A DNA stretch of 64,000 nt, taken from NCBI RefSeq assembly GCF_024199905.1, contig NZ_JANAFB010000003.1, positions 1-64,000 of the forward strand. The letters run 5' to 3'. The position numbers and the translations under genes are program-made. Positions 1 to 64,000 of the stretch are shown here, one piece after another. Below the pieces are notes generated by a model that saw only the letters and a program-made list of their open reading frames with translations, was not told where the DNA came from and ran no database searches. Every line of letters starts with the position of its first letter. Within the stretch, counting starts at the first letter, position 1. The DNA comes from Rothia santali (GTDB taxonomy: Bacteria > Actinomycetota > Actinomycetes > Actinomycetales > Micrococcaceae).

Positions 1-684
1 CTGGCCAAGCTGGACCAGGTGATGCCACCGCGGCTGCGCTCCGAGGTCCGCGCGGTGCACGGCGCGACCGTCTCCCTCCCCCGCCCCGGGACCGCGATCG
101 ACCCGGAGCTGCTGCTCACGCTCGCCCGCGCCTGCCGCGACGAGGTCCGCGTGGGCTTCGACTACACGGACCGGGAGGGCACGGCCCGACGCCGCACGGT
201 CGAGCCGCTCCGCCTGGTCACCACCGGCCACCGCTGGTACCTGATGGCGTGGGACGTGGACCGCGGCGACTGGCGCGTGTTCCGCCTGGACCGCATCGAC
301 GACGCCGCCGCGAGCACCTGGCGGTTCAGGCCCCGGCCCCACCCCGACCCCGTCGAGCATGTGCACCGCTCCGTGACCGAGGCCCCGTACCGCCACGTCG
401 CCCGGGTCAGGGTGAACGCACCCGCCGAGGAGGTCGCGGCGCGGGTCCCGCCGCAGGTCGGGCGCGTGGAGGAGGATCCGCTCGAGGGGTGGTGCCTGCT
501 CGTGGTGGGCGCGGACCGGCTGGAGTCGATCGCGGTCCACGTGGCGCTGCTAGGGTTCGAGGCCGAGCTCGTGGAGCCGGAGGAGCTGCGAGTGGTCGCC
601 GCGAAGCTGGCCGGTCGGCTGGCGGGGATGGGCGGGAGCGCCGCGGTGGACGATCCCGGCGATGGGGATGAGCCCCGGCCCTGA
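1..684 (+). CDS. WYL-domain transcriptional regulator (3' part)
   Basis: The reading frame is open from the first base, so the N-terminus, presumably the winged-helix DNA-binding part, lies outside the window. The visible 227 residues contain the WYL core, with the signature HRWYLMAWD and the following WRVFRLDRI, then a C-terminal WCX-type extension. WYL proteins are usually one-component regulators whose WYL domain senses a nucleic-acid or nucleotide ligand, often controlling DNA repair, proteasome-associated or defence genes. The upstream neighbour is not visible, so its target cannot be suggested. A perfect palindrome follows the stop codon. The family is clear; the function is not. Confidence 0.85.
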   Translation: MAKLDQVMPPRLRSEVRAVHGATVSLPRPGTAIDPELLLTLARACRDEVRVGFDYTDREGTARRRTVEPLRLVTTGHRWYLMAWDVDRGDWRVFRLDRIDDAAASTWRFRPRPHPDPVEHVHRSVTEAPYRHVARVRVNAPAEEVAARVPPQVGRVEEDPLEGWCLLVVGADRLESIAVHVALLGFEAELVEPEELRVVAAKLAGRLAGMGGSAAVDDPGDGDEPRP

Positions 685-701
685 CTCCCGGCGGGCGCCC
701 T

Positions 702-723
702 CGCCCGATCCGCGGATCGGGCG
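702..723. terminator. Hairpin between convergent genes
   Basis: A perfect 22-bp palindrome with arms CGCCCGATCCG and CGGATCGGGCG lies between the WYL gene stop and the convergent PIN remnant. There is no T-run, so it is a terminator-like hairpin typical of high-GC genomes rather than a classical intrinsic terminator. A protein-binding site is also possible. Confidence 0.4.
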
Positions 724-765
724 GCGCTGCGCCCTCTTCGCGAGGAGGCGGCCCGCTTCGGCCCC

Positions 766-941
766 TCAGCCCCACGGATCCAGCAGCGCCACGCCCATCG
801 GCTCGAAGTCGGTCACGTTGCGCGTCGCCACGGTCATCCCGTGGACCTGGGCCGTCGCGGCGATGTAGGCGTCGCGCTCCGGGCGCGGGCCGCAAGCTTG
901 CGGATCTCGCTCTGCGCGTTCGTGTCGAGCAGGTACTTCAC
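766..941 (-). pseudogene. PIN-domain (VapC-like) toxin, internally deleted
   Basis: The GTG start at 941 gives VKYLLDTNAQSEIRKL, the first PIN strand with its metal-binding Asp. The sequence then jumps, in another frame, to RDAYIAATAQVHGMTVATRN and a typical VapC ending (LLDPWG, stop at 766). A normal VapC has about 130-140 residues; some 80 central residues, including the second and third acidic residues, are missing. The start overlaps the stop of the Phd-type antitoxin upstream, as in an intact TA operon. The toxin must be inactive, leaving the antitoxin as an orphan. Confidence 0.8.
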
Positions 942-1186
942 AGCTGCGGATCCCTCAGGCTGAACGGGCTCGGGAGCGGTACGAACTCGACGTCGGCGTC
1001 CTCGTCCATCCGCAGGCGCTCCACCACATTCCCGCCCTCGCGCGTCAGGCGGTGGAACTCCTCGATCGACAGGAGGACGTAGGCCGGCTCCCCTCGATCG
1101 GTGATGACCACCGGACCCGAGGCTGCCGCGCGCTTGGCAGCGCTGACGTCGCGATTCAGCTCGCGTGCGCTCATCTCGAAGACCAT
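938..1186 (-). CDS. Phd/YefM-family antitoxin (orphan)
   Basis: This 82-residue protein has the Phd/YefM N-terminal DNA-binding fold: MSARELNRDVSAAKRAAASG followed by VVITDRGEPAYVLLSIEEF. The acidic tail (DEDADVEFVPLP) is the usual toxin-neutralising region. An SD-like GGGAGG lies 6-7 nt before the ATG. It overlaps the GTG start of a PIN toxin remnant by 4 nt. Phd antitoxins normally bind their own promoter and are degraded by proteases to free the toxin; with the toxin truncated, it may persist as a repressor or as an anti-addiction copy. Confidence 0.8.
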   Translation of the reverse strand: MVFEMSARELNRDVSAAKRAAASGPVVITDRGEPAYVLLSIEEFHRLTREGGNVVERLRMDEDADVEFVPLPSPFSLRDPQL

Positions 1187-1289
1187 AGGACACCTCCCGT
1201 GAACAAGTGCTTACCTAGATTCTCAGACGGGTGACGGTGGTTTTCCAAGGCCGGTGGACCGCCGACGTCGCACGCTCTTCACCCGCAGG

Positions 1290-1796
1290 TCAGAGCGCCT
1301 TCCTCATCGCGGGCCACGCAACCTCCGCGAAACCCTCCCGCTCATACATGGACCGCCCCGCGCTGGTCGCCATGAGCTCCACCCGCCGGACGCCGGTCGA
1401 CCGGGCCCACTCCATCACGGCCCCGAAGGCCCGGCGCGCATGGCCGCGGCCCCGCTGGGAGGGCACCGTGCACACCGTGCTGACCAGCACGTCCCTCCCC
1501 TCGGGGCAGGCGGGCGACGGCGCCGCATCCCTGACCGCGCCCACGGCCCCCGCCACGACGCCTTCGTCCGTCTCCACCACGAAGATGCCGTAGTCGGGGT
1601 GGGTCAGCCGCTCCGCGAACCAGCGGCCCGCCGCCTCCTGCCACGGACGCGATTCCGCGTCCGCCACGCCCATGGCGCGGAACATCTCCCGGCGCAGGGC
1701 GACGAGGGAGCCGAGGTCGCGGGCGGCGGCGCGGCGGACGAGGGGACCGGTGCCGGCGGCGTCGCCCGCGGTGGGGCGGCGCGCCCCCTCACCCAT
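1290..1796 (-). CDS. GNAT-family N-acetyltransferase
   Basis: This protein of about 168 residues has a GNAT fold. The acetyl-CoA binding motif A is VSTVCTVPSQRGRGHARRAF (R/Q-x-x-G-x-G/A), and a late MYEREGFAEV strand matches motif B. The start is ambiguous: GTG at 1805 or ATG at 1796. I prefer 1796, which has GGTGA 5 nt upstream. Either way it overlaps the 3' end of the HTH-nucleotidyltransferase gene, so the two are translationally coupled. The substrate is unknown. Because some GNATs are toxins (TacT/AtaT type), this coupling to a putative DNA-binding nucleotidyltransferase deserves attention, although an ordinary small-molecule acetyltransferase is equally possible. Confidence 0.8.
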   Translation of the reverse strand: MGEGARRPTAGDAAGTGPLVRRAAARDLGSLVALRREMFRAMGVADAESRPWQEAAGRWFAERLTHPDYGIFVVETDEGVVAGAVGAVRDAAPSPACPEGRDVLVSTVCTVPSQRGRGHARRAFGAVMEWARSTGVRRVELMATSAGRSMYEREGFAEVAWPAMRKAL

Positions 1797-2382
1797 GCGG
1801 TTCACCGGTCATGACGTCGAACAGGGGACGCGAGCGAACGGTGCTCAGGAACGGGGACGGATCGTCCGCCTGCCACTCCTCGGCTGACACCCGCGTGATG
1901 TTCACCGGCAGGGACAGCTGGGCACCGGCACGGTTCGCAATCTCCGAGAGGGTGCGGCGCGGGACGGCCCCGACGACGAGGACGTCGAGGTCGTTGGGGA
2001 ACGGCCCCGCGACGCCGCTGCGACGGGCCGCCCACGACCCGTAGATGAGCACCCGCTCCGCGCCCTCGACGGACTCGAATGCCTCGCGCAGCACCGGGAC
2101 CGGGCCGTAGGTCGCCGCGATGACGTCTCGCATGAGCGTGAAGAGCGGGTGGTCCTGATTCGCGCGGAGGAGGCGGTTGCGGCCCTCCTGACGATCCCGA
2201 AGGACTCCCCCCTCCACCAGGCGACTCGCCTCGCGATGGACGACCGGCGCGCTCGCCCCCGTCCTGCGGGCGATCTCGGACAGGGAGAGCTCACGGTCCG
2301 GATGCCCCAGCGTCTCCGCGAGAAGGGCCCCCACGGCGTCGGACCTCACCAGCGGCGTGAGCAGGGACGGCAGAGTCTTCAT
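1789..2382 (-). CDS. HTH-nucleotidyltransferase fusion (ArsR-like HTH + MNT domain)
   Basis: The 197-residue protein has an N-terminal winged-helix region (LSLSEIARRTGASAPVVHRE, about residues 30-70). A minimal nucleotidyltransferase domain follows, with the motif LIYGSWAARRSG and a downstream NDLDVLVVG, giving the G-S...D-x-D metal-binding arrangement at about residues 110-135. Such fusions are seen as antitoxin-like or regulatory MNT proteins that nucleotidylate a partner. The ATG at 2382 has no Shine-Dalgarno; a near-consensus promoter sits right in front of it, so the mRNA is probably leaderless. The only co-transcribed partner is the overlapping GNAT gene, and no HEPN partner is adjacent. 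It is likely autoregulated through the inverted repeat in its promoter spacer. Confidence 0.75.
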   Translation of the reverse strand: MKTLPSLLTPLVRSDAVGALLAETLGHPDRELSLSEIARRTGASAPVVHREASRLVEGGVLRDRQEGRNRLLRANQDHPLFTLMRDVIAATYGPVPVLREAFESVEGAERVLIYGSWAARRSGVAGPFPNDLDVLVVGAVPRRTLSEIANRAGAQLSLPVNITRVSAEEWQADDPSPFLSTVRSRPLFDVMTGEPHG

Positions 2383-2390
2383 ATAACCGG

Positions 2391-2420
2391 ATCATATTTT
2401 CCACTTATGGGAAGTGTCAA
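2391..2420 (-). promoter_or_regulatory. Leaderless promoter with operator for the HTH-nucleotidyltransferase
   Basis: On the minus strand, TTGACA (2415-2420) and TATGAT (2391-2396) are separated by 18 bp, and the ATG follows only 8 nt after the -10. The spacer contains an inverted repeat, CACTT-CCCAT-AAGTG, covering 2402-2416, well placed for autorepression by the encoded HTH domain. The hexamers are unusually close to consensus for this genome. Confidence 0.75.
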
Positions 2421-2493
2421 GGGCTGGTCCTCACCGTCACCGCATCGCCTCGCCCCTTCCCCCGCGCACCCCGCCCGCCTACACTTCACACGT

Positions 2494-2880
2494 ATGAGCG
2501 GTTCCATCCAGCCCCAGCACACCGTCTTCGCCCTCGACTGCCCCGACGCCGTGGCCCTCGCCGAGTTCTACGCCACTCTCCTCGGCTGGGAGGTCGTCGC
2601 CGAGGACGAGGAGCCCGACTGGGTGGAGGTCCGCCCGCCCGGCGACGCCGCCTACCACCTGGCCTGCCAGCAGGTCGAGGGCTACCGCGCCCCCGAGTGG
2701 CCGGACGGAGCGATCCCGCAACAGGCTCACCTGGACTTCTACGTCGAGTCCATCCCCGACGCCGAGCCGCGGGTCTTCGCGGCCGGCGGCACGCGGCACG
2801 AGGTCCAACCGAGCGAGGACGGCAGCTTCGTCGTCTACCTCGACCCGGTGGGGCACCCGTTCTGCCTCTGCCGCTCCTAG
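2494..2880 (+). CDS. VOC-family (glyoxalase-like) protein
   Basis: This 128-residue protein has the vicinal-oxygen-chelate fold of paired beta-alpha-beta-beta-beta modules. Module one is HTVFALDCPDAVALAEFYATLL with GWEV; module two holds QAHLDFYVESIPDAEPRV and a DPVGHPFCLC ending typical of the family. It resembles glyoxalase/bleomycin-resistance relatives of unknown substrate. I chose the ATG at 2494, which has no SD; TACACT lies 8 nt upstream, again suggesting a leaderless transcript. It is transcribed divergently from the HTH-nucleotidyltransferase and convergently with the esterase gene. Confidence 0.8.
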   Translation: MSGSIQPQHTVFALDCPDAVALAEFYATLLGWEVVAEDEEPDWVEVRPPGDAAYHLACQQVEGYRAPEWPDGAIPQQAHLDFYVESIPDAEPRVFAAGGTRHEVQPSEDGSFVVYLDPVGHPFCLCRS

Positions 2881-2893
2881 GCGCGCACCCCGC

Positions 2894-3733
2894 TCAGTCC
2901 GTGAGCAGGAACGAGCGCAGCGCCGCGATCACCTCGTCCGGCTTCTCGGAGTGCACCCAGTGGCCCGAGCCGCGCACGGTCATGCGCGTGGTCTTGGGGA
3001 ACAGCGCCCGCATCGCCGGGCCGTCCTCGCGCGTGACGTAGTCGGAGCGCTCCCCGGCGATCCAGAGCACGGGCCCGGTGAACTGCGCCCCGCCCGCGTC
3101 CGGGAAGCCCATGACCGCCTCGATCTCGCGGCGCAGCATCTCCAGGTTGGGCTCCCACCGGAACCCCTCCCCCTCCCGCCGGAGGTTCTGGAGCAGGAAG
3201 CCGCGCACGCCGTCCTTCGGAATGGCCTCGCGCAGCTGCTCGTCCGCCTGGCCGCGGCGCTCCAGCCCGGCGAGGTCGACGGTGGCGAGCGAGTCGAGCA
3301 GGTGCTTGAACTCGCCCCGCGCGGCGTCGGCGGCCACCGGCGAGATGTCGACGACGACGAGTCGCCGCACCAGCTCGGGGTGCCGCAGCGCGAGCACCAT
3401 GGCCACCTTGCCGCCCATCGAGTGGCCGACGACGTCGACCGGCCCGTCCGCGGCGAACCCCTCGCGCAGGTGCGCGGCGACGGCGTCGGCCATCTCCGGG
3501 TAGTCGACGCTCTCGGTCCATTCGGAGCGGCCGTGGTTGGGCAGGTCCACGAGCAGGCTCCGGGCCTCCGGCTCGAGGCCGGACGCGATGCGGGTGAAGT
3601 TCTTGCCGCGGCCGAAGAGGCCGTGGAGGAACACGACGCGGCGAAGGAGCGCGGCGCCGGAGGTCCCCCGCGAGGCGTCCTCTGCGGGTCCGGCGACGAC
3701 GGAGTGCAGGGTGGGCTGGGCTTGATCGTTCAC
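2894..3733 (-). CDS. Alpha/beta-hydrolase, YbfF-like esterase
   Basis: The protein has about 279 residues. It carries the oxyanion-hole segment VVFLHGLFGRGKNF (about residue 32), a nucleophile elbow VDVVGHSMGGKVA with the catalytic Ser, the acid in the region VLWIAGERSDYV, and the catalytic His in GSGHWVHSEKP. The pattern GLFG...NF...LPNHGRS is typical of YbfF/ABHD11-type thioesterases acting on short acyl or acyl-CoA esters. The frame stays open upstream to 3991, but that part is a low-complexity translation of a tandem repeat. The GTG at 3733 is preferred because TACCTT lies 6 nt before it (leaderless). Confidence 0.85.
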   Translation of the reverse strand: MNDQAQPTLHSVVAGPAEDASRGTSGAALLRRVVFLHGLFGRGKNFTRIASGLEPEARSLLVDLPNHGRSEWTESVDYPEMADAVAAHLREGFAADGPVDVVGHSMGGKVAMVLALRHPELVRRLVVVDISPVAADAARGEFKHLLDSLATVDLAGLERRGQADEQLREAIPKDGVRGFLLQNLRREGEGFRWEPNLEMLRREIEAVMGFPDAGGAQFTGPVLWIAGERSDYVTREDGPAMRALFPKTTRMTVRGSGHWVHSEKPDEVIAALRSFLLTD

Positions 3734-3802
3734 GTGTCCAAGGTAACCGGAGCGGCCGGGCGGTGTCCTCCGGCGCGGCCGGGGTGAGACGATCAGGACA
3801 CG

Positions 3803-3988
3803 GCCCGCGGCGAGGCGATCCCGGGCGTGGCCCGCGGCGAGGCGGCCTCGGCACGGCCCGTAGTGAGGCGGCCCCGGCCCGGCCCTCAGAGACGCGGCTC
3901 CGGCGCGCTCCGCGGTGAGACAGCCCCGGCACGGCCCGCGGCACAGTGGCGCCGGATGCGGCCCGCTGCGGGTCGCGCCCGGGGCCGG
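3803..3988. repeat. Degenerate tandem repeat, about 26 bp x 7
   Basis: About seven imperfect copies of a 25-28-bp unit beginning GCCCGCGGCGAGGCGG lie between the PhnB-like gene and the esterase start. They are intergenic and read as low-complexity Pro/Arg/Gly peptides in all frames, so the long open frames over this interval are not genes. Confidence 0.7.
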
Positions 3989-3997
3989 CATCGTCGC

Positions 3998-4429
3998 TCA
4001 GTCCTCCTCGGCGGAGTCGGCGGAGAAGGCCCACATGACCCCGAAGCGGTCGAAGACCGTACCGTACCAGCCGCCCCACGGAGCCTGCTCCAGCGGCATG
4101 CCGACCGTGCCGCCGGCGTCGAGGAACTTCTGGAACAGGGTGCGGGCCTCCTCGGGACCCTCCGCGGTGTAGAGGAGCGAGTAGGCGGTGCCGGTGAGCG
4201 GGTAGTCGTTGCCGTCGTCCATCGCGTCGCCGCCGGAGATCACCCCGCCGGGCAGGGTGAGGGTCGCGTGGGCGACGGACTGCGGGTCGGGCGCGAAGGG
4301 CATGCCCTGCAGGTCCATGTCGCCGTAGCGGATGACCTCGAGCTCCCCGCCGAGCACCTCGTGCCAGTGCTCCATGGCCTCGGCGGTGGTCCCTGGCAGG
4401 GCGATGTAGGTGGCGATGGACGAGGTCAT
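3998..4429 (-). CDS. PhnB-like VOC-family protein
   Basis: This protein of about 143 residues starts at an ATG with AGGAG six bases upstream. PhnB-like features are YIALPGTTAEAMEHWHEVLG, the middle LTLPGGVISGGDAM, and the C-terminal module AGGTVGMPLEQAPWGGWYG ending in DRFGVMWAF. PhnB relatives (3-demethylubiquinone-9 methyltransferase-like glyoxalase fold) are common in actinobacteria with no fixed role; many are small metal-binding enzymes or decoys of VOC folds. Nothing in the neighbourhood indicates a substrate. Confidence 0.8.
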   Translation of the reverse strand: MTSSIATYIALPGTTAEAMEHWHEVLGGELEVIRYGDMDLQGMPFAPDPQSVAHATLTLPGGVISGGDAMDDGNDYPLTGTAYSLLYTAEGPEEARTLFQKFLDAGGTVGMPLEQAPWGGWYGTVFDRFGVMWAFSADSAEED

Positions 4430-4568
4430 GGCGGGCTCCTTCGACGCTGAAGTGGCTGGAGACTCCAGTATCACCCGGCGCACCGGGCCGCGGCCAGACC
4501 CGGACGGTCCCGACGGCGTCCGCGCACGACGTCGTGCTCCCGGCCCCGGCCCGGCCCCGCGCGGCGCG

Positions 4569-5921
4569 TCAGGCCGAGGGACCCGCCGACCCGGACCCGG
4601 TCTTCTCGCCCTCCTCCTTGGTCAGCTTGGCCAGGCGCTCGCCCAGCTCGCGCTGCTGCTCGACCGGGATCTCGATGCCCGTGGTCTGCTCCGCCTCCCG
4701 GTAGACGTCCTCGCTCATGAAGTCCCCGAGGTGCTTAGCGCGCAGGTTGGACTCGTCCACCGCCTGGATGAGCGCGCTGGCGTGCCGCGGGGTCCACCGG
4801 CGCTGCGGGTCCAGCCGGTAGAGGATCAGGGCGCGCACCCGGTCGCGACGGAGGCTCTCCGCGCTGATGTCGCTGCGGGCGCTGACGAGCCAGGTGCCCA
4901 CGAGCACGGCCACGAACAGGATGCCCAGCCACCCGAGCACGGGGAACACGTTGTTCACCAGGGCCGTGAACGGCAGGAAGCTCAGCCCGAAGCCGATCAG
5001 CGTCACGGCCACGAACACCACGCGGTAGAGCGAGGGCCGCGGCACCGCGAGCCGCTTGCCCAGCGAGTAGAAGACCCCGAGGGCCGTGCTGAAGATCATC
5101 AGGTACGTGGCGATGGAGGCGATGACGCCCAGGATCGGGTTCATCTCGTTGATCAGCGCCAGCGTCGGCAGGTCGGAGGTGTAGACGTCCTCGACCCGCA
5201 GGAGCAGGGCGGCCGTCATGAGCAGCAGGAGGCCGCCGAAGATGAGGCCGCCGAGGAACCCGCCCCAGCCGGCCGCCTGCGGGCTCCAGTTCTGGCCGCC
5301 GATGATGATCGCCATCGCGATGCCGCTGAACATCGACAGGCCCGTGTAGTTGACGGTGGACAGCAGCCAGTTCGGCAGGGAGGAGGTGACGTGCTCGATC
5401 GCGAACTCGTGCACGCCCTGCAGCGAGCCGCTGAAGGTCAGGATCGAGTACAGGCCGGCCGCGAGGATCAGGGCGATCATGGCCGGGGTGATGCCGCCGA
5501 TGATGCCGCTGACCCGGTCGGGGTTGAACATGCCCGCGACGATCACCAGCACCACCATGATGGCGGACCCGGCGAAGAGCGGCAGCCCGAACTGCTGGTT
5601 CAGGTTGGACCCGGCGCCGGCCAGCATCACGAAGCCGATGCAGAACTGCGCGATCGAGAGCCCGTAGTCCATGAACTTGGCGAGGAACTTCGAGGCGATC
5701 GAGTCGAAGACCTTTCCGTGCGACTGCGCCCGGAAGTAGCTGCCGTACTGGAGGATCGCGAGCGCCGTGAGCGGCATGATCAACAGGTTCACGCCCGCAC
5801 CGGCCAGCCCCCACCAGCCGTAGGAGACGTAGAACTGGAGCATCTCCTGCCCGGACGCGAAGCCCGCCCCGACCGTGACGCCGAAGTAGGCGAGGCCGAT
5901 CATCAGGACCCTCTTGAGCAT
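4569..5921 (-). CDS. YkvI-family membrane transporter
   Basis: The protein has 450 residues and about ten hydrophobic helices, starting LMIGLAYFGVTVGAGFASGQ; the GAGFASGQE motif near the N-terminus is characteristic of the YkvI family, which belongs to the APC/LeuT-like transporter fold. The substrate is unknown. A hydrophilic, partly coiled C-terminal tail of about 90 residues follows the last helix (EEDVYREAEQTTGIEIP-like acidic and charged sequence). I preferred the ATG at 5921, with GAGGGG 10 nt upstream, over the in-frame TTG at 5939. The gene stands alone; the upstream GNAT gene is 215 bp away. Confidence 0.8.
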   Translation of the reverse strand: MLKRVLMIGLAYFGVTVGAGFASGQEMLQFYVSYGWWGLAGAGVNLLIMPLTALAILQYGSYFRAQSHGKVFDSIASKFLAKFMDYGLSIAQFCIGFVMLAGAGSNLNQQFGLPLFAGSAIMVVLVIVAGMFNPDRVSGIIGGITPAMIALILAAGLYSILTFSGSLQGVHEFAIEHVTSSLPNWLLSTVNYTGLSMFSGIAMAIIIGGQNWSPQAAGWGGFLGGLIFGGLLLLMTAALLLRVEDVYTSDLPTLALINEMNPILGVIASIATYLMIFSTALGVFYSLGKRLAVPRPSLYRVVFVAVTLIGFGLSFLPFTALVNNVFPVLGWLGILFVAVLVGTWLVSARSDISAESLRRDRVRALILYRLDPQRRWTPRHASALIQAVDESNLRAKHLGDFMSEDVYREAEQTTGIEIPVEQQRELGERLAKLTKEEGEKTGSGSAGPSA

Positions 5922-6135
5922 GCCGAATATTCCCCTCAATGCGTGCGACTGTGTGCGAAGTACATAGGAAGCTTACTGATTTCCGGTCGACCAGCCTACT
6001 GATTGATTTGTGATATTCAACGCTGTCCGAGTCGGCCGCGGGCTTCTCTCGCGTCTCAGACTCCCCCGCGGATACGGCGGCGCGGGCACATGGTCCGCCC
6101 GGACGACGTCGGCCGCGTCAACCCGAGCGGTGCCC

Positions 6136-6723
6136 CTACCCCGCGCGGAGATCGCGCCGCATGATCACCCGAGGGAACCCGTCGAGCACCGACCCGGTCC
6201 GCGCCGCCAGCGTGAACCCAGCCCGCTCGAACACCCGCCGCGTGCTGACGTACGCCATCGTCGGGTCCACCCGCTCGACGCCGTTGTCCACCGGGTACCC
6301 CTCGATCGCGGGCGCGCCCCGCTCCCGCGCGTGCTCCACCGCGCCCTCCACCAGGGCATGCACGATCCCCTGCCTCCGGTGCCCCGGCCGCACGCGGAAG
6401 CACCACAGCGACCACACGTCCAGGTCGTCCACGTGCGGGATGCGCCGGCTGCGCGCGAAGCTCGTCTCGCTGCGCGGGTGCACCGCGGCCCACCCGACCG
6501 GCTCCCCCTTCAGGTAGGCGACGACGCCGGGCGGCGGCTCCTGCGCGCACAGCTGCCGGACGCGCTCGGCCCGCTCGGGCCCGCGGAGGGCGTTGTTCTC
6601 CGCGCTGCACAGCCGGTGGCTCAGGCAGAAGCAGACGCTCGACGTCGCCTTCCTCGGCCCGACGAGCGCCGCCACGTCCATGAAGACCGTCGCGGGCCTG
6701 ACCTCGATGCGCTGGTCATCCAC
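6136..6723 (-). CDS. GNAT-family N-acetyltransferase
   Basis: The 195-residue protein has the GNAT motif A LWCFRVRPGHRRQGIVHALV (R-x-x-G-x-A/V type). The middle region KGEPVGWAAVHPRSE and the N-terminal FCLSHRLCSAENNALRG are seen in a widespread actinobacterial GNAT subfamily of unknown substrate. The GTG at 6723 is chosen because a -10-like CATACT lies 6 nt before it with no SD. The longer open frame upstream to 6783 lacks a plausible start. It is a single-gene unit. Confidence 0.8.
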   Translation of the reverse strand: MDDQRIEVRPATVFMDVAALVGPRKATSSVCFCLSHRLCSAENNALRGPERAERVRQLCAQEPPPGVVAYLKGEPVGWAAVHPRSETSFARSRRIPHVDDLDVWSLWCFRVRPGHRRQGIVHALVEGAVEHARERGAPAIEGYPVDNGVERVDPTMAYVSTRRVFERAGFTLAARTGSVLDGFPRVIMRRDLRAG

Positions 6724-6802
6724 GGGCTCAGTATGCGCCTCGGTGCGCCGTAAGATGCTTTGCCGACTGGCGATTCGACTCAATCAGGAAGAATCTATTG
6801 GA

Positions 6803-7222
6803 TCAGTCCGCCCAGGGGTCGATGACCCTCACGCCAGTACACGCGAAGTCCTTGACGTTGCGCGTCGCACACGCAGCACGGTGGGCGCGGCAGATCGCAG
6901 CGATCTGGGCGTCGGCAGTACTGATCGGCAGCCCCTCTCGTTCGCGCCGGGAGAGCACTTCAGCGTATTGCTCGGCGGCGGCGTCGTCGAAAGCCAAGAT
7001 AGCGCCCGACTGGCGGTATGGCCCCACAGCGGCATTGAGGGCAATCTGCAACTCTTCCTTGCGTCGCCCCTCGGGGAGTCGGCGCACCCCGGCCAGGAGT
7101 TCGGCCAGGGTGACCGAGGTGATGGCGACCTCTTCTCCCGGTGCTTCCAGCAGTGCGACGACGCGAGCGTTCGGACGCGGCTTGAAGATCTCAGAGATGA
7201 CGTTGGTATCGAAGACGATCAC
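6803..7222 (-). CDS. PIN-domain ribonuclease toxin (FitB/VapC-like)
   Basis: The 139-residue PIN protein has MIVFDTNVISEI with the first acidic residue, VTLAELLAGVRRL with the second, and ISTADAQIAAICRAH plus TRNVKDF with the last. All four canonical acidic positions are visible, so it should be an active, Mg-dependent RNase. The pattern TNVISE...P...V...L is typical of the FitB branch. It overlaps the antitoxin stop by 4 nt (GTGA) and is translationally coupled to it. Confidence 0.88.
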   Translation of the reverse strand: MIVFDTNVISEIFKPRPNARVVALLEAPGEEVAITSVTLAELLAGVRRLPEGRRKEELQIALNAAVGPYRQSGAILAFDDAAAEQYAEVLSRREREGLPISTADAQIAAICRAHRAACATRNVKDFACTGVRVIDPWAD

Positions 7223-7452
7223 TCGAAGTCGACCACCCGCGCCACGTCGTCGCGCGCGGGGACGGGAAGGTCCTCGACGCCACCCACCTCTTGCGCCGCC
7301 CGCAACAGTGCCAGGCCGATGTTGCGTGGCTCCGTGGCGCGGGTGAGAATGTCACGGGCTTCGGCCTCCATGGAACGGCCGTGGTCCTTTGCCTGCGATG
7401 CCAGGCGCTGTTTAACCGACTCGTCGAGTCCGCGGACGATGATGGATGCCAT
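7219..7452 (-). CDS. FitA-like ribbon-helix-helix antitoxin
   Basis: The 77-residue protein has an N-terminal RHH motif MASIIVRGLDESVKQRL and the FitA signature GRSMEAEARDILTRA. The C-terminal tail (VGGVEDLPVPARDD) would wrap the toxin active site. The ATG at 7452 has AGGTG 7 nt upstream; the longer frame to 7479 has no SD. An inverted repeat just upstream is the likely operator of the FitAB complex. Confidence 0.85.
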   Translation of the reverse strand: MASIIVRGLDESVKQRLASQAKDHGRSMEAEARDILTRATEPRNIGLALLRAAQEVGGVEDLPVPARDDVARVVDFE

Positions 7453-7473
7453 GAGAATCACCTCGCTAGTTGC

Positions 7474-7487
7474 TATCACTCATGATA
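7474..7487. promoter_or_regulatory. Operator of the FitAB-like operon
   Basis: TATCA-CTCA-TGATA, an inverted repeat 22 nt before the antitoxin start, overlaps the expected promoter. RHH antitoxins bind such short palindromes. Confidence 0.55.
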
Positions 7488-7517
7488 TCAGTCCCTTCGA
7501 TGGTGATCTCGCCGCAC

Positions 7518-7955
7518 TCACCCACCCGCGAGCTCCTCCGCCAGCATCACGATGATGCCGCTGGGCCCGCGCAGGTACGTCAGCCTGTACGCGTCTTCGT
7601 AGGTGGCGACGCCGCGCAGCGGGTGGCAGCCGTGCCTTGCGGCGATCTCCAGGGCGGCGTCGAGGTCCCCGACCGAGAAGGCGACGCGGTGCATGCCGAT
7701 CTCGTGCGGGCGGGTCGGCTCCGTGGGGATCGCCTCGGGGTGGATGTACTCGAAGAGCTCGAGGCGGCCGTGGCCGTCCGGCGTCTGGAGCATCGCGAGC
7801 CGGACGTGGTTGCCGTCGAGGCCCACGGCGGTGTCGGCCCACTCGCCGCTCACCTCGTCGCGCCCGAGGACCGCGAGGCCGAGGTCGGTGAAGAAGGCGA
7901 CCGCGGCGTCGAGGTCCTCCACGGCGATGCCGACGTTCTCCAATTTGATGTCCAT
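7518..7955 (-). CDS. VOC-family protein
   Basis: The protein has about 145 residues and two VOC modules: IKLENVGIAVEDLDAAVAFF and, after an internal linker, HRVAFSVGDLDAALEIAARH with a GPSGIIVMLAEEL end. It resembles methylmalonyl-CoA epimerase/glyoxalase relatives, but no mutase genes are nearby, so I do not assign that activity. TAGCCT lies 7 nt before the ATG at 7955, suggesting a leaderless transcript. Confidence 0.78.
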   Translation of the reverse strand: MDIKLENVGIAVEDLDAAVAFFTDLGLAVLGRDEVSGEWADTAVGLDGNHVRLAMLQTPDGHGRLELFEYIHPEAIPTEPTRPHEIGMHRVAFSVGDLDAALEIAARHGCHPLRGVATYEDAYRLTYLRGPSGIIVMLAEELAGG

Positions 7956-8010
7956 GCGCACCAGGCTAGCCAGCGGCGGGGAACGGGGGAAGTACCCGTC
8001 GGCCCCGGGA

Positions 8011-8313
8011 TCAGGCGGCCCGCAGCGGCGTGATGGCCTCGATCCCGGTGTCCGCCCTGTCCCGGGCGCGGTCCAGGTCGTAGTGCGACTGCAGGTTGAG
8101 CCAGAACTGCGCCGAGACGCCGAAGTAGCGGCCGAGGCGCAACGCCGTGTCGGCCGTGATCGCGCGCTTGCCGTGCACGATCTCGTTGATCCGGCGCGGC
8201 GGCACCCCGATGGACACGGCGAGCTTGTTCTGCGTGATGCCGAAGCCCTCGATGAAGTCCTCCATGAGCACCTCGCCGGGGTGAACGGGCGCGAGCCTGT
8301 CAGTGGTAGTCAA
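8011..8313 (-). CDS. higA: HigA-type antitoxin (XRE family)
   Basis: The 100-residue protein has the classical HigA opening PVHPGEVLMEDFIEGFGITQ and an XRE helix-turn-helix QNKLAVSIGVPPRRINEIV. The family-typical ADTALRLGRYFGVSAQFWLN follows. A TTG at 8313 is the only start that keeps the whole domain; it lies inside the last codons of the toxin gene (14-nt overlap), so translation is coupled. It should repress the operon through the two palindromes upstream of the toxin. Confidence 0.88.
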   Translation of the reverse strand: MTTTDRLAPVHPGEVLMEDFIEGFGITQNKLAVSIGVPPRRINEIVHGKRAITADTALRLGRYFGVSAQFWLNLQSHYDLDRARDRADTGIEAITPLRAA

Positions 8314-8581
8314 CGACCTCGACCTCCTCCGGGCCGGCCGCGGTCCACACGAAGCAGATCCGCCACTGACCATTGATTCTGATGCTGTACTGACCGACCC
8401 GATCGCCTGTGAGCGCCTCGAACCGATTTCCGGGCGGGACGCGAAGCTCCTCAAGCGCCTCCGCGGCTCCCAGCAGACGGAGCTTGCGCAGGGCCGTCCG
8501 CTGGATCCGCGGGTCGATGGACGGCACGCGCTCGCGATGCCACAGTCGTTCGGTGGCGCGGTCACCGAACGATCTGATCAT
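8300..8581 (-). CDS. higB: HigB-type mRNA interferase toxin (RelE fold)
   Basis: The 93-residue protein has MIRSFGDRATERLWH and SIDPRIQRTALRKLRLLGAA. It ends YSIRINGQWRICFVW and VEVVDYH, the HigB signature with conserved basic residues and the terminal Tyr/His used in ribosome-dependent mRNA cleavage. Toxin-before-antitoxin order is typical of HigBA. Two matching palindromes precede it. Confidence 0.9.
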   Translation of the reverse strand: MIRSFGDRATERLWHRERVPSIDPRIQRTALRKLRLLGAAEALEELRVPPGNRFEALTGDRVGQYSIRINGQWRICFVWTAAGPEEVEVVDYH

Positions 8582-8593
8582 GGCCTCATCGTA

Positions 8594-8624
8594 TAACGCA
8601 TCGCGTTATTAACGCTAGGCGTTA
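8594..8624. promoter_or_regulatory. Double operator of higBA
   Basis: Two 15-bp palindromes lie back to back upstream of higB: 8594-8608 and 8610-8624. Each has TAACGC/GCGTTA arms around a 3-nt centre (GAT and CTA on the minus strand). The arrangement suits cooperative binding of two HigA dimers, and TATAC next to the proximal one may be the -10. Confidence 0.75.
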
Positions 8625-8788
8625 GGTCCGAACGCGGACATGTCGCTCTCAGCGAAGCAGACGGACTCTGCGGTCCGGCCGCATCCTGAACCCCATGCCC
8701 GATGACAACGCCGGCTCGATGTGGCCGGCACCCAGGCCTCCAGCCGAGCCGGCCACGAGACCAGCGCATCGCGGCCCTTCGCCTCCGG

Positions 8789-9208
8789 TCACCTCACGGC
8801 GAGCGTCTCGACCGGCTGCCCCGTGATCTCCGCGATGAGATCGAAGTCCTTGTCCATCGCGAGCACCGTGAGCCCGGCCTTCTCGGCGGTGGCCGCGATC
8901 AGCAGATCGGGAATGGAAGGTGCCCGATAATGACCGCGATCGGCGAGGAGCATCTGCACCTCGAAGGCACGGTACTCCATCGCGGGCGTCAGATGCTCGA
9001 CCGGCATCAAGGATAAGGGCGGGAGGCCGAAGGCCGCCCTCCCCGCTTCACCCGAGCGGGCGGAGAAGCCGAGCTCGAGCCTCGTCACCGTCGAGAGCCG
9101 CACCAGGCCCCGTCCGATGCGCGCGTTCCATTCATCGAGGCGCGCGGCGTGGCCGGCCTGCATCCGGACGTAGGCCGATTTGTCGACCAGCCAGCTCGTC
9201 ACCGCCAC
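8789..9208 (-). CDS. PIN-domain toxin (VapC family)
   Basis: The 139-residue PIN protein has [11 protein letters not shown] (first Asp), [15 protein letters not shown] (Glu), and [20 protein letters not shown] followed by DKDFDLI. The VDKSA start and long acidic spacing fit the mycobacterial-type VapC branch. It overlaps the antitoxin gene by 10 nt. It is probably an Mg-dependent RNase whose target (tRNA or rRNA) cannot be read from the sequence. Residues 9 (D), about 45 (E) and about 100 (D) form the expected site. Confidence 0.87.
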
Positions 9209-9423
9209 GCGGCGTCCATCACGTCACCGTCCGCCAGGTCGGCGAAGGCCGCTGCGGACCTCTCCCAGTCCGCAGCGGTCAGCTCGGTTGCGGGGTTGGC
9301 GGGAGCAGCCCCTTCGAGCTTTCTGCGCAGGAACTCGTTGCGAGACAGGCCTTGATCGGACGCCGCGGCATCGATGCGCTCCACCGCCTCATCGCTGAGA
9401 CCTCGAATGAGCACGTTCGTCAT
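9199..9423 (-). CDS. VapB-type ribbon-helix-helix antitoxin
   Basis: The protein of about 74 residues has the RHH motif [18 protein letters not shown] and [12 protein letters not shown]. The acidic C-terminal half ([20 protein letters not shown]) is the toxin-binding tail. The ATG at 9423 has AGAGGTG 6 nt upstream. It is the first gene of the VapBC pair, behind an 18-bp near-palindrome. Confidence 0.85.
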
Positions 9424-9442
9424 GATGATCACCTCTTCCACT

Positions 9443-9460
9443 ATGATATCGCGATGTCAT
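9443..9460. promoter_or_regulatory. Operator of the VapBC-like operon
   Basis: ATGATATC-GC-GATGTCAT is an 18-bp near-perfect palindrome (one mismatched pair) 20 nt upstream of the antitoxin start. It is the likely autoregulatory site. Confidence 0.55.
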
Positions 9461-9516
9461 CGCCCCTTCTAGCCACCCTCACGCCGTCGCAGGGATGCCC
9501 CGCGATGCCGGCCCCC

Positions 9517-10073
9517 TCAGTTCTCGCCGTCGTGCCGATGCACGGTGTGCCCCTCCCGGTCGAAGATCATGATCACCTCGGCGGGCCCCCCTTCGGCCAC
9601 GAAGGCGTGCGGGGTCATGGTGGCAAACTCGGCCGCCTCCCCCGCCTCGACGACCACCGCGCGCTCCCCCAGGAAGGGCGGACCTTGCCCTCCATCACGA
9701 AGAACCAGTCGTGCCCGGGGTGCACCCGCTGCTCCGGGACCGCGGAGGTCGGCTCGAGCCGGACCTTGAGGGCCTTCATGGTGCCGGTCGCCCGGGAGAG
9801 CGTCCAGGTGGTGCGCGAGCCCTCCCGGCTCGGCTCGGGGCGGATGACGACGTCGGCGTCGGTGTCGTCCTCGAGCAGGGTCTCGACGTCGGTGCGCAGG
9901 GCGCGGGCCAGCGGGAGGAGGACGTCCAGGCTGATCGCGCGCTTGCCGGTCTCGATGCGGCTGATCGTCGAGGGACTGAGGTGGGAGCGCTCGGCCAGGT
10001 CGTCGAGGGAGAGGGACTGGGCGTGGCGCAGGCTGCGCAGCCGGGTGCGCACGACCTGTTCAATCTCGGACAT
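9517..10073 (-). pseudogene. XRE-cupin transcriptional regulator, frameshifted
   Basis: From the ATG at 10073 the frame encodes an XRE helix-turn-helix (RSHLSPSTISRIETGKRAIS) and the first half of a cupin (RVHPGHDWFFVMEGKVR). Near 9670-9680, beside a run of five C, the frame is lost. The remainder of the cupin continues in another frame (LGERAVVVEAGEAAEFATMT ... FDREGHTVHRHDGEN) to the stop at 9517. Joined, the product would be about 185 residues, the normal length. XRE-cupin proteins typically repress a divergent oxidoreductase gene, as found here. Sequencing error at the homopolymer is the main alternative. Confidence 0.8.
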
Positions 10074-10102
10074 GGGGGCCTTCCGGGCGTCTCGTGGCGG
10101 TC

Positions 10103-10119
10103 CTTGCGAATACCGCAAG
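10103..10119. promoter_or_regulatory. Operator between the XRE-cupin gene and the oxidoreductase
   Basis: CTTGCG-AATAC-CGCAAG is a perfect 6-bp inverted repeat with a 5-nt centre in the divergent promoter region. It is the natural candidate site for the XRE-cupin regulator. Confidence 0.6.
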
Positions 10120-10158
10120 ATGGTATGCACTATACGCGATCCTCGCTATTCTCGACCT

Positions 10159-11976
10159 ATGACTTCCAGCGACCAGCGATCCGCAGACCAGCACGACGCC
10201 GACCGGGCGCACTCCAGTGGCGGCACCTCGGGTGACGCTCCGGTGCACGCGCACGACGGCGCGTCGAACGCCGACCAGGTACACGCCCACACCGGTGCGT
10301 CGAGCGCCGACCAGGTGCACGCCCACACTGGTGCATCGAACATAGACCGGGCGCACGCCCACGGTGACGCATCGACCGCCGACCAGCCGTCCGCCCCGGC
10401 CCGTCCCGCCATCACCCGGCACGCCGACGTCGCGATCATCGGCGGCTCCGCTGCCGGCCTCGCGGCCGCCCTGCAGCTCTCGCGTCAGCGGCGCTCGGTG
10501 ATCGTGGTCGACTCCGGGGAGCCGCGCAACGCGCCGTCCGCCTCAATGCACAGCTACCTGGGCCACGAAGGGCGCTCCCCCGCCGAGTTCCTGCGGATCG
10601 CCCGCGCCGAGGTCCGCTCCTACGGCGCGGAAGTCCTCACCGGGCGGGCCCTCGACGTCGTCCGCGAGGCCGAGGGCTTCCGCCTCCAGCTGACCGGTGG
10701 CATCGTGCTGTGCGCCCGGCGCGTGGTCGCGGCGACCGGCCTGCGCGACGAGCTCCCCGAGATCCCGGGCCTCGCCGAGCACTGGGGCGCCTCGGTCATC
10801 CACTGCCCCTTCTGCCACGGGTACGAGGCGCGGGACGGACGCATCGTCGCCCTCGTGACCTCGCCCGCCGGGCTGCATCCCCTGCCCCTGCTGCGCCAGC
10901 TCACGGAGCGGCTCACCGTGGTCGTCCACGGCGGCGTCCCCGCCGAGGACCCGCAGCTGGCGACCCTCAGGGCCGTCGGCGTGCGGGTGATCGTCGGCCC
11001 CGTCGAGCGGATCCTCGACGACGACGCCGGGGAACTGCGCGCCCTGCGGATGGCCGACGGCGCGGAGGTCCCCGCCGACACCATCCTCGTCGGCACCCGA
11101 CTGCACGCCCGGGTGGAGCCCTTCGCGAGCCTCGGCCTGACCGCTGGCGAGCACCCGAGCGGCGTCGCGAGCTACGTCGAGGCGGATGCGTTCACCGGCG
11201 CGACGGCCGTGCCCGGGGTGTACGCGGCCGGGACCCTCGCGGAGCCGATGCTGCAGGTGCTGCCCACCGCGGCCGCCGGCGCGCGGGTCGGGGCGATGGT
11301 CAGCTTCGACCTGGCCCAGGAGGACCTCGCGGCCGCGGCCCGCCCGGTCGCGCACGCCGCCGACTGGGACGGTCGCTACAGCGGCGACCCGCAGTGGAGC
11401 GGCAACCCCAACGGCTCCCTCGTCGCCGAGGTCGCCGGCCTGACACCGGGTACGGCCCTGGACATCGGGGCCGGCGAGGGCGGGGACGCCCTCTGGCTCG
11501 CGGAACAGGGCTGGCGGGTCACGGCGAGCGACATCTCGGCGCGGGCCCTCGACCGCGTCCGCGCGGAGGCGCAGCGCCGCTCGGCGTCGGTGAAGACCCT
11601 GCAGGCCGACGCCAACGCGGCCGCCCCCTTCGCCGGAGCCCGCTACGACCTGGTCACCGCCGCGTACGCCTCGATCCCGCGGACCCCGGACGCGCGCGGC
11701 CTGGCGAACTTCCTCGACGCGGTGGCACCCGGAGGCAGGCTGCTGATCATCAATCACGACGTGAGCGACATGCGGGAGATGCTCTCGACCGCGGATCCGG
11801 ACTCGACCCGCCCCTTCGACCACGAGGCCTTCGTCGGCACCGACGACTTCGTGGAGGCCCTGTCCGCCTCGCCGGACTGGGAGATCGAGGTCAATGAGCG
11901 CCGGGAGCGTCCCGCCGGAGCGGTCTCGGCGCATCACGTTCACGACGTCGTGCTGCGGGCCCGGCGAGTGGGATAA
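10159..11976 (+). CDS. FAD-dependent oxidoreductase (thioredoxin reductase-like) fused to SAM methyltransferase
   Basis: The 605-residue two-domain protein starts with a His-rich repeat tail (residues 1-80). A thioredoxin-reductase-like module follows: FAD motif DVAIIGGSAAGLAAAL, redox pair in HCPFCHGYE, and the second FAD motif PGVYAAGTLAEP. A class I methyltransferase forms the C-terminus: TALDIGAGEGGDALWLAEQG and VTASDIS (about residues 430-600). This fusion is common in actinobacteria opposite XRE-cupin regulators and is thought to handle a thiol, metalloid or toxic electrophile; the substrate is unproven. The ATG at 10159 follows TATTCT by 6 nt with no SD, so it is leaderless. The upstream open frame contains the regulator's complementary strand and is not coding. 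Confidence 0.88.
   Translation: MTSSDQRSADQHDADRAHSSGGTSGDAPVHAHDGASNADQVHAHTGASSADQVHAHTGASNIDRAHAHGDASTADQPSAPARPAITRHADVAIIGGSAAGLAAALQLSRQRRSVIVVDSGEPRNAPSASMHSYLGHEGRSPAEFLRIARAEVRSYGAEVLTGRALDVVREAEGFRLQLTGGIVLCARRVVAATGLRDELPEIPGLAEHWGASVIHCPFCHGYEARDGRIVALVTSPAGLHPLPLLRQLTERLTVVVHGGVPAEDPQLATLRAVGVRVIVGPVERILDDDAGELRALRMADGAEVPADTILVGTRLHARVEPFASLGLTAGEHPSGVASYVEADAFTGATAVPGVYAAGTLAEPMLQVLPTAAAGARVGAMVSFDLAQEDLAAAARPVAHAADWDGRYSGDPQWSGNPNGSLVAEVAGLTPGTALDIGAGEGGDALWLAEQGWRVTASDISARALDRVRAEAQRRSASVKTLQADANAAAPFAGARYDLVTAAYASIPRTPDARGLANFLDAVAPGGRLLIINHDVSDMREMLSTADPDSTRPFDHEAFVGTDDFVEALSASPDWEIEVNERRERPAGAVSAHHVHDVVLRARRVG
10243..10386 (+). repeat. Four 36-bp tandem repeats encoding a His-rich tail
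   Basis: Four in-frame 12-residue units of the form VHAHTGASSADQ span residues 29-76 of the fusion protein; each keeps an H-A-H triplet. A more degenerate unit (AHSSGGTSGDAP) precedes them. The repeats are less conserved in DNA than in the HAH positions. A metal-binding or flexible tail is possible. Confidence 0.85.
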
Positions 11977-12167
11977 GTTCTGCGTATCCGACGCGCGGAC
12001 TGATGGTCCAGCCTGCGCCGACGCACCGGTACTCCTCTCCCCTGCTGCAAGCTCAGATCCCAGACAGCTGACGACGGCCGCCCTATCTCTGACGACGATC
12101 GCTCGGCCCGTCGTCGGGGATGGGACGGTTCACCCGGCCCTTCTGTTGCATTGGCAAACGGTCGTCC

Positions 12168-13094
12168 TCAGCCAAGCACCGCGGACCTGACGTCGGGTCT
12201 GCGAAGCATGTTCGCGCACCAGACGAAGTGTCCGTCGGCCGCGTCGGATCCGAAGCAGGCGTTGGTGATCACCGCGTACGCCGCGCGGTAGACGCCGTAC
12301 CGCCGAGGGTCGTGGCCGAAGCGGGCGAGGAAGGCGTCGTTGAGGAGTTCCTCGGACTCGCGTGCGTGCGGGCCGTACATGTCGAAGATGCTCGCCGTGA
12401 TGGCGGCGTCGAACTGCGGGTCGCCGATGGTCGTCAGGAAGCCGAAGTCCAGCATTCCGCTGACCTGATCGTCCTGGACGAGGACATTCGCCGGGATCAG
12501 GTCGCCGTGGATCAGGCCGGTGACTTCCGGGGCGTCCAACTCGCGCAGCGCGTGGGTCAACGCAGTGACGAGATGATCGACGCCGTCCACTTCTCGCCGC
12601 AGCAACCGGGGCGATGCTCGGAACCGGCGGTCGACCAGGTCGGCCAGCGCCTCTGTGAAGAGTGTCTGCTGATCGAACGGCTCGTCGCCAGGCAGGATCG
12701 GTAGGGCTGCCAGTCCCGGCGATGCCTGTACCTGGGCGATGCCCGCCAACGCATCGCCCATCCATCGAATCGCAGCCGCATCAGCGACCGGTGGCTCAGG
12801 GAGACCGTCAATACGCAGCGGGCTGCCATGCACCCTGCGTTCGATGGTGATAAGGACGTCGTCATCCTCAAGCAGGTCGAGAACCACCGGGGCGTCGAAC
12901 TCCAGGTCCGCGTACCCCAGCGCCGCTCCGAACTGCACCAATGCATCTAGGTCAGCGCGAGAACGACCACGCCAGACCTTGGCGACCTCCATCGCCGACA
13001 ACGCGACGACGGTTCCTTCCATGCCCACGCCCAGAAGCTCGGCCGGCTGCCAGCCGTGTCGTCGCAGCACCGCAATCGCTCGGGTATCCAACAC
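12168..13094 (-). CDS. Phosphotransferase-family kinase (APH fold)
   Basis: The 308-residue protein carries the aminoglycoside-phosphotransferase/choline-kinase signatures: catalytic loop LIHGDLIPANVLVQ (HGDxxxxN) and metal-binding MLDFGFLTTIGDP (DFG-like). The N-terminal lobe has GVGMEGTVVALSAMEVAKVW with the Lys. Actual drug phosphorylation cannot be inferred, since most chromosomal members act on unknown metabolites. The GTG at 13094 follows TAAAGT by 7 nt (leaderless). It is a single gene between the oxidoreductase fusion and a YwqK remnant. Confidence 0.82.
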   Translation of the reverse strand: MLDTRAIAVLRRHGWQPAELLGVGMEGTVVALSAMEVAKVWRGRSRADLDALVQFGAALGYADLEFDAPVVLDLLEDDDVLITIERRVHGSPLRIDGLPEPPVADAAAIRWMGDALAGIAQVQASPGLAALPILPGDEPFDQQTLFTEALADLVDRRFRASPRLLRREVDGVDHLVTALTHALRELDAPEVTGLIHGDLIPANVLVQDDQVSGMLDFGFLTTIGDPQFDAAITASIFDMYGPHARESEELLNDAFLARFGHDPRRYGVYRAAYAVITNACFGSDAADGHFVWCANMLRRPDVRSAVLG

Positions 13095-13195
13095 ACCCGC
13101 GACTTTAGCCGCAATACGCTGTCCCGTGCCTCAGTTCGACCTCGGGTCCCTCCGTGAAGAAGCATGGGGCGTATGAGTTCACCAAGTCTCCAATC

Positions 13196-13453
13196 TCATT
13201 CCGCGCCTTTGCCGCCTCGATCTGAAATCTTGTAGACGTCACCCTGCTGGTCATAGGTGATCCATTCGCCCACGGGCTTCCCGGCGTCGAAGTGCCCGGA
13301 ACGCTTGAGCGTGCCATCCACCCGTTACCACTCCAAGTAACCGACCGGACTACCGTCCTCGATCTTGCCCTTCGGCCAGCGTGTCACGCCATTGGCGTGG
13401 TATTTGATGGTGAAGCCGTCGATGACCTCAGTCTTCTTCGCACCGGATGCCAT
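13196..13453 (-). pseudogene. YwqK-family antitoxin with in-frame stop
   Basis: From the ATG at 13453 the frame reads VIDGFTIKYHANGVTRWPKG and VGYLEW, then an ochre codon (13325-13327). It resumes without frame change as RVDGTLKRSGHFDAGKPVGE and WITYDQQGDVYKISDRG to the stop at 13196. These are MORN-like YwqK repeats. A single base (TAC to TAA) explains the break; the neighbouring toxin normally found with YwqK proteins is absent. The locus is a remnant. Confidence 0.75.
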
Positions 13454-13582
13454 CTATTTCAGTCCCAAGACGCTAGACGTTGAACCGGAGCTCCACGACA
13501 TTCCGGCACTAAGAAACATCATGCGCGCCATGCGGTTCACGCAGGGGTCATATCGAGACATGCCGGATGCACGACGCCGGAT

Positions 13583-14764
13583 TCAGGCTCTTGAGTTCAC
13601 CTCTAGGAGTCTGATGAGCTCGTCGTGAAGTCTGCAGTCGTCGTGATCGAGACCATCGAGCACTTCATCCAGAGTCACTGTCGTCTGACGGATCATCAAG
13701 GCATCAACGAGGGTGACGAAGACATACGAGTAGTTCACGGTCACTAGATCGACAGTGCTCTTCCAGTCTGGATCCCGTTCGTTGGCATACCATGCCGTGG
13801 GCCCAAACTTGAGTTGGACATGAGACCCGCCTGACTCAGCCACACCTTTGGGAAAGTCGACGGTGATCGTCCACTGGTAGATGCCCTGCAGATTCGCACC
13901 TACCCTGCATATGGGTTCACTGCCAAGAGTCTCGCTGAGCTGACGATTTAGGGGGCCTTCGGCAAAAGCTCGAAGACGGTTCTTAACCCCCTGGAGCACT
14001 TCACGTCCCTCGACGAACTGTTCTCTCGCCTGCATGGCCAAGTCACTCGCGAACTTCTCCGCTGCTTCGTCCTGTCTCTGCGCTTGATACCTCTCGGCTT
14101 CGCCTGTGTCGCACATGGCTGTTATGAACCGGAGCACATCCCGTTTTCCCATAAGGCCTCCTGACCTCACGAATTTTCGATGCATCTGCTGGATGAAGGA
14201 GTACGAGTCTGCATTCTCCTGCTGGTAATTCGGATCGTCATGAACCGCATCGTACAGCCTGTCGATCAGCCTGCTATATGTCAGGACCAGCGCCTTATCC
14301 CATCCGCTGGTTTGCCGGGATCGGTCTTCGTCACGGCACAGCAGGACCACCGCCCCCTGTCTGCGCTCACGACGACTGAAGTTCAGGTAACGCTCATACG
14401 CGTGGCCGTGTCCATCCGAGATGAAGTAGTTCTCAACAACGAGTGAGGCATCCTGGTTCTCGAGTACCAGGTCGGCAATGTCGGCCGGGTCCCCGACCGA
14501 TCCCGTGTTCACCTCCTGCCGCACTCGGTAGCTCCCGTACTCGAATGGGGAAGGACACGTGCAGGCGGCGTTCACTTCATCGATGAAGATCCGTATGAAC
14601 CGGTCGTGCAGATCATGAGACCCGCCGCTGTCGAGCAACCATCCGAATACATTGGAGATCTGCTTCTCATGGGTTCCGTGGTGCATGACATCAAAAACGT
14701 TGAACTTCTGGCCCAACGACTTTCCAAGGATCGGCAACAGCCTGGGGACTAACTCACCCGTCAT
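13583..14764 (-). CDS. PD-(D/E)XK nuclease-superfamily protein (PDDEXK_4-like)
   Basis: The 393-residue protein has an N-terminal HEKQISNVFGWLLDSGG typical of the PDDEXK_4 group, followed by YRVRQEVNTG, DIADLVLENQDASLVVENYF and GHAYERY. The acidic residues are present, but the usual ENK is ENY, so the catalytic Lys is replaced; this may be a subfamily trait or loss of activity. The C-terminal half (about 180 residues) holds WTITVDFPKG and a beta-rich region without a recognised domain. Codon use is clearly AT-richer than in the core genes, and it stands alone at the edge of the mobile region. A defence or phage-derived role is plausible but unproven. Confidence 0.65.
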   Translation of the reverse strand: MTGELVPRLLPILGKSLGQKFNVFDVMHHGTHEKQISNVFGWLLDSGGSHDLHDRFIRIFIDEVNAACTCPSPFEYGSYRVRQEVNTGSVGDPADIADLVLENQDASLVVENYFISDGHGHAYERYLNFSRRERRQGAVVLLCRDEDRSRQTSGWDKALVLTYSRLIDRLYDAVHDDPNYQQENADSYSFIQQMHRKFVRSGGLMGKRDVLRFITAMCDTGEAERYQAQRQDEAAEKFASDLAMQAREQFVEGREVLQGVKNRLRAFAEGPLNRQLSETLGSEPICRVGANLQGIYQWTITVDFPKGVAESGGSHVQLKFGPTAWYANERDPDWKSTVDLVTVNYSYVFVTLVDALMIRQTTVTLDEVLDGLDHDDCRLHDELIRLLEVNSRA

Positions 14765-15003
14765 TTTCCGCTCTCTTGCTTCTCTGTGGGGTAGGAACTC
14801 GTCATTCCATCATGCACGAATCGCTACCCGCATCGAAGCATCATTACCCTTGGCCTGAGTCGACCACCGCTAGACGTTCAAATAGTACTCCACATCGGCC
14901 CCCATGCACGTGGTCGCAGATCTCTGTGCGAGGTCAATTGCTGCCAACTTCGAGGAATGCCTGTCCCTTGAGCCTAATAGGACCTGACGTAGGAGGGTGT
15001 TCA

Positions 15004-15228
15004 TGGAGCACGCCAAGAAAAACAAGTCGACGCTGACCCGAGCCTGAGCAACAGATGGCTGCGAAGCTGGAGCGCATCATCAGTGACTCCGAAGCCTCAT
15101 ACGCTGCAGCTCACAATGCTACGTACCGCGAAGAGCTGATCCACGCACTCATGCCACATGATGGAAGTACCGTAGCCGGCTGGTCTGAGAACCGCCCGAG
15201 CCGCCCACGCCCCCTAGAAAGTTGGTAA
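15004..15228 (+). pseudogene. Small frameshifted ORF
   Basis: A strong SD (AGGAGGG) precedes an ATG at 15003-15005 that gives MEHAKKNKSTLTRA and stops. The overlapping +2 frame continues PEPEQQMAAKLERIISDSEA and ends at 15228 after about 60 residues. The join looks like one short gene with a frameshift at about 15035. No family is recognised; the ATG at 15055 could also start a 57-residue protein by itself. Confidence 0.35.
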
Positions 15229-15933
15229 GTGCGTTCGGCATCCACCCAGACGTTGAGGCCCATCCTCCAAGTAGTCGACAGGGACCTCCCCCGCGAGGGG
15301 ATAGCTCATGACCCACTCGCCACCAGTTCGGCCATCCGGTCGATCTAATGGATTGCCACACGGTTTCCATAGTGACGACCCCTCAACGATCCCCGAAGGA
15401 CACCGGTCAAAATTTACTCGTCTGGCGCGCTGCCATGCGGCCGACGCCGGAGCCCTGAGATGGCTTTGGGACACATGGGACATTCCGATCCCCTTCTTTC
15501 TCACGTAGGGGTATGAGAAAGAAACCGTTGCCTACGTCCCTTATGTCCCCATCATCTCCGAACGAGGCGTTCCCATCCTGTTGGCCCGAGCTGTCGGACG
15601 GTTAATGAACAGAAGATCAGAAGGACTAGGGTACACCTGCTTGATCGAATGCAATCATGCGCCAAGCCTGTTGTGGCCGTGTCCCTAGTCATCCTTGCTT
15701 TCCTGGTCAGACATGGGTAGTTTGAGTTGCACCCGATTGCTCCCTCGGAGCGATTCCCGGCTTCACCTTGTGGAGTCGAACCGCTAAGTGTACCCAATAG
15801 AGGTGCAGCGGCCCCACTCTGGGGACGTATGAAGCGTGGTCTCATGAGCCGCGCATACGCGGGGCTGAGGCGCGACGTGAGTGCCGTGGGAATCAGAACT
15901 TTTCATCTTGCGAGAAAAGATCTGGAGCACCCC
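15229..15933. other. Gene-free AT-richer stretch
   Basis: No frame here looks protein-like in codon use. I see no tRNA, no insertion-sequence ends and no CRISPR repeat. The only clear structure is the 10-bp hairpin at 15494-15523. It leads into the first gene of the plasmid-like segment. Confidence 0.5.
15494..15523. repeat. 10-bp perfect hairpin
   Basis: TTCTTTCTCA and TGAGAAAGAA form a perfect stem around a 10-nt loop. It is AT-rich for this genome and could be a terminator, a boundary element or a control site of the neighbouring plasmid-like segment. Confidence 0.45.
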
Positions 15934-16149
15934 ATGATCACCTCAGTATCTTCTGATTCTTCTCACGCGACCCCGGGCGCGGCACTGTCGGTCGACGGCG
16001 CGGCGGCATACCTCGGAGTGTCCAAGAGCGCCCTCGACACCTGGCGGACGCGCGGTCAGGGGCCGCGGTACAGCCGCTTGGGCAGGCGTATCGTCTATCG
16101 AATCGCAGCGCTCGACGAGTTCCTGCTCGAGAGCGAGCAGCGCCGATGA
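15934..16149 (+). CDS. Helix-turn-helix (excisionase/MerR-like) protein
   Basis: This 71-residue HTH_17-type protein has LSVDGAAAYLGVSKSALDTW, with the basic wing RTRGQGPRYSRLGRRIVYRI. Such proteins act as excisionases or copy-control regulators in plasmids and integrative elements. The ATG at 15934 has GGAG 6 nt upstream. It is followed, with a 4-nt overlap, by a 50-residue ORF and then the plasmid helicase, so it is the head of a replication operon. Confidence 0.8.
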   Translation: MITSVSSDSSHATPGAALSVDGAAAYLGVSKSALDTWRTRGQGPRYSRLGRRIVYRIAALDEFLLESEQRR

Positions 16150-16298
16150 GCGCCCTGGCTGTCCTCGAGACCGATCAGCGCAAAGATCAGCCCGATGATA
16201 TCGACGTGCTCGTCGAACAGATCGTCGACGGATTCCCTCGGGTGCGCGATTCAGAGAAGCGCGAGCTGACACAGCTGCTCTCCCCCGTCTCCCGCTGA
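16146..16298 (+). CDS. Small hypothetical protein of the replication operon
   Basis: The ATG overlaps the stop of the HTH gene (ATGA) and gives 50 residues (MSALAVLETDQRKDQ ... ELTQLLSPVSR), acidic and probably helical. The overlap with a clear upstream gene is the only support. No family is recognised. It may assist replication or copy control. Confidence 0.55.
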   Translation: MSALAVLETDQRKDQPDDIDVLVEQIVDGFPRVRDSEKRELTQLLSPVSR

Positions 16299-16303
16299 AG
16301 CTG

Positions 16304-16354
16304 GGCGACCCCGAATACGAAGTTGGGGTCGCCGAGCGGCTACTCGGCGACCCC
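16304..16354. repeat. GGCGACCCC repeats (hairpin plus third copy)
   Basis: GGCGACCCC at 16304-16312 pairs with GGGGTCGCC at 16325-16333 (9-bp stem, 12-nt loop), and a third direct copy lies at 16346-16354, right before the SD of the helicase gene. It could be an iteron-like control site, attenuator or ori element. Confidence 0.5.
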
Positions 16355-16383
16355 GACACGGCACATCCGACAGGAGATTGCCC

Positions 16384-17994
16384 ATGTCTGATTATATTTT
16401 CTCCCATGATCCCGGTGAATTCCACAGCATCGCGGCCGAGAAGAGCTTAGCTGTCAACGGCGTCGAAGAGGCCGACCTCGCGGAGGCCGAGCGGCAGTTC
16501 TTGATCAGGGACGCCGATAATCTGCGCTCCCATGCCCGTGTCGCCCATATCGCTGCGGCGGAGTGCGTCAACAAGTTCATCCATGTCCCCGGGCTGGGTT
16601 GGTACCACTGGAACGGTATGCGCTTTGTCCTTGACGTCGAAGACAAAGCCGTTACAGGGGCAGTGATGCGCGTCATCGGGAACTACGCTGTCGAGGCCCT
16701 TTCCGACAGGGAGCTTCTCGCCGACCTGGTCAAGTCTCAGACTTCCAGCGGCCTCGCCGGCGTCGTGCGCATCATGTCGACGATCACGAGCCTGTCCGCG
16801 CAGGTGGAGGAGCTCGACGCCGATGCCTACCTCCTGAATACTCCCTCAGGCGTTCTGGATTTCCGCGAGATCGAGACCGGGTCGGACTGGCGCTCGCTTA
16901 CGGTGCGCCCGCACGACCCCAAATACCGGATGACGCAGATCACCAGAGGTGCCTACGATCCCAACGCGTATTCGGAGCTATGGCAGAGATTCATCTCGAC
17001 CAGCCTTCCCGATGCCGAGGTCCAGCACTACCTGCAGCAGGCGATTGGAGTGGGACTCGTCGGTGAGCAGGTGGAGCACATCCTGCCTATCCTCACCGGT
17101 GTCGGGCGCAATGGCAAAGGGGTCTTCTACGGAGCGCTCTTGCACGCTCTGGGCAACTACGCAACGGTGGCGAGTCCGAGCCTGTTCAACATCGACCGAC
17201 ATGCAACGGCTGACAAGCCGAGCCCCGCCTTGCTCTCCCTGCGTGCACGTCGAGTCGTCTTCATGTCCGAGACGGCCAAATCGGCAGAGCTGGATTCAGC
17301 TCGAATTAAGGCGCTGAGCGGCAATGACAGGGTCGTGGCGCGTGGGGTCCACAGCAAGCAGACGATCGAATTTGACCCCTCGCATCTGCTGTTCCTCATT
17401 ACGAACCATGCCCCGCAGCTGCCTGCTGATGACACGGCCGTCTGGGAACGGGTGCGCACGGTTCCGTGGGATGTGGTGGTGCCGCCCGATCAGCGCGACA
17501 GCGGTCTCGGCAGCAAGCTCAGAGCAGAGGCTGACACGGTACTCGCCTGGGCGTTGGCTGGCCTCGAGGCCTACTTCCGAGAAGGCCTGGTCTCCCCGGA
17601 GCGAGTGGAGGAGGCCACCGACCTGTACAGGACCAATCAGGACACCGTCTCGAACTTCATTGCTGAGCGCTGCGAGGACGGCTGCACCGACAGAGAAAGC
17701 CAGTCGACCAAGGTCCTACACACCGACTACCAGAAGTATTGCAAGGCGAACGGGGTGATGCGCGAGCACGTACTTGGCGAACGCGACTTCGGCAACCGGT
17801 TGAGTGAACTGGGCTATGCCTCGGGAAAGTCTGGGTCGCGCCGGTTCCGCCAAGGGTTGAGGCTGCTGCCGGATGACGAGGAAGCTCGCGCCGAGATCGC
17901 GAAGGCCGAGGGTCTCGCGCGGGCCAAGGCGTTGCACACGGGCGATTCGCCCTCCGACGGTCCTAAGAAACCCGGCATCACCTACTGCGGCTGA
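16384..17994 (+). CDS. Phage/plasmid primase-helicase, P4 family (D5_N + SF3 helicase)
   Basis: This 536-residue replication protein has a D5_N-like region at about residues 60-200 (LNTPSGVLDFREIETGSDW). An SF3 helicase follows: Walker A GVGRNGKGVFYGAL at about residue 239, Walker B/sensor ARRVVFMSETAKSAELDSAR, then FLITNHAPQLPADDTAVWER and TVPWDV. The C-terminal winged-helix region has VSNFIAERCEDG. The N-terminal polymerase part of long P4 primases is not seen. It would unwind the element's origin. The start is at an ATG with AGGAG 7 nt upstream. Codon use is less GC-biased than that of the core genes. Confidence 0.88.
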   Translation: MSDYIFSHDPGEFHSIAAEKSLAVNGVEEADLAEAERQFLIRDADNLRSHARVAHIAAAECVNKFIHVPGLGWYHWNGMRFVLDVEDKAVTGAVMRVIGNYAVEALSDRELLADLVKSQTSSGLAGVVRIMSTITSLSAQVEELDADAYLLNTPSGVLDFREIETGSDWRSLTVRPHDPKYRMTQITRGAYDPNAYSELWQRFISTSLPDAEVQHYLQQAIGVGLVGEQVEHILPILTGVGRNGKGVFYGALLHALGNYATVASPSLFNIDRHATADKPSPALLSLRARRVVFMSETAKSAELDSARIKALSGNDRVVARGVHSKQTIEFDPSHLLFLITNHAPQLPADDTAVWERVRTVPWDVVVPPDQRDSGLGSKLRAEADTVLAWALAGLEAYFREGLVSPERVEEATDLYRTNQDTVSNFIAERCEDGCTDRESQSTKVLHTDYQKYCKANGVMREHVLGERDFGNRLSELGYASGKSGSRRFRQGLRLLPDDEEARAEIAKAEGLARAKALHTGDSPSDGPKKPGITYCG

Positions 17995-18172
17995 GGCGGA
18001 GTGTCACCGATGCCAGGTTCTTCCCATCAGTTCTTTCAGAGGGGACTCCTGTCGATGCCGATCATTGCACGTCTGTGGGAGGAGCTCAGCACCAGAGGAA
18101 CCGGACCGTTGAAGGGCGGGACAGGTGATAGATGCCGTCTGCGGTGCGATACCAGGCAGAGGGCCTGTTCTT

Positions 18173-18231
18173 GGTCTCGGTACGGTCATGGGCTGGCCTC
18201 AAGTTATCCCGTTGAAGACCGTATCGAGACC
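18173..18231. repeat. 15-bp inverted repeat in the putative plasmid origin
   Basis: GGTCTCGGTACGGTC (18173-18187) and GACCGTATCGAGACC (18217-18231) match at 14 of 15 positions around 29 nt. Further GAGACC/AGACC copies follow to about 18350. The 870-bp gap between helicase and relaxase genes that holds this repeat contains no convincing gene and is the best candidate for the replication origin. Confidence 0.5.
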
Positions 18232-18570
18232 GAAGAAGGGCCCAGGAAACGTCGGGTCCATTCGAGACCTTATGAAGACCTGACCGGGACCTGTGGACGC
18301 CACGCTCTGGTCCAGAGGCAGACCTCGATCAAGCCATTTCGAAGTCTAGAGACCCATCTGGGCCCTCAAGGCCCCGCACCAGACCGTGACATGTCTCTTA
18401 AGAGTCCCAGCCAGGACATGAACGGGACCCGATGTGGTCCGTGTCTGGCCGGGATGCTCCATCGCCTCCCCCGGTGTCGGTGGGCCGGGGCTTCCTGCAG
18501 GTCTTCAGGCAATTCTCCTCTTCGGCGGTGTACACGACAGGAGCAGAGCCGCCGCAGCCCATCCCGAGGC

Positions 18571-18607
18571 CTCCGGTGGGGAGCCCCAGCGGGGCTCCCC
18601 ACCGGAG
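18571..18607. repeat. Perfect 17-bp stem, 3-nt loop
   Basis: CTCCGGTGGGGAGCCCC and its exact complement flank AGC. No T-run follows. It is a very stable hairpin upstream of the relaxase: either a terminator for the helicase operon or a structural element of ori/oriT. Confidence 0.6.
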
Positions 18608-18651
18608 CGCCGATGAGCGCCGCCAGGCGGTCGGCCCCCGGCAGGGCCCCG

Positions 18652-18694
18652 GACAACTGGAGCGAAGCGGAAGTTGTCTTACGGGGTTAAGACA
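18652..18694. other. Candidate origin of transfer
   Basis: Two nested inverted repeats lie 190 bp before the relaxase: GACAACT/AGTTGTC (18652-18678) and TGTCTTA-CGGGGT-TAAGACA (18675-18694). An imperfect hairpin next to a TTAAGACA-like sequence is the architecture of many oriT sites recognised by MobA/Mob_Pre relaxases. No nic site can be assigned by eye. Confidence 0.35.
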
Positions 18695-18879
18695 TTTCCC
18701 TTGTCCTGCGTTCGCCTCCCCATCCTCCATCATCCATGGATCTCGGGGAGGTGATCGGAGCAGCAGGACTAGGGAGAGATGCCGGCTCCTGGTGTGCGGG
18801 GCTGTGGAGCAGGAGGGGACCCGCACACCCGGAGACGGATGGGACTGAAACGAAGCACGATCGATAAGGAGTGAGTCAG

Positions 18880-20286
18880 ATGGCGGAAATCATCGGACGG
18901 GCCGGCTTCCACGCCCAGCACACGAAAAACGTCAGCGAGAGGGGCGCGGTCCTGCACGAGATGATGCGCGAGCTCGATGAGGACTCGGTCGCCTACTGGG
19001 CTGCGCGGAACCCGAATATCGTCGTCGCCGACGAGGCGCTCAACGAGGCCATGGTCAACGACCGCGCCGGCGGGTTCCGGACCTGCACGGATCGGACGGA
19101 GGTGCTGGACTACGGGGCCGACCGTGTCCGCAGGGTCAAGCGGAAGTTCCGGGAGGACAAGCCCGATCGGAATACCGGGAGGATGAAGGGCGGCACCGTG
19201 ACCACCTCCCTGCTGGTGGCTCACCTGCCGAAGTCTCTGTGCGTCGAGATCCCGGGCCACTACCCCGTGCTGGATAGCAAGACCGGTCAGCCCGCCGTGG
19301 ACTACGACGGGCAGCCGATGATGCGCAGCCGGTGGGCCGCCCGGGACCGTGATCAGGCGCGGCGCTACTTCCAGGACGTGGTCCAGTACCTGGCCCAGGA
19401 GGTGATCCCCGGCGGGCAGGAGGCCGTGCTGGGCTACGACATCCAGCACAGCGAGAGCACCCCGCACGTGCAGGTCATCGCCGACACCTTCGCCGAGGAC
19501 CCGAAGGATGCCGCGGCGCTGCGGGTGGAGGCGTCCCGGGCCTGGTTCTCCCACCGCGAGGTCAGGGATGAGACCGGGCGGCAGAAGAGCGGGCCGGCGA
19601 AGCTGCGGGACTACCACGCCGGCCTCAAACAGCACCTGATCGACCGCGGCTACGAGATCTCCGCCGACTTCGACGAGGAGCGTCACCTGGTCGGGATGGG
19701 CAAGGACGAGTACGGGCGGGTCATGGACGCGAAGCACCACATCGACAGGCTCCATGATCGGGCCGTGGCCGACCATGTGAAGCTCAACGACTGGGACGCG
19801 AGCCTGCTGGCGCACCGGCACGAACTGGAGGACAAGGAAGCGGATCTGACCGAGCACCAGCGCGAGCTCGAACGCCGAGAGGCAGAGCTCCCCGCCCTGC
19901 GTCGACGCGTCGCCGAGGACAGCCGGCAAGAGGTCCTTGCGACCGCCCGGACGCAGATCCAGGAGAAGGTCCAGCAGGAGCTCGCCAGCGCCCTCGCACC
20001 GGCGCAGTCGCTGTTGGATCGCCGGCAGGAAAAGCTCGAGGAGCGCCTGGCCCAGGCCGCCTGGGACCGGGAAGCCTACTTGAATGCCACGGCGCAGTTG
20101 GAGCGGATGAGCCGGTCTCTCCGACCCCTGGTGGAGAAATGGGAGCAGCGCAACCCGCACACCGAGCAGGGAGCGAAGGCCCAGTCCCATGCCGCGCGCA
20201 TCAGGGGCATCGAGCAGCGGGCGGCCGAGATCCGTGCGAATGCTCCTGATCCTGACGCCGACCCCGAGGCCGAACTCGGCCACTAG
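18880..20286 (+). CDS. Mobilization relaxase (Mob_Pre-like)
   Basis: The 468-residue protein opens AEIIGRAGFHAQHTKNVSER. The metal-binding region is LGYDIQHSESTPHVQVIADT (about residues 190-215), matching the H-x-D-E-x-T-P-H-x-H type motif of Mob_Pre relaxases in altered form. The C-terminal 170 residues are a long charged coiled coil (ELEDKEADLTEHQRELERRE). It should nick and bind oriT for mobilization by a helper conjugative system; no type IV secretion genes are present. The ATG at 18880 is placed 9 nt after AAGGAG. The resolvase gene follows 37 nt later. Confidence 0.82.
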   Translation: MAEIIGRAGFHAQHTKNVSERGAVLHEMMRELDEDSVAYWAARNPNIVVADEALNEAMVNDRAGGFRTCTDRTEVLDYGADRVRRVKRKFREDKPDRNTGRMKGGTVTTSLLVAHLPKSLCVEIPGHYPVLDSKTGQPAVDYDGQPMMRSRWAARDRDQARRYFQDVVQYLAQEVIPGGQEAVLGYDIQHSESTPHVQVIADTFAEDPKDAAALRVEASRAWFSHREVRDETGRQKSGPAKLRDYHAGLKQHLIDRGYEISADFDEERHLVGMGKDEYGRVMDAKHHIDRLHDRAVADHVKLNDWDASLLAHRHELEDKEADLTEHQRELERREAELPALRRRVAEDSRQEVLATARTQIQEKVQQELASALAPAQSLLDRRQEKLEERLAQAAWDREAYLNATAQLERMSRSLRPLVEKWEQRNPHTEQGAKAQSHAARIRGIEQRAAEIRANAPDPDADPEAELGH

Positions 20287-20323
20287 TCACCCATACCCAC
20301 CTCATACCGAAAGGACCACCATC

Positions 20324-20914
20324 ATGCTCTACGGTTACACTCGGACCTCCACCAAGGACAAGCAGGACGATGACCTGCAGCGCCGGGCACTGACCGATGC
20401 CGGGGTCGCGAAGGCCCGGCTCTACTCCGACCAGGTCTCCGGCTCACAAGCGGCGAAGACCAGATCGGGGTGGGCGGCCCTCGACGTGCAGCTGCGCGCC
20501 GGCGACGAGCTGGTCGTCTGGCGCATCGATCGGATCGGGCGGTCGATGATCGACGTCGTCACCACGGTGAAGAACCTCGGTGACCGCGGCGTGAGCGTCC
20601 GGTCGCTATCGGACGGCATCGATCCCTCCACCCGCGAGGGTCGGCTGATGCTGAACTTGATGGCGACCTTCGCCGAGTACGAGCGAGAGCTCATTCAGGA
20701 ACGCGTCCGAGCCGGCGTCAACGCCGCGAAGGCCCGCGGGGTGAGGATCGGACGCCCGGCACCGGACCCGGAGAAGGTCGCGCGGAACCTCCGGACGGTC
20801 CAGCATCTCATCGACTCGGAAGGTCTTGGCGTGGTCGAGGCCGCGAAGACGGTGGGCTGGTCGAAGGCGACGTATTACCGGCACAGATCGACTTCGAGCG
20901 GCAAACTGGCCTGA
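20324..20914 (+). CDS. Serine resolvase/invertase (Tn3-type small serine recombinase)
   Basis: The 196-residue protein has YGYTRTSTKDKQ with catalytic Ser9, VVWRIDRIGRSMIDVVTTVK, LMLNLMATFAEYERELI and ERVRAGVNAAKARG. A C-terminal HTH (VVEAAKTVGWSKATYYRHRS) completes the fold. The ATG at 20324 follows AAAGGA. It is probably the multimer-resolution or partition function of the mobilizable plasmid, and its presence after rep and mob genes supports the plasmid origin of the segment. It could alternatively be the recombinase that integrated it. Confidence 0.9.
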   Translation: MLYGYTRTSTKDKQDDDLQRRALTDAGVAKARLYSDQVSGSQAAKTRSGWAALDVQLRAGDELVVWRIDRIGRSMIDVVTTVKNLGDRGVSVRSLSDGIDPSTREGRLMLNLMATFAEYERELIQERVRAGVNAAKARGVRIGRPAPDPEKVARNLRTVQHLIDSEGLGVVEAAKTVGWSKATYYRHRSTSSGKLA

Positions 20915-20944
20915 ACCGGATCCGTGGCCATCGACGATCTGTGC
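20881..20944. repeat. 10-bp inverted repeat across the resolvase stop
   Basis: GCACAGATCG and CGATCTGTGC flank the last codons of the resolvase gene and the convergent gene end. Possible roles are bidirectional terminator or recombination sub-site. Confidence 0.4.
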
Positions 20945-20949
20945 AAGTC

Positions 20950-22128
20950 TCAGCGCTGCGCCCGGGCCAACCTCTTGTCGACGTCCAGGAGATAGACGAG
21001 GTCGTGCTGCCGCGCCGCCGAGCGGGCCTTGAACGCCTCCGCCGCACCGGCCACGGCCACCCTGCCCGCGGCCCCCGCCGCTGCAGCCGCGGACGGGAGC
21101 AAGGCGGCAAGGTCAGGGATGTTCGCGATCGCCACAGCAATGGTCGGCACGCCGTACCCCTCCGTCACGAGGCGCTTGCCCGTCTCGACCGCGACGCGGG
21201 TCTTCGACGCCGTGCTCCGCAGGTCATCGAGACTGGGGCGCACCTCGTCGTGCCAGAGCTCGTCGATCTCGCTCGGCAGAGTCGCGTCCAGCGCCGATGA
21301 CTGGAGTTTATCGGCGAGGCTCTTCGCCGACGCTCGGTACCGGGCGCGCCCATCGGCGAGTTCGTCCCTCGCCTCGAGCACGTGGCTCATCGAGGCGTCG
21401 GGGAACGTCGGCAGCCGCTCCACAAGCCCAGCCCCCACTGCTGCCCGCCGGGACCTCAGCCCGGCGACGGCAGGGAGCCCGTCTGGATAGACTCCAGAGT
21501 CGAGCAGGAGTTTGGTGGTCACCTCGTCCAGCAGGACGTGGGAACCAGGATCGCTCAAAGCCTTCACCAGACGGTCGCGGAACCATGCGATCTGCTGATC
21601 GGTGGCGTCCTCGAGGCGGGTCCCGTCGCTGATCATCCTGACGGAGTCAGCTTCCAGCGCCATGTCGATCTCCACTGACTCATGACTGTCGAAGACCTCG
21701 TCGGCCTGCCTCTTCAGCGGAGGTATAGCTTCGCGCCACTGCCTCTCGTTCTCGATTCGGTCGGGATCGTTCCGGGGCCGAGCCTCTAGCGCCCTCATCG
21801 CCCTCCGGAAGTCTCGGGGAGCCACGCCCTCCACCCCGAGCCTCCTCAGCGTCCCGGCCGACAACGAGCAGACTGTCTTCCACGGGTCACCTGCGTCGAC
21901 GTCCCGCAGTGGCCGGAAGTCGTTCATCCACGCCGCGCTCGGGGCGACTAGATCGACATGATCCGCGTACAGCAGGGAGCTCCGCAACAGGCGAAGCTCC
22001 CTTTGCAGCGACGGCTGGCCGCTGGGCTTCGTTCGAGGAGCGACACCGACGGTGATCGTCAGTCCCTCACGAGCGGGGATCGGCTTGTGGCGTTCCCTGC
22101 GAGATGCTCTGCGCGACGACTTTCCCAT
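20950..22128 (-). CDS. Hypothetical protein
   Basis: The 392-residue protein has a basic N-terminus (SSRRASRRERHKP), a recognisable but unnamed segment LRLLRSSLLYADHVDLVAPS, a helical middle rich in Asp/Arg, and a hydrophobic Ala-rich stretch at about residues 350-380 (AAAAAGAAGRVAVAGAAEAF) near the end. I cannot assign a family with confidence. The SLLYAD-H-V-D-L pattern recalls hypothetical proteins carried on mobile elements. Its start overlaps the end of a decayed upstream frame. It sits next to the integrated plasmid and may be cargo. Confidence 0.6.
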   Translation of the reverse strand: MGKSSRRASRRERHKPIPAREGLTITVGVAPRTKPSGQPSLQRELRLLRSSLLYADHVDLVAPSAAWMNDFRPLRDVDAGDPWKTVCSLSAGTLRRLGVEGVAPRDFRRAMRALEARPRNDPDRIENERQWREAIPPLKRQADEVFDSHESVEIDMALEADSVRMISDGTRLEDATDQQIAWFRDRLVKALSDPGSHVLLDEVTTKLLLDSGVYPDGLPAVAGLRSRRAAVGAGLVERLPTFPDASMSHVLEARDELADGRARYRASAKSLADKLQSSALDATLPSEIDELWHDEVRPSLDDLRSTASKTRVAVETGKRLVTEGYGVPTIAVAIANIPDLAALLPSAAAAAGAAGRVAVAGAAEAFKARSAARQHDLVYLLDVDKRLARAQR

Positions 22129-22571
22129 CCATCAATCATCCCGCAGGCATGACACGGAGTTCCGCGTCTCACAAAGTGTGTCTCGTACAGAAACTTTGCG
22201 AGACCGAGTTCTGAGACCCGACCTCCGGTGAAGATCCGGTAGGCAAGTCTCGTCTCATCAAGGTGAACGATCCAAGACTGCTCCTCGGTCAGCCCGGCGG
22301 CCATGGCGGGACTGGGCTGATCTCGCCGGTGACGACGGACCGAGGCGTGGTCCACTCCGCGGCGCTTATGCTCCTCGATGATGAGAGTCGATTGGCGGAT
22401 TGTGGATATTCCGACGCGCGGACAGAGTCACGCATAGTCCCGAAGGCACCGCGAAATAGTTTCGCGATGTTACGCGACGCTCTCCCCATCAAGCGTTTCT
22501 CGCGGGAGCTGATCATTGACCTCACCGCATAATATCGGGGTCCATGCTTGGTTGCCCGTCGCCTGCGTCAT
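22059..22571 (-). pseudogene. Possible decayed gene with two in-frame stops
   Basis: Starting at an ATG (22569-22571) with GAGGA nearby, one frame reads protein-like sequence, ILCGEVNDQLPRETLDGESV, then TAA (22470-22472). It resumes HRETISRCLRDYA, then TGA (22428-22430), then IRQSTLIIEEHKRRGVDHAS and RLAYRIFTGGRVSELGLAKF, ending at 22059. It overlaps the hypothetical gene downstream by 70 nt. No family is recognised and chance is not excluded. Confidence 0.3.
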
Positions 22572-22778
22572 GAATTCCTCGTGCAACAAGAATTCGAAAT
22601 AATCAACGAATGTAGCACTATCGACCATCAAAGGTCGCATATCACCGATCTTTATTGCATCTAAAGACGTACCTCTCGACGTAAATGCGCCGCATCAACG
22701 TCTATATATGATCTGGTGGAGCCGGAGGCCATTGCAGAAGTCGACAGAACCATAAGGCCCATGACGAGGAGGCATGAT

Positions 22779-23264
22779 ATGAGCACCGACCCGGTCCTCG
22801 AAGACACGACGGACGCCAAGCCGTACGCGGCCAAGAGAACCCTCTGGTGGGAAGTGGTGATCAAGACGCTCATGATCATCGGCATGATCTCGTGGCTTGT
22901 CGGGCTGGATGACCCCGGGCAGTCTCTGAGGACCGTTGCCGGCTGGACCATGGTCGCCAAGCTGCTGACCCCCATCTTCGTGGTCGCGTTCTTCTGGCAC
23001 GTCATCGATATCAGATCGCGCGAGCTGCAGGGCCTGCCGGCCCGCCAGGGAGCGATCCTGCGGTCCCAGTGGCGGTGGCGGTGGGTCTCGGTGGTGCTGC
23101 TGGCCGGTCTGAGCGCCATGTGGGCCGTGTTCTTCATCTTCAATCGCGAAGCCCCGCAGATCGCGGCCGCTGTGCTGACCGCGCTGGCGGGTGTTTTCAC
23201 GGCGGCGGAGCTGTGGCGGTTGCGCCACCACCAGGTGCCGGACGAGCTGGTGCGTCAGGGATGA
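22779..23264 (+). CDS. Small membrane protein, four TM segments
   Basis: The 161-residue protein has hydrophobic segments VVIKTLMIIGMISWLVG, WTMVAKLLTPIFVVAFFW, VVLLAGLSAMWAVFFIF and IAAAVLTALAGVFTAAEL. I chose the ATG at 22779 with a full AGGAGG 6 nt upstream over the GTG at 22716. It precedes the helicase IV-like gene by 86 nt in the same orientation, suggesting a two-gene unit. No function is recognised; it may be the membrane partner of the helicase-nuclease. Confidence 0.7.
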   Translation: MSTDPVLEDTTDAKPYAAKRTLWWEVVIKTLMIIGMISWLVGLDDPGQSLRTVAGWTMVAKLLTPIFVVAFFWHVIDIRSRELQGLPARQGAILRSQWRWRWVSVVLLAGLSAMWAVFFIFNREAPQIAAAVLTALAGVFTAAELWRLRHHQVPDELVRQG

Positions 23265-23350
23265 GGCGCGGCACGGCTTCGGGACACGCGTAGCCGGCAG
23301 CCGGAGGTCCTTCGCAGGCAGTATCCACCGATGATCATCAGGAGCGAGAA

Positions 23351-26050
23351 GTGAGAGAATGGCGTCCCTCGCGCTGGGCGCGGTTGTTCGGCGCGGCCGA
23401 CGGCTGGGCCCTGCGCGTCGACGGGCCCTACGTCGAGATCGACCGGGGCGCGGAGGCCCAGCGGCACCACGCGTTCGTCGTGCGCGACCGGAGCACCGAC
23501 AAGCGCCTGTTCTGGTACGCCGTGGTGTTGCCCATCGTTTCCGGGCCGATCCGTCTGAACGGGCTCAGCGGCCCGGCCCGGCGGTCGCTGGAGCAGGGAC
23601 TGCAGGCCTCGCTGGACGAGTACGACCGGCTGAAAGGCATCGTCGAGCGCTTCAACGCCAGCAGCGCCCTGATCTCGGCCTGGTGGACCCGAGTGCAGGC
23701 AGACCGGCTCGAGATGGCCGAGCGCTGGCTGCCGCGCGAGGTGCTCCGAGGCTGGCAACAAGACCGGCCGGATCCCGACCCGTCGTTCCTGGACGTCTAC
23801 CGCGAGACCCATCTGGCGGAGTTCCTCCGACAGCAGCCGCAGGAAGTGCACGCGGCGCTCCTCGCCTGGCAGCACGAGGACCTCGAAGCGAGCACCGCCA
23901 GGCGCAACCAGGCATTCCTGGCCGCCGAGCGCAACCGGCTGGCCGAGTTCTTCGACACGATCGAGAAGTCCCCGCTGACCGAGGAGCAGATCGAATCAGT
24001 CATCTGCTTCGACAACCGGGTCCGGGTGATCGCCTCCGCGGGGTCCGGCAAGACCTCCACGATGGTCGCCCGGGCGGCCTACACGCTGCGCCGCGAGTTG
24101 GCTCCCCCGGGCGGGATCCTCATGCTGGCCTTCAACAAGAAGGCCGCCGAGGAACTGGCAGAACGCCTGGTCGGCCGCCTGGGCGGACAGGGCGAGGGGG
24201 TCTCCTCGCACACCTTCCACTCCTTCGGGATGCGCGTGATCGGCGAGGCGACCGGACGCAAGCCGTCGGTCGCCGATGACATCACGAAGGACAGCGGCCT
24301 GAAGCGGGTGGAGCGCATCGTGGACGAGCTGCGCGAGCACAACGGCGGCTTCCGCCGGGACTGGGACCTGTTCCGCCTCGTCTTCGGCCGCGACCTCCCG
24401 GAGCTCGGGGCGGACGAGATCCCCGAGGACTGGGACCACGAGGCCAAGCGGTCCGGCTTCCGGACGCTCAACGGCGAGGTGGTCAGGAGCCAGGAGGAGC
24501 GGATGATCGCTGACTGGCTGTTCTACCACGGCGTCGCGTACCAGTACGAGCGCCCCTACGCCTACGACACCGCCGATGCCCAGCACGGCCAGTACCGCCC
24601 GGACTTCTACTACCCGGACATCGACGCCTACCACGAGCACTGGGCCATCGGTTCGGACGGGCGGCCCCCGGCGTCGTTCCGCGGTTATGCCGAGGGCATG
24701 GCGTGGAAACGTCAGATCCATCGAGGCCGCGGCACGACGCTGTTGGAGACCACCTCCGCCGGCGTCCGCGACGGATCGGCCTTCGAAGAGCTGGCCCACG
24801 GGCTGAGCACCCGCGGGATCGTCTTGGACGAGAACCCCTACCGGAAGAGCGTCGGCGAGGAACCTATGGAGGACCGCGACCTGATCAATCTGGTCCGGAC
24901 CTTCATGGTCCACGCCAAGAGCAACCGGCTCGAGAGCTCGGTACTGGACGCCCGGGCCCGGACCACGTCCGGACTCCCCCTGCGCGCCCGCCTGTTCCTG
25001 CGCATCCACGGCCGCATCGCCCAGCAATGGCAGGACGGACTGCAGCGCGAGGGACTGATCGACTTCGAGGACATGCTCAACCAGGCCAGCGACCTCATCG
25101 AGGCCGGTCGCTGGCAGAGCCCGTTCGAGGTCGTCATGGTCGACGAGATGCAGGACAGCAGCAGCGCGAGAGCGCGCCTGGTCCAGGCTCTGGTGTCCAG
25201 GCCGCACACCTACCTCTACGCCGTCGGCGACGACTGGCAGTCGGTGAACCGGTTCGCCGGCGCGGACCTGTCCGTGATAACCGGCTTCGACCAGTGGTTC
25301 GGCGAAGGCCCCACCGTCTGGCTGCGGCGCACCTTCCGCTCCCCGCAGTCGATCTGCGACGTCGCCAGCTCCTTCGTGTCGAAGAACCCGGACCAGATCG
25401 CCAAGACGGTCGTCTCAGACCGGCCGGAGGAGCCCCCGACGCTTAGAGCCGTCGCGGTGGAGGCGAAAAGCGGCTACGGTCCGCTGGTGCACTCATACCT
25501 GGACGAGCTCGACCGCTCCCAGGCCCAGCGGGGCCAAGGCGGGGCCACGGTGCTGATCCTGGGCCGTTACCGCAAGACACTCGAGGACTTCGAGGCCGAG
25601 AAGGCCCACGGCTGGGAGCATCTCGAGATCGAGCTCAGCACCGTCCACTCCGCCAAGGGCAAGGAGGCCGACTACGTCGTCATCGCCGACCTGAACAAGG
25701 GCGGGTTCCCCAGCACCATCCAGGACGACCCGTTGCTGGAGCTGGCGATGCCGCGGGGCGAGGACTACCCCAGCGCCGAGGAGCGCCGGTTGTTCTACGT
25801 CGCGCTGACTCGCGCCCGCCGCGCGGTGCTGATGCTGACCGTGGCCCGCCGGGAGTCCCCGTTCCTGCTGGAATTGATCGACCGGAAGCAGGTGTCCCTG
25901 GAGAACGTGCGCGGAGAGATCGACAATCCAGTGATGTGCCCGACCTGCGGAGTCAATCGGATGCTCGTGCGCAAGGGACCGAAAGGGGACTTCTACGGCT
26001 GCAGTGCTTTCCCCGGATGCCGGGGCACGAAGAGCCTTTCAAAAAAATGA
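23351..26050 (+). CDS. Helicase IV-like SF1 helicase with PD-(D/E)XK-like insertion
   Basis: This 899-residue UvrD/HelD-type helicase has Walker A VIASAGSGKTSTM (about residue 229), motif Ia/II-linked LMLAFNKKAAEELAERL, Walker B VVMVDEMQDSSSARA (about 597), motif III AVGDDWQSVNRFAGAD, motif V VHSAKGKEADYVV and motif VI RRLFYVALTRARRAV. Between motifs, residues about 385-480 read SQEERMIADWLFYHGVAYQY, YRPDFYYPD, YHEHWAI and MAWKRQIH, giving E...D...E-x...K as in a nuclease. A C4 zinc ribbon of topoisomerase type closes the protein (CPTCGVNRMLVRKG, YGCSAFPGC). The insertion is also known in helicase IV relatives. It probably acts on DNA ends or ssDNA; a defence role is suggested by context only. 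The start is GTG with AGGAG. Confidence 0.85.
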   Translation: MREWRPSRWARLFGAADGWALRVDGPYVEIDRGAEAQRHHAFVVRDRSTDKRLFWYAVVLPIVSGPIRLNGLSGPARRSLEQGLQASLDEYDRLKGIVERFNASSALISAWWTRVQADRLEMAERWLPREVLRGWQQDRPDPDPSFLDVYRETHLAEFLRQQPQEVHAALLAWQHEDLEASTARRNQAFLAAERNRLAEFFDTIEKSPLTEEQIESVICFDNRVRVIASAGSGKTSTMVARAAYTLRRELAPPGGILMLAFNKKAAEELAERLVGRLGGQGEGVSSHTFHSFGMRVIGEATGRKPSVADDITKDSGLKRVERIVDELREHNGGFRRDWDLFRLVFGRDLPELGADEIPEDWDHEAKRSGFRTLNGEVVRSQEERMIADWLFYHGVAYQYERPYAYDTADAQHGQYRPDFYYPDIDAYHEHWAIGSDGRPPASFRGYAEGMAWKRQIHRGRGTTLLETTSAGVRDGSAFEELAHGLSTRGIVLDENPYRKSVGEEPMEDRDLINLVRTFMVHAKSNRLESSVLDARARTTSGLPLRARLFLRIHGRIAQQWQDGLQREGLIDFEDMLNQASDLIEAGRWQSPFEVVMVDEMQDSSSARARLVQALVSRPHTYLYAVGDDWQSVNRFAGADLSVITGFDQWFGEGPTVWLRRTFRSPQSICDVASSFVSKNPDQIAKTVVSDRPEEPPTLRAVAVEAKSGYGPLVHSYLDELDRSQAQRGQGGATVLILGRYRKTLEDFEAEKAHGWEHLEIELSTVHSAKGKEADYVVIADLNKGGFPSTIQDDPLLELAMPRGEDYPSAEERRLFYVALTRARRAVLMLTVARRESPFLLELIDRKQVSLENVRGEIDNPVMCPTCGVNRMLVRKGPKGDFYGCSAFPGCRGTKSLSKK

Positions 26051-26412
26051 GCAGGTGCGCGCAGAGTTCGCGCCGTGGCGCGTGAGGGAGAGTCAGGAGT
26101 TGTCCGCGTGATGATGACCGAGATACGAAACCTTGCCCTGCAGCGAGCCGGTTGCCCAGATATGACGAAGAGACGGACCGTGCCGGCGTTCCCTTGCCCG
26201 GCACCGTGCCCGTGGCGAGTGGCCGAGACCGCCGGACGTCTACGAGACGCATGTCGGCCCGTACCCTTTACAGGCCGTCCGTGCGATGAAGGGAACGTGC
26301 AGGCTGCTATCCGATCTCGGCGTGGAACGGATGTCGGCGGATGGCTGGAGCGACCCGTCATGATGACCAGGCGAGATCAGCGGCAGCCAAGCCCGGCGGG
26401 GCGAATAGTCCG
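26051..26412. other. Intergenic, no confident gene
   Basis: Only short open frames are present. One 66-codon frame ending near 26362 (PDVYETHVGPYPLQAVRAMK) looks protein-like but has no start or family and may be a gene fragment. Confidence 0.4.
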
Positions 26413-26835
26413 ATGAGCGACCTCGTCCCGGCCTGCCTCTCCCCCGGCGACGCCGCGGCCTACGGCCGGTGGCTCGGCGGCGGCCAGGAGCCGGTCCCCT
26501 GGAGCTGGGAGGACGACGGGTCCCTGGCCTGCCTGCTGGCCCCCGCCCCGTGGTCGTTCTGGATCGGGGTCGGGGCCGTCACGGACGGCATGCTGCGCCC
26601 GGTCCTGGTCTTCAAGAACCCGGTGCCGGTCATGGACGACCGGCTGCTCGGTGATGAGCCGCCCCGGCGCATCGACGAGCAGCTGCGGCGCAGGCTGGAG
26701 CACCGGCTGCGCGTGCACAACCCGGGCCTGCAGGGCGCACTGGAGCGACTGAGGGCGGAGCCGGTGGGCCGTCTCATCGAACGCTCCGGTGCACTTGACG
26801 GGACCGGAGAGGTAAGTGGAGAATCCTGGCGCTGA
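26413..26835 (+). CDS. Hypothetical protein
   Basis: This 140-residue protein from the ATG at 26413 has no clear SD. It has a Trp/Pro-rich first half (QEPVPWSWEDDG, APAPWSFWIGVGAVTDGM) and a charged helical end (IDEQLRRRLEHRLRVHNPG). No family is recognised. GC-rich codon use supports coding. It could be a third member of the helicase unit, though a 360-bp gap separates them. Confidence 0.55.
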   Translation: MSDLVPACLSPGDAAAYGRWLGGGQEPVPWSWEDDGSLACLLAPAPWSFWIGVGAVTDGMLRPVLVFKNPVPVMDDRLLGDEPPRRIDEQLRRRLEHRLRVHNPGLQGALERLRAEPVGRLIERSGALDGTGEVSGESWR

Positions 26836-27033
26836 GACATGCTCCAGCGCAGGTTCGGAGGTAAGACAAAGTCTGGTTGACAAAAACAAAGAGAAGGACA
26901 CACGGACTGCCGCCCTAGTCGACACGCACACTTTAGAACGGATCTTTACCGCCCGCTATTTCCCACTCAGTGCAACGACCCGCCGTGGAATCAAGGACAT
27001 CCACCCGATTCCACGACGGATCGTCGCGGCGCA

Positions 27034-27216
27034 TCAATCTTTCAGTGAATTAGATTCACTGTCGCCCTGATGCGCGTACTGCTTGTTTTTCGTCGACGGA
27101 CGAACAAGAAATTTTCGCAGCAGGTATATCACTATAAAGAAAGATGCGAGGAAAAGAAGAACCAGTGGTCCAAATCCTAAAATCGCCTGACCAAAAGTCG
27201 GTTCAATTGGACTCAT
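27034..27216 (-). CDS. Small single-pass membrane protein
   Basis: The 60-residue protein has one strong TM segment (ILGFGPLVLLFLASFFIVIY) followed by a basic stop-transfer (LLRKFLVRPSTKNK), giving an N-out topology. It starts 12 nt after the exported-protein gene with AGGAT as SD. A tight pair of secreted protein and tiny membrane protein recalls bacteriocin-immunity or accessory arrangements; no homology supports this. Confidence 0.65.
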   Translation of the reverse strand: MSPIEPTFGQAILGFGPLVLLFLASFFIVIYLLRKFLVRPSTKNKQYAHQGDSESNSLKD

Positions 27217-27228
27217 TTTGATCAGATC

Positions 27229-27960
27229 CTATCGCCATCCGCAGGACACAACCCCCGGGCCGTTTGTGACTAACTGGAGGTTAGCACTCCTCGTGCTGTG
27301 ATTCCAACCGAACAGGGACCGCTCCACGGTAACCGTGGTTTGGAAGTACCCCTGTCCACCTCCGAGGCGGTGAGTCGTATTACTGAAAGAGATATTAGCG
27401 CCGGGCTCCCGGGACACCACGACCTGAGGCGTGGCGGAGTAGGTTGCCAAGACACGACCCGAACCGGTCTGATAGTCCCCCGACAGGCGAATCTTGGTGA
27501 TATTGATCCCGGCGAAGTTGAAATCCTGATCGCACCTGGAGGTCACGTTGTAGGTGGCGGCCGCGGCTTGAACAGCGAGCCCTGGAGCCGACGCGCCACC
27601 TTCCGCCCCTGCACCTTCAACACCGCAGTCGATGTGATCCACCGTTACACCACTATTCGGGTCCTGGGCGGCCGCAATGACACCCTCTCCGTTGATGATT
27701 TCGTTGAGTTTGCCCCTCTGTTCCTCAGAAAGGTTCAAATACGCCTCATAGGATTCACGGGCACCCTCCTCGCCACTTTCGGCCGCTACCTTGACATTTT
27801 CCCCCAACTTGTCCACCGCCGACTCGTCGACGGCTTCGTTCGACGCAGAAGACGCCCCCGACGAGGTTTCAAATGCACTAGCCGGGGCCAACGCCCCGAA
27901 AGAGGTAATGCCGGCAAGACCGATGATGATTGCAGTCCGGCCCACAGAGGACTTAAGCAT
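27229..27960 (-). CDS. Exported hypothetical protein
   Basis: The 243-residue protein has a Sec signal peptide: MLKSSVGRTAIIIGLAGITS, then an LAPASA-FE cleavage site near residue 29. A Ser/Glu-rich linker and helix (ESYEAYLNLSEEQRGKLNEI) follow. The C-terminal domain is beta-rich (about residues 130-243: INITKIRLSGDYQTGSG, VVVSREPGANISF) with three Cys (IDCGVEG, SRCDQDF, VSCGWR). It is clearly AT-richer than core genes. No family is recognised; secreted toxin, bacteriocin or surface protein are possibilities. Confidence 0.7.
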   Translation of the reverse strand: MLKSSVGRTAIIIGLAGITSFGALAPASAFETSSGASSASNEAVDESAVDKLGENVKVAAESGEEGARESYEAYLNLSEEQRGKLNEIINGEGVIAAAQDPNSGVTVDHIDCGVEGAGAEGGASAPGLAVQAAAATYNVTSRCDQDFNFAGINITKIRLSGDYQTGSGRVLATYSATPQVVVSREPGANISFSNTTHRLGGGQGYFQTTVTVERSLFGWNHSTRSANLQLVTNGPGVVSCGWR

Positions 27961-29084
27961 AGATTACGCCTCATATTCTTCAATTATGCGAATGGTTGAC
28001 AAGATAAACACAACCATATCCCCGCGCCACCCGTCAAAGACCGAGAGCCGCCGAACCGCGGCATGGACGTTACGTGATATTAAAATTTGATCGTAGTGAG
28101 TTTTATTACTGCGCTCTCAATCTTTGCGGTGTATTGGCCGCCTCCGGAGGTACTCATGGAGTGAGACTCAAGTAGTAGTGCTCGCCTAAATTGCCCACCT
28201 AAGTACCCCGTTCGCCGCCGTGCGATGCGGACTATGTGACTGGTGAGCGTGCATCCTCTTGCGAAAAGTGTCTCCATCGCGTGCTGGCAGGGTGATGCCA
28301 TCACTCGATGGCGGCGCATCCAAGACAATGCGATTATGTCGCATTTGATTTATCCGTACATGATGCATTAGACACCCAGAACGCATAATGCCGGCGGAAC
28401 ACCTATGAAATCGCGGGAGGGCTGTGCTGAGATCTCCGACCGACCTCGAACCCGTGTGCTACTCAGCAGCGTCAGCAAGAATTCCGCCCGTCACCGTGGA
28501 AGCGGCCCATCAATCTCTAGGCAGCCAGATCACAGCATTTTGCCGTTCCGCCTGGGCGGCATGCCCCATGTGCCTTCGGCGCAGGGGTACCAGCAGGCGG
28601 GATACCGCCCCGCGGGCGCTTTCTCAATACATGAACAATGCCTTGGTTCTGGCTTCTGCGGAAGAGACGCCACCAAGCGATACTCACCATCAGCGGTCGA
28701 CCGTCTATCAGATCATTCTCCCGGCCGCCGCCTTCGCCGATGTACCACGACCGCCGCATCGGCGGAGAGGACCGCGATGACGGTTTCAAGCATCAACGAT
28801 GGCGCGTGCGCTCAGGCGGTCTAAGGGCCACGAGCAAGCACTTGATGCGCTTGGGCCAGCCGATGACAGTAGTGGCGGCTTGGCGACGCGGTGCGCGAAT
28901 GTATCTCACGACGCTTGCGCCAGGAAGAGTGCCAGACGGCGCGTTGTCATCGACCGGCATGACGAGGATCGTTGCAGGAGCGGCGGATCGTAGGCTCATT
29001 TCGAATAATCTGGCCTGCGGGTCTTTAAAATTGATTTTCGCCGACACATACTGGTATGGGGGACATTGTGAAAGGCGGCTGCCA
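27961..29084. other. Gene-poor stretch
   Basis: No long frame here has convincing codon use. A 25-codon frame on the minus strand (28080-28157, MSTSGGGQYTAKIESAVIKL) is the only candidate small peptide; it has a weak SD and no homologue I know. I see no RNA gene or insertion-sequence ends. Confidence 0.45.
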
Positions 29085-29534
29085 GTGAACAAATCGAGGA
29101 ACGTTTCGACCAGGTGGAACCTGCCATCGCTCGTGCTGCGTCCGCTGGTCGTTCTGAATGCCGGGCTGCTCGCGCTGATGCTGGGCCTGCTCATTTGGGG
29201 CACGGTGGATGGCTGGATCTTCGAGGCGTCTGGCACCGGCGCTGGACGGCGCATGCGGCTGGAGCAGGTGAGCCTCGTTGCCGTCTTCCTTTCCGTCGGC
29301 ATCGTCTGGGCGATGGGGCGGCCCGGCGCTGCTCGGACCCGACGGGCGGCCAAGCGGTCCGCCTGGTGGGACCGCGTGCACTCAGCCATCCGCCTGGCCG
29401 CATCGAACGGCGACGGGGGTAGGAAGTCGATTGGCCTGCACTTGCTGGAGCAGCTGATCGAGGATCCCGACGGGACGATGCAGGACCGCCGGATGCTGCG
29501 CGAGGTTACGGTCACCCTCAAGGCGCAGGGCTAG
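29085..29534 (+). CDS. Hypothetical membrane protein
   Basis: The 149-residue protein from a GTG with AAAGG upstream has two TM segments: VVLNAGLLALMLGLLIWGTV and VSLVAVFLSVGIVWAMG. A cytosolic helical tail follows (KSIGLHLLEQLIEDPDGTMQ). Codon use improves sharply from the GTG onward, so the much longer upstream open frame is not coding. No family is recognised. Confidence 0.65.
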   Translation: MNKSRNVSTRWNLPSLVLRPLVVLNAGLLALMLGLLIWGTVDGWIFEASGTGAGRRMRLEQVSLVAVFLSVGIVWAMGRPGAARTRRAAKRSAWWDRVHSAIRLAASNGDGGRKSIGLHLLEQLIEDPDGTMQDRRMLREVTVTLKAQG

Positions 29535-29634
29535 CACGCCTTGGAACTGACCATGTGCTTCCTCTCCTACCAGCGGCCCAGGCACGGGCCTGTATGATCC
29601 ACGCTTTGACCAGTGCCCCCGAGCGCTTTCGTGT

Positions 29635-30450
29635 TCATCCCGGCTTTTCCTCACCCGAACCGCACGCGAAGGACGCGTATCTTCCGTCGGCGACGGCGTA
29701 GCGCAACACGTTCACCTGGCCCGTGCTCTCGACGTCACCGTCGATGTAGTAGTGGCTCTGGCCATCGTGGAACACCCCGTGAGAGCCGTCGGCGTGCATC
29801 TCGGACGTGCGGACGTGGCCGGCGACCACCGTCTTGACGAAGGGGCCGAAGGTTGGCGGGTACTTCTCCGTCAGCACGTGATCGGGCGTCGCCGCGCGCC
29901 AGAGGTCTCCTGCCTCTTCGTCGACCCCGGCGTGGACGTAGATCTGCTCGGGCGTCTCGTAGAGGCGAGGCAGGCCGCGCAACCAGGAGATCAACGCGGC
30001 GTGCTTCCCCCGCACGGCCCTTTTGAGGTTGCCGTTCGTCGTGGGCCCGTCGAGGGCGGAGGCGTCGCTGCCTGGATCTTCGTCCCCGAAGGCCCGCGCC
30101 TGCTCGGGCGGGCCGAGGAAGGACTTCACGGTGACCAGGTCCGCGTCCGACATGATCCAGCCGAGGTCCTCGTCGTCGCCGTCCAGCCACTCGAGGAGCC
30201 ACTCCTCGTGGTTGCCGAGCAAGGCCGTCACTCTCTCGGGGAATTCCAGCTGAAGCCGCCGGACGATCTCGAGCACCTCGGCGCTGGCCGGCCCGCGGTC
30301 GACGTAGTCGCCGAGCAGGACGAGTCGCGCACCGGGGTCGCCTTCGAGGTCGACGAGGTCGAGGGCTGCCCGTAACGCGTCGGGGTAGCCATGGATGTCG
30401 GAGACCGCGTAGATGCGCTCCGCCTTGGAGTCGTGCTCTCGTTCGACCAT
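29635..30450 (-). CDS. Metallophosphatase (serine/threonine protein phosphatase-like)
   Basis: This calcineurin-like phosphoesterase of about 271 residues has IYAVSDIHGYPDALRAAL (D-x-H), VLLGDYVDRGPASAEVL (GDxxDRG), TALLGNHEEWLLEW (GNHE), and a late YVHAGVD and VVAGHVRTSEMHADGSH. All PPP-type metal ligands are present, so it is probably an active bacterial Ser/Thr or diadenosine-polyphosphate phosphatase. The ATG at 30450 is preferred. It stands between the exported/membrane cluster and a GNAT-like gene. Confidence 0.87.
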   Translation of the reverse strand: MVEREHDSKAERIYAVSDIHGYPDALRAALDLVDLEGDPGARLVLLGDYVDRGPASAEVLEIVRRLQLEFPERVTALLGNHEEWLLEWLDGDDEDLGWIMSDADLVTVKSFLGPPEQARAFGDEDPGSDASALDGPTTNGNLKRAVRGKHAALISWLRGLPRLYETPEQIYVHAGVDEEAGDLWRAATPDHVLTEKYPPTFGPFVKTVVAGHVRTSEMHADGSHGVFHDGQSHYYIDGDVESTGQVNVLRYAVADGRYASFACGSGEEKPG

Positions 30451-30598
30451 CAACGCTCTAACTGTTCCCCCATGGTCACGCTCTCCCCCGCGCGCCTCCA
30501 ACATACGGACAAGATTCCGCGGCATGGGATCATGGACCGCCGCTTGCCCTGGCCACGCGGAGCGAGGCCCGTCGGCAGTAATCGTGACCCGTCGGTCA

Positions 30599-31177
30599 CT
30601 ACCCCAGCGGGCCGGTCTGCTTTACGGTGTCCGAACGCCACCACACAGGACCATCGTTCCACGGCTCCATGCCGGCCCGACGGCAGGCGGTCTGGAGCTT
30701 GTCCAAGCCCGCGTTTCGCTCAGGACCATCGTCCAGACGACCGCCCCCGTCGAGACTGAGAGGTTCGGGCAGGGTGAGGACGAGCAAGGTGTCCTCGTGC
30801 AGCTGCAAGACATGGGCCAGCTCGTCGAGGATCCTTCCCATCAACTTCTGGCCGCGGTACCGCTCTTCCAGAGTGATCCGATCGACCAGCAGCACATCGT
30901 CGAGACGATCGCTCGCTGCGAGAATCTGCCGGGCGGCAGCACCCAGGGCCTCGGCGTGCGCACTGATGCTGTCGGCGGCGTCCCACACCTCCTCGGGATC
31001 GAGGGATCCGACGCCACGCCCGAGCCATCCGGTGAGATTGCCGATCTCGGCGGACCCGGCGTCGTCGTAGGACATGATGCTCGCATCGAGGCACCGCAGG
31101 ACGCCGTAGGGGTCCGAGTGACCTTCCAAGAGCGTGGCCTCGATGCCGATGTTGGGTTCATCCTGGATAGCGGGCAT
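30599..31177 (-). CDS. GNAT-like hypothetical protein
   Basis: The 192-residue protein has a central LLVDRITLEERYRGQKLMGR followed by ILDELAHVLQLHEDTLLVLT, resembling GNAT motif A (R-x-x-G/Q-x-L) and the next helix. The ending KLQTACRRAGMEPWNDGPVW recalls the GNAT C-terminal YxxxGF region in altered form. It is the second gene of an operon with a 36-residue ORF. AAAGGA precedes the ATG. It may be a toxin or modifier; its role is unknown. Confidence 0.55.
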   Translation of the reverse strand: MPAIQDEPNIGIEATLLEGHSDPYGVLRCLDASIMSYDDAGSAEIGNLTGWLGRGVGSLDPEEVWDAADSISAHAEALGAAARQILAASDRLDDVLLVDRITLEERYRGQKLMGRILDELAHVLQLHEDTLLVLTLPEPLSLDGGGRLDDGPERNAGLDKLQTACRRAGMEPWNDGPVWWRSDTVKQTGPLG

Positions 31178-31211
31178 AGCAACTTGTCCTTTTGCGAACG
31201 CGATATCCCAT

Positions 31212-31322
31212 CTAATCCCAGTCCCGGGCCAGATCGTCGAGTTCGGCGTCGGTGAGATCCAGTACGACCCCCAGGGGCTCCTCCCCCTCGCCTCCCGAGA
31301 TAAGAACGGCGCATGACGTCAT
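31212..31322 (-). CDS. 36-residue small protein upstream of the GNAT-like gene
   Basis: The ATG at 31322 has AGGAG six bases upstream and gives MTSCAVLISGGEGEEPLGVV followed by an acidic helix (LDLTDAELDDLARDWD). It ends 34 nt before the GNAT-like start. The good SD and acidic, antitoxin-like composition make it worth noting. No family is recognised. Confidence 0.5.
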   Translation of the reverse strand: MTSCAVLISGGEGEEPLGVVLDLTDAELDDLARDWD

Positions 31323-31352
31323 GATGACTCCTTTCGACTGCGTTGAGCAGGA

Positions 31353-32159
31353 TCAGTATTCCGGCGGGGCCCACTCACCGGTCACACTTAGCTCGGCGGC
31401 GGTGTCGCCGGTGACGATGATCGACGCCCCGTCCTGTCCGCCTTGGGTGCCGGCGACGACGGCGATGTCGACATTGGCGAAATTTCGGATGATATCGGAG
31501 TCGGCGCTGTTCATTTTCGAAGGCTTCTGTGAGTACGGGAAGCCCAAGCTGGTGATGTCGTCCTCAGCGTTTTCACTGCATTCGTCAACGAACGTGGCGT
31601 GCGAGAAATCTTTGGTCATGTAGTCCATGCCATTTTCGAGCTCAGCGTCACTTGGCACTTCATCAACGACTTCATCTTCTTCGATCTCGACATCTGTTAT
31701 CGCCTCGTGCAGATTTGCCTGCGGGGTCTCGTCCTGGTGCCTCCGCGGCGCTGAAAGGGCATCCTCGCCCCCGTCGGTATAGGCGATGTCGACGTCGAGG
31801 CGGCAGATTCCGGTCTCGAAGGCCTTCGCGCTAAGAGTGTAGTGATCGATGGCTACGCTGCCATCCTCGGGGATCGTTGCCTTGAGCTCATCGGAAAGCT
31901 GCACCACGACCTCGCCCTCACTTGCGACGAACGGTTCCTGGTCATCGTCGTCATCCACGCGGGCCTGATCGAACTGGTAGACACTCTCCGTTGGGGTCTG
32001 CTCAGTGGCCTGGCTGTCCTGCTCGCTGGCCGGAGCGGTTTCGTCGCCGCCTCCGTCACCGCAACCGGAAAGCAACAGGGCGATCCCGGCCAGAGCCGCG
32101 GTGGGTGCGAGGATCCGGGAGCGTGCGGTGGTCGGGGGCTGGGTCAGTTCCGTGGTCAA
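31353..32159 (-). CDS. Putative lipoprotein
   Basis: The 268-residue protein is exported through a lipoprotein signal (LAPTAALAGIALLLSGCG, lipobox L-S-G-C). A disordered Ser/Thr/Gln linker follows, then an acidic domain with DVDIAYTDGG, MDYMTKDFSHATFVDE, and a conserved-looking VVAGTQGGQDGASIIVTGDT at the end. I chose the TTG at 32159 because AGGAG lies 5 nt upstream and the resulting n-region is of normal length; GTG 32192 and ATG 32177 are alternatives. Substrate-binding or sensory function is unknown. Confidence 0.7.
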   Translation of the reverse strand: MTTELTQPPTTARSRILAPTAALAGIALLLSGCGDGGGDETAPASEQDSQATEQTPTESVYQFDQARVDDDDDQEPFVASEGEVVVQLSDELKATIPEDGSVAIDHYTLSAKAFETGICRLDVDIAYTDGGEDALSAPRRHQDETPQANLHEAITDVEIEEDEVVDEVPSDAELENGMDYMTKDFSHATFVDECSENAEDDITSLGFPYSQKPSKMNSADSDIIRNFANVDIAVVAGTQGGQDGASIIVTGDTAAELSVTGEWAPPEY

Positions 32160-32307
32160 GGGTGCTCCTGTCTGCATCGGTTGTTCGATCACGCTTCCGG
32201 CTCTTGGGATCGTCCGGTGAGAGCGAGTCGGCGTCCTCTCTCGACCCTAAACGAATAGGCGCTTTTAAGTTACTGTGCAAAGAAGGTTACTCCACGAGTG
32301 TGGAGGC

Positions 32308-32574
32308 ATGCCTGCTCCCGTACCCGATCTGCGCGCCTTAGGGGTCGAGATCGCACGCCTACGGCGGGAGCGGGGGATGTCGATCGACCGGCTCGCTGAG
32401 GCTTCTGAGGTGCATCGGAAGTCGATCATCCAGATCGAGGCCGGGCGTGTTGCCGCGAGGATCTCCACGCTGCACGGCATCGCCCACGCCCTCGGCGTCC
32501 CCTTGACGGAACTGGTCGCGCCGGTGTGTGCCCGGCACCCGAAGACGGCGCAGAAGCCTACGCCGATCATCTGA
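32308..32574 (+). CDS. XRE-family transcriptional regulator
   Basis: The 88-residue protein is a bare helix-turn-helix: LGVEIARLRRERGMSIDRLA, EVHRKSIIQIEAG and ARISTLHGIAHALGVPLTEL. The ATG at 32308 lies next to GGAGG. It is divergent from the lipoprotein gene and may regulate it. Confidence 0.78.
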   Translation: MPAPVPDLRALGVEIARLRRERGMSIDRLAEASEVHRKSIIQIEAGRVAARISTLHGIAHALGVPLTELVAPVCARHPKTAQKPTPII

Positions 32575-32676
32575 AGCAGCCTCGGTGAGGCGCTGGTCAG
32601 CACGCAACCACCCAGGCGTACGTGTGTCTGGTCAGCGACTTTGGCTCATCCTCGGGCATAATTTCTGTGATGACAG

Positions 32677-32691
32677 CGTTATACTGTAACG
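32677..32691. promoter_or_regulatory. Operator of the HigB/HigA-ImmA locus
   Basis: CGTTA-TACTG-TAACG is a perfect 5-bp inverted repeat covering the TATACT -10 region of the toxin operon. Its half-site (TAACG/CGTTA) equals that of the higBA operator at 8594-8624, but in the opposite arm order. Confidence 0.6.
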
Positions 32692-32707
32692 AGATCGGTG
32701 ACACTGA

Positions 32708-33010
32708 TTGCGCGTAGACTACAAGGACAAGAAGCTCGCGAAACTGTGCACCGACGAGCGCGAGATACAGAAGAAGCGGCCGGATCTCAAGAAGAAGCTT
32801 CGACTGCGGATCAAGGCGCTCGAAAATTCAGACACACTCGGAGACCTGCCGGACGACGACCCTGGAGGTGCATGGCATGACCTCAAAGGCAAGCGCGCCG
32901 GGACATGGGCCGGCGAGCTCAGCGGCAACTGGCGGCTCCTCGTGGAGCCGATGCCCAACGCGCTAAACGCAGTCGACGTGACCGTCGTTGTCATCGAGGA
33001 CTACCACTGA
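32708..33010 (+). CDS. HigB/RelE-fold toxin
   Basis: This 100-residue protein from a TTG start has YKDKKLAKLCTDEREIQKKR and a Lys-rich helix. The end, GTWAGELSGNWRLLVEP with VVVIEDYH, is the HigB-like terminal pattern seen at 8300-8581. It probably cleaves mRNA on the ribosome. It is followed 13 nt later by an XRE-ImmA/IrrE fusion that must be the antitoxin. A weak SD (GGTGA) precedes the start. Confidence 0.8.
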   Translation: MRVDYKDKKLAKLCTDEREIQKKRPDLKKKLRLRIKALENSDTLGDLPDDDPGGAWHDLKGKRAGTWAGELSGNWRLLVEPMPNALNAVDVTVVVIEDYH

Positions 33011-33023
33011 GGAAGGAGGGACC

Positions 33024-34121
33024 ATGACCGCCACCAACTACGCCGTCGCTCCCGGGGAGTACCTGGAGGAGTGGATTGACGATCACGGCCTGTCCCAGCA
33101 GCGCGTTGCCGAACTCCTCGGAAGCAGCCGCAAGCAGGTCAATGAGATCGTCAACGGGCGCGCCCCGATCACGAGCGATACCGCCATGCGCCTCGAGCGT
33201 GTCGTCGGAATCCCCGCCAGAACATGGCTGAAGTACGAGGCGCTCTACCGCGCGGACCTCGCCCGCATCGCCGACGAAGAGGTCTTGGCCGATCACGCGG
33301 GGGAGATCGCGCCATCGGCTGTCACCTACCTGCGCGACATCGGCGCAACCAAGGCAACCAGGCGCAGCCCCGGCAAGCTCGTGTCCGACTTCCTCGCGTT
33401 CCACCGGTGCGGGACTTGGGAGGCCTACGTCCACCTCCACGAAGAAGCTTCCAGCGGCGACTACGCGCTTGCCGCTCTGAAGGACTCCGGCACGGCTCTC
33501 GACCAGACCCTGCTCACAACCTGGCTGCGTGCTGCCGAGTTGGAAGAGCCCTTCGAGCGCGGCCGCGGCTACGACTACGACCCCGAGCGGCTCCGCGCTG
33601 CTCTGCCCAAACTCCGTGCCCGCGCCGCAACGCCCGACACGACGATGCTGCGCGACATCGCGAACATCCTCGCCGACGCCGGCGTTGTCTTCATGGTCGT
33701 GGAGCCGCCCAAGAAGCTCCCGCTGCTCGGCATGACGCGCTGGATCGACAAGAAAGTGCCGGTGATCCAGCAGACCGGCCGCTGGGGCAAGGACGGTTTC
33801 GTCATTTGGACCCTCTTCCACGAAATTGGCCACGTCCTCAACGACCCCCGCGGCGAGATGCACGTGGAGTACCGCACGGAGAAAAAGCGAAACTCCGCAG
33901 CCGAGAAGGGTGCGAACAAGTTCGCCATGGATCTGCTCTTCGGCGACGCCGGCATCACACAGTTCCGCGGCCTGTCCTACGACCGAGAGATCGCTGACAA
34001 GGCCCGCGAGATCGGTGTCGCACCTGGCGTCGCCGTCCACCAGATGCACCGTCGCAGATTACTAAACTACAAGTTCGGCAACCGGCTCTGCGTGGATCTA
34101 GCAGGGACGTTCACCGAGTAG
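33024..34121 (+). CDS. HigA antitoxin fused to ImmA/IrrE-type metallopeptidase
   Basis: The 365-residue protein has an N-terminal HigA-type XRE domain: VAPGEYLEEWIDDHGLSQQR, SSRKQVNEIVNG and DTAMRLERVVGIPARTWL. A helical linker of about 150 residues leads to an ImmA/IrrE peptidase with FVIWTLFHEIGHVLNDPRGE (HExxH) and EKGANKFAMDLLF (downstream Glu). The SD is GGAGG at 6 nt. Domains of this kind cleave repressors under stress, which would couple antitoxin function to proteolysis, perhaps its own. It is about four times the usual HigA length. Confidence 0.85.
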   Translation: MTATNYAVAPGEYLEEWIDDHGLSQQRVAELLGSSRKQVNEIVNGRAPITSDTAMRLERVVGIPARTWLKYEALYRADLARIADEEVLADHAGEIAPSAVTYLRDIGATKATRRSPGKLVSDFLAFHRCGTWEAYVHLHEEASSGDYALAALKDSGTALDQTLLTTWLRAAELEEPFERGRGYDYDPERLRAALPKLRARAATPDTTMLRDIANILADAGVVFMVVEPPKKLPLLGMTRWIDKKVPVIQQTGRWGKDGFVIWTLFHEIGHVLNDPRGEMHVEYRTEKKRNSAAEKGANKFAMDLLFGDAGITQFRGLSYDREIADKAREIGVAPGVAVHQMHRRRLLNYKFGNRLCVDLAGTFTE

Positions 34122-35094
34122 GGAAGGACGAGAGTTGGTCTCGCAGGTCGGCCAGCTTCACGAAGTACCGGCGGGCCGCGATTGCCAGCAGCGTCGCGTC
34201 GGTCTCGGCAAACCCGGTCTCGCGGTCGCCGTCGTGCGTTTCAATGACATGGAGCGCATAGTTCCTAACCTCGCGGAACATGTGCGCCTGCGTGACGATC
34301 TCCTTTATCGTCGCGCTCCCCGGGGACGGCTTGAGCTCACGGAGCTTCTGCTCGGTGAGACGGGTGCCCTCGGCGACGTCGCAGGCCATCCTCCGCCTTC
34401 TTCGTCAGCGACGTCGTCGGGCCCGGGACGGCGCGCGCGAGACTAAACCACGCTGCTTCGGACGCTGCCGCTAACAGGCTCGATGAGGCCAGGTAGAGAC
34501 CGCTCCGCAGGGCTCGCCGGCTCTCGCGGACGATCGCGATGCCACGGATTCCGAGGAGTTCGTCAAGGCCCGCCAAGAGCTCCTCGTTGGGCAAGAGGAT
34601 CTCGCTGGTGTCACGACCGGCCGGCGGGCAGGCATGAATGGTGAGTGGCTGCCGCCGCTAATATCGATCAAGGGCGACCGAACGAGCATAGGCACACGCG
34701 AGCTCCCGCCCGGGTAGGCGACTGGAACGTGACCCGGCTGGGGCACGTACTGGTTCCCCTCGGCGCGCGTGAGAACGCCTTCGGCGATGAACCGCGAGAG
34801 AGCGCGACGCACGGCGTGACGGCACCGGAGCACCGCCGGATGCGGGCCATGCGGGTCGGGGCCAGCAAGCCGTCAACCGGGCTCGGACGCCGACAATGCA
34901 GTGAACTTCGAACGTTCAGCTGGACGCCGAACACCGATTACGCTCAACCACCAGTCCTCACCTTCCGTCGTGACCACCGGTACGTCTACCTCCGCGACAG
35001 CATCGAGGGTCACGCCGCGCGCCACTATGGCATCAGCCTCGCTCGGCGTCACGGCGCTCTGCACGACCGAGACGAACGGCTCCTCGAAGTTCAC
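34111..35094 (-). pseudogene. Decayed third gene of the restriction-modification operon
   Basis: Four consecutive fragments read as one protein of about 325 residues. The start at 35094 overlaps the stop of the type ISP gene by 4 nt and gives VVTTEGEDWWLSVIGVRRPA up to a TGA (34873-34875). The same frame continues AVRRALSRFIAEGVLTRAEG, QYVPQPGHVPVAYPG and LVRSPLIDISGG, then shifts near 34630 to TSEILLPNEELLAGLDELLG and SLLAAASEAAWFSLARAV. It shifts again near 34395 to EIVTQAHMFREVRNYALHVI, ending at 34111. An HTH-like middle and a helical end resembling DUF4145-type segments are visible. Function is unknown; its operon position suggests an R-M accessory protein. Confidence 0.65.
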
Positions 35095-38000
35095 TCGGTC
35101 TCGATGATGTCGAGCGGAGGCAGGGTATCGACGACCTTCATTGTCTCGACCGACACCGTGACGATCCGCGCGAGCAGATCCAGGACGTATCGCGGGTCAC
35201 CGACCTCGCGCGACCAGTCGTTCGGATCGTTGACGATGCCGGACCCGGACTTATTGTCGGTCTTCACATGGTACCGATCGATGATCCACTCGACAGCCGA
35301 CCGGCTGCCCAGCATGTATCGGTATGCCTCATCAGGGATGCCAGAAAGCACGATCCGGTCGTTGTACTGGATGACGGTCCTGTCAGCTTTCTCTCCTGCG
35401 GCCTTCTGCGCGGCAGTAGGCCTCCCGAACTTCATCTTCTTGCCCACCGTGTAGAACGCGTAAGGATCCGTGCCGTCAGCAGGAGCGGCGTCGAGGCCAT
35501 CGAGCGGGTAGGGCTCCACGGACTCGTACCCGAGGTGAAGGCCGGAGAACGCTCGGCCGGCGTTTGCGAAGCCGTGGAAGTCGGCCGCGAACGGGATCCG
35601 CGGGAGCATCTTTTTCAGGTCGGCCGCGTACGCCTCTCGGTACTCCGGTGAGTGCAGCAAACCGTAGACGTAGAAGAAGATATCGTCCTTCGTCACCGCC
35701 TCATCGCCGTACACCGCCTGGAACCGAGACAGCGCGTCGTCAGTGATGTTGTCGATCTTCCGGTAGCCGTCAACAACCTCCGCATCGTCATCGGGCCTGC
35801 CGAAGTCGAGAGCGCCTTCCTCCGCCTCAGTGGACTCGTATCGGAATCGCGCAAGAGCCTGACCGCCTTCCGAGCCGTAGAGGTTCAGGTCGGGGACCAC
35901 CGCCGTCATGAGCGCAGTGAACGGCTTGGATGTGGCCGCCGGAGTGATATAGATCGAATGGTTCGTTGCCAAAGGAGTCGGGAAAAACTCGCGAAGCGTT
36001 CGCGGCCGGTGGAGCCAGGCGTGGTCTGGGTAGAGACGCTGCATCTCAAATGGCCGGTACATCGCAACGAGAGGTTTTGAGTCGTTGAACGGAAGCTGCC
36101 GGCGTCGTTTGAAGGCGCTTTCAAGCGACGATGACCACTTGATCTTCTTCCTGTCCTTGCTTACGGGGCCTACGAGCGCGGCTGCATACGTTTCGCACGC
36201 AAGACGCATCGACTGCCTCAATGCGTCCGTGCCGGATGCGTACACCCACGCATCACGACTCGTTCCGAGTCCATTAACAATGGTCGAAAATACCCCTGAT
36301 TCAGGTCCAGCCGCGACCGCGAGATACGTACTGAACTCGTTTGAACGGTGGTTGATCCAATCACCGTGCTCGTTCGGTCGGATCAAGCGGCCCGGGGAGG
36401 AGAGGATGGAACCGATCTGCCGGACCTGCTCTAGCTTCTGCTCTTGAGTGAGCCCGTCGGCCATCTGTTCGTAGTTAATCCTGGCCTCGCCGGACCGATC
36501 ACCCCCCTTCACGAGCACAGTGATCGCAATGCCTGATTGGCTCCCTTCCCCGAAAACCTTGCCGCCTTCAGACCGCCAGTCAGACGCGCGCTGATCACCC
36601 CGGAGATTAAAGATGTGAACCGCACTGAACTCCTCAGCAAGGCAGAGTCGCATGCCGTCTGCCGTGTTTCCGTCAAGCCAGCCATTGCTGGACACGAATG
36701 CGATCAAACCACGATCAGCAAGTCGCTCACTCGCCCATCTGAACGCACGGATGTAGCTGTCATAGAGCGCGTTCTTGTTGGTGGCGGTCGACCGTTCCGC
36801 GTAGGTGCTCCGGATCTTGCTATCCAGGTGCGGATAGGACTCATTTGCGTTATCGTCGTTTCCGCTTCCTTGTTTGTGCGAGTACGGCGGATTGGCAACG
36901 ATCACCGTGATCGGGAGCCCTCTCTGGCGCACGATCCGCTCGTTATTCTCGGGGAAGATATCAAGATCCTGGCGATCTCCGTCCTCGTACGACTGAAATG
37001 TGTCGGTGAGCACGAGACCTGGGAACGGTGCCGGCTCGTCAGCCAGGTCCGCGTAGGTGGTCTCGATGTTGATCGCGGCGATGTAGTACGCCAGCAATAG
37101 GATCTCGTTGGCGTGGATCTCCTCGGCGTACTTGCGTGCGAGGTCGTGCGGTTCGATCAGCCCGAGCTGCAGGAGCCGGACGATGAAGGTGCCGGTGCCG
37201 GTGAACCCGTCGAGGATATGCACGCCCTCGTCGGTCAGCGACTGCCCGAACTCTTGACGCAGAACATCATTGGCCGACCGCAGGATGAAATCGACGATCT
37301 CGACCGGCGTATAGACAATGCCAAGCTTGTCGACGGTCTTCTTGAACGCCTTAGCGAAGAAGTTGTTGTACAGCTCGACGAGGATCTTCTGGCGTCCCTC
37401 GGCGTTGTCGACCCCGGCGACTCGTCGACGGACGGAGTCGTAGAAACCCTCGAGGGTTGCGTTCTCGGAGTCAAGGGCATACTCATCGAGCACGGCGAGC
37501 ATTGACTCCATCGTCTGCGCGACCGGGTTGTTCGCTGCGAAGTCGTAGTCTGCAAATAGCGCCTCGAAGACGGGGCGGGTGATCAGGTGCTGCGCGAGCA
37601 TCTCGATCGCCTGGTCCTTGGTGATCGACTCGTTGAGGTTACCGCGCAACCCCTGGAGGAACGTGTCAAACCGCGCCTTCGCCACCTCGGACTCCTGCAA
37701 CAGCCCAGTGATGCGCGTGATGTGGGCTTGAGCAATGTCGGCGATGTCCGATGCCCAGTCCTCCCAGTAGGTCCGCTCGCCGACCTTCTTCACGATGCGC
37801 GCGTACATCGCGTCCCGGAAGCCGTCGAACCCGTAATCCAGCGGAAGCTGCACGTAGTCCGGACCCTGCGAGCCGGTGTCGTTTCCCTCTTCGTCCCCGC
37901 GGGGCGGCGGCGTGACGTCGACGATGTCGATCTTGGTGTTCTTCTTCTTGTTCAGGTCGATCTGGTTGACCATGGCGTGGAACCGGTCGTCGTGCGACCG

Positions 38001-39869
38001 TAGTGCCTGCAGGACCTGCCAGACAACCTTGTAGCGCTTGTTGTCGTTCAGCGCCTCCGACGGCCTCATTCCTGAGGGAATGACGACCGGCAGGATGATG
38101 TAACCAAGCTTCTTCACCCCGGACGGGTCCTTGCGCATCACCCGGCCCACCGACTGCACAACGTCGACCTGGGACCCCCGCGGAGTCAAGAACATGACTG
38201 CATCCAGTGCTGGTACGTCGATGCCCTCAGAGAGGCACCGAGCGTTGGTGAGCACACGGCAGACCTCAGCCCCGGCATCGCTCTTGAGCCAGTCGAGGTG
38301 CTCGTTGCGCTCGTGAATGCCCATTGTCCCGTCGACATGCACGGCCTCGACGCGAAGGTCGTTGGAAACATGTCGGGACTCGTCCTCCAGCGCCCGTTCG
38401 ATCAGCGCCGGGAACGCGCGGGACGCCGTACGGGAGGCCCTGATGTCCTTCGCGAACGCCACTGCCCGGCGCATCGGCATATCGTCTGCGCTGTCGCTCT
38501 CTTCATCACGGCGGTAGTTCTTCGCCAGCCCCTGCCAGCAGCCCAGCAGCTTCGCGGCGTCATCGAGCTGAATCTCGCCGTCCTGAGCCATGGTCTGCTG
38601 GAAGTGCTCGGCTACGTAGGCCTCATCGACTGTGAGCACGATCACCTTGTAGTCGGTGAGCAGGTTCTGCTCGACCGCCTCCCCGAAGCCGAGCCGGTAC
38701 AGCTCCGGGCCATAGGTGTCCTCGTCGGCCATGTCGGCCAGCATCGCGTCGTTCTCGATCGCCTTCTTCGTCACCGCGTCGTCGAAGACGCGCGGCGTGG
38801 CAGTCATGTACACCCGCTTCGCGGCGGTGATGAAACCGTCGTCGTGGACCTTGACGAAATGCGATTCCGGCTGGCTGGCGAGGGTAACGCCGGTGGTACG
38901 ATGCGCCTCGTCGCAGATAATTAGATCAAACTCGTCGAGTCCCTTCGCTTGGGCCTCCGAGATGACGTCTATGGACTGGTACGTGGAGAACACCACGGTC
39001 ATCCGGGCCTGGGCGCGCTTGCCGACCGCCATCCGTGCCACCAGCGTATCGGCGTCAGTAGTCGCCGGTTCGGTCAGGTCGATCGTGGACAAGTCGCCTG
39101 AGTCGTCGGCCTTGCGACCGACCCGCACGTCTGAGCACACCGCGAACGGCCTGATGTCCACCTCGGACTGGGCCATCCACTCGCGCAGCGACTGCGACAG
39201 CAGTTGGATCGACGGCACCAGGAACAGCACCGTGCCGCCTTCGCCGACCTGCCGCTCGGCGAGCCTCAGCGCCGTGAACGTCTTGCCGGTGCCGCACGCC
39301 ATGATCATCTTTCCGCGGTCGTGCTCAGCGAGTCCCGCGGTGGCCGCGTCGATAGCCGCCTTCTGGTGCCGGCGCGGCTGGTGCACGGTGGCGAGCTCAA
39401 CTTGATCCGGCTTGGACCACGAGTACTGGGACCAGTCGACCCGAGCGTCGTCGAGGAACGCGATGTCGATGCGCTGCGCGACCTCCCCAAGGGTCTCCTC
39501 GGCGTTGCCGGTCCACCCAGCAGCGGTATCGAAGACGTAGCGCTCGGTCCACTCGGCCTTGGCGGAGGCGGAGATGAAGGAGTCTATATCGGACTTCGCG
39601 ACCTTGTGGCCCTCGGCGTAGAACTTGCACTGGATCGCCGCGAGTCCCTCTCCCTCGCGACGCTCGGCGACCAGGTCGATCCCGGTGTCGGGGCGGTTGC
39701 CGCGGCCCGGCCACTCCTTCCAGAGCCATACGTTCTCGAACCGCGCCACCCACTCCGGCTCGTTCGACAAGTATGCCTTGATCAGCCGCTCGAACCGATC
39801 GCCTTTGTCCCGCTCGTCGAGCGACGCCTTGCGCAGATCATCGAGGAGTTCGTGGATCGTTACAGACAT
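35091..39869 (-). CDS. Type ISP-like restriction-modification enzyme (nuclease-helicase-methyltransferase)
   Basis: This single polypeptide of about 1592 residues has an N-terminal Mrr-like nuclease (PDTGIDLVAERREGEGLAAI followed by QCK, D...Q-x-K), SF2 translocase MIMACGTGKTFTALRLAE (about 196), LIICDEAHRTTG and VYMTATPRVFDD, then CRVLTNARCLSEGIDVPALD and VVQSVGRVMRKD. A coupler leads to the N6-methyltransferase: DGFTGTGTFIVRLLQLG and TVIVANPPYSHKQ (about 990). About 550 C-terminal residues form the target-recognition region. Size and order match LlaGI/LlaBIII. Such enzymes methylate one strand and cleave after head-to-head translocation. The ATG at 39869 has GGGAG upstream and overlaps the HsdM gene by 10 nt. 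Confidence 0.9.
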   Translation of the reverse strand: MSVTIHELLDDLRKASLDERDKGDRFERLIKAYLSNEPEWVARFENVWLWKEWPGRGNRPDTGIDLVAERREGEGLAAIQCKFYAEGHKVAKSDIDSFISASAKAEWTERYVFDTAAGWTGNAEETLGEVAQRIDIAFLDDARVDWSQYSWSKPDQVELATVHQPRRHQKAAIDAATAGLAEHDRGKMIMACGTGKTFTALRLAERQVGEGGTVLFLVPSIQLLSQSLREWMAQSEVDIRPFAVCSDVRVGRKADDSGDLSTIDLTEPATTDADTLVARMAVGKRAQARMTVVFSTYQSIDVISEAQAKGLDEFDLIICDEAHRTTGVTLASQPESHFVKVHDDGFITAAKRVYMTATPRVFDDAVTKKAIENDAMLADMADEDTYGPELYRLGFGEAVEQNLLTDYKVIVLTVDEAYVAEHFQQTMAQDGEIQLDDAAKLLGCWQGLAKNYRRDEESDSADDMPMRRAVAFAKDIRASRTASRAFPALIERALEDESRHVSNDLRVEAVHVDGTMGIHERNEHLDWLKSDAGAEVCRVLTNARCLSEGIDVPALDAVMFLTPRGSQVDVVQSVGRVMRKDPSGVKKLGYIILPVVIPSGMRPSEALNDNKRYKVVWQVLQALRSHDDRFHAMVNQIDLNKKKNTKIDIVDVTPPPRGDEEGNDTGSQGPDYVQLPLDYGFDGFRDAMYARIVKKVGERTYWEDWASDIADIAQAHITRITGLLQESEVAKARFDTFLQGLRGNLNESITKDQAIEMLAQHLITRPVFEALFADYDFAANNPVAQTMESMLAVLDEYALDSENATLEGFYDSVRRRVAGVDNAEGRQKILVELYNNFFAKAFKKTVDKLGIVYTPVEIVDFILRSANDVLRQEFGQSLTDEGVHILDGFTGTGTFIVRLLQLGLIEPHDLARKYAEEIHANEILLLAYYIAAINIETTYADLADEPAPFPGLVLTDTFQSYEDGDRQDLDIFPENNERIVRQRGLPITVIVANPPYSHKQGSGNDDNANESYPHLDSKIRSTYAERSTATNKNALYDSYIRAFRWASERLADRGLIAFVSSNGWLDGNTADGMRLCLAEEFSAVHIFNLRGDQRASDWRSEGGKVFGEGSQSGIAITVLVKGGDRSGEARINYEQMADGLTQEQKLEQVRQIGSILSSPGRLIRPNEHGDWINHRSNEFSTYLAVAAGPESGVFSTIVNGLGTSRDAWVYASGTDALRQSMRLACETYAAALVGPVSKDRKKIKWSSSLESAFKRRRQLPFNDSKPLVAMYRPFEMQRLYPDHAWLHRPRTLREFFPTPLATNHSIYITPAATSKPFTALMTAVVPDLNLYGSEGGQALARFRYESTEAEEGALDFGRPDDDAEVVDGYRKIDNITDDALSRFQAVYGDEAVTKDDIFFYVYGLLHSPEYREAYAADLKKMLPRIPFAADFHGFANAGRAFSGLHLGYESVEPYPLDGLDAAPADGTDPYAFYTVGKKMKFGRPTAAQKAAGEKADRTVIQYNDRIVLSGIPDEAYRYMLGSRSAVEWIIDRYHVKTDNKSGSGIVNDPNDWSREVGDPRYVLDLLARIVTVSVETMKVVDTLPPLDIIETE

Positions 39870-40885
39870 GAAAGGTGCTCCCATGATTCGCAGTTGCAGT
39901 TTTGTACCTCTAATCTCCTACTTGTGACTGCTCCGCCGGGCGGCGCTTCGAGTGGGTCTGCATCCCGCAACGACCCCTTCTCGACCTCCCAGTCGACCTC
40001 GAACATAAGGTTCGAAAACACATGGTCGAAGGCCTGCCCGTCGTAGAGGTCATCGACGAGACTGTTGCCCTTCTTGATCGCGTCGGAACGGCTGCCCTGT
40101 ATCAGCAAGTCCGCCTTCCCAAGGGCGAACGGGGATGGCATGAGTTCTTGCCCGTAGAAGGTGACGTCGACCTGCTCGCTGGTGCGCTTCCGCGTCTCTT
40201 GCGCGATCAGCTGCATGCCGCCGGAGCCGGCCGTCGAGTCGTAGACCGAGCACGCGGCGTGGTCGGAGGCGAACGTATCGTCGTCGTTGCTGATGGGCAC
40301 GTTGACCATCAGCCGGATCGCGTCTCGCGGAGTGTAGAAGTTACCCGTGGCCTCGCCCTTTTTGTTGAAGGCCCGGTACATGACACCCTCGAACACGTCG
40401 CCCATGTTGGTGTCATTAAGGCTGGCCGGGCTGAGGTCGAGCGTGGAGAGATGCTTGACGATGGGGTGCAGGCGGTTGGCGTCGGCGAAGACCTTCGCGC
40501 GTCGGTTGAAGTCAAACGAAACCCAGATGTCGGAGATGTTGTTCGAGAAGCCGTCAATGTGGCTCTTGAGGGACTTGTCCACGTTGTCATCGAACAACGC
40601 GATGGTCGGGAGGTCGAGCGGCGAGGTGTTATAGAAACCCAGGCCAAACCGGTCCTTGACGGCGATGTCGATGAGATGCTGAGACATTCCGGCGAAGGAG
40701 TTGACGTACTTGATGACGTCGTCGTTCCTGTCGGCCAACATACACTCCAGGCGACGGAGGACCGCGAACGGAAGGATGTAGTTGCCGTAGTCTTCCTCGT
40801 GGACGATGTTGCGCAGGTATTTGTCCGCTGTGTCCCATACAATCCGCGCCGTCGTCTTCCTGGACGACTCCGCCGGCTCGGCCAT
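39860..40885 (-). CDS. Truncated type I methyltransferase subunit (HsdM-like), motif IV lost
   Basis: The 341-residue protein has a full HsdM-like N-terminus: IVWDTADKYLRNIVHEEDYG, ILPFAVLRRLECML, then NFYTPRDAIRLMV and SAM motif VYDSTAGSGGMQLIAQ (about 217). The catalytic (N/D)PP(Y/F) position reads HVFSNLMFEVDWEVEKG, so NPPF is gone, and the protein ends 40 residues later with unrelated sequence instead of the usual 150-200 more residues. It cannot be a normal methylase. It precedes the ISP-like gene with a 10-nt overlap and may be the scar of a recombination that replaced a type I system, or have been kept as a DNA-binding accessory. The start is at an ATG with AGGA. Confidence 0.8.
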   Translation of the reverse strand: MAEPAESSRKTTARIVWDTADKYLRNIVHEEDYGNYILPFAVLRRLECMLADRNDDVIKYVNSFAGMSQHLIDIAVKDRFGLGFYNTSPLDLPTIALFDDNVDKSLKSHIDGFSNNISDIWVSFDFNRRAKVFADANRLHPIVKHLSTLDLSPASLNDTNMGDVFEGVMYRAFNKKGEATGNFYTPRDAIRLMVNVPISNDDDTFASDHAACSVYDSTAGSGGMQLIAQETRKRTSEQVDVTFYGQELMPSPFALGKADLLIQGSRSDAIKKGNSLVDDLYDGQAFDHVFSNLMFEVDWEVEKGSLRDADPLEAPPGGAVTSRRLEVQNCNCESWEHLSCL

Positions 40886-41153
40886 GCTCAACTGTTCCTA
40901 CTCGTCACGATAGTGTTGTATCAAGAAATTTACACGGGCAATGCATTAGCAAGACGACATTTTGATCCGTGTCCAAGACGTAGCTGCGGGGCGATCGCAA
41001 GTTCACGCCCCGCAACGCCACTCAATCACCGCTTGTCCGCTACGGCCTCGATCGCTGCGATGCGACGGCTGTGCACCGACAAGCCAGAGCGGCTTCAGCC
41101 CACTAGGCATCCACATCGTCCATCCCAAGAAGTCCCGAACACAGGTTCCTCGC

Positions 41154-42698
41154 TCAGTTCTCGGCCTTCAGACCCTTAGGCGTGACCTTAACCGTCTCAG
41201 GATCGAAAACTTTCCGTCCGCGCGGTGCCGGGTAGAGCCTGACCTCGCAGAAGAAGTCGATGACCCGGCGCTTGATCGCGAGGTCTGCATCATCGAACGC
41301 CTTTACTAGATCCACTGCATCGAGGACGCCGCCGAGGTCGGTCGTCGCCGTGAGTGCCCGACGTTCCTTATTCAGAGCCTCGATGTACGCGCTCTCCCGG
41401 TCCCGGATGCGCTTGAGGTCTCGCCCCTCAATGATCTCCTCGTCGTAGTCATTCTGCGCGCGCATGATCCTGCCCTCGTGGACGCCGACCTCGTCCTGCA
41501 GCGCCTTGAGGCGCGGCTCGTCCCTCGCGGACAGCGCATCCCGGACATCTGGCCGCGCCAGGCGCGCGCGGATGATCCGCAGGACCCAGTCGTCCACGTT
41601 CGCCCGGGAGCGGACCAGGTGACCCGGGCAGCGGTAAGCGTGGGAATGTGCTCGAATCGGCTGGTCACAGATCCCGCAGAGGTACAGGCTCGACCCGAGG
41701 TGCTTCCGCGCCGTCGAACCGGTGCGGTTGGTCACCCGGGTCTGGTCGTTCAGGCGCTCCTGGACTGCGTACCAGGTCATCTCGTCGACGAGCGCCTCCC
41801 ACTGACCCATGACGGGACGGCCGTCGACGTCGCGGAGGATCTGCGAGTACCAGCTGCGGCGCTTGTTCCTGTCGGTCCGCTCCTTCTTGTCGGTGTACAC
41901 CGAGTACCCGGCGTAGCGCGGGTTGCGGAGGATCCCCAGCACGGTGCTCGATGCCCAGGGCCCGTCCTCCGGCACAGGCTTCGGTTCAAGACCCTCTTCC
42001 TGCCGGCGCTCGTTGCGCTCGATCATGAGCGTGCGGGTGTGCTTGGGCAGAGACGGGATCGAGTTAGGGACGTGAGCGCCCACCGCGCCGGACAGGCCGG
42101 CCGCCAGGGCTGCGATGGAAGGGCCGTTGGTGATGGCAAAGAGCCTGTACAGCTCGCGCACGGCAGCGGCCTCGTGATCGATGACCTCTCCCCTGCTTGT
42201 GTAACCGAGCGGACGCGTGCCCTTGGGGGCACGGCCCTGCTCGGCGCGCTGCAACTGGCCAGCGGACTGCCGGAAAGACTTCCGGTCCACTTCGCCGCGG
42301 GCGACAGCCGCCTTGATGCGGGCATACATGCGCCCACCGTCGGTGGTCAGATCGGCCTCGCCGTTCGCGGTGACGAGCTGGAGCCCGCGGTCCTCGGCGG
42401 CATCGATCCAGTCCTCGAGCTGGCGAGGCTGCCGCGTCAGGCGGTCGAGATCCCAGCAGATGATGGCGTCGAAGCGTCCCGCCGCGAAGTCTGCCACCAT
42501 CCGGTCGTAGTCGGGCCGCTTCTTGGCCTTGTCGGTCGCGGACTTCGACTGGTCGACGTACTCCTCGACCACGGCCCATCCCCGGTCCTTCGCGATCCGT
42601 AGGCATGCGTCGCGCTGCCGGTCGATGGCGAGGCCGTCCATGTTGCGGTCGAGCGAGATGCGGAGGTACACGGCGGCGCGAACGAGTGCGGAGGTCAT
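41154..42698 (-). CDS. Large serine recombinase (phage/ICE integrase)
   Basis: The 514-residue protein has AAVYLRISLDRNMDG with catalytic Ser15, IICWDLDRLTRQPRQLEDWI and YARIKAAVARGEVDRKSFRQ of the resolvase domain. The recombinase domain has GILRNPRYAGYSVYTDKKER, and a zinc ribbon follows with LYLCGICDQPI and HAYRCPGH; a coiled coil lies at about residues 400-470. It is the phiC31/Bxb1 class, which integrates without host factors. TAGGCT lies 6 nt before the ATG, so it is probably leaderless. It is the best candidate for mobilising the 30-46 kb island. Att sites cannot be found by eye because their core is 2 bp. Confidence 0.92.
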   Translation of the reverse strand: MTSALVRAAVYLRISLDRNMDGLAIDRQRDACLRIAKDRGWAVVEEYVDQSKSATDKAKKRPDYDRMVADFAAGRFDAIICWDLDRLTRQPRQLEDWIDAAEDRGLQLVTANGEADLTTDGGRMYARIKAAVARGEVDRKSFRQSAGQLQRAEQGRAPKGTRPLGYTSRGEVIDHEAAAVRELYRLFAITNGPSIAALAAGLSGAVGAHVPNSIPSLPKHTRTLMIERNERRQEEGLEPKPVPEDGPWASSTVLGILRNPRYAGYSVYTDKKERTDRNKRRSWYSQILRDVDGRPVMGQWEALVDEMTWYAVQERLNDQTRVTNRTGSTARKHLGSSLYLCGICDQPIRAHSHAYRCPGHLVRSRANVDDWVLRIIRARLARPDVRDALSARDEPRLKALQDEVGVHEGRIMRAQNDYDEEIIEGRDLKRIRDRESAYIEALNKERRALTATTDLGGVLDAVDLVKAFDDADLAIKRRVIDFFCEVRLYPAPRGRKVFDPETVKVTPKGLKAEN

Positions 42699-42830
42699 TG
42701 TCCAAGCCTAACCGATGATGTTTTTCAGTGCCGGAATGCTTTCGTTCAAGCTCTTGTAATAGTTGACGATCGATTGCTCTGCCTGTGCAGGACCCCGTGG
42801 GACGGACGCATGGGCGAGAATTAAATGGTG

Positions 42831-42995
42831 ATGATGGATCCCAGCACTGCACACGCGTTCTGGAAGGCGCTCTTGGACAACGCCTCCGGCCTGGTTGCAG
42901 ACGCCCATACTCTGTTCGAGCGCAGGTCGTTCGGCCGAACATAGGTCGTGCAGGAGTTCTGGGACGACGACTACTTCAATGGATCGGAGGCCTGA
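42831..42995 (+). pseudogene. AbiV-like HEPN protein remnant
   Basis: One frame reads AFWKALLDNASGLVADAHTL followed by FERRSFGRT, then a TAG (42942-42944), then VVQEFWDDDYFNGSEA and TGA. The N-terminal pattern (Asn...L..DA..L.e.g...R) resembles the first helix of AbiV-family abortive-infection proteins. It is far too short and interrupted, so at most a fragment. Confidence 0.35.
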
Positions 42996-42998
42996 GAG

Positions 42999-44120
42999 TC
43001 AACCGGATTCGCAGGCCACCCTGTCGGCGTAGCCGATGAGGCTCGTGACGAGCATGAGCACCTGAATGCAATTCCGCTTGCTGAACTGACGCGAGGAGAC
43101 GCCATGGACGCTGGCATGGCGGGAGTAGTAGTGAGGCACCTGGTCACCCTTGTGCTTCCAGAACTCCTCGTGCGCATTCCAGATAGGCAGCCATACGAAC
43201 GCTTCGCGGACGCCCATCTCGTCGATCTCGTCGGGGACGTCAGCTCCCCTCTTGCGATTCGTGATGACCCCGCGGGCCTTCCGGTCGGGGTAGAAGCGGT
43301 AGATCAGCGTGTCCAGCGTGACGGTGAACATGGCCTGGGCGGAGCGGGCGTGGCCGGCGCGCATCGCGCCGAGGCCATCGAGCGCGAAGCTCAGCTCGTC
43401 ACTGACCACCTCGTGGTCCGCCCGCTCCAGCACCGCGGCACAATCCTCGATGAGCGAGTCGTAGCAGTCGCAAAGCACTCGTCGTCGCCCTGCCCGGTCC
43501 TTCGCTCGCAGGAATCGAAGAGCCGTCCGGCCCCGTGGCACGAGGTAGAGCGGGATTCCCTCCTGCTCGACGAACGCGTGAACCTGGCTGGCCCTGATCT
43601 CATCCGCATGATCTTTGAGATTGGGCGGCAGCAGAGCGCGGTTGAAACCGCGGAGTGCTTCGGGGGCAAAGAACGGCCCGAGAGACCTTTGCAGGCCTTC
43701 CATGGCCTGCGCCTGCTGCTCCGAGATCCGCTTGAGCGTCTCTTGGGTCGCGGGATCGAGGACCGGTCCCTTCAACGCGGGCAGGTCGAGCGGCGGCATC
43801 GAGAAAGTGGGGACACTGGCGACGATCGACGCCATCTGCTCCCGGAGCCGTTCGTTCATCGGCGCGAAGGCCTCGCGGGCGATGGCGCTGTAGTCGGGCA
43901 TTGATGAGCGGACCTGCGCCTGCAGGGGCGCGAGGACGCTGGCAACGAGATCGTCCATGTTCGGCAGTAGCGACCGCGAGAACCCCGTTGGCATACGGAA
44001 GCCGACGCTTCGATCCTTCTGGTCGCCCTCGGACGACTCTTCCAGCTCCGACGCTCCTTCCTCGGCGCGGGAGGCGTCCTCGTCTTCAGGTTCGACCTCG
44101 TGCTCGTCGTCATCGTTCAC
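42999..44120 (-). CDS. HEPN-like protein with C-terminal RxxxxH motif
   Basis: The 373-residue protein opens with an acidic, disordered tail (residues 1-40, EVEPEDEDASRAEEGASE). A Pro-rich helical region follows (LPNMDDLVASVLAPLQAQVR). A C-terminal helical domain contains AHEEFWKHKGDQVPHYYSRH and ASVHG, i.e. R-H-A-S-V-H, the Rx4H signature of HEPN RNases; then SKRNCIQVLMLVTSLIGYAD. A family with this ending is widespread but unnamed to me. The GTG start overlaps the stop of the TIGR02391 gene by 4 nt, with GGAGGA as SD. It is the third gene of the candidate defence operon. Confidence 0.7.
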   Translation of the reverse strand: MNDDDEHEVEPEDEDASRAEEGASELEESSEGDQKDRSVGFRMPTGFSRSLLPNMDDLVASVLAPLQAQVRSSMPDYSAIAREAFAPMNERLREQMASIVASVPTFSMPPLDLPALKGPVLDPATQETLKRISEQQAQAMEGLQRSLGPFFAPEALRGFNRALLPPNLKDHADEIRASQVHAFVEQEGIPLYLVPRGRTALRFLRAKDRAGRRRVLCDCYDSLIEDCAAVLERADHEVVSDELSFALDGLGAMRAGHARSAQAMFTVTLDTLIYRFYPDRKARGVITNRKRGADVPDEIDEMGVREAFVWLPIWNAHEEFWKHKGDQVPHYYSRHASVHGVSSRQFSKRNCIQVLMLVTSLIGYADRVACESG

Positions 44121-44932
44121 GACGATCCTCCGTTGGACGCCGACGCGCCATCGAATCTCCGATGGACCATGGAGACTATCGTCAGCACTTCGAGCAGCTC
44201 GTCGTCGTTGATCGTGCGGTTCAGTCTTGGGTCGTGCGCCGTCGGGTTCCGGTAGAGGCCGTTCAGGCCCTTCACGAGATTCGCGAGCCCGGTCTGCTCG
44301 TCCTTCTCCGTCTGCGTCCGCAGCGAGTTGATCGCGAGCATCGGGACCCCGGACTTGCCGAGCGCCAAGGCGTCGTCGGCGAGCACGGCCCCATCGCCCG
44401 ACGCACCGGTCAGGCTCCGAAGACGGTCAAAGATGCTTTTGCTCGCCTCGAGGCAGGCATGGAAGTGCGCCTTCTTCAGGACCTCCAAGGAGCAGTATCG
44501 CAGCACCTCAGGATGGCACTTGCGGCGGTGGAGCTCATCGCGGATCGACGTGGCGATGCGAGCCGCTTCATCCAAGGTCTGGGCGACTGCGCCCTTGGCG
44601 ACCTTGCCCTCGTCATTGACCCGCAGTCCGACGAACGCAAGGTGCTCGTTGAGACGATCCTGGCGAAGAGCGAAGAGCTCCGGCTGACTGCGGTACCGCA
44701 CTGGGTCCATCGCCGTGACGATGCGCTTCGAGCTCTGGTCGTTATTCTGACGAGCGACGAAGGTCTCGCCGAGCCGGTCGCGCTTAGTCGTCGTCGGGAT
44801 CGGATCCTCCATGCGCAAGCGGAAGAGCAGATCGCCAATCTCGCGACCCGTCAACCCGTCCGACGTGTCCGCAAGGACATCGGAAATCGTCTTCAGTACT
44901 GTATAGGACCAAGGTGTTTGTAGCTCACTCAT
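44117..44932 (-). CDS. TIGR02391 (Ymh) family HEPN protein
   Basis: The 271-residue protein has an N-terminal winged-helix-like part (LKTISDVLADTSDGLTGREI, GDLLFRLR). The Ymh domain follows: SIFDRLRSLTGASGDGAVLA, PMLAINSLRTQTEKDEQTGL and LNGLYRNPTAHDPR, whose R-N-P-T-A-H is the Rx4H HEPN motif. This family is frequent in defence islands. I took the ATG at 44932 rather than the TTG at 44938. It begins 15 nt after the exonuclease VII-like gene and is coupled to the next gene. The motif is intact, so RNase activity is possible. Confidence 0.82.
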   Translation of the reverse strand: MSELQTPWSYTVLKTISDVLADTSDGLTGREIGDLLFRLRMEDPIPTTTKRDRLGETFVARQNNDQSSKRIVTAMDPVRYRSQPELFALRQDRLNEHLAFVGLRVNDEGKVAKGAVAQTLDEAARIATSIRDELHRRKCHPEVLRYCSLEVLKKAHFHACLEASKSIFDRLRSLTGASGDGAVLADDALALGKSGVPMLAINSLRTQTEKDEQTGLANLVKGLNGLYRNPTAHDPRLNRTINDDELLEVLTIVSMVHRRFDGASASNGGSS

Positions 44933-44947
44933 ACTCAAATCACCGGA

Positions 44948-46195
44948 TTAGCTCCCGTTCTGAAGATGCAACCCCCGTGCATCCGAAACCGTATTATTCA
45001 TATTTCTTAGGGCACGCTCAATGCTTTCCCCGTTACCAAGGCTTTTCTCGCCATTCTCAAGACGGCGAGCTCCTTCGGCTAGTATCATTCCCAGCTGCTG
45101 TTCATATTGAACCGTCTCTGCGAGAAACAACGTCCGGGCATCACTTGGGGTCCTGCAAACACGCACAACAGGATTTTTCACCGTCATGGGGTCACTCGCG
45201 TGCCCAACAGCGACCCAACACGGAACCTCGAGGGTCTCAAGATGAGGCTCTAATGCAGCGTGGACCTTTTCGAGGTCTTTCTTACTGCCGCCGCCATAAG
45301 CGACCACAATTGCATCCTGATCGAATTTGAAGGCTGCCAATGCACTGCTCATCTGCGCCGCGAAATTGGTTTTATTCCGATAGACGGTCCGGAGGCTGCA
45401 TTCCAGCTCCGGATGCTCCTCAAGCTCGGCTATGTCGCTGCGCGCAGCTTCACCGCCGGGGACTATAACCCCAACTCTCCATTTCTTCCGAGGCAACGCA
45501 CGTGAACTCGCGGCATCGAGAATCAGCCTTGGACCCGGTGCGGTCGATGCGAACGAGATATTGTTCATCTCGCCGGTCGCGAGCTGAATCTTATCGTGCC
45601 CCCACAGAAAGTCACTCAGCGATTTCAACAACTTGGTAACGCGTGCTACAGTTTGCTGATCCCCGTCTCGAACCGCGACATGCTGGACGCGCTGCGACGC
45701 GTATGCACCCCACCCGAAAATTAGCTGCGGAAGGAGCAAGTCCAACTCCTCGATGAGTGTTTGCCCTTCTTCTCCACATGCAGCCAGCGCGTCTTTGATA
45801 TCGTTTACACGATCTTCCGTCGATGGCTGGATCACATCGCCGATCTCAGCCCACACAACGGCTTCGAGCTCAAGCACACCGTCAACACTCGATGAAAACT
45901 CCCGCACGACTTCCCGGACGAAGTCAATCCGCTTGTTAAGAGCCAAGTGCGCCCTCTTGGACAAAGGACGCATAAGCATGCGTAGCACAGGACGCGGAGT
46001 CCTGGAGTACGCACCCCAGGTCCGGAGCGCCATCTCACCCGGCACGAGTTCGACCCCCGAATCAAGCCAAGCGTCAGCCAAACGCTCCTCACCTAGAGCC
46101 AGCATCTTGAGATACACACCGACGACCAGCGAGTTCATCAAGGCGTGACGTCCCTGGAAGCTAGAGATCTCATGATCGAGCGGTGCCTCAGTCAC
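44948..46195 (-). CDS. Exonuclease VII large-subunit-like protein, divergent
   Basis: The 415-residue protein has a C-terminal third that matches the XseA catalytic core: RVGVIVPGGEAARSDIAELE (cf. [17 protein letters not shown] in the genuine XseA here), then QDAIVVAYGGGSKKDLEKVH (cf. [18 protein letters not shown]). VPCWVAVGHASDP and VCRTPSDA follow (cf. [19 protein letters not shown]). The Asp, His and second Asp are kept but the Arg of ARGGG is Tyr. The N-terminal 240 residues lack the OB fold of XseA and form an unknown helical region (LMNSLVVGVYLKMLALGEER, LLLPQLIFGWGAYASQRVQH). No XseB-like subunit is nearby. The GTG start overlaps the ychF stop (GTGA). Confidence 0.65.
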   Translation of the reverse strand: MTEAPLDHEISSFQGRHALMNSLVVGVYLKMLALGEERLADAWLDSGVELVPGEMALRTWGAYSRTPRPVLRMLMRPLSKRAHLALNKRIDFVREVVREFSSSVDGVLELEAVVWAEIGDVIQPSTEDRVNDIKDALAACGEEGQTLIEELDLLLPQLIFGWGAYASQRVQHVAVRDGDQQTVARVTKLLKSLSDFLWGHDKIQLATGEMNNISFASTAPGPRLILDAASSRALPRKKWRVGVIVPGGEAARSDIAELEEHPELECSLRTVYRNKTNFAAQMSSALAAFKFDQDAIVVAYGGGSKKDLEKVHAALEPHLETLEVPCWVAVGHASDPMTVKNPVVRVCRTPSDARTLFLAETVQYEQQLGMILAEGARRLENGEKSLGNGESIERALRNMNNTVSDARGLHLQNGS

Positions 46196-47298
46196 TTCTT
46201 CCCGCTCCCTGACGCTCCTCCGTGCCGGAACTCCACCACGTCCCCATCCTTCATCACATACTCCTTGCCCTCCATCCGCACCTTCCCCGCGGCCTTGGCC
46301 TCGGTCATGGTGCCGGCGGCGTCGAGGTCGTCGAAGGAGACGATCTCAGCCTTGATGAAGCCGCGCTCGAAGTCGGTGTGGATGACGCCGGCCGCCTGCG
46401 GGGCGGTGTCCCCCTGCGTGATGGTCCAGGCGCGGGACTCCTTGGGCCCGGCGGTCAGGTAGGTCTGCAGCCCCAGCGTGGAGAAGCCGGTGCGGGCCAA
46501 CTTGGACAGCCCCGACTCGTCCTGCCCGGACATCTCCAGCATCTCGCGGGCCTCCTCCTCGGACAGCTCGACCATGTCGGCCTCGAGCTTCGCGTCCAGG
46601 AACACGGCCTCGGCCGGGGCGACCAGCTCGCGCAGCTGCTGCTGCTTCTCCTCGGAGGCGAGGACGGCGTCGTCGGCGTTGAAGACGAAGATGAACGGCT
46701 TGGAGGTCAGCAGGTTCAGCTCGCGCAGCTTCTCGGTCTCGAGCTTGGCGGCGGGCGCGCCGCGGAAGATGGTCTCGCCCTCCTCCAGGATCTTCTGGGC
46801 CTCGCGGTAGGCCTCGAGCTGGGCGGCGTCGCCCTTCTTGATCTTGACCTGCTTCTCCAGGCGCGGGATCGCGTTCTCGAGGGTCTGGAGGTCGGCGAGG
46901 ATCAGCTCGGTGTTGATGGTCTCCATGTCGGAGGCCGGGTTGACCGCGCCGTCGACGTGGACGACGTCGGGGTCGTCGAAGACGCGCACCACCTGCGCGA
47001 TGGCCTGGGCCTCGCGGATGTTGGCGAGGAACTTGTTGCCGAGCCCCTCCCCCTCGGAGGCGCCCTTCACGATGCCGGCGATGTCCACGAAGGACACGGT
47101 CGCGGGCAGGATCTTCTCCGACCCGTAGATCTCCGCCAGGCGGTCCAGCCGCGGGTCGGGGAGGTTCACGACGCCGATGTTCGGCTCGATCGTGGCGAAG
47201 GGGTAGTTCTCCGCCAGGACGGTGTTACGGGTCAGTGCGTTGAAGAGGGTCGACTTGCCGACGTTCGGCAGTCCCACGATTCCGATAGTTAAAGCCAC
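46192..47298 (-). CDS. ychF: Redox-regulated ATPase YchF
   Basis: This 368-residue Obg-family P-loop protein has [20 protein letters not shown] (G1), [20 protein letters not shown] (G3), FVFNAD (the NKxD position altered as in YchF/OLA1), and a C-terminal TGS domain with [20 protein letters not shown] and [11 protein letters not shown], ending VVEFRHGG. YchF binds ribosomes, prefers ATP and influences stress and translation. The GTG follows TAGACT by 8 nt (leaderless). Its stop overlaps the start of the divergent exonuclease-like gene, so the accessory operon may be read from the ychF promoter. Confidence 0.95.
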
Positions 47299-47389
47299 GG
47301 TGCCCCAGTCTATCCGGCCCGACGCCGCCCCGCATGCCCTGGTGCGTCACGCACGTCCGTCGGAGTCGTTGCCCAGGCGGTGCGTGGGT

Positions 47390-47502
47390 GACGACTCGTC
47401 ACCTGTGCCTCGGCGCCGCGTGCGACGAGTCGTCAGATGGACCTGGGCGGTTTGCGCGACGACTCGTCACCGTGACGTCATCGTCGCCCGTGACGAGTCG
47501 TC
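47390..47502. repeat. Four palindromes at exact 34-bp spacing upstream of ychF
   Basis: GACGACTCGTC at 47390-47400 and 47458-47468 and GACGAGTCGTC at 47424-47434 and 47492-47502. Centres are at 47395, 47429, 47463 and 47497, exactly 34 bp apart, and the central base alternates C/G, so successive sites are inverted. They lie 92-204 bp before the ychF start and just after the OsmC-like gene. An operator array or a family of short interspersed repeats are the main options. Confidence 0.85.
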
Positions 47503-47520
47503 GCCGCACCCCGGGATCGG

Positions 47521-48072
47521 TCAGTCCTCCACGCTCATCGTCACGCTCGTGGGGTGCTCGACCGTCCGGGAGACCGTGCAGTCCTTCGTCTGCGAGAGCT
47601 CGACCAGCCGCGGCACCATCGCCCGCGCCTTCTCCCCCGCGGACCCCTCGGGGAACCGGACGGAGAAGGAGAGCTCGACGTCGTCCAGCCGGCTCCCGCC
47701 GCCCTCGTCCGTGACCTTCAGCCCGCTCGCGCGCACGCGCAGCTCCTCCGGCTCGGCGCGGCGGGAGGAGACGACGTCAACGTCCACCGCGGAGCAGCCC
47801 GCGACGGCCGCGAGCAGCAGCTCGACCGGGGTCAGCAGGCCCTCGCCCTGGCCGAAGTCGACGGAGTCGCCGGCGGCGTTGGTCGCGCGGTAGTGGCGCA
47901 GGCCCACGCGCTCGACCTCGACGCCGCGGTAGCGGGGGTTCTCCTCGCGGGCGGTGGCCTCGGTCGCGGTCGGGCCCGTTGCGGTGACCCCGGTGGCGCC
48001 AGCAGGTGCGCCAGAAGTCGTGGCCTCGGCGGCGTTCTCGGCGGCTGTCCCGGATGCAGTTGATTCGCTCAT
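47521..48072 (-). CDS. OsmC-family protein
   Basis: The 183-residue protein has an Ala/Thr-rich N-terminal 40 residues, then the OsmC fold: RYRGVEVERVGLRHYRATNA, DFGQGEGLLTPVELLLAAVA, GCSAVDVDVVSSRR (conserved peroxidatic-type Cys), LDDVELSFSVRFPEG and SRTVEHPTSVTMSVED. OsmC/Ohr proteins reduce organic peroxides through two Cys; here the second is KDCTV. The frame extends upstream, but the ATG at 48072 is the natural start. Oxidative stress is the likely context. Confidence 0.85.
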   Translation of the reverse strand: MSESTASGTAAENAAEATTSGAPAGATGVTATGPTATEATAREENPRYRGVEVERVGLRHYRATNAAGDSVDFGQGEGLLTPVELLLAAVAGCSAVDVDVVSSRRAEPEELRVRASGLKVTDEGGGSRLDDVELSFSVRFPEGSAGEKARAMVPRLVELSQTKDCTVSRTVEHPTSVTMSVED

Positions 48073-48380
48073 GAACTCATCTTGCTCCACGGGAGCCACC
48101 GGCGTCGCTGGGTGTCTCCGACAGCGAAAAACGAGAGGTGCGCCTCTGGGTGGTCTCAGCGGCCTCACCCTCCCTCCCCACCGAGGAAGGACGCATCCGG
48201 CCGTCCGGCCCAACGCGTCCGGATCCGACTTACCGGGAGCGGACTCACACGACCCCTGCTCCGATAAGGCCAGATGCGCCCTCTCACCGCGACATTGCAG
48301 GAGGCAGCCGAGTCCGAGAAAGGGTTGTCTACGGCCGGACGGTCCCCGCCACACCAACAGCGAGACCTTTCCCGGACCAG

Positions 48381-48540
48381 CTCACTGACCGCACGGCTAG
48401 TATGTGGTTCATCTGACGAAGAAGGGGCGAGCATGCTCATCGAGAGGATTCGTGTCATGAAGCCGGCACACGTCCTACCGGAACGAATCGTGGACACGGC
48501 GGAGATCGAGGCGCTGCGCGGAACATCCGATGCCTGCGGA
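48381..48540 (+). pseudogene. Leader and 5' fragment of a KAS III gene (duplicate of 49789-49930)
   Basis: The first 160 bp repeat the leader and start of the KAS III gene: CTCACTGACCGCACGGCTAG..., then ATG (48433) and MLIERIRVMKPAHVLPERIV, versus MLKEGIRVMGTAEVLPERIV in the intact copy. Similarity ends at about 48540; the rest of the frame is not KAS III. The stretches 48073-48380 and 48541-48832 contain no gene I can support. Confidence 0.75.
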
Positions 48541-48832
48541 CGCGTGAGCCTTGAAGTTCCAAGTCCTACATGTGGAACTCCTTGTCTATTTCCGCAACGC
48601 GTGAGCCCATCGACGACCACTGAGGCAGCAGCAAGGAGAATTACACGAACACCCTCGCTACCGGCGTCCAGACATGGGATCCGCCGCAGTGCACAGTGCA
48701 CTTGGCGATCGACGCGGTTGCTTCCGGGTTCGCGTTTGACCGACGGCACCGCAAAGCTCCCGAAGCAACGTGGGCTCGAGCTTGAGCTCCCCGATGCGGG
48801 GCTGACGGATCGATTCGGGTCTGGAGAGGGAG

Positions 48833-49702
48833 GTGTCGGCACTGGTGGCCAAGCGCGATAACCCAACGCAGACGGGAGTCCTGACGACGAATATCGGGAG
48901 CATGCCTTGGCGTGCCTCAGGCAATGGTGAGACTCTCCTTTTCCTACACGGGCTCCTGACCAACGCTTCCTCCTGGGACGCCGTGATCGAGGATCTTGCT
49001 CGGGACTTCCGGTGCGTGACTCTCGATCTCCCCTTGGGCAGTCATACGTGCTCCACGCGGGAGAATGCGGAACTGAGCGTTGAGAGCCTCGCGACGGCTG
49101 TCTGCGAAGCCGTCGGTCAGTTGTGTCCCGAAGGCTTCGTGCTCATCGGCAGCGATACCGGAGGCGTCGTCGCTCAGATCACGGCTGTACGCAGACCCCC
49201 GGGCCTCACGCGCCTCGTCCTGCTCTCCTGTGACACCGAGAAGAACTTCCTACCCGCTGTCCTTCGGTACCTCCAGGTTGCCGCTCATGTGCCTGGCGCG
49301 ATGCAGGTTCTTCGACTGTCTCTCAGAAGCCGGTGGATACGGCGGCTGCCCATCGCCTTCGGCTGGCTCGTACGTCGAGAACTCAGCGAACGGGAGTGGG
49401 ACAGCATCGTCGCCCCTCTGAACAATCGCTGGGTGCGACGCGATCTCGGCAAGATCCTCCGCGGAATCTCGACCCGCTTCACCGTCAAGGCGGCCGAGGA
49501 GCTCGAGAGCTTCCCGCTGCCGACGCTGTTTCTTTGGGCCGACACCCGAAAGGTCTTTTCAATCGACAACGCGCATGCGCTGGCCGCGCGAATGCCTCGT
49601 GCGCGCGTGAAAACTGTTCCCGACAGTCTGGCTTTCAGTCACCTCGACCAGCCTGGATACGTATCTCAATCAATCAGGCAAGACGTGAAAGGAGACGGAT
49701 AA
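48833..49702 (+). CDS. Alpha/beta-hydrolase with Asp-type nucleophile elbow
   Basis: The 289-residue protein has LLFLHGLLTNASSWDAVIED, CVTLDLPLGSHTCSTRENAE and the elbow FVLIGSDTGGVVAQITA, where Asp replaces Ser as in haloalkane dehalogenase/epoxide hydrolase relatives. The acid is near LPTLFLWADTRKVFS and the His near SLAFSHLDQPGYV. The substrate is unknown. The start is GTG at 48833. Its 3' end overlaps a MetK-like fragment, and an intact KAS III follows, so it was part of a small biosynthetic operon. Confidence 0.8.
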   Translation: MSALVAKRDNPTQTGVLTTNIGSMPWRASGNGETLLFLHGLLTNASSWDAVIEDLARDFRCVTLDLPLGSHTCSTRENAELSVESLATAVCEAVGQLCPEGFVLIGSDTGGVVAQITAVRRPPGLTRLVLLSCDTEKNFLPAVLRYLQVAAHVPGAMQVLRLSLRSRWIRRLPIAFGWLVRRELSEREWDSIVAPLNNRWVRRDLGKILRGISTRFTVKAAEELESFPLPTLFLWADTRKVFSIDNAHALAARMPRARVKTVPDSLAFSHLDQPGYVSQSIRQDVKGDG

Positions 49703-49766
49703 GACGCGCTATTGCACATCCGAGTCCGTCACCGTTGGTCACCCGGACAAGGTGTGCGATGCCCTC
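49698..49766 (+). pseudogene. MetK N-terminal fragment
   Basis: The frame beginning at 49698 reads DKTRYCTSESVTVGHPDKVC followed by DAL, closely matching the N-terminus of S-adenosylmethionine synthetase (TSESVTEGHPDKICD). AAAGGAG lies just upstream. The match stops within about 20 nt of the duplicated KAS III leader, so the gene was cut there. Confidence 0.7.
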
Positions 49767-49843
49767 ACCGGCGGAATGCCTCAATCAACTCACTGACCGT
49801 ACGGCTAGTACGTGGCTTATTCAACGAAGAAGGAGGAACGAGC

Positions 49844-50815
49844 ATGCTCAAGGAAGGGATTCGTGTCATGGGGACGGCGGAGGTCCTGCCGGAACGGATC
49901 GTGGACACGGCGGAGGTAGCGGCCCTGTGCGGGATATCCGAGGAGAAGGCCCTGCAGCGGACCGGGGTCAGGACCAGGCGCTGGCTGAGCGACCACGAGG
50001 ACCCGCTTCTTCAGGGGGTCGCGGCGGCCGAACAGGCCATCCGGGCGGCGGGGCTTGAACCCGCCGACGTCGACCTGGTGATCAACGCCTCCGGGACCCC
50101 GATGCAGGCCATCCCGGACGGCGGGGCGCTGATCGCCGCGGAGCTCGGGCTGAGGGGACGATTCGCCTACTCGGTGCACGCGACCTGCATCTCGTTCCTG
50201 GTGGCCCTCCAGCAGGCGGCCTTCCATCTGGGATCCGGGCGAGCCGACCACGTCCTGATCGTGTCGACCGAGGCCGGCAGCCGAGGCCTGGACTTCGGGC
50301 AGCCGGAGAGCTCGATCCTCATCGGGGACGCCGCAGCCGCCGTGGTCGTGGGCCGGCCGGAGCGTCCGGACCAGGGCATCGTGGCCTCACGGTTCTCCAC
50401 GGACACCCACGGGATCCGCGACGCCAGGATCCCGGGCTTCGGCAGCCGGCGGCACGTCGGGGACACCGTGGGCCGGCCCGAGGACCACGTCTTCGACATG
50501 AAGGGCCTCAACCTCCTGCGCGGGGCCATCAACTGGTTCCCGCCGTTCCTGGAGTCGGTCCGCCCGGGCTTGAGCACCAGCGCCGAGGGGATCGATCGGA
50601 TCATCCCCCACCAGACCAGCAGGGCCGGGATGGAGCTGATGTCCCGGTTCTGGGGGTGGGAGAAGATGGTCGTCACGCTCGGCGAGGTCGGCAACACGAT
50701 CGCGGCCAGCATCCCCCTGGCCCTGCACCGCGCGGATCTGAAGCCCTCCGAGACCGCCCTGCTGGTCGGCACCGGCGCGGGAACCCACTACGGGGCGATG
50801 ATCGTCCGATGGTGA
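49844..50815 (+). CDS. 3-oxoacyl-ACP synthase III (FabH-like)
   Basis: The 323-residue thiolase-fold enzyme has catalytic Cys in YSVHATCISFLVALQQA (about residue 113), His in IDRIIPHQTSRAGMEL and Asn in GEVGNTIAASIPLALHRA. Motif TGVRTRRWL and the gating region GDAAAAVVVGRP fit FabH-like KAS III rather than HMG-CoA synthase. It probably condenses an acyl starter with a malonyl or other acyl carrier. The ATG has AGGAGGA 7 nt upstream. It overlaps the ABC ATPase gene, so the product may be exported by that transporter. Confidence 0.9.
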   Translation: MLKEGIRVMGTAEVLPERIVDTAEVAALCGISEEKALQRTGVRTRRWLSDHEDPLLQGVAAAEQAIRAAGLEPADVDLVINASGTPMQAIPDGGALIAAELGLRGRFAYSVHATCISFLVALQQAAFHLGSGRADHVLIVSTEAGSRGLDFGQPESSILIGDAAAAVVVGRPERPDQGIVASRFSTDTHGIRDARIPGFGSRRHVGDTVGRPEDHVFDMKGLNLLRGAINWFPPFLESVRPGLSTSAEGIDRIIPHQTSRAGMELMSRFWGWEKMVVTLGEVGNTIAASIPLALHRADLKPSETALLVGTGAGTHYGAMIVRW

Positions 50816-51540
50816 CCGAGGCTCCCTTCGTGGCCGTGGACGGCGTCGGGCGCTCGTTCGGGGAGGGCCCGACGCGGGTCGTCGCCCTGGCGGAGGTCAG
50901 CGTCGAGCTGCGCGGCGGAGAATTCTCGGTGATCGTCGGCGCCTCCGGCTCGGGCAAGAGCACCCTGCTCAACCTCGTCGGCGGCATGGACCGCCCCAGC
51001 ACCGGGTCGATTCGCGTAGGAGAGACGGAGATCGCGGCCCTCACGGACCGGGAGCTGACGCGGTACCGGAGGGAGCGCGTGGGCTTCGTCTTCCAGTTCT
51101 ACAACCTCATCCAGAACCTGACGGCCCGGGAGAACGTGGCGCTCGCGGCGTCGTTGGTCATGCCCGGCCGCGAGGCGGACGACGTCGCCGGGGACCTGCT
51201 GGAACGGGTCGGCCTGGGGCATCGGCTCGACCGGTTCCCGCGGCAGCTCTCCGGTGGCGAGATGCAGCGGGTCGCCATCGCCCGCGCCCTGGCCAAGCGA
51301 CCCGCGCTGCTCCTGTGCGACGAGCCGAGCGGTGCGCTGGACTCGACGACCGGGACCCAGGTGCTCGCGCAGCTGCAGGAGACGGCGCGGACCACCGACA
51401 CGGCCGTCGTCGTGGTCACGCACGACCGCGAGCTGGGGGCGGCGGCGGATCGCCTCATCCGGCTCCACGACGGCCGGGTGGTGGAGAACCGGCGCAACGA
51501 CCGGCCCGCGACCATCGGCGGGAAGGCGGGCGCGGGATGA
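50809..51540 (+). CDS. ABC transporter ATP-binding protein (MacB/LolD type)
   Basis: This protein of about 243 residues has Walker A VIVGASGSGKSTLLNLVGG, Q-loop FVFQFYNLIQNLTARENVAL, ABC signature LSGGEMQRVAIARAL, Walker B LLLCDEPSGALDSTTG and the switch His VVVVTHDRELG. It is of the LolD/MacB subclass that energises FtsX-type permeases. The ATG at 50809 overlaps the KAS III stop; GTG at 50812 would give the usual 4-nt overlap. The coupled permease follows. Confidence 0.95.
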   Translation: MVTEAPFVAVDGVGRSFGEGPTRVVALAEVSVELRGGEFSVIVGASGSGKSTLLNLVGGMDRPSTGSIRVGETEIAALTDRELTRYRRERVGFVFQFYNLIQNLTARENVALAASLVMPGREADDVAGDLLERVGLGHRLDRFPRQLSGGEMQRVAIARALAKRPALLLCDEPSGALDSTTGTQVLAQLQETARTTDTAVVVVTHDRELGAAADRLIRLHDGRVVENRRNDRPATIGGKAGAG

Positions 51541-53852
51541 CGCTCTTCGGCCGGAAGCTCTGGCGCGACCTGCGGGAGCACTGGGCGCCGTTCACCGCCG
51601 TCTGCCTCATGGCGGCCCTCAGCGTCCTCGTCTTCTCCGGACTCGAGGGCAGCTGGCGGGGCATCGGGGCGCAGCTCGAGTCGTTCTCCGCCAGCCACCG
51701 GCTTCCCGACGCGTGGGTCTCCGGGACCCGCCTGAGCGACGACGACGCGCGGCGGTTCGAGGAGCTGGACGGCGTCGAGCGCGCGGGGCTGGTCTCGGCC
51801 GTGCCCGTGACGCGGACGGGGTCCGCGACGGAGGACGAGCTCGTGCTCTCGACCCGGGACCGGGGCGGGCTCAACGCGCCCCTCCTCCGGGACGGGACCG
51901 GGATGCCGGCGGACGAGGCGGAGGTCCCGGCGGACGGCGTCTGGCTCGACGAGGCCTACGCGCGGGCGAACGACGTCGGACCCGGGGACCGGATCGCGGT
52001 CTCCCGCGGCGCGGCGAGCGCAGAGCTGAGGGTCGAGGGGCTCGTGATGCAGCCGGACGGGCTGGCGCACACCGGCTCCGGCCTCGTCGCGCCGGATCCC
52101 GGGAGCTTCGGCTACGGCGTCGTCGGCGAACGGGCCGCCGCGGAGCTCGCCGGCGGCGGGCCCGTCCAGCAGACCCTCCTGGTCCGGGGCGGGGTCGAGG
52201 CGGTGCGGGCCGAGGCGCCGCGGCTCCTCGGGGACCGCTACGTCTCGATCCTCGACCGCGGGAGCCATCCCCAGATGGCGGGCGTCTTCGAGCGGGTCGG
52301 TCAGATCCGCGACCTCTCGTTCCTGTTCACGGCCCTGTTCGCCCTCGTCTCCGCGCTGTCGATCTTCACCTCGGTCCGCCGGCTGGTCGACACCCAGCGC
52401 CAGGAGATCGCGACGCTGGCAGCGCTGGGCTGCCGCCGGAGGACCATCGGCGCCTACTACACGGCGGTGGGCGCCGCCGCGGTCCTGCTCGGGTGCCTCC
52501 TCGGCCTCGGGGTCGCGCCGGTGCTCTCCCGCTACATCCTCGCCACCCAGCGAGGCAGCTTCGGCCTCCCGGCGTGGGAGCCGGTCCACACCCTCGCCGG
52601 TGGCGCCGTCCCGCTCCTGCTGCTCCTCGTGTGCGTCCTCGCCACCGGCCTCGCGGTCCGCCCCCTGCTCAGGGGGAGCCCCGCGGACGGGCTGCGCCCC
52701 GAGCCGGGGCGGGCGCGGCACACCCCGCTCGAGCGCCTCCGGCCGCTGTGGCGCAGGGTCTCCCCCGGCGCCCGCTGGGCCCTGCGCGACGCGACCGGCA
52801 ACCCCGTGCGCGTGGCGATGGGTATCGTCGCGACCGCAGGCTGCATGATGCTCCTGATGACCGGATTCGGGATGCCGGACACCCTCGACCGGCAGGTCGA
52901 CCTCTCGTACTCCGAGCAGTACCGCTACGACACCCTGCTGCGCCTCTCCCCCGCGGCCGCCGAGCACGCGAGGACCAGGGTGGCCGAGGCGGCCGGGACC
53001 GGGCAGTGGATGCAGCAGTCCGCGGTCCGCATCGCCTCGCACGACGGCGACGGCGACGGCGACGACGGCGAACATCCGCTCACGGTGCTCGGGGAGGGCG
53101 ACCTCCTCCGGCTCCCGGATCGAGCGGGGAATCCCGTGGCCCTCGACGACGGCGCGGTCCTCAGCGACCGGCTCGCCGCACGGTGGGGGCTCGACGTCGG
53201 GGACGACCTCACCGTGACCGAGGCCGGTGGTGCGCAGCGCCGCCTGAGGATCGCCGGGACGACGACCGCCTCGGAGCCGCAGGGGATCGCGCTCAGCGAC
53301 GCCACCTGGGAGCGGGCGGGAGGCGCCTTCACCCCCACCAGCTACCTGACGGAGCGTCCGGTGGGGCCGGAGGTCCGCGGCGCGCCGGAGGTCCAGACCG
53401 CCAGGACCCTCGAGCAGCAGCGGGAGAGCGCGCGGGCGCTCGTGGGGTCCCTCACGGGCGTCTTCAGCCTGATCAAGGTCTTCGCGGTCGTCCTGGCCGT
53501 GGTCGTCCTGTACAACCTGGGGCTGCTGAGCTTCGCGGAGCGTGTCCGCGACTATGCGACGCTGCGGGTGCTCGGCTTCCGCCCCGGGGAGCTCCGCTCG
53601 CTGGCCAGCCGCGAGAACCTCGCGACCGCGCTCCTCGGCTGGCTCGTGGGCCTGCCCGCCGGCTGGTGGTTCCTCGGTCGCTACGTCGAGCAGTTCAGCA
53701 CGGAGCGGGCCGCCTACGCGCCGAGCATCTCGTGGGTCAGCGTCTGCCTGGCCTCGGCCATCACGCTCGCCTTCGCCCTGAGCGCCACGGCCATGCTGAC
53801 CCGGCGCATCGGCGGGATCGACATGACCGGCGCGCTGAAGGGGGTCACTTAG
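51537..53852 (+). CDS. FtsX-family ABC transporter permease
   Basis: This 771-residue permease of MacB/FtsX type has an N-terminal TM (FTAVCLMAALSVLVFSGLEG), a large extracytoplasmic domain, then FLFTALFALVSALSIFTSVR and QEIATLAALGCRRRTIGAYY (coupling helix). A second extracytoplasmic domain and a second FtsX core follow: VFAVVLAVVVLYNLGLLSFA, YATLRVLGFRPGEL. It overlaps the ATPase gene by 4 nt. It probably exports a lipid or hydrophobic product; the upstream KAS III makes an acyl-derived product attractive. The longer upstream open frame from 51315 is a shadow of the ATPase gene. Confidence 0.92.
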   Translation: MTLFGRKLWRDLREHWAPFTAVCLMAALSVLVFSGLEGSWRGIGAQLESFSASHRLPDAWVSGTRLSDDDARRFEELDGVERAGLVSAVPVTRTGSATEDELVLSTRDRGGLNAPLLRDGTGMPADEAEVPADGVWLDEAYARANDVGPGDRIAVSRGAASAELRVEGLVMQPDGLAHTGSGLVAPDPGSFGYGVVGERAAAELAGGGPVQQTLLVRGGVEAVRAEAPRLLGDRYVSILDRGSHPQMAGVFERVGQIRDLSFLFTALFALVSALSIFTSVRRLVDTQRQEIATLAALGCRRRTIGAYYTAVGAAAVLLGCLLGLGVAPVLSRYILATQRGSFGLPAWEPVHTLAGGAVPLLLLLVCVLATGLAVRPLLRGSPADGLRPEPGRARHTPLERLRPLWRRVSPGARWALRDATGNPVRVAMGIVATAGCMMLLMTGFGMPDTLDRQVDLSYSEQYRYDTLLRLSPAAAEHARTRVAEAAGTGQWMQQSAVRIASHDGDGDGDDGEHPLTVLGEGDLLRLPDRAGNPVALDDGAVLSDRLAARWGLDVGDDLTVTEAGGAQRRLRIAGTTTASEPQGIALSDATWERAGGAFTPTSYLTERPVGPEVRGAPEVQTARTLEQQRESARALVGSLTGVFSLIKVFAVVLAVVVLYNLGLLSFAERVRDYATLRVLGFRPGELRSLASRENLATALLGWLVGLPAGWWFLGRYVEQFSTERAAYAPSISWVSVCLASAITLAFALSATAMLTRRIGGIDMTGALKGVT

Positions 53853-53929
53853 GCGGGCCGCCGGGTCGTGTGGACGGGCTCCGGCCGGGCCGGGCCGGCG
53901 GATCGCCGGGGCCAGCTAGGCCGGCGGAG

Positions 53930-54529
53930 TCAGTTCCCGGCGGGACCAGCCAGGCCCGGGAGCAGCAGATCCCACATTGCCTCGACGCGCTCGACGAGGT
54001 CGGAGCCCCGCGTCAGCTGCCAGGAGACCTCCTCGACCCCGAAGAAGCCGGCGACGATCTGCCAGGCCGCCTGCCCGGCGTCGAGCTCCCGTCTCATCTC
54101 GCCTCGCTCCTGCGCCTGCCGGACGTGACGGGTCGCCACCTCGATCCACGGCAGGAACGGCGTCGGCAGGTCGGTGTCGACCACCTCGGCCTCGCGCATC
54201 AGCCGCAGCGGGGCACGCGTTCCGGGGTCCTCGCGGTAGCTGGCCGCGACCTCCGCGGAGAGCCAGCGCAGGGCGCCCACGCCCGTCAGCCCGCGCCGCT
54301 CGATCTCCTCGAGGAGCTCCCGCCACCGCGCGAAGTAGGAGTCGACGACGGCGAGCGCCACGGCGGACTTGGTCGGGAAGTGGAAGTACACGGTCCCCTT
54401 GGTCACGCCCAGGCGGCCGGCGATCTCGCTCAGGGCCGTGGCCGCGTACCCCCGCCGCTCGAACTCCTCCGCGGCGATCCGCAGGATCGCGGCCCTGGTC
54501 CGCAGGCGCTGCTGCTCGCGCTGGGTCAC
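53930..54529 (-). CDS. TetR-family regulator, gamma-butyrolactone-receptor-like
   Basis: The 199-residue protein has RAAILRIAAEEFERRGYAAT, LSEIAGRLGVTKGTVYFHFP and TKSAVALAVVDSYFARW. The C-terminal VSWQLTRGSDLVERVEAMWD followed by LLLPGL is the MW-x-LLPGL ending of ScbR/ArpA-type receptors. Whether it binds a butyrolactone is unknown. The GTG at 54529 has GGAGGG upstream. It is divergent from the ABC-2 exporter operon, with an 11-bp-arm inverted repeat between them as likely operator. Confidence 0.85.
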   Translation of the reverse strand: MTQREQQRLRTRAAILRIAAEEFERRGYAATALSEIAGRLGVTKGTVYFHFPTKSAVALAVVDSYFARWRELLEEIERRGLTGVGALRWLSAEVAASYREDPGTRAPLRLMREAEVVDTDLPTPFLPWIEVATRHVRQAQERGEMRRELDAGQAAWQIVAGFFGVEEVSWQLTRGSDLVERVEAMWDLLLPGLAGPAGN

Positions 54530-54714
54530 CCGCGCCCTCCGCAGCCCACCGGTTCGTTCCTCGACATGCCCATACCGTATCAGCGCGCGACGTCCGGGAT
54601 CGGCGCGGGGTCCGGGCCGCCGGAACCTGTCGGCGACGTCGCCCCCGCTCGCGCGGGAGGCCCTCCCCCGGCCGTCGCCGGCGGTTCTCACCCGAAAAGC
54701 GCCCACGCCCCTGA

Positions 54715-54743
54715 CAAACGTCATGCCGACATCATGACGTTTG
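54715..54743. promoter_or_regulatory. Operator for the TetR-like regulator
   Basis: CAAACGTCATG and CATGACGTTTG form a perfect 11-bp inverted repeat around CCGACAT, 40 bp before the ABC ATPase start. Size and symmetry fit a TetR site. Confidence 0.8.
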
Positions 54744-54782
54744 CTCTACCCCCGCCGCCCCCGCTCCGGAATGCTGGAGGGC

Positions 54783-55690
<908 letters not shown>

Positions 55691-55694
<4 letters not shown>

Positions 55695-56458
55695 ACCTCG
55701 CCGTCTTCACCCTCATCGACCTGCGCCGCATCTTCGTCGACTGGGCGGGCCTCTTCTTCACCACCGGCCTGCCCGTCCTGTTCTACCTGCTCTTCGGCGC
55801 GATGCAGACCTACGCCGACGCCCCCTTCGGCGAGGGCAACGTGGCCGCGTACATCATGGTCGGCATGGCCGTGTACGGCGGGGTCACCTCGGCCTGCTCG
55901 ACCGTGGGCTCGACGGCGGTCGAGCAGACCACCGGCTGGGGGCGCCAGCTCGCGCTCACCCCGCTCGGCAGCGTCCCGATGCTGGTCTCCAAGACGGTGG
56001 TGATCCTGGTCCGGGCCGCGTTCCCGGTGGCCGCGGTCAACATCGCGGGGATCTTCACCTCCGCCGAGATGCCGGCCGCGACGTGGGTGACCTGCGCGGT
56101 CGTCTCGGTCCTGGCGGCCCTGCCCTTCGGCTTCTACGGCATGATCTTCGGCATCCTGTTCCGCTCGGAGTCGGCGGTGTCCATCGCGAGCACCTCCGTG
56201 GTGATCCTGGCCTTCCTCGGCAACTCCTTCTCGCCGCTGCCCGAGTTCCTCATGGGCCTGGCCCGGTTCAGCCCGATGTACGGCGCGACGTCGCTGGCCC
56301 GCTACCCGCTGAGCGAGGGACAGCAGGCCGTGAGCGACGTCGGGGTCCTGGTCACCGACCCGCTCTGGTACGCGGTGGCCAACGTGATCGCCTGGACGAT
56401 CGTGTTCGCCGCGATCTGCGCGCTGCTGGCGCGGAAGAAGCAGAAGGGGCGGCGATGA
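55691..56458 (+). CDS. ABC-2 transporter permease
   Basis: The 255-residue permease has six hydrophobic segments, e.g. WAGLFFTTGLPVLFYLLFGA and VTCAVVSVLAALPFGFYGMI, with SIASTSVVILAFLGNSFSPL and WYAVANVIAWTIVFAAICAL near the end. It has ABC2_membrane (DrrB-like) architecture. GTG overlaps the ATPase stop (4 nt), with AGGAG as SD. The next gene also overlaps by 4 nt. It exports a drug, lipid or peptide of unknown identity. Confidence 0.9.
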
Positions 56459-57747
56459 CGCGGGAGCGGACGGCGTCGGGGAGCCCCGCCTGGACGGCCC
56501 GGCTGGCCCGGAACTTCCGCTGGCTCCACGCCCTGCAGGCCGGGGTCTGGCTGGTGTTCCTCGCCTTCCCGGTGCTGCTGATCCTGGACAGCCCCGCGCC
56601 CTGGGGGATCCGGGCCCTCGCGCTGGCCTCCCTCGCGGTGTTCTGCGCGGTGTACCTGCTGGCCTTCGGCCTCATCGAGAGCTGGACGCGGCGCAGCGGC
56701 TGGCTCGTGGCGGCCTGGCTGGCCGGGCTCGTCGTCCCGGCGCTGGGCCTGATCCCGGCGCTGGGGATCTACGTGTTCGTCGTCAACGGGTACGTCGTGG
56801 CGCTGCTGGCGTTCGGGCTGCCGCGCCGGTGGGGCTTCGCCCTCGGCGGCCTGTGCTGCGTACTCTCGGCCGTCACCGTGGCCCTGGTCGACCCGGGCGC
56901 CCTGTGGCCGCTGTCCAGCACGCTGGTCCTGGTGCCGGTGATCGTGTTCATCATCGGGGCGCTGTCCTTCCGCGAGGAAGCCGAGTACGAGCTGCAGCAG
57001 CGGCTCGCGGTCGCCACCGAACGCGAGCACGTGGCCCGCGACGTCCACGACCTCCTGGGCCACTCCCTGACGGTCATCAACCTCAAGGCCGAGCTGGCCC
57101 TCAAGCGCCTCGACGCCGACCCCGCCGCGACCCGCTCCGAGCTCGAGCAGATCTCGCAGCTGTCCCGGGTGGCCCTGGCCGAGGTCCGCTCGACCGTGAC
57201 CCGCCTCCGCGCCCCGGACTTCGGCGGCGAGATCGCGGCCGCCCGCGCCGCGCTGACCACCGCGGGCCTCGAGGCGGTCCTCCCGCCCGCCGCCGAGGCC
57301 CCGCGGCTCGCCGGCGGCAACGCCGCGCTGTTCTCGTGGGTCCTGCGGGAGGCGGTGACCAACGTGGTGCGGCACTCGGGCGCCACCCGTTGCGAGGTCC
57401 GGCTCAGCGCGGAGAAGCTGCAGGTCGACGACGACGGCGTCGGCCCCGGCGGAGACTTCGGCAACGGGCTGAACGGGCTCGCCGAGCGGGTCCGGGAGGC
57501 CGGCGGGCGGCTCGTGGTGGGGCCGCTGCCGCCGGCCGGGGCCGCGGTGGGCCACGAGGATCCGCCCCTCCTCGCCGATGCGGCGTCCGACCCCGACGAC
57601 GCGGCGCTCAGCCCCGGCGACACGACGGCCCACGGCGGAGCCGTGGCGGCCCGCCCCGACGACGCGGCGTCCCCCGCCCGCCGCCCCGGCACCCGCGTCC
57701 TGGTGACCATGACCGCGAGCACCACCCCCCTGGAGGCAGCACGATGA
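56455..57747 (+). CDS. Sensor histidine kinase (DesK/NarX-like)
   Basis: The 430-residue kinase has five to six N-terminal TM segments (FLAFPVLLILD, GIYVFVVNGYVVALLAFG, STLVLVPVIVFIIGALSF). The HisKA_3 box is EREHVARDVHDLLGHSLTVI with phospho-His, and the HATPase_c region has REAVTNVVRHSGATRCEV (N-box) and VDDDGVGPGGDFGNGLNGLA. About 75 C-terminal residues of Ala/Asp-rich disordered sequence interrupt the ATPase end (DEDPP-like, then VLVTMTAS). It overlaps permease and response-regulator genes; it probably senses membrane stress or the exported compound. Confidence 0.92.
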   Translation: MTRERTASGSPAWTARLARNFRWLHALQAGVWLVFLAFPVLLILDSPAPWGIRALALASLAVFCAVYLLAFGLIESWTRRSGWLVAAWLAGLVVPALGLIPALGIYVFVVNGYVVALLAFGLPRRWGFALGGLCCVLSAVTVALVDPGALWPLSSTLVLVPVIVFIIGALSFREEAEYELQQRLAVATEREHVARDVHDLLGHSLTVINLKAELALKRLDADPAATRSELEQISQLSRVALAEVRSTVTRLRAPDFGGEIAAARAALTTAGLEAVLPPAAEAPRLAGGNAALFSWVLREAVTNVVRHSGATRCEVRLSAEKLQVDDDGVGPGGDFGNGLNGLAERVREAGGRLVVGPLPPAGAAVGHEDPPLLADAASDPDDAALSPGDTTAHGGAVAARPDDAASPARRPGTRVLVTMTASTTPLEAAR

Positions 57748-58355
57748 CCCCGATCCGCGTCCTGATCGCCGACGACCAGCAGCTCGTGCGCGGCGCCCTC
57801 GCCGCCCTGCTGTCGATGGAGGGCGACATCGAGGTGGTGGGCGAGGTGGGCCGCGGCGACGAGGTGGCGGGCGCCGTGGAGCGCGGGGACCCCGACGTCG
57901 TGCTGATGGACATCGAGATGCCCGGCGGGAGCGGGATCGACGCCGCCCGGGCGCTGCGGGAGGCCGGGAGCCGGTGCGCCGTCGTGATCGTCACGACCTT
58001 CGGCCGTCCCGGGTACCTGCAGCGGGCCCTGGCCGAGGGGGTGCGCGGCTTCGTCGTCAAGGACACGCCCCCGGCGCAGCTCGCCGAGGCGGTGCGGCGC
58101 GTGCACTCCGGGCTGCGCGTCATCGACCCCTCGCTCGCCGAGCAGTCGCTGCTGGCCCGGGAGAACCCGCTGACCGAGCGCGAGGCCGAGGTCTGCCGCG
58201 CGGCCGCCGCGGGCGCCGGGATCAAGGAGATCGCGGCCGCCCTGCACCTGTCCGGCGGGACGGTGCGCAACCACCTCTCCTCGGTCATCGGCAAGACCTC
58301 GGCGCGGAACCGCCACGAGGCCGTGCGGGTCGCGGAGGAGAACGGCTGGCTCTGA
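57744..58355 (+). CDS. Response regulator (NarL/LuxR family)
   Basis: The 203-residue protein has receiver [20 protein letters not shown], phospho-Asp in VVLMDIEMPGGSGIDAARAL, and Thr/Lys switch residues (VIVTTFG; FVVKDTPPAQ). The LuxR-type HTH is LTEREAEVCRAAAAGAGIKE and LHLSGGTVRNHLSSVIGKTS. It is the partner of the preceding kinase (4-nt overlap) and probably activates the exporter operon, as in DesKR/LiaRS-like systems. Confidence 0.95.
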   Translation: MTPIRVLIADDQQLVRGALAALLSMEGDIEVVGEVGRGDEVAGAVERGDPDVVLMDIEMPGGSGIDAARALREAGSRCAVVIVTTFGRPGYLQRALAEGVRGFVVKDTPPAQLAEAVRRVHSGLRVIDPSLAEQSLLARENPLTEREAEVCRAAAAGAGIKEIAAALHLSGGTVRNHLSSVIGKTSARNRHEAVRVAEENGWL

Positions 58356-58422
58356 GCGGCGCGTCATCCACATCCCGGGTCCCGATGCCTCAAGTGTCGG
58401 TCGGGCCTGGCATGGTGGGGTC

Positions 58423-59610
58423 ATGGACGTTCTACCCCTCATCCTCTGCACGCTGCTGGCCCTGGTCCTCGGGGGCCTCGGCGGATTCCTGGTCGGCTCG
58501 CGCCGCGCCGCGGAGCACGGTGCCCCGGGCTCCGAGAGCGCGGCCGAGGAGAACGCGCGGCTGCGCTCCGAGCTGGCCGCCGCGGTCGAGGGCCGGAGCA
58601 TGCTGGCCGCGCGCGTGGAGTCGCTGGAGGAGCGCGCCCGCACCGACCAGGACGTGCTGCGGGCCCTGGCGCCGGTCAAGACCCAGCTCGGCACCGTGGA
58701 GCAGCAGGTCCGCCAGATGGAGCGCGAGCGCGCGGACCAGTTCGGCTCCGTCCGCGAGGCGCTGGAGGTCGCTCGGCGCGGCCAGGACGAGCTGCGGGAC
58801 TCCACCTACAACCTCTCCTCGGCCCTGCGCTCCACCACGGCGCGCGGCTCGTGGGGCGAGACCCAGCTGCGCCGCGTCGTCGAGGCCGCCGGCATGGACC
58901 CGCACGTGAGCTACTCCGAGCAGGTCAGCGCCCAGGTCCAGGACGAGGAGGGGCGCACCCGCACGGTCCGGCCGGACATGGTCGTGGCGCTGCCCGGCGG
59001 CAAGGAGATCGTGCTGGACTCCAAGGCCCCGCTCAACGCCTACCTGGAGTCCCAGGAGGCGGAGGACCAGTCGGAGCGCGCGGCGTGGGAGGCCAAGCAC
59101 GCCAAGGCCGTGCGGTCGCACGTGGACGCGCTGGCGGGCAAGAGGTACTGGGAGTCCCGCGCGGTGAGCCCCGAGGTCGTGCTGTGCTTCCTGCCCATGG
59201 AGTCGGCGCTCTCGGCGGCCCTGCGCGCGGACGGGACGCTGCTGGACTACGCCTCGAGCCGCGGGGTGGCCCTGGTCTCCCCCGTCTCGCTGCTGGCCTC
59301 GCTCAAGGCCGTGGCGCTGTCCTGGCGGCAGGAGTCGGTCTCGGCCAACGCCCGGGAGCTGCTCTCGCTCGCGCAGCAGCTCTACGAGCGGCTGGCCACC
59401 GTGGGCGGGCACCTGCAGCAGATGGGGCGCTCGCTGACCAAGAGCGTGGAGTCCTACAACTCGATGCTGGGCTCCCTGGAGTCCCGGGTCCTGGTCACCG
59501 CCCGCCGCATCAACGAGCTGGACCCCTCCGCGCGCCCGGACGAGCGGCTGGAGCCGCGGCCCCTGGACGCCACGGCCAAGCCGCTGACCGCGGCCGAGCT
59601 GCAGGACTGA
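58423..59610 (+). CDS. rmuC: DNA recombination protein RmuC
   Basis: The 395-residue protein has an N-terminal TM anchor (LILCTLLALVLGGLGGFLVG), a coiled coil (residues 40-130) and the RmuC nuclease-like domain: SWGETQLRRVVEAAGM, RPDMVVALPGGKEIVLDSKA, YWESRAVSPEVVLCFLPMES and ASLKAVALSWRQES. RmuC restrains inversions and recombination at short repeats, with a PD-(D/E)XK fold. It is convergent with ispH. Confidence 0.93.
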   Translation: MDVLPLILCTLLALVLGGLGGFLVGSRRAAEHGAPGSESAAEENARLRSELAAAVEGRSMLAARVESLEERARTDQDVLRALAPVKTQLGTVEQQVRQMERERADQFGSVREALEVARRGQDELRDSTYNLSSALRSTTARGSWGETQLRRVVEAAGMDPHVSYSEQVSAQVQDEEGRTRTVRPDMVVALPGGKEIVLDSKAPLNAYLESQEAEDQSERAAWEAKHAKAVRSHVDALAGKRYWESRAVSPEVVLCFLPMESALSAALRADGTLLDYASSRGVALVSPVSLLASLKAVALSWRQESVSANARELLSLAQQLYERLATVGGHLQQMGRSLTKSVESYNSMLGSLESRVLVTARRINELDPSARPDERLEPRPLDATAKPLTAAELQD

Positions 59611-59662
59611 GCCGGCGGGGGCCGCGACGCGCAAGTGGCGCCTGCCGCTGCGCAAGCGCCGC

Positions 59663-60781
59663 CTACCGTTGCGGCTTCTCCCCGCGCCCGCCGATCTGGC
59701 GGGATGAGTCGCCGGAGTCCTTCAGGGCCGCGCGCAGCTCCTTGGGCATCGAGAACAGGATGTCCTCGGTCGCGGTCTCCACGGGCTCGACGTCGGCGTA
59801 ACCATACTCGGCCAGCAGGTCCAGCACCTGCTGGACCAGGACCTCCGGGACCGAGGCGCCCGAGGTCAGGCCCACGGTGCTGACGCCCTCGAACCAGGCC
59901 TCGTCCACCTGGTGGGCGAAGTCGACGCGCTCCGAGCGCGTCGCCCCGTACTCGAGCGCGACCTCCTTGAGCCGCACCGAGTTGGAGGAGTTCGAGGAGC
60001 CGACCACGATCACGAGGTCCGCGTGCGGCGCGATCTCCCGGATCGCCCCCTGCCGGTTGGAGGTCGCGTAGCAGATGTCGTCCGAGGGCGGGTTGTGCAG
60101 AGCCGGGAACCGGCGCCGCAGCCGCTCCACGGTCTCCATCGTCTCGTCCACCGACAGCGTGGTCTGGGAGAGCCACACGACGCGCTCGGGGTCCCGGACC
60201 TCGACCGAGTCGACGTCGTCCGGGGAGTTCACGATCTGGATGTGCTCGGGCGCCTCGCCCGCCGTGCCCTCGACCTCCTCGTGGCCGACGTGGCCGATCA
60301 GGAGGATGTCGAAGTCCTGCTTCGCGAAGCGCACGGCCTCGCGATGGACCTTGTTGACCAGCGGGCAGGTGGCGTCGATGGTCTGCAGCTGGCGCTCCTG
60401 CGCCTCGTCGATCACGGCCGGGGAGACGCCGTGGGCCGAGAACACGGTGACCGCGCCCTCGGGGATCTCGTCGACCTCGTCGACGAAGATCGCACCGCGC
60501 TCCTCGAGGCTGGTGACCACGTGCGCGTTGTGCACGATCTGCTTGCGGACGTAGACCGGGGCGCCGTAGTGGTCCAGGGCCTTCTCGACCGCGATCACGG
60601 CGCGGTCCACGCCGGCGCAGTAGCCGCGCGGCGCGGCGAGCAGGACCTTCTTGGCCCCGGTGGGCGCGGCCGCCTCGACCTCCTCGCGGGATCGGCGGGA
60701 GCGCGGGACGTGCGGCATGGCCAGCGGCACCGACCGGGTCTGGGCGCCGGTGCGGGGCTGAGTCTCGGTGGTGGTCGGCAT
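59663..60781 (-). CDS. ispH: 4-hydroxy-3-methylbut-2-enyl diphosphate reductase
   Basis: The 372-residue final enzyme of the MEP isoprenoid pathway has three Fe-S ligands in [35 protein letters not shown] and [14 protein letters not shown]. Substrate contacts are [25 protein letters not shown] and [10 protein letters not shown], all family hallmarks. The first 45 residues are a non-conserved extension. I prefer the ATG at 60781 over the upstream GTG because TAGACT lies 7 nt before it (leaderless). Confidence 0.97.
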
Positions 60782-60801
60782 AGGGTCCAGTCTATCCACG
60801 A

Positions 60802-61779
60802 TCAGAAGACTTCAGCAGGGCCGCGTCGTGAGCCCCTCAGCACATCCGCGATGATCAGCAGCACCGCGGCCCCCAGGCCCACGCCCAGCGAGGTCAGCGC
60901 CCAGGTCGGCACGTCGGCGGTGACGGCCTCGGTGAAGCGGCCCAGCACAACGCCTCCGGTGCCCCCGACGTCGTCGGCCCACCGCGTGAGCGCCCCCGCG
61001 CCGAGGGACATCACGGCCCACACGGCGATGCCCGCGGCGGCCAGCACCCCGGCCGGGGCGAGCGCCCGGTGCCGGGGCATGAGCCAGGCGGCCGCGAGGG
61101 TGAGCACCACGGCGCCGATCGCGAAGGCGGGCACGGCGGTCGCCAGGCGCGCGGCGTCGTGCAGGAACGCGGCCCCCTCGCCCTGCCCGGAGGCCCCGGG
61201 CTCCTCGAGGTCGATCAGCCGGCCCTGGTCGCCGAGCCCCAGGTCGACGCCGAGCAGGCCGCCGATCCGGGCGTCGACGGTCTCGTAGAGCGGGCCCGCG
61301 TCCAGCACCAGCACGTCCGAGGGCGCCTCCCCCAGGTTCTCCCGGTGGGTCTCCACGGCGGTCTCGTGCCACACCGCGGCGAAGTCCTCCGACTCCACCG
61401 CGGAGGAGACCGCGCCGCGCAGCACCGTCTCGGCGCCGTCGCGGGCCGCGCCCAGCAGCCCGCTGTACCAGGCGTCCCCCGAGCCGTCGCCGAGGTAGCG
61501 GCTCACCTCGTCGGAGGCCATGATGTCCTCGACCGCGGCGTCGGCCAGCTGCCCGCGGAACTCCTCCGAGGCGGCCATGCCGTCCGCCGTGGCCACGAAC
61601 GCGTCCTCGTCCACGATCGACACGGAGAACCAGGTGAGCACCACCGAGGCGACCGCGAGCACGACGGCGAGCAGGGCGGCCACCGCCGCGAGGGCCCCGC
61701 GGACCAGGGCGACGGCGGGAGAGCGCCGCGGCCCCGAGGGGAGGCGGGCGGTCGCGGGCGGGAACGCGGAAGTGGACAT
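60802..61779 (-). CDS. Conserved membrane protein
   Basis: The 325-residue protein has an N-terminal TM ([21 protein letters not shown]) and a large extracytoplasmic domain of about 170 residues ([20 protein letters not shown]). Three C-terminal TMs follow ([56 protein letters not shown]). It is often found between ispH and xseA in Micrococcales; function unknown. TACCAT lies 6 nt before the ATG (leaderless). Confidence 0.78.
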
Positions 61780-61851
61780 GGCGCGATGGTATCCGACGCG
61801 GCTGTGGGCCGGACGGGACCCGGGGCCGCCCCGGCTGGTATCACTTAAGCC

Positions 61852-63435
61852 ATGAGCGTTTCAGACGAGGGACCCGCGGGCGCCCAGCCCCTCCCGGCCC
61901 GGGCGAGCCAGACGACCCCGGAGAACCCGTGGCCCCTGCGCCTCCTGGCGGAGAAGATGCACGAGTACGTCGCCCGCTGCGCGCCCACCTGGGTCGAGGG
62001 GCAGATCATCGAGCTGAACCGGCGGGCCCGGGTCACGTACCTGACCCTGCGCGACGTCGACCAGGAGGTCTCCGTCCCGGTCACCCTCTTCGCCTCCGAG
62101 ACCGCCCGGATGCAGACCGAGCTGGAGCGCGGGATGCGGGTCGTGGCCCGGCTGAACCCCGACTACTGGAAGAAGACCGGGCGGCTGTCGATGGTCGGCT
62201 CGGGGATCCGGCAGGTCGGGCTGGGCGACATGCTCGAGCGCATCGAGCGCCTGCGCCGCAAGCTCCAGGAGGAGGGCCTGTTCGACCCCTCCCGCAAGCG
62301 GCCGCTGCCGGTCCTGCCGCACCGCGTCGGCCTGATCACCGGGCGCGACTCCGACGCGGAGAAGGACGTGCTGCGCAACGCCCGGCTGCGCTGGCCCGGC
62401 GTCGAGTTCGAGGTCCGCCAGGTCGCGGTCCAGGGCGTGCACGCGCTGTCCCAGGTGACCGCTGCGCTGGCCGAGCTCGACGCTGACCCGGCGGTCGACG
62501 TCGTCGTGATCGCCCGCGGCGGCGGCGCGCTGGAGGACCTGCTGCCCTTCAGCGAGGAGGCCCTGGTCCGCGCGGTGGCCGCGGCCACGACGCCGGTGGT
62601 CTCCGCGATCGGCCACGAGGCGGACCAGCCGCTGCTGGACCACGTCGCGGACGTGCGCGCCTCGACCCCCACCGACGCCGGCAAGCGCGTGGTGCCCGAC
62701 GTCGAGGAGGAGCGCCTGCGGATCGCCCAGGCCCGGGCCGCGACCGAGCGCGCCGTGCGGATGCTCGTGGACCGCGAGGCGGGCGGGCTGGCCCAGTTCC
62801 GCTCCCGGCCCGTGCTGGCCCATCCGGAGTCCATGCTGCTGGCCCGCGAGGAGGAGACCGACGCCGCCCGGCAGCGGGCCCAGCGCGCCGTGGCGGTGGC
62901 GCTGGACCGGGGGCGCGAGCAGATCGCGAGCCTGCGCTCGCGGGTCGTCTCGCTCTCACCCCAGCGCACGCTGGACCGCGGCTACGCGGTGGTCCAGGAC
63001 GCGCGCGGCGCGGTGCTGCGCGACGCCGCCGACGCCGAGGCGGGCGCGAGCGTGACGGTGCGCCTGGCCTCGGGCTCGCTCGGCGCGACGGTCGAGGACG
63101 TCCGCCCCGCCGAGAACGCTCGCCCCACCGACGCCGCTGCCCGGCCCGCCGACGCTCCCCGGCCGCCGATCCCGCGGAGCCGACCGAGACCTGACCCGCC
63201 CGGCCTGACCCACCCAACCCGATCCGCCCGGCCCGACCCATGCAACCCGATCCGCCCGGCCCAACCCGTGCGGTCGGACCGCCGGCCGATCGGCTGGCGC
63301 GCCGACCGACCGGCCCGCCCCGCCCCAGACCACCTAGACGCACACCCCCGAACGAGGAGAACACCATGGCAGACCAGCACGAGACCGCGACCCCGGTGCA
63401 GGAGCTCAGCTACGAGCAGGCCCGGGAGGAGCTGA
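61852..63435 (+). CDS. xseA: Exodeoxyribonuclease VII large subunit
   Basis: The 527-residue protein has an N-terminal OB fold ([20 protein letters not shown]) and a catalytic core with [57 protein letters not shown] and [14 protein letters not shown] long coiled coil and [15 protein letters not shown] of the C-terminal domain follow. It degrades ssDNA from both ends with XseB. The last 85 residues are Arg/Pro-rich translation of repeats and overlap xseB by 70 nt; another frame gives a natural ending near 63193 (DPAEPTET), so a small frameshift may have extended the gene. TATCAC lies 7 nt before the ATG. Confidence 0.93.
63215..63270. repeat. 28-bp imperfect tandem duplication in the xseA tail
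   Basis: CAACCCGATCCGCCCGGCCC occurs at 63215-63234 and again at 63243-63262, with similar flanks (ACCC-TG). It lies in the low-complexity 3' end of the annotated xseA frame, before xseB. Confidence 0.7.
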
Positions 63436-63596
63436 TGGGCATCGTCTCGCGGCTGGAGTCGGGCGCCTCGAGCCTCGAGCAGTCGCTGTCCCTGTGGGAG
63501 CGCGGCGAGGCCCTGGCCCAGCGCTGCGAGGAGTGGCTCGACGGCGCCCGCAAGCGCCTCGACGCCGCGAAGGAGCGCCGCGCCGAGGCCGAGTGA
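63366..63596 (+). CDS. xseB: Exodeoxyribonuclease VII small subunit
   Basis: The 76-residue helical protein has [40 protein letters not shown] and [13 protein letters not shown], the complete XseB signature. It binds the XseA coiled coil. The ATG follows GAGGAGA. The start lies inside the extended 3' end of xseA. Confidence 0.95.
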
Positions 63597-63720
63597 CCCG
63601 CCCGGCACGGCGTCCGCCGGGCACGGGACCGGCCGAGGCCATGCCCCATCGGCCCGCGCCCCGGCGGTCTACCGGCCCGCCGAGCCGCGGAACCCACCGG
63701 GCCCGCTAGCGCCGGACCCG

Positions 63721-64000
63721 CTAGCGCTGGACCTGCTGGTACCCGCTGAGGAACTCCCCCAGCCGGTCCAGCGCCTTGGACAGCGTCTCGGTGTCCGGCA
63801 GCGTGACGAGCCGGAAGTGGTCCGGCGCGACCCAGTTGAACGCCCGGCCGTGGCTGACCAGGATCTTCTGCTCCTTGAGCAGGTCGAGGACGAACTGCTC
63901 GTCGTCGACGATCCCGAACTTCTCGGTGTCCAGCTTGGGGAAGAGGTACAGCGCGCCCTCGGCCTGCTGGCAGGTGATGCCGTCGATCTCGTTGAGCTTG
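63721..64000 (-). CDS. PLP-dependent aminotransferase (AlaA-like), 3' part
   Basis: The last 92 residues of the protein are visible; the gene continues beyond the window. GALYLFPKLDTEKFGIVDDE, KILVSHGRAFNWVAPDHFRL and LVTLPDTETLSKALDRLGEF are the C-terminal domain of class I aminotransferases of the AlaA/alanine-type branch, with the substrate Arg in DHFRLVTLP. Confidence 0.85.
   Translation of the reverse strand, partial: KLNEIDGITCQQAEGALYLFPKLDTEKFGIVDDEQFVLDLLKEQKILVSHGRAFNWVAPDHFRLVTLPDTETLSKALDRLGEFLSGYQQVQR

Follow-up and report, generated by a model that had tools for sequence, protein, structure and literature searches.

We describe short palindrome arrays that form a real, dispersed family and are, among the genomes searched, confined to two species of one genus, Rothia santali and R. 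halotolerans. Their unit is an odd palindrome of 13 bp, YGACGASTCGTCR, with the tolerated form YGRCGASTCGYCR. With a probability of roughly 0.45, we read these units as recurrent putative binding sites of a dimeric protein that acts chromosome-wide, following a logic like that of the Noc and SlmA systems.

An array downstream of an OsmC-family gene

The window, i.e., the whole 64,000-nucleotide stretch of R. santali DNA that was analysed, contains one such array, which an earlier note had reported as four GACGASTCGTC palindromes at exact 34-bp steps with alternating centre, located between an OsmC-like gene and ychF. Coordinates and domain matches confirm this description. The exact 11-mer occurs at 47390-47400 (centre C), 47424-47434 (G), 47458-47468 (C), and 47492-47502 (G), with start-to-start distances of 34, 34, and 34 bp. 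The features, with the copies given as 13-bp sites, are:

46192..47298, minus strand: ychF (YchF-GTPase_C, 5.1e-37)
47389..47401, no strand: copy 1, TGACGACTCGTCA, 13-bp site with centre C (from the sequence; 13-bp consensus from flank counts and the array tally)
47423..47435, no strand: copy 2, CGACGAGTCGTCA, centre G (from the sequence)
47457..47469, no strand: copy 3, CGACGACTCGTCA, centre C (from the sequence)
47491..47503, no strand: copy 4, TGACGAGTCGTCG, centre G (from the sequence)
47389..47503, no strand: whole window array, period 34 (from the sequence, TRF, and array comparison)
47474..47485, no strand: GACGTCATCGTC, possible decayed extra copy with a one-base insertion, midway between copies 3 and 4
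47521..48072, minus strand: OsmC-family gene (Pfam OsmC, 5.9e-12)

The stop codon of the OsmC gene lies 18 bp from the 11-mer of copy 4, and copy 1 is situated about 90 bp before the GTG start of the annotated ychF frame. The additional palindrome noticed earlier between copies 3 and 4 is present as well (TGACGTCA, 47473-47480) and is mostly contained in GACGTCATCGTC. TRF reports a 17-bp repeat of 2.8 copies with 9% indels at 47458-47505.

Under a first-order Markov model, 0.18 exact copies are expected in 64 kb and the probability of four or more is about 4e-5, spacing not counted. For degenerate versions with at most two mismatches, the window shows no surplus over shuffles (44 vs 48.0), so the signal resides in the exact copies. 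The earlier note took period and alternation to be hard to explain by chance. For the alternation this does not hold: four centres that are each G or C alternate strictly with a chance of 1/8, and in 24 arrays neighbouring centres are unlike in 20 cases and alike in 35. Centre alternation is true in the window array, is weak evidence, and is no rule across arrays.

Elsewhere in the window, the upstream region and first codons of a ketoacyl-ACP synthase III-like gene (ORF 49712-50815) are duplicated further upstream; the duplicate is truncated, after which similarity fades (48378-48560 and 49790-49990).

Distribution among genomes

The 3.31-Mb genome of R. santali contains 70 exact copies of the 11-mer vs 4 of a reversed control, and that of R. 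halotolerans 33 vs 1. The other 33 Rothia genomes contain 0-6 exact copies each and the further relatives searched 0-11 (119 genomes altogether). R. halotolerans also provided the best match to the OsmC protein among named genomes (92%). One-mismatch versions are modestly enriched (156 vs 87, exact places removed). R. santali has 15 pairs of copies 6-28 bp apart, and such pairs are present in 3 of 396 genomes of the order, a draw that left out R. halotolerans; the other two genomes belong to a single other genus and carry one pair each (L315 and L316, copies 36 bp apart), identical in sequence. The pair pattern further matches two viral contigs, each with a single pair in the stretch retrieved. 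Neither the plasmid nor the phage collection contained DNA similar to the 221-bp array region, and spread by plasmid or phage was rejected on this basis.

A search for other over-represented palindromes in sampled DNA of R. halotolerans and of another Rothia genome, G003, had its signal drowned by the G+C-rich composition. Among the matches listed in literature searches, none on Rothia and repeats described these arrays, no title on R. halotolerans concerned repeats, and the 11-mer strings were matched only in fungus, plant, and fly-synapse papers.

Architecture of unit and array

Flank counts extend the site to 13 bp: of the 70 R. santali sites, position -6 is Y in 62 and position +6 is R in 65 (flank counts for R. 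halotolerans cover 30 of its 33 sites, three left out), and no flank is shared among copies beyond these 13 bp. At a genome composition of about 70% G+C, R. santali has 70 and R. halotolerans 33 G/C-centred copies; A/T-centred copies number 0 and 1, respectively. The 24 sampled arrays comprise 83 copies with centres G (45), C (36), and T (2), Y at -1 in 76/83, and R at +1 in 74/83. Their commonest mismatches mirror each other, with A replaced by G at position 2 (7 times) and T by C at position 10 (10 times). With its odd palindrome, fixed half-sites, G/C-only centre, and mirrored changes, the unit resembles the binding site of a dimer.

For the array tally, clusters were chosen by hand in which two or more copies with no more than two mismatches lay within 40 bp, and each named locus contributed a single array; L123:2491 (68 bp), L153:2400 (47 bp), L148:2522 (30, 24), and L142 (60 bp) were left out. 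Arrays have 2-6 copies, and the period is regular inside an array and ranges from 19 to 40 bp across arrays. Examples are 24,24,24 (L102, L106, L116), 36,36,36 (L111), 27,27,27 (L124), 21,21,21,21 (L127 and, in R. halotolerans, L138), 24,24,24,21 (L128), and 20 (L145, L151, L186), with mixed periods of 24 + 27, 33 + 36, or 35 + 34 elsewhere. Sixteen arrays have two or more intervals; the period is exactly constant in nine of these and within 3 bp in 15, the exception being L148 (20, 40). The 34-bp period is hence exact in the window array but a property of that array and not of the motif; helical phasing at 34 bp was rejected for the same range of periods. Spacers of equal length have an identity of 0.48 within an array (42 pairs) vs 0.33 between arrays (462 comparisons). 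The arrays look like old tandem duplications whose spacers drifted while the palindrome did not. As a description, the tandem array of short interspersed repeats that had been listed among the options is supported.

Sites inside genes

In R. santali, 52 of the 70 copies fall in called genes and 45 of these read in frame as GAC-GAS-TCG-TCN, i.e., Asp-(Asp/Glu)-Ser-Ser; the respective numbers in R. halotolerans are 23 of 33 and 20, all called not from annotation but by a crude codon-usage script that is likely to have taken some 3' regions for coding sequence (e.g., L008, L120). The host genes scanned share no theme and include a DUF3418/HrpA-type helicase, NAD-glutamate dehydrogenase, a nucleoside hydrolase, and a CMD family member, among others.

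Constraint inside genes acts on the DNA rather than on the peptide. The base preceding the 45 frame-0 sites of R. santali is T in 9 cases, vs 1.9% T at third bases (P 1.7e-7), and the following serine codon is TCA in 16 of 45, vs 2.6% of TCN (P 1.6e-14). The frame-0 sites of R. halotolerans behave likewise, with a preceding T in 5/20 (P 1.1e-4) and a following TCA in 7/20 (P 4.3e-6).

Alignment of the two sister species shows in-frame loop insertions that differ between them. The CMD-family gene has 29 additional residues in R. santali as compared to R. halotolerans. Conversely, the HrpB-like helicase of R. halotolerans has 51 additional residues and a five-copy array; at the DNA level, 163 bp in R. 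halotolerans face 7 bp in R. santali, a clean empty site with flanks that align at 79% and 87% (proteins 64% outside gaps), and small length differences follow further on. For a DAO-family oxidoreductase, the R. halotolerans gene contains an array where that of R. santali has a shorter, motif-poor stretch.

Sites between genes

Same-strand intergenic clusters of both genomes are nearer to the upstream stop codon than to the next start in 10 of 13 regions, a set that excludes two convergent and two divergent regions and those without a called neighbour in the fetched stretch. The exceptions are the window array (0.52 by the farthest copy), L104, and L110. Three or more 3' positions are occupied in both species, with a different array structure (L107/L145, L123/L186, L120/L134). 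The upstream gene's stop TGA is the palindrome's own TGA at L123 2491, L148 1501, and L186 1519.

No exact copy was found in the OsmC-ychF intergenic region of R. halotolerans, and the OsmC loci of 28 further Rothia had none either (two more gave a match without a locus and three no match). The R. halotolerans gap (L021 4429-4765) holds a run of the pentanucleotide CGGCT. It also has two GTGACGAGCG 24 bp apart (L021 4673, 4697), a pair that is only suggestive of a decayed array at the orthologous spot; the approximate hits in this gap were equalled in 22 of 300 shuffles.

Position on the chromosome

Sites are depleted on the terminus side of the R. halotolerans chromosome. Its 33 sites are located on contigs C3 (19), C6 (3), and C7 (11), with none on C4 and C5, which together make up 1.37 Mb on the terminus side. 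The probability that all 22 clusters lie off C4 and C5 is about 6.5e-7, or near 1e-4 for the approximately 15 groups obtained by merging clusters within 5 kb, for a split chosen post hoc with the data already seen.

The map is based on dnaA, at 1006 kb of R. halotolerans C3 and at base 1405 of a 2.96-Mb contig of G003, and places the terminus opposite dnaA, at about 1.48 Mb in G003, with no dif site located. On G003, R. halotolerans C3 corresponds to 0-1000 kb, C4 to about 1010-1980 kb, C5 to about 1990-2405 kb, and C8 to near 2704-2717 kb, by anchors that are sparse and include some stray, conflicting ones. R. santali contig C23 joins the starts of R. halotolerans C8 and C7, and R. santali C44 is collinear with R. 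halotolerans C7 and matches G003 at 2567 kb, which places C7 on the origin side. The position of R. halotolerans C6 is uncertain; its anchors (308, 455, and 2418 kb of G003) are not near the inferred terminus, and in R. santali, pieces of C4 and C6 are joined on contig C10.

The bias is weaker in R. santali, where 34 of 48 clusters are on the origin side, six on the terminus side, and eight unplaced (P 1.5e-5 for the 40 placed; 0.007 with all eight unplaced counted on the terminus side); these clusters were placed by hand from whole-contig anchors, and the anchors and site loci sampled favour the origin side. By R. santali contig, the clusters off the origin side are:

Terminus side: C4, C6, C7 (twice), C11:84735, and C77
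Unplaced: C8 (twice), C10, C18 (three times), C25, and C34

A constraint inside genes that exceeds the peptide, together with terminus-side depletion, suggests a chromosome-wide rather than a gene-regulatory role.

Proposed function and alternative explanations

A nucleoid-protein site was one of the options named in the earlier note, and it is the best-supported mechanism given the G/C-only centre, the DNA-level constraint in genes, and the terminus-side depletion, though still a putative one. We propose that each palindrome would be bound by a sequence-specific dimer, with one subunit per YGACGA half-site, and that this dimer might mark the origin-side part of the chromosome, much as nucleoid-occlusion or chromosome-organising factors do. 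Each array would expand as site and spacer are duplicated in tandem, after which selection would retain the sites while the spacers drift. In genes, only multiples of three would survive, which would give rise to D(D/E)SS-rich loops; between genes, sites would be tolerated mostly directly past stop codons. The array near ychF would thus act for the chromosome and not for ychF.

The six terminus-side clusters of R. santali and the periods of 19-40 bp without helical phasing count against this proposal, as do the modest enrichment of one-mismatch versions and the lack of surplus degenerate versions in the window. No binder was found, and none of the known families tested fits. Among 10 genomes, ParB_N genes occur once each in R. 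halotolerans, whose only ParB is near dnaA, and in eight other Rothia, and R. santali has an extra one. A Noc-like ParB paralogue common to both species was not found, and a Noc- or KorB-type binder, sought via ParB_N, was rejected for this reason. The second ParB_N match of R. santali is weak and lies on a separate, perhaps plasmid-borne contig (C66:13120-13326, L331); it is absent from the nine other Rothia.

The main rival, and a serious one, is a short repeat that is selfish or driven by mutation and whose character is intermediate between HIP1 and Rickettsia palindromic elements. In this view, a replication, repair, or mobility process makes and copies the palindrome, in-frame and 3'-end locations are where copies are tolerated, and no binding function exists. 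Arrays in unrelated genes and presence that varies between sister species fit this explanation, as does the position of 10 of 13 intergenic clusters nearer to the upstream stop, expected if promoters reject copies; for exceptional HIP sequences, over-representation has been proposed to be an epiphenomenon (PMC4390886). However, a transposed body would have common flanks, and none are seen. Near-identical palindromes amid diverged spacers would need selection, or conversion limited to 13 bp. Y1_Tnp (RAYT) occurs in 0/8 Rothia, and the gap on the terminus side is not predicted.

It is improbable that the arrays are RNA-level elements in which adjacent copies form stems past the stop codon that stabilise the 3' end or serve as terminator of the upstream gene, here the OsmC gene. 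The alternating palindromes give the minus strand of the window array a strong fold (-82.4 kcal/mol, z -5.8) in which copies pair 1+2 and 3+4, intergenic arrays tend to be close to stop codons, and the stop TGA lies within the site at L123, L148, and L186. Perfect pairing, however, requires alternating centres, so that like-centred arrays would not make such perfect stems, and neighbours agree more often than they differ; moreover, most copies are in called genes and many are single. A known structured RNA family was rejected, as Rfam gave 0 matches at gathering scores in the window at 44000-51000.

Even less probable is a local cooperative operator for ychF/osmC bound by a redox or stress regulator, the first option of the earlier note. 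The regular spacing between osmC and ychF invites this interpretation, but the motif is dispersed genome-wide, mostly in unrelated genes and with other periods, and exact copies are missing from the counterpart region of R. halotolerans and the 28 other OsmC loci; we rejected it on these grounds. The note had named genome-wide scatter without conserved 34-bp spacing as the observation that would speak against it, and the search of the genome and its relatives found such scatter. Taken as a whole, the earlier reading is partly supported. Least probable of all is selection for D(D/E)SS linkers, e.g., in a salt-tolerant lineage, with the palindrome as a codon-usage by-product: it would account for the 45 of 52 coding R. 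santali copies that read D(D/E)SS, but not for intergenic copies whose period is no multiple of three, for flanking T and A far in excess of codon usage, or for tolerated changes that mirror across the palindrome and alter amino acids.

A bolder extension of the proposal to binding sites is doubtful in our judgement. The palindromes could serve as chromosomal addresses for an undescribed actinobacterial factor of the nucleoid-occlusion or chromosome-domain type, with arrays that duplicate, move, and invade genes in frame, such that proteins like the HrpB-like helicase would carry loops set by a chromosome-organising DNA code. According to PMC7968930 and PMC7118173, Actinobacteria lack known key regulators of FtsZ or the Z-ring. 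A lineage-specific, terminus-depleted palindrome would serve as pull-down bait and offer a direct biochemical handle on such a regulator. Even if functionless, the family is a clear case, within a single genus, of 13-bp repeat arrays entering ordinary enzyme genes in frame, the sister species showing an empty site.

Comparison with known systems

REP/BIME elements are palindrome arrays after gene ends, whereas the Rothia copies are mostly inside called genes (52/70). The Y1 transposase (PF01797) was found in 0/8 Rothia genomes, R. santali and R. halotolerans included, and a REP/RAYT system was rejected for this and for the location, which is not extragenic. CRISPR arrays have repeats of about 21-48 bp, spacers of similar size, and cas genes; a CRISPR array was rejected as the conserved unit here is 13 bp, the stretches between units are 6-25 bp save one of 27 (L148), and the hosts are ordinary genes. 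The operator of KorB and the odd palindromes of the ParB family, with 13 bp and a G/C centre, resemble the Rothia unit in form but differ in sequence.

HIP1 of cyanobacteria is not known to have conserved flanks. It is an over-represented exact short palindrome, GCGATCGC, with a density near one per kilobase, as given in sections of PMC4390886. The Rothia palindrome, in contrast, has another sequence, occurs in 70 copies in 3.3 Mb, and is often arrayed. Rickettsia palindromic elements are dispersed and inserted in frame in unrelated genes according to an excerpt of PMC10969869, and the Rothia arrays are likewise in frame in unrelated genes. However, these elements are about 150 bp long with a conserved peptide, while Rothia keeps 13 bp only and the remainder is unrelated spacer.

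The Noc sites of B. subtilis (about 70 NBS) and the SlmA sites of E. coli (24-52 SBS) are palindromic and under-represented near the terminus, as stated in parts of PMC4726725. Unlike both, the Rothia sites are arrayed and have entered genes in frame, and unlike Noc, the two Rothia species are without a common ParB paralogue. Like Noc and SlmA sites, they number in the tens per chromosome (70 in R. santali, 33 in R. halotolerans) and are scarce on the terminus side (0/33 in R. halotolerans on C4 and C5, weaker in R. santali), a comparison that is post hoc and uses an inferred terminus. The resemblance to Noc and SlmA sites would be a likeness of logic, not membership.
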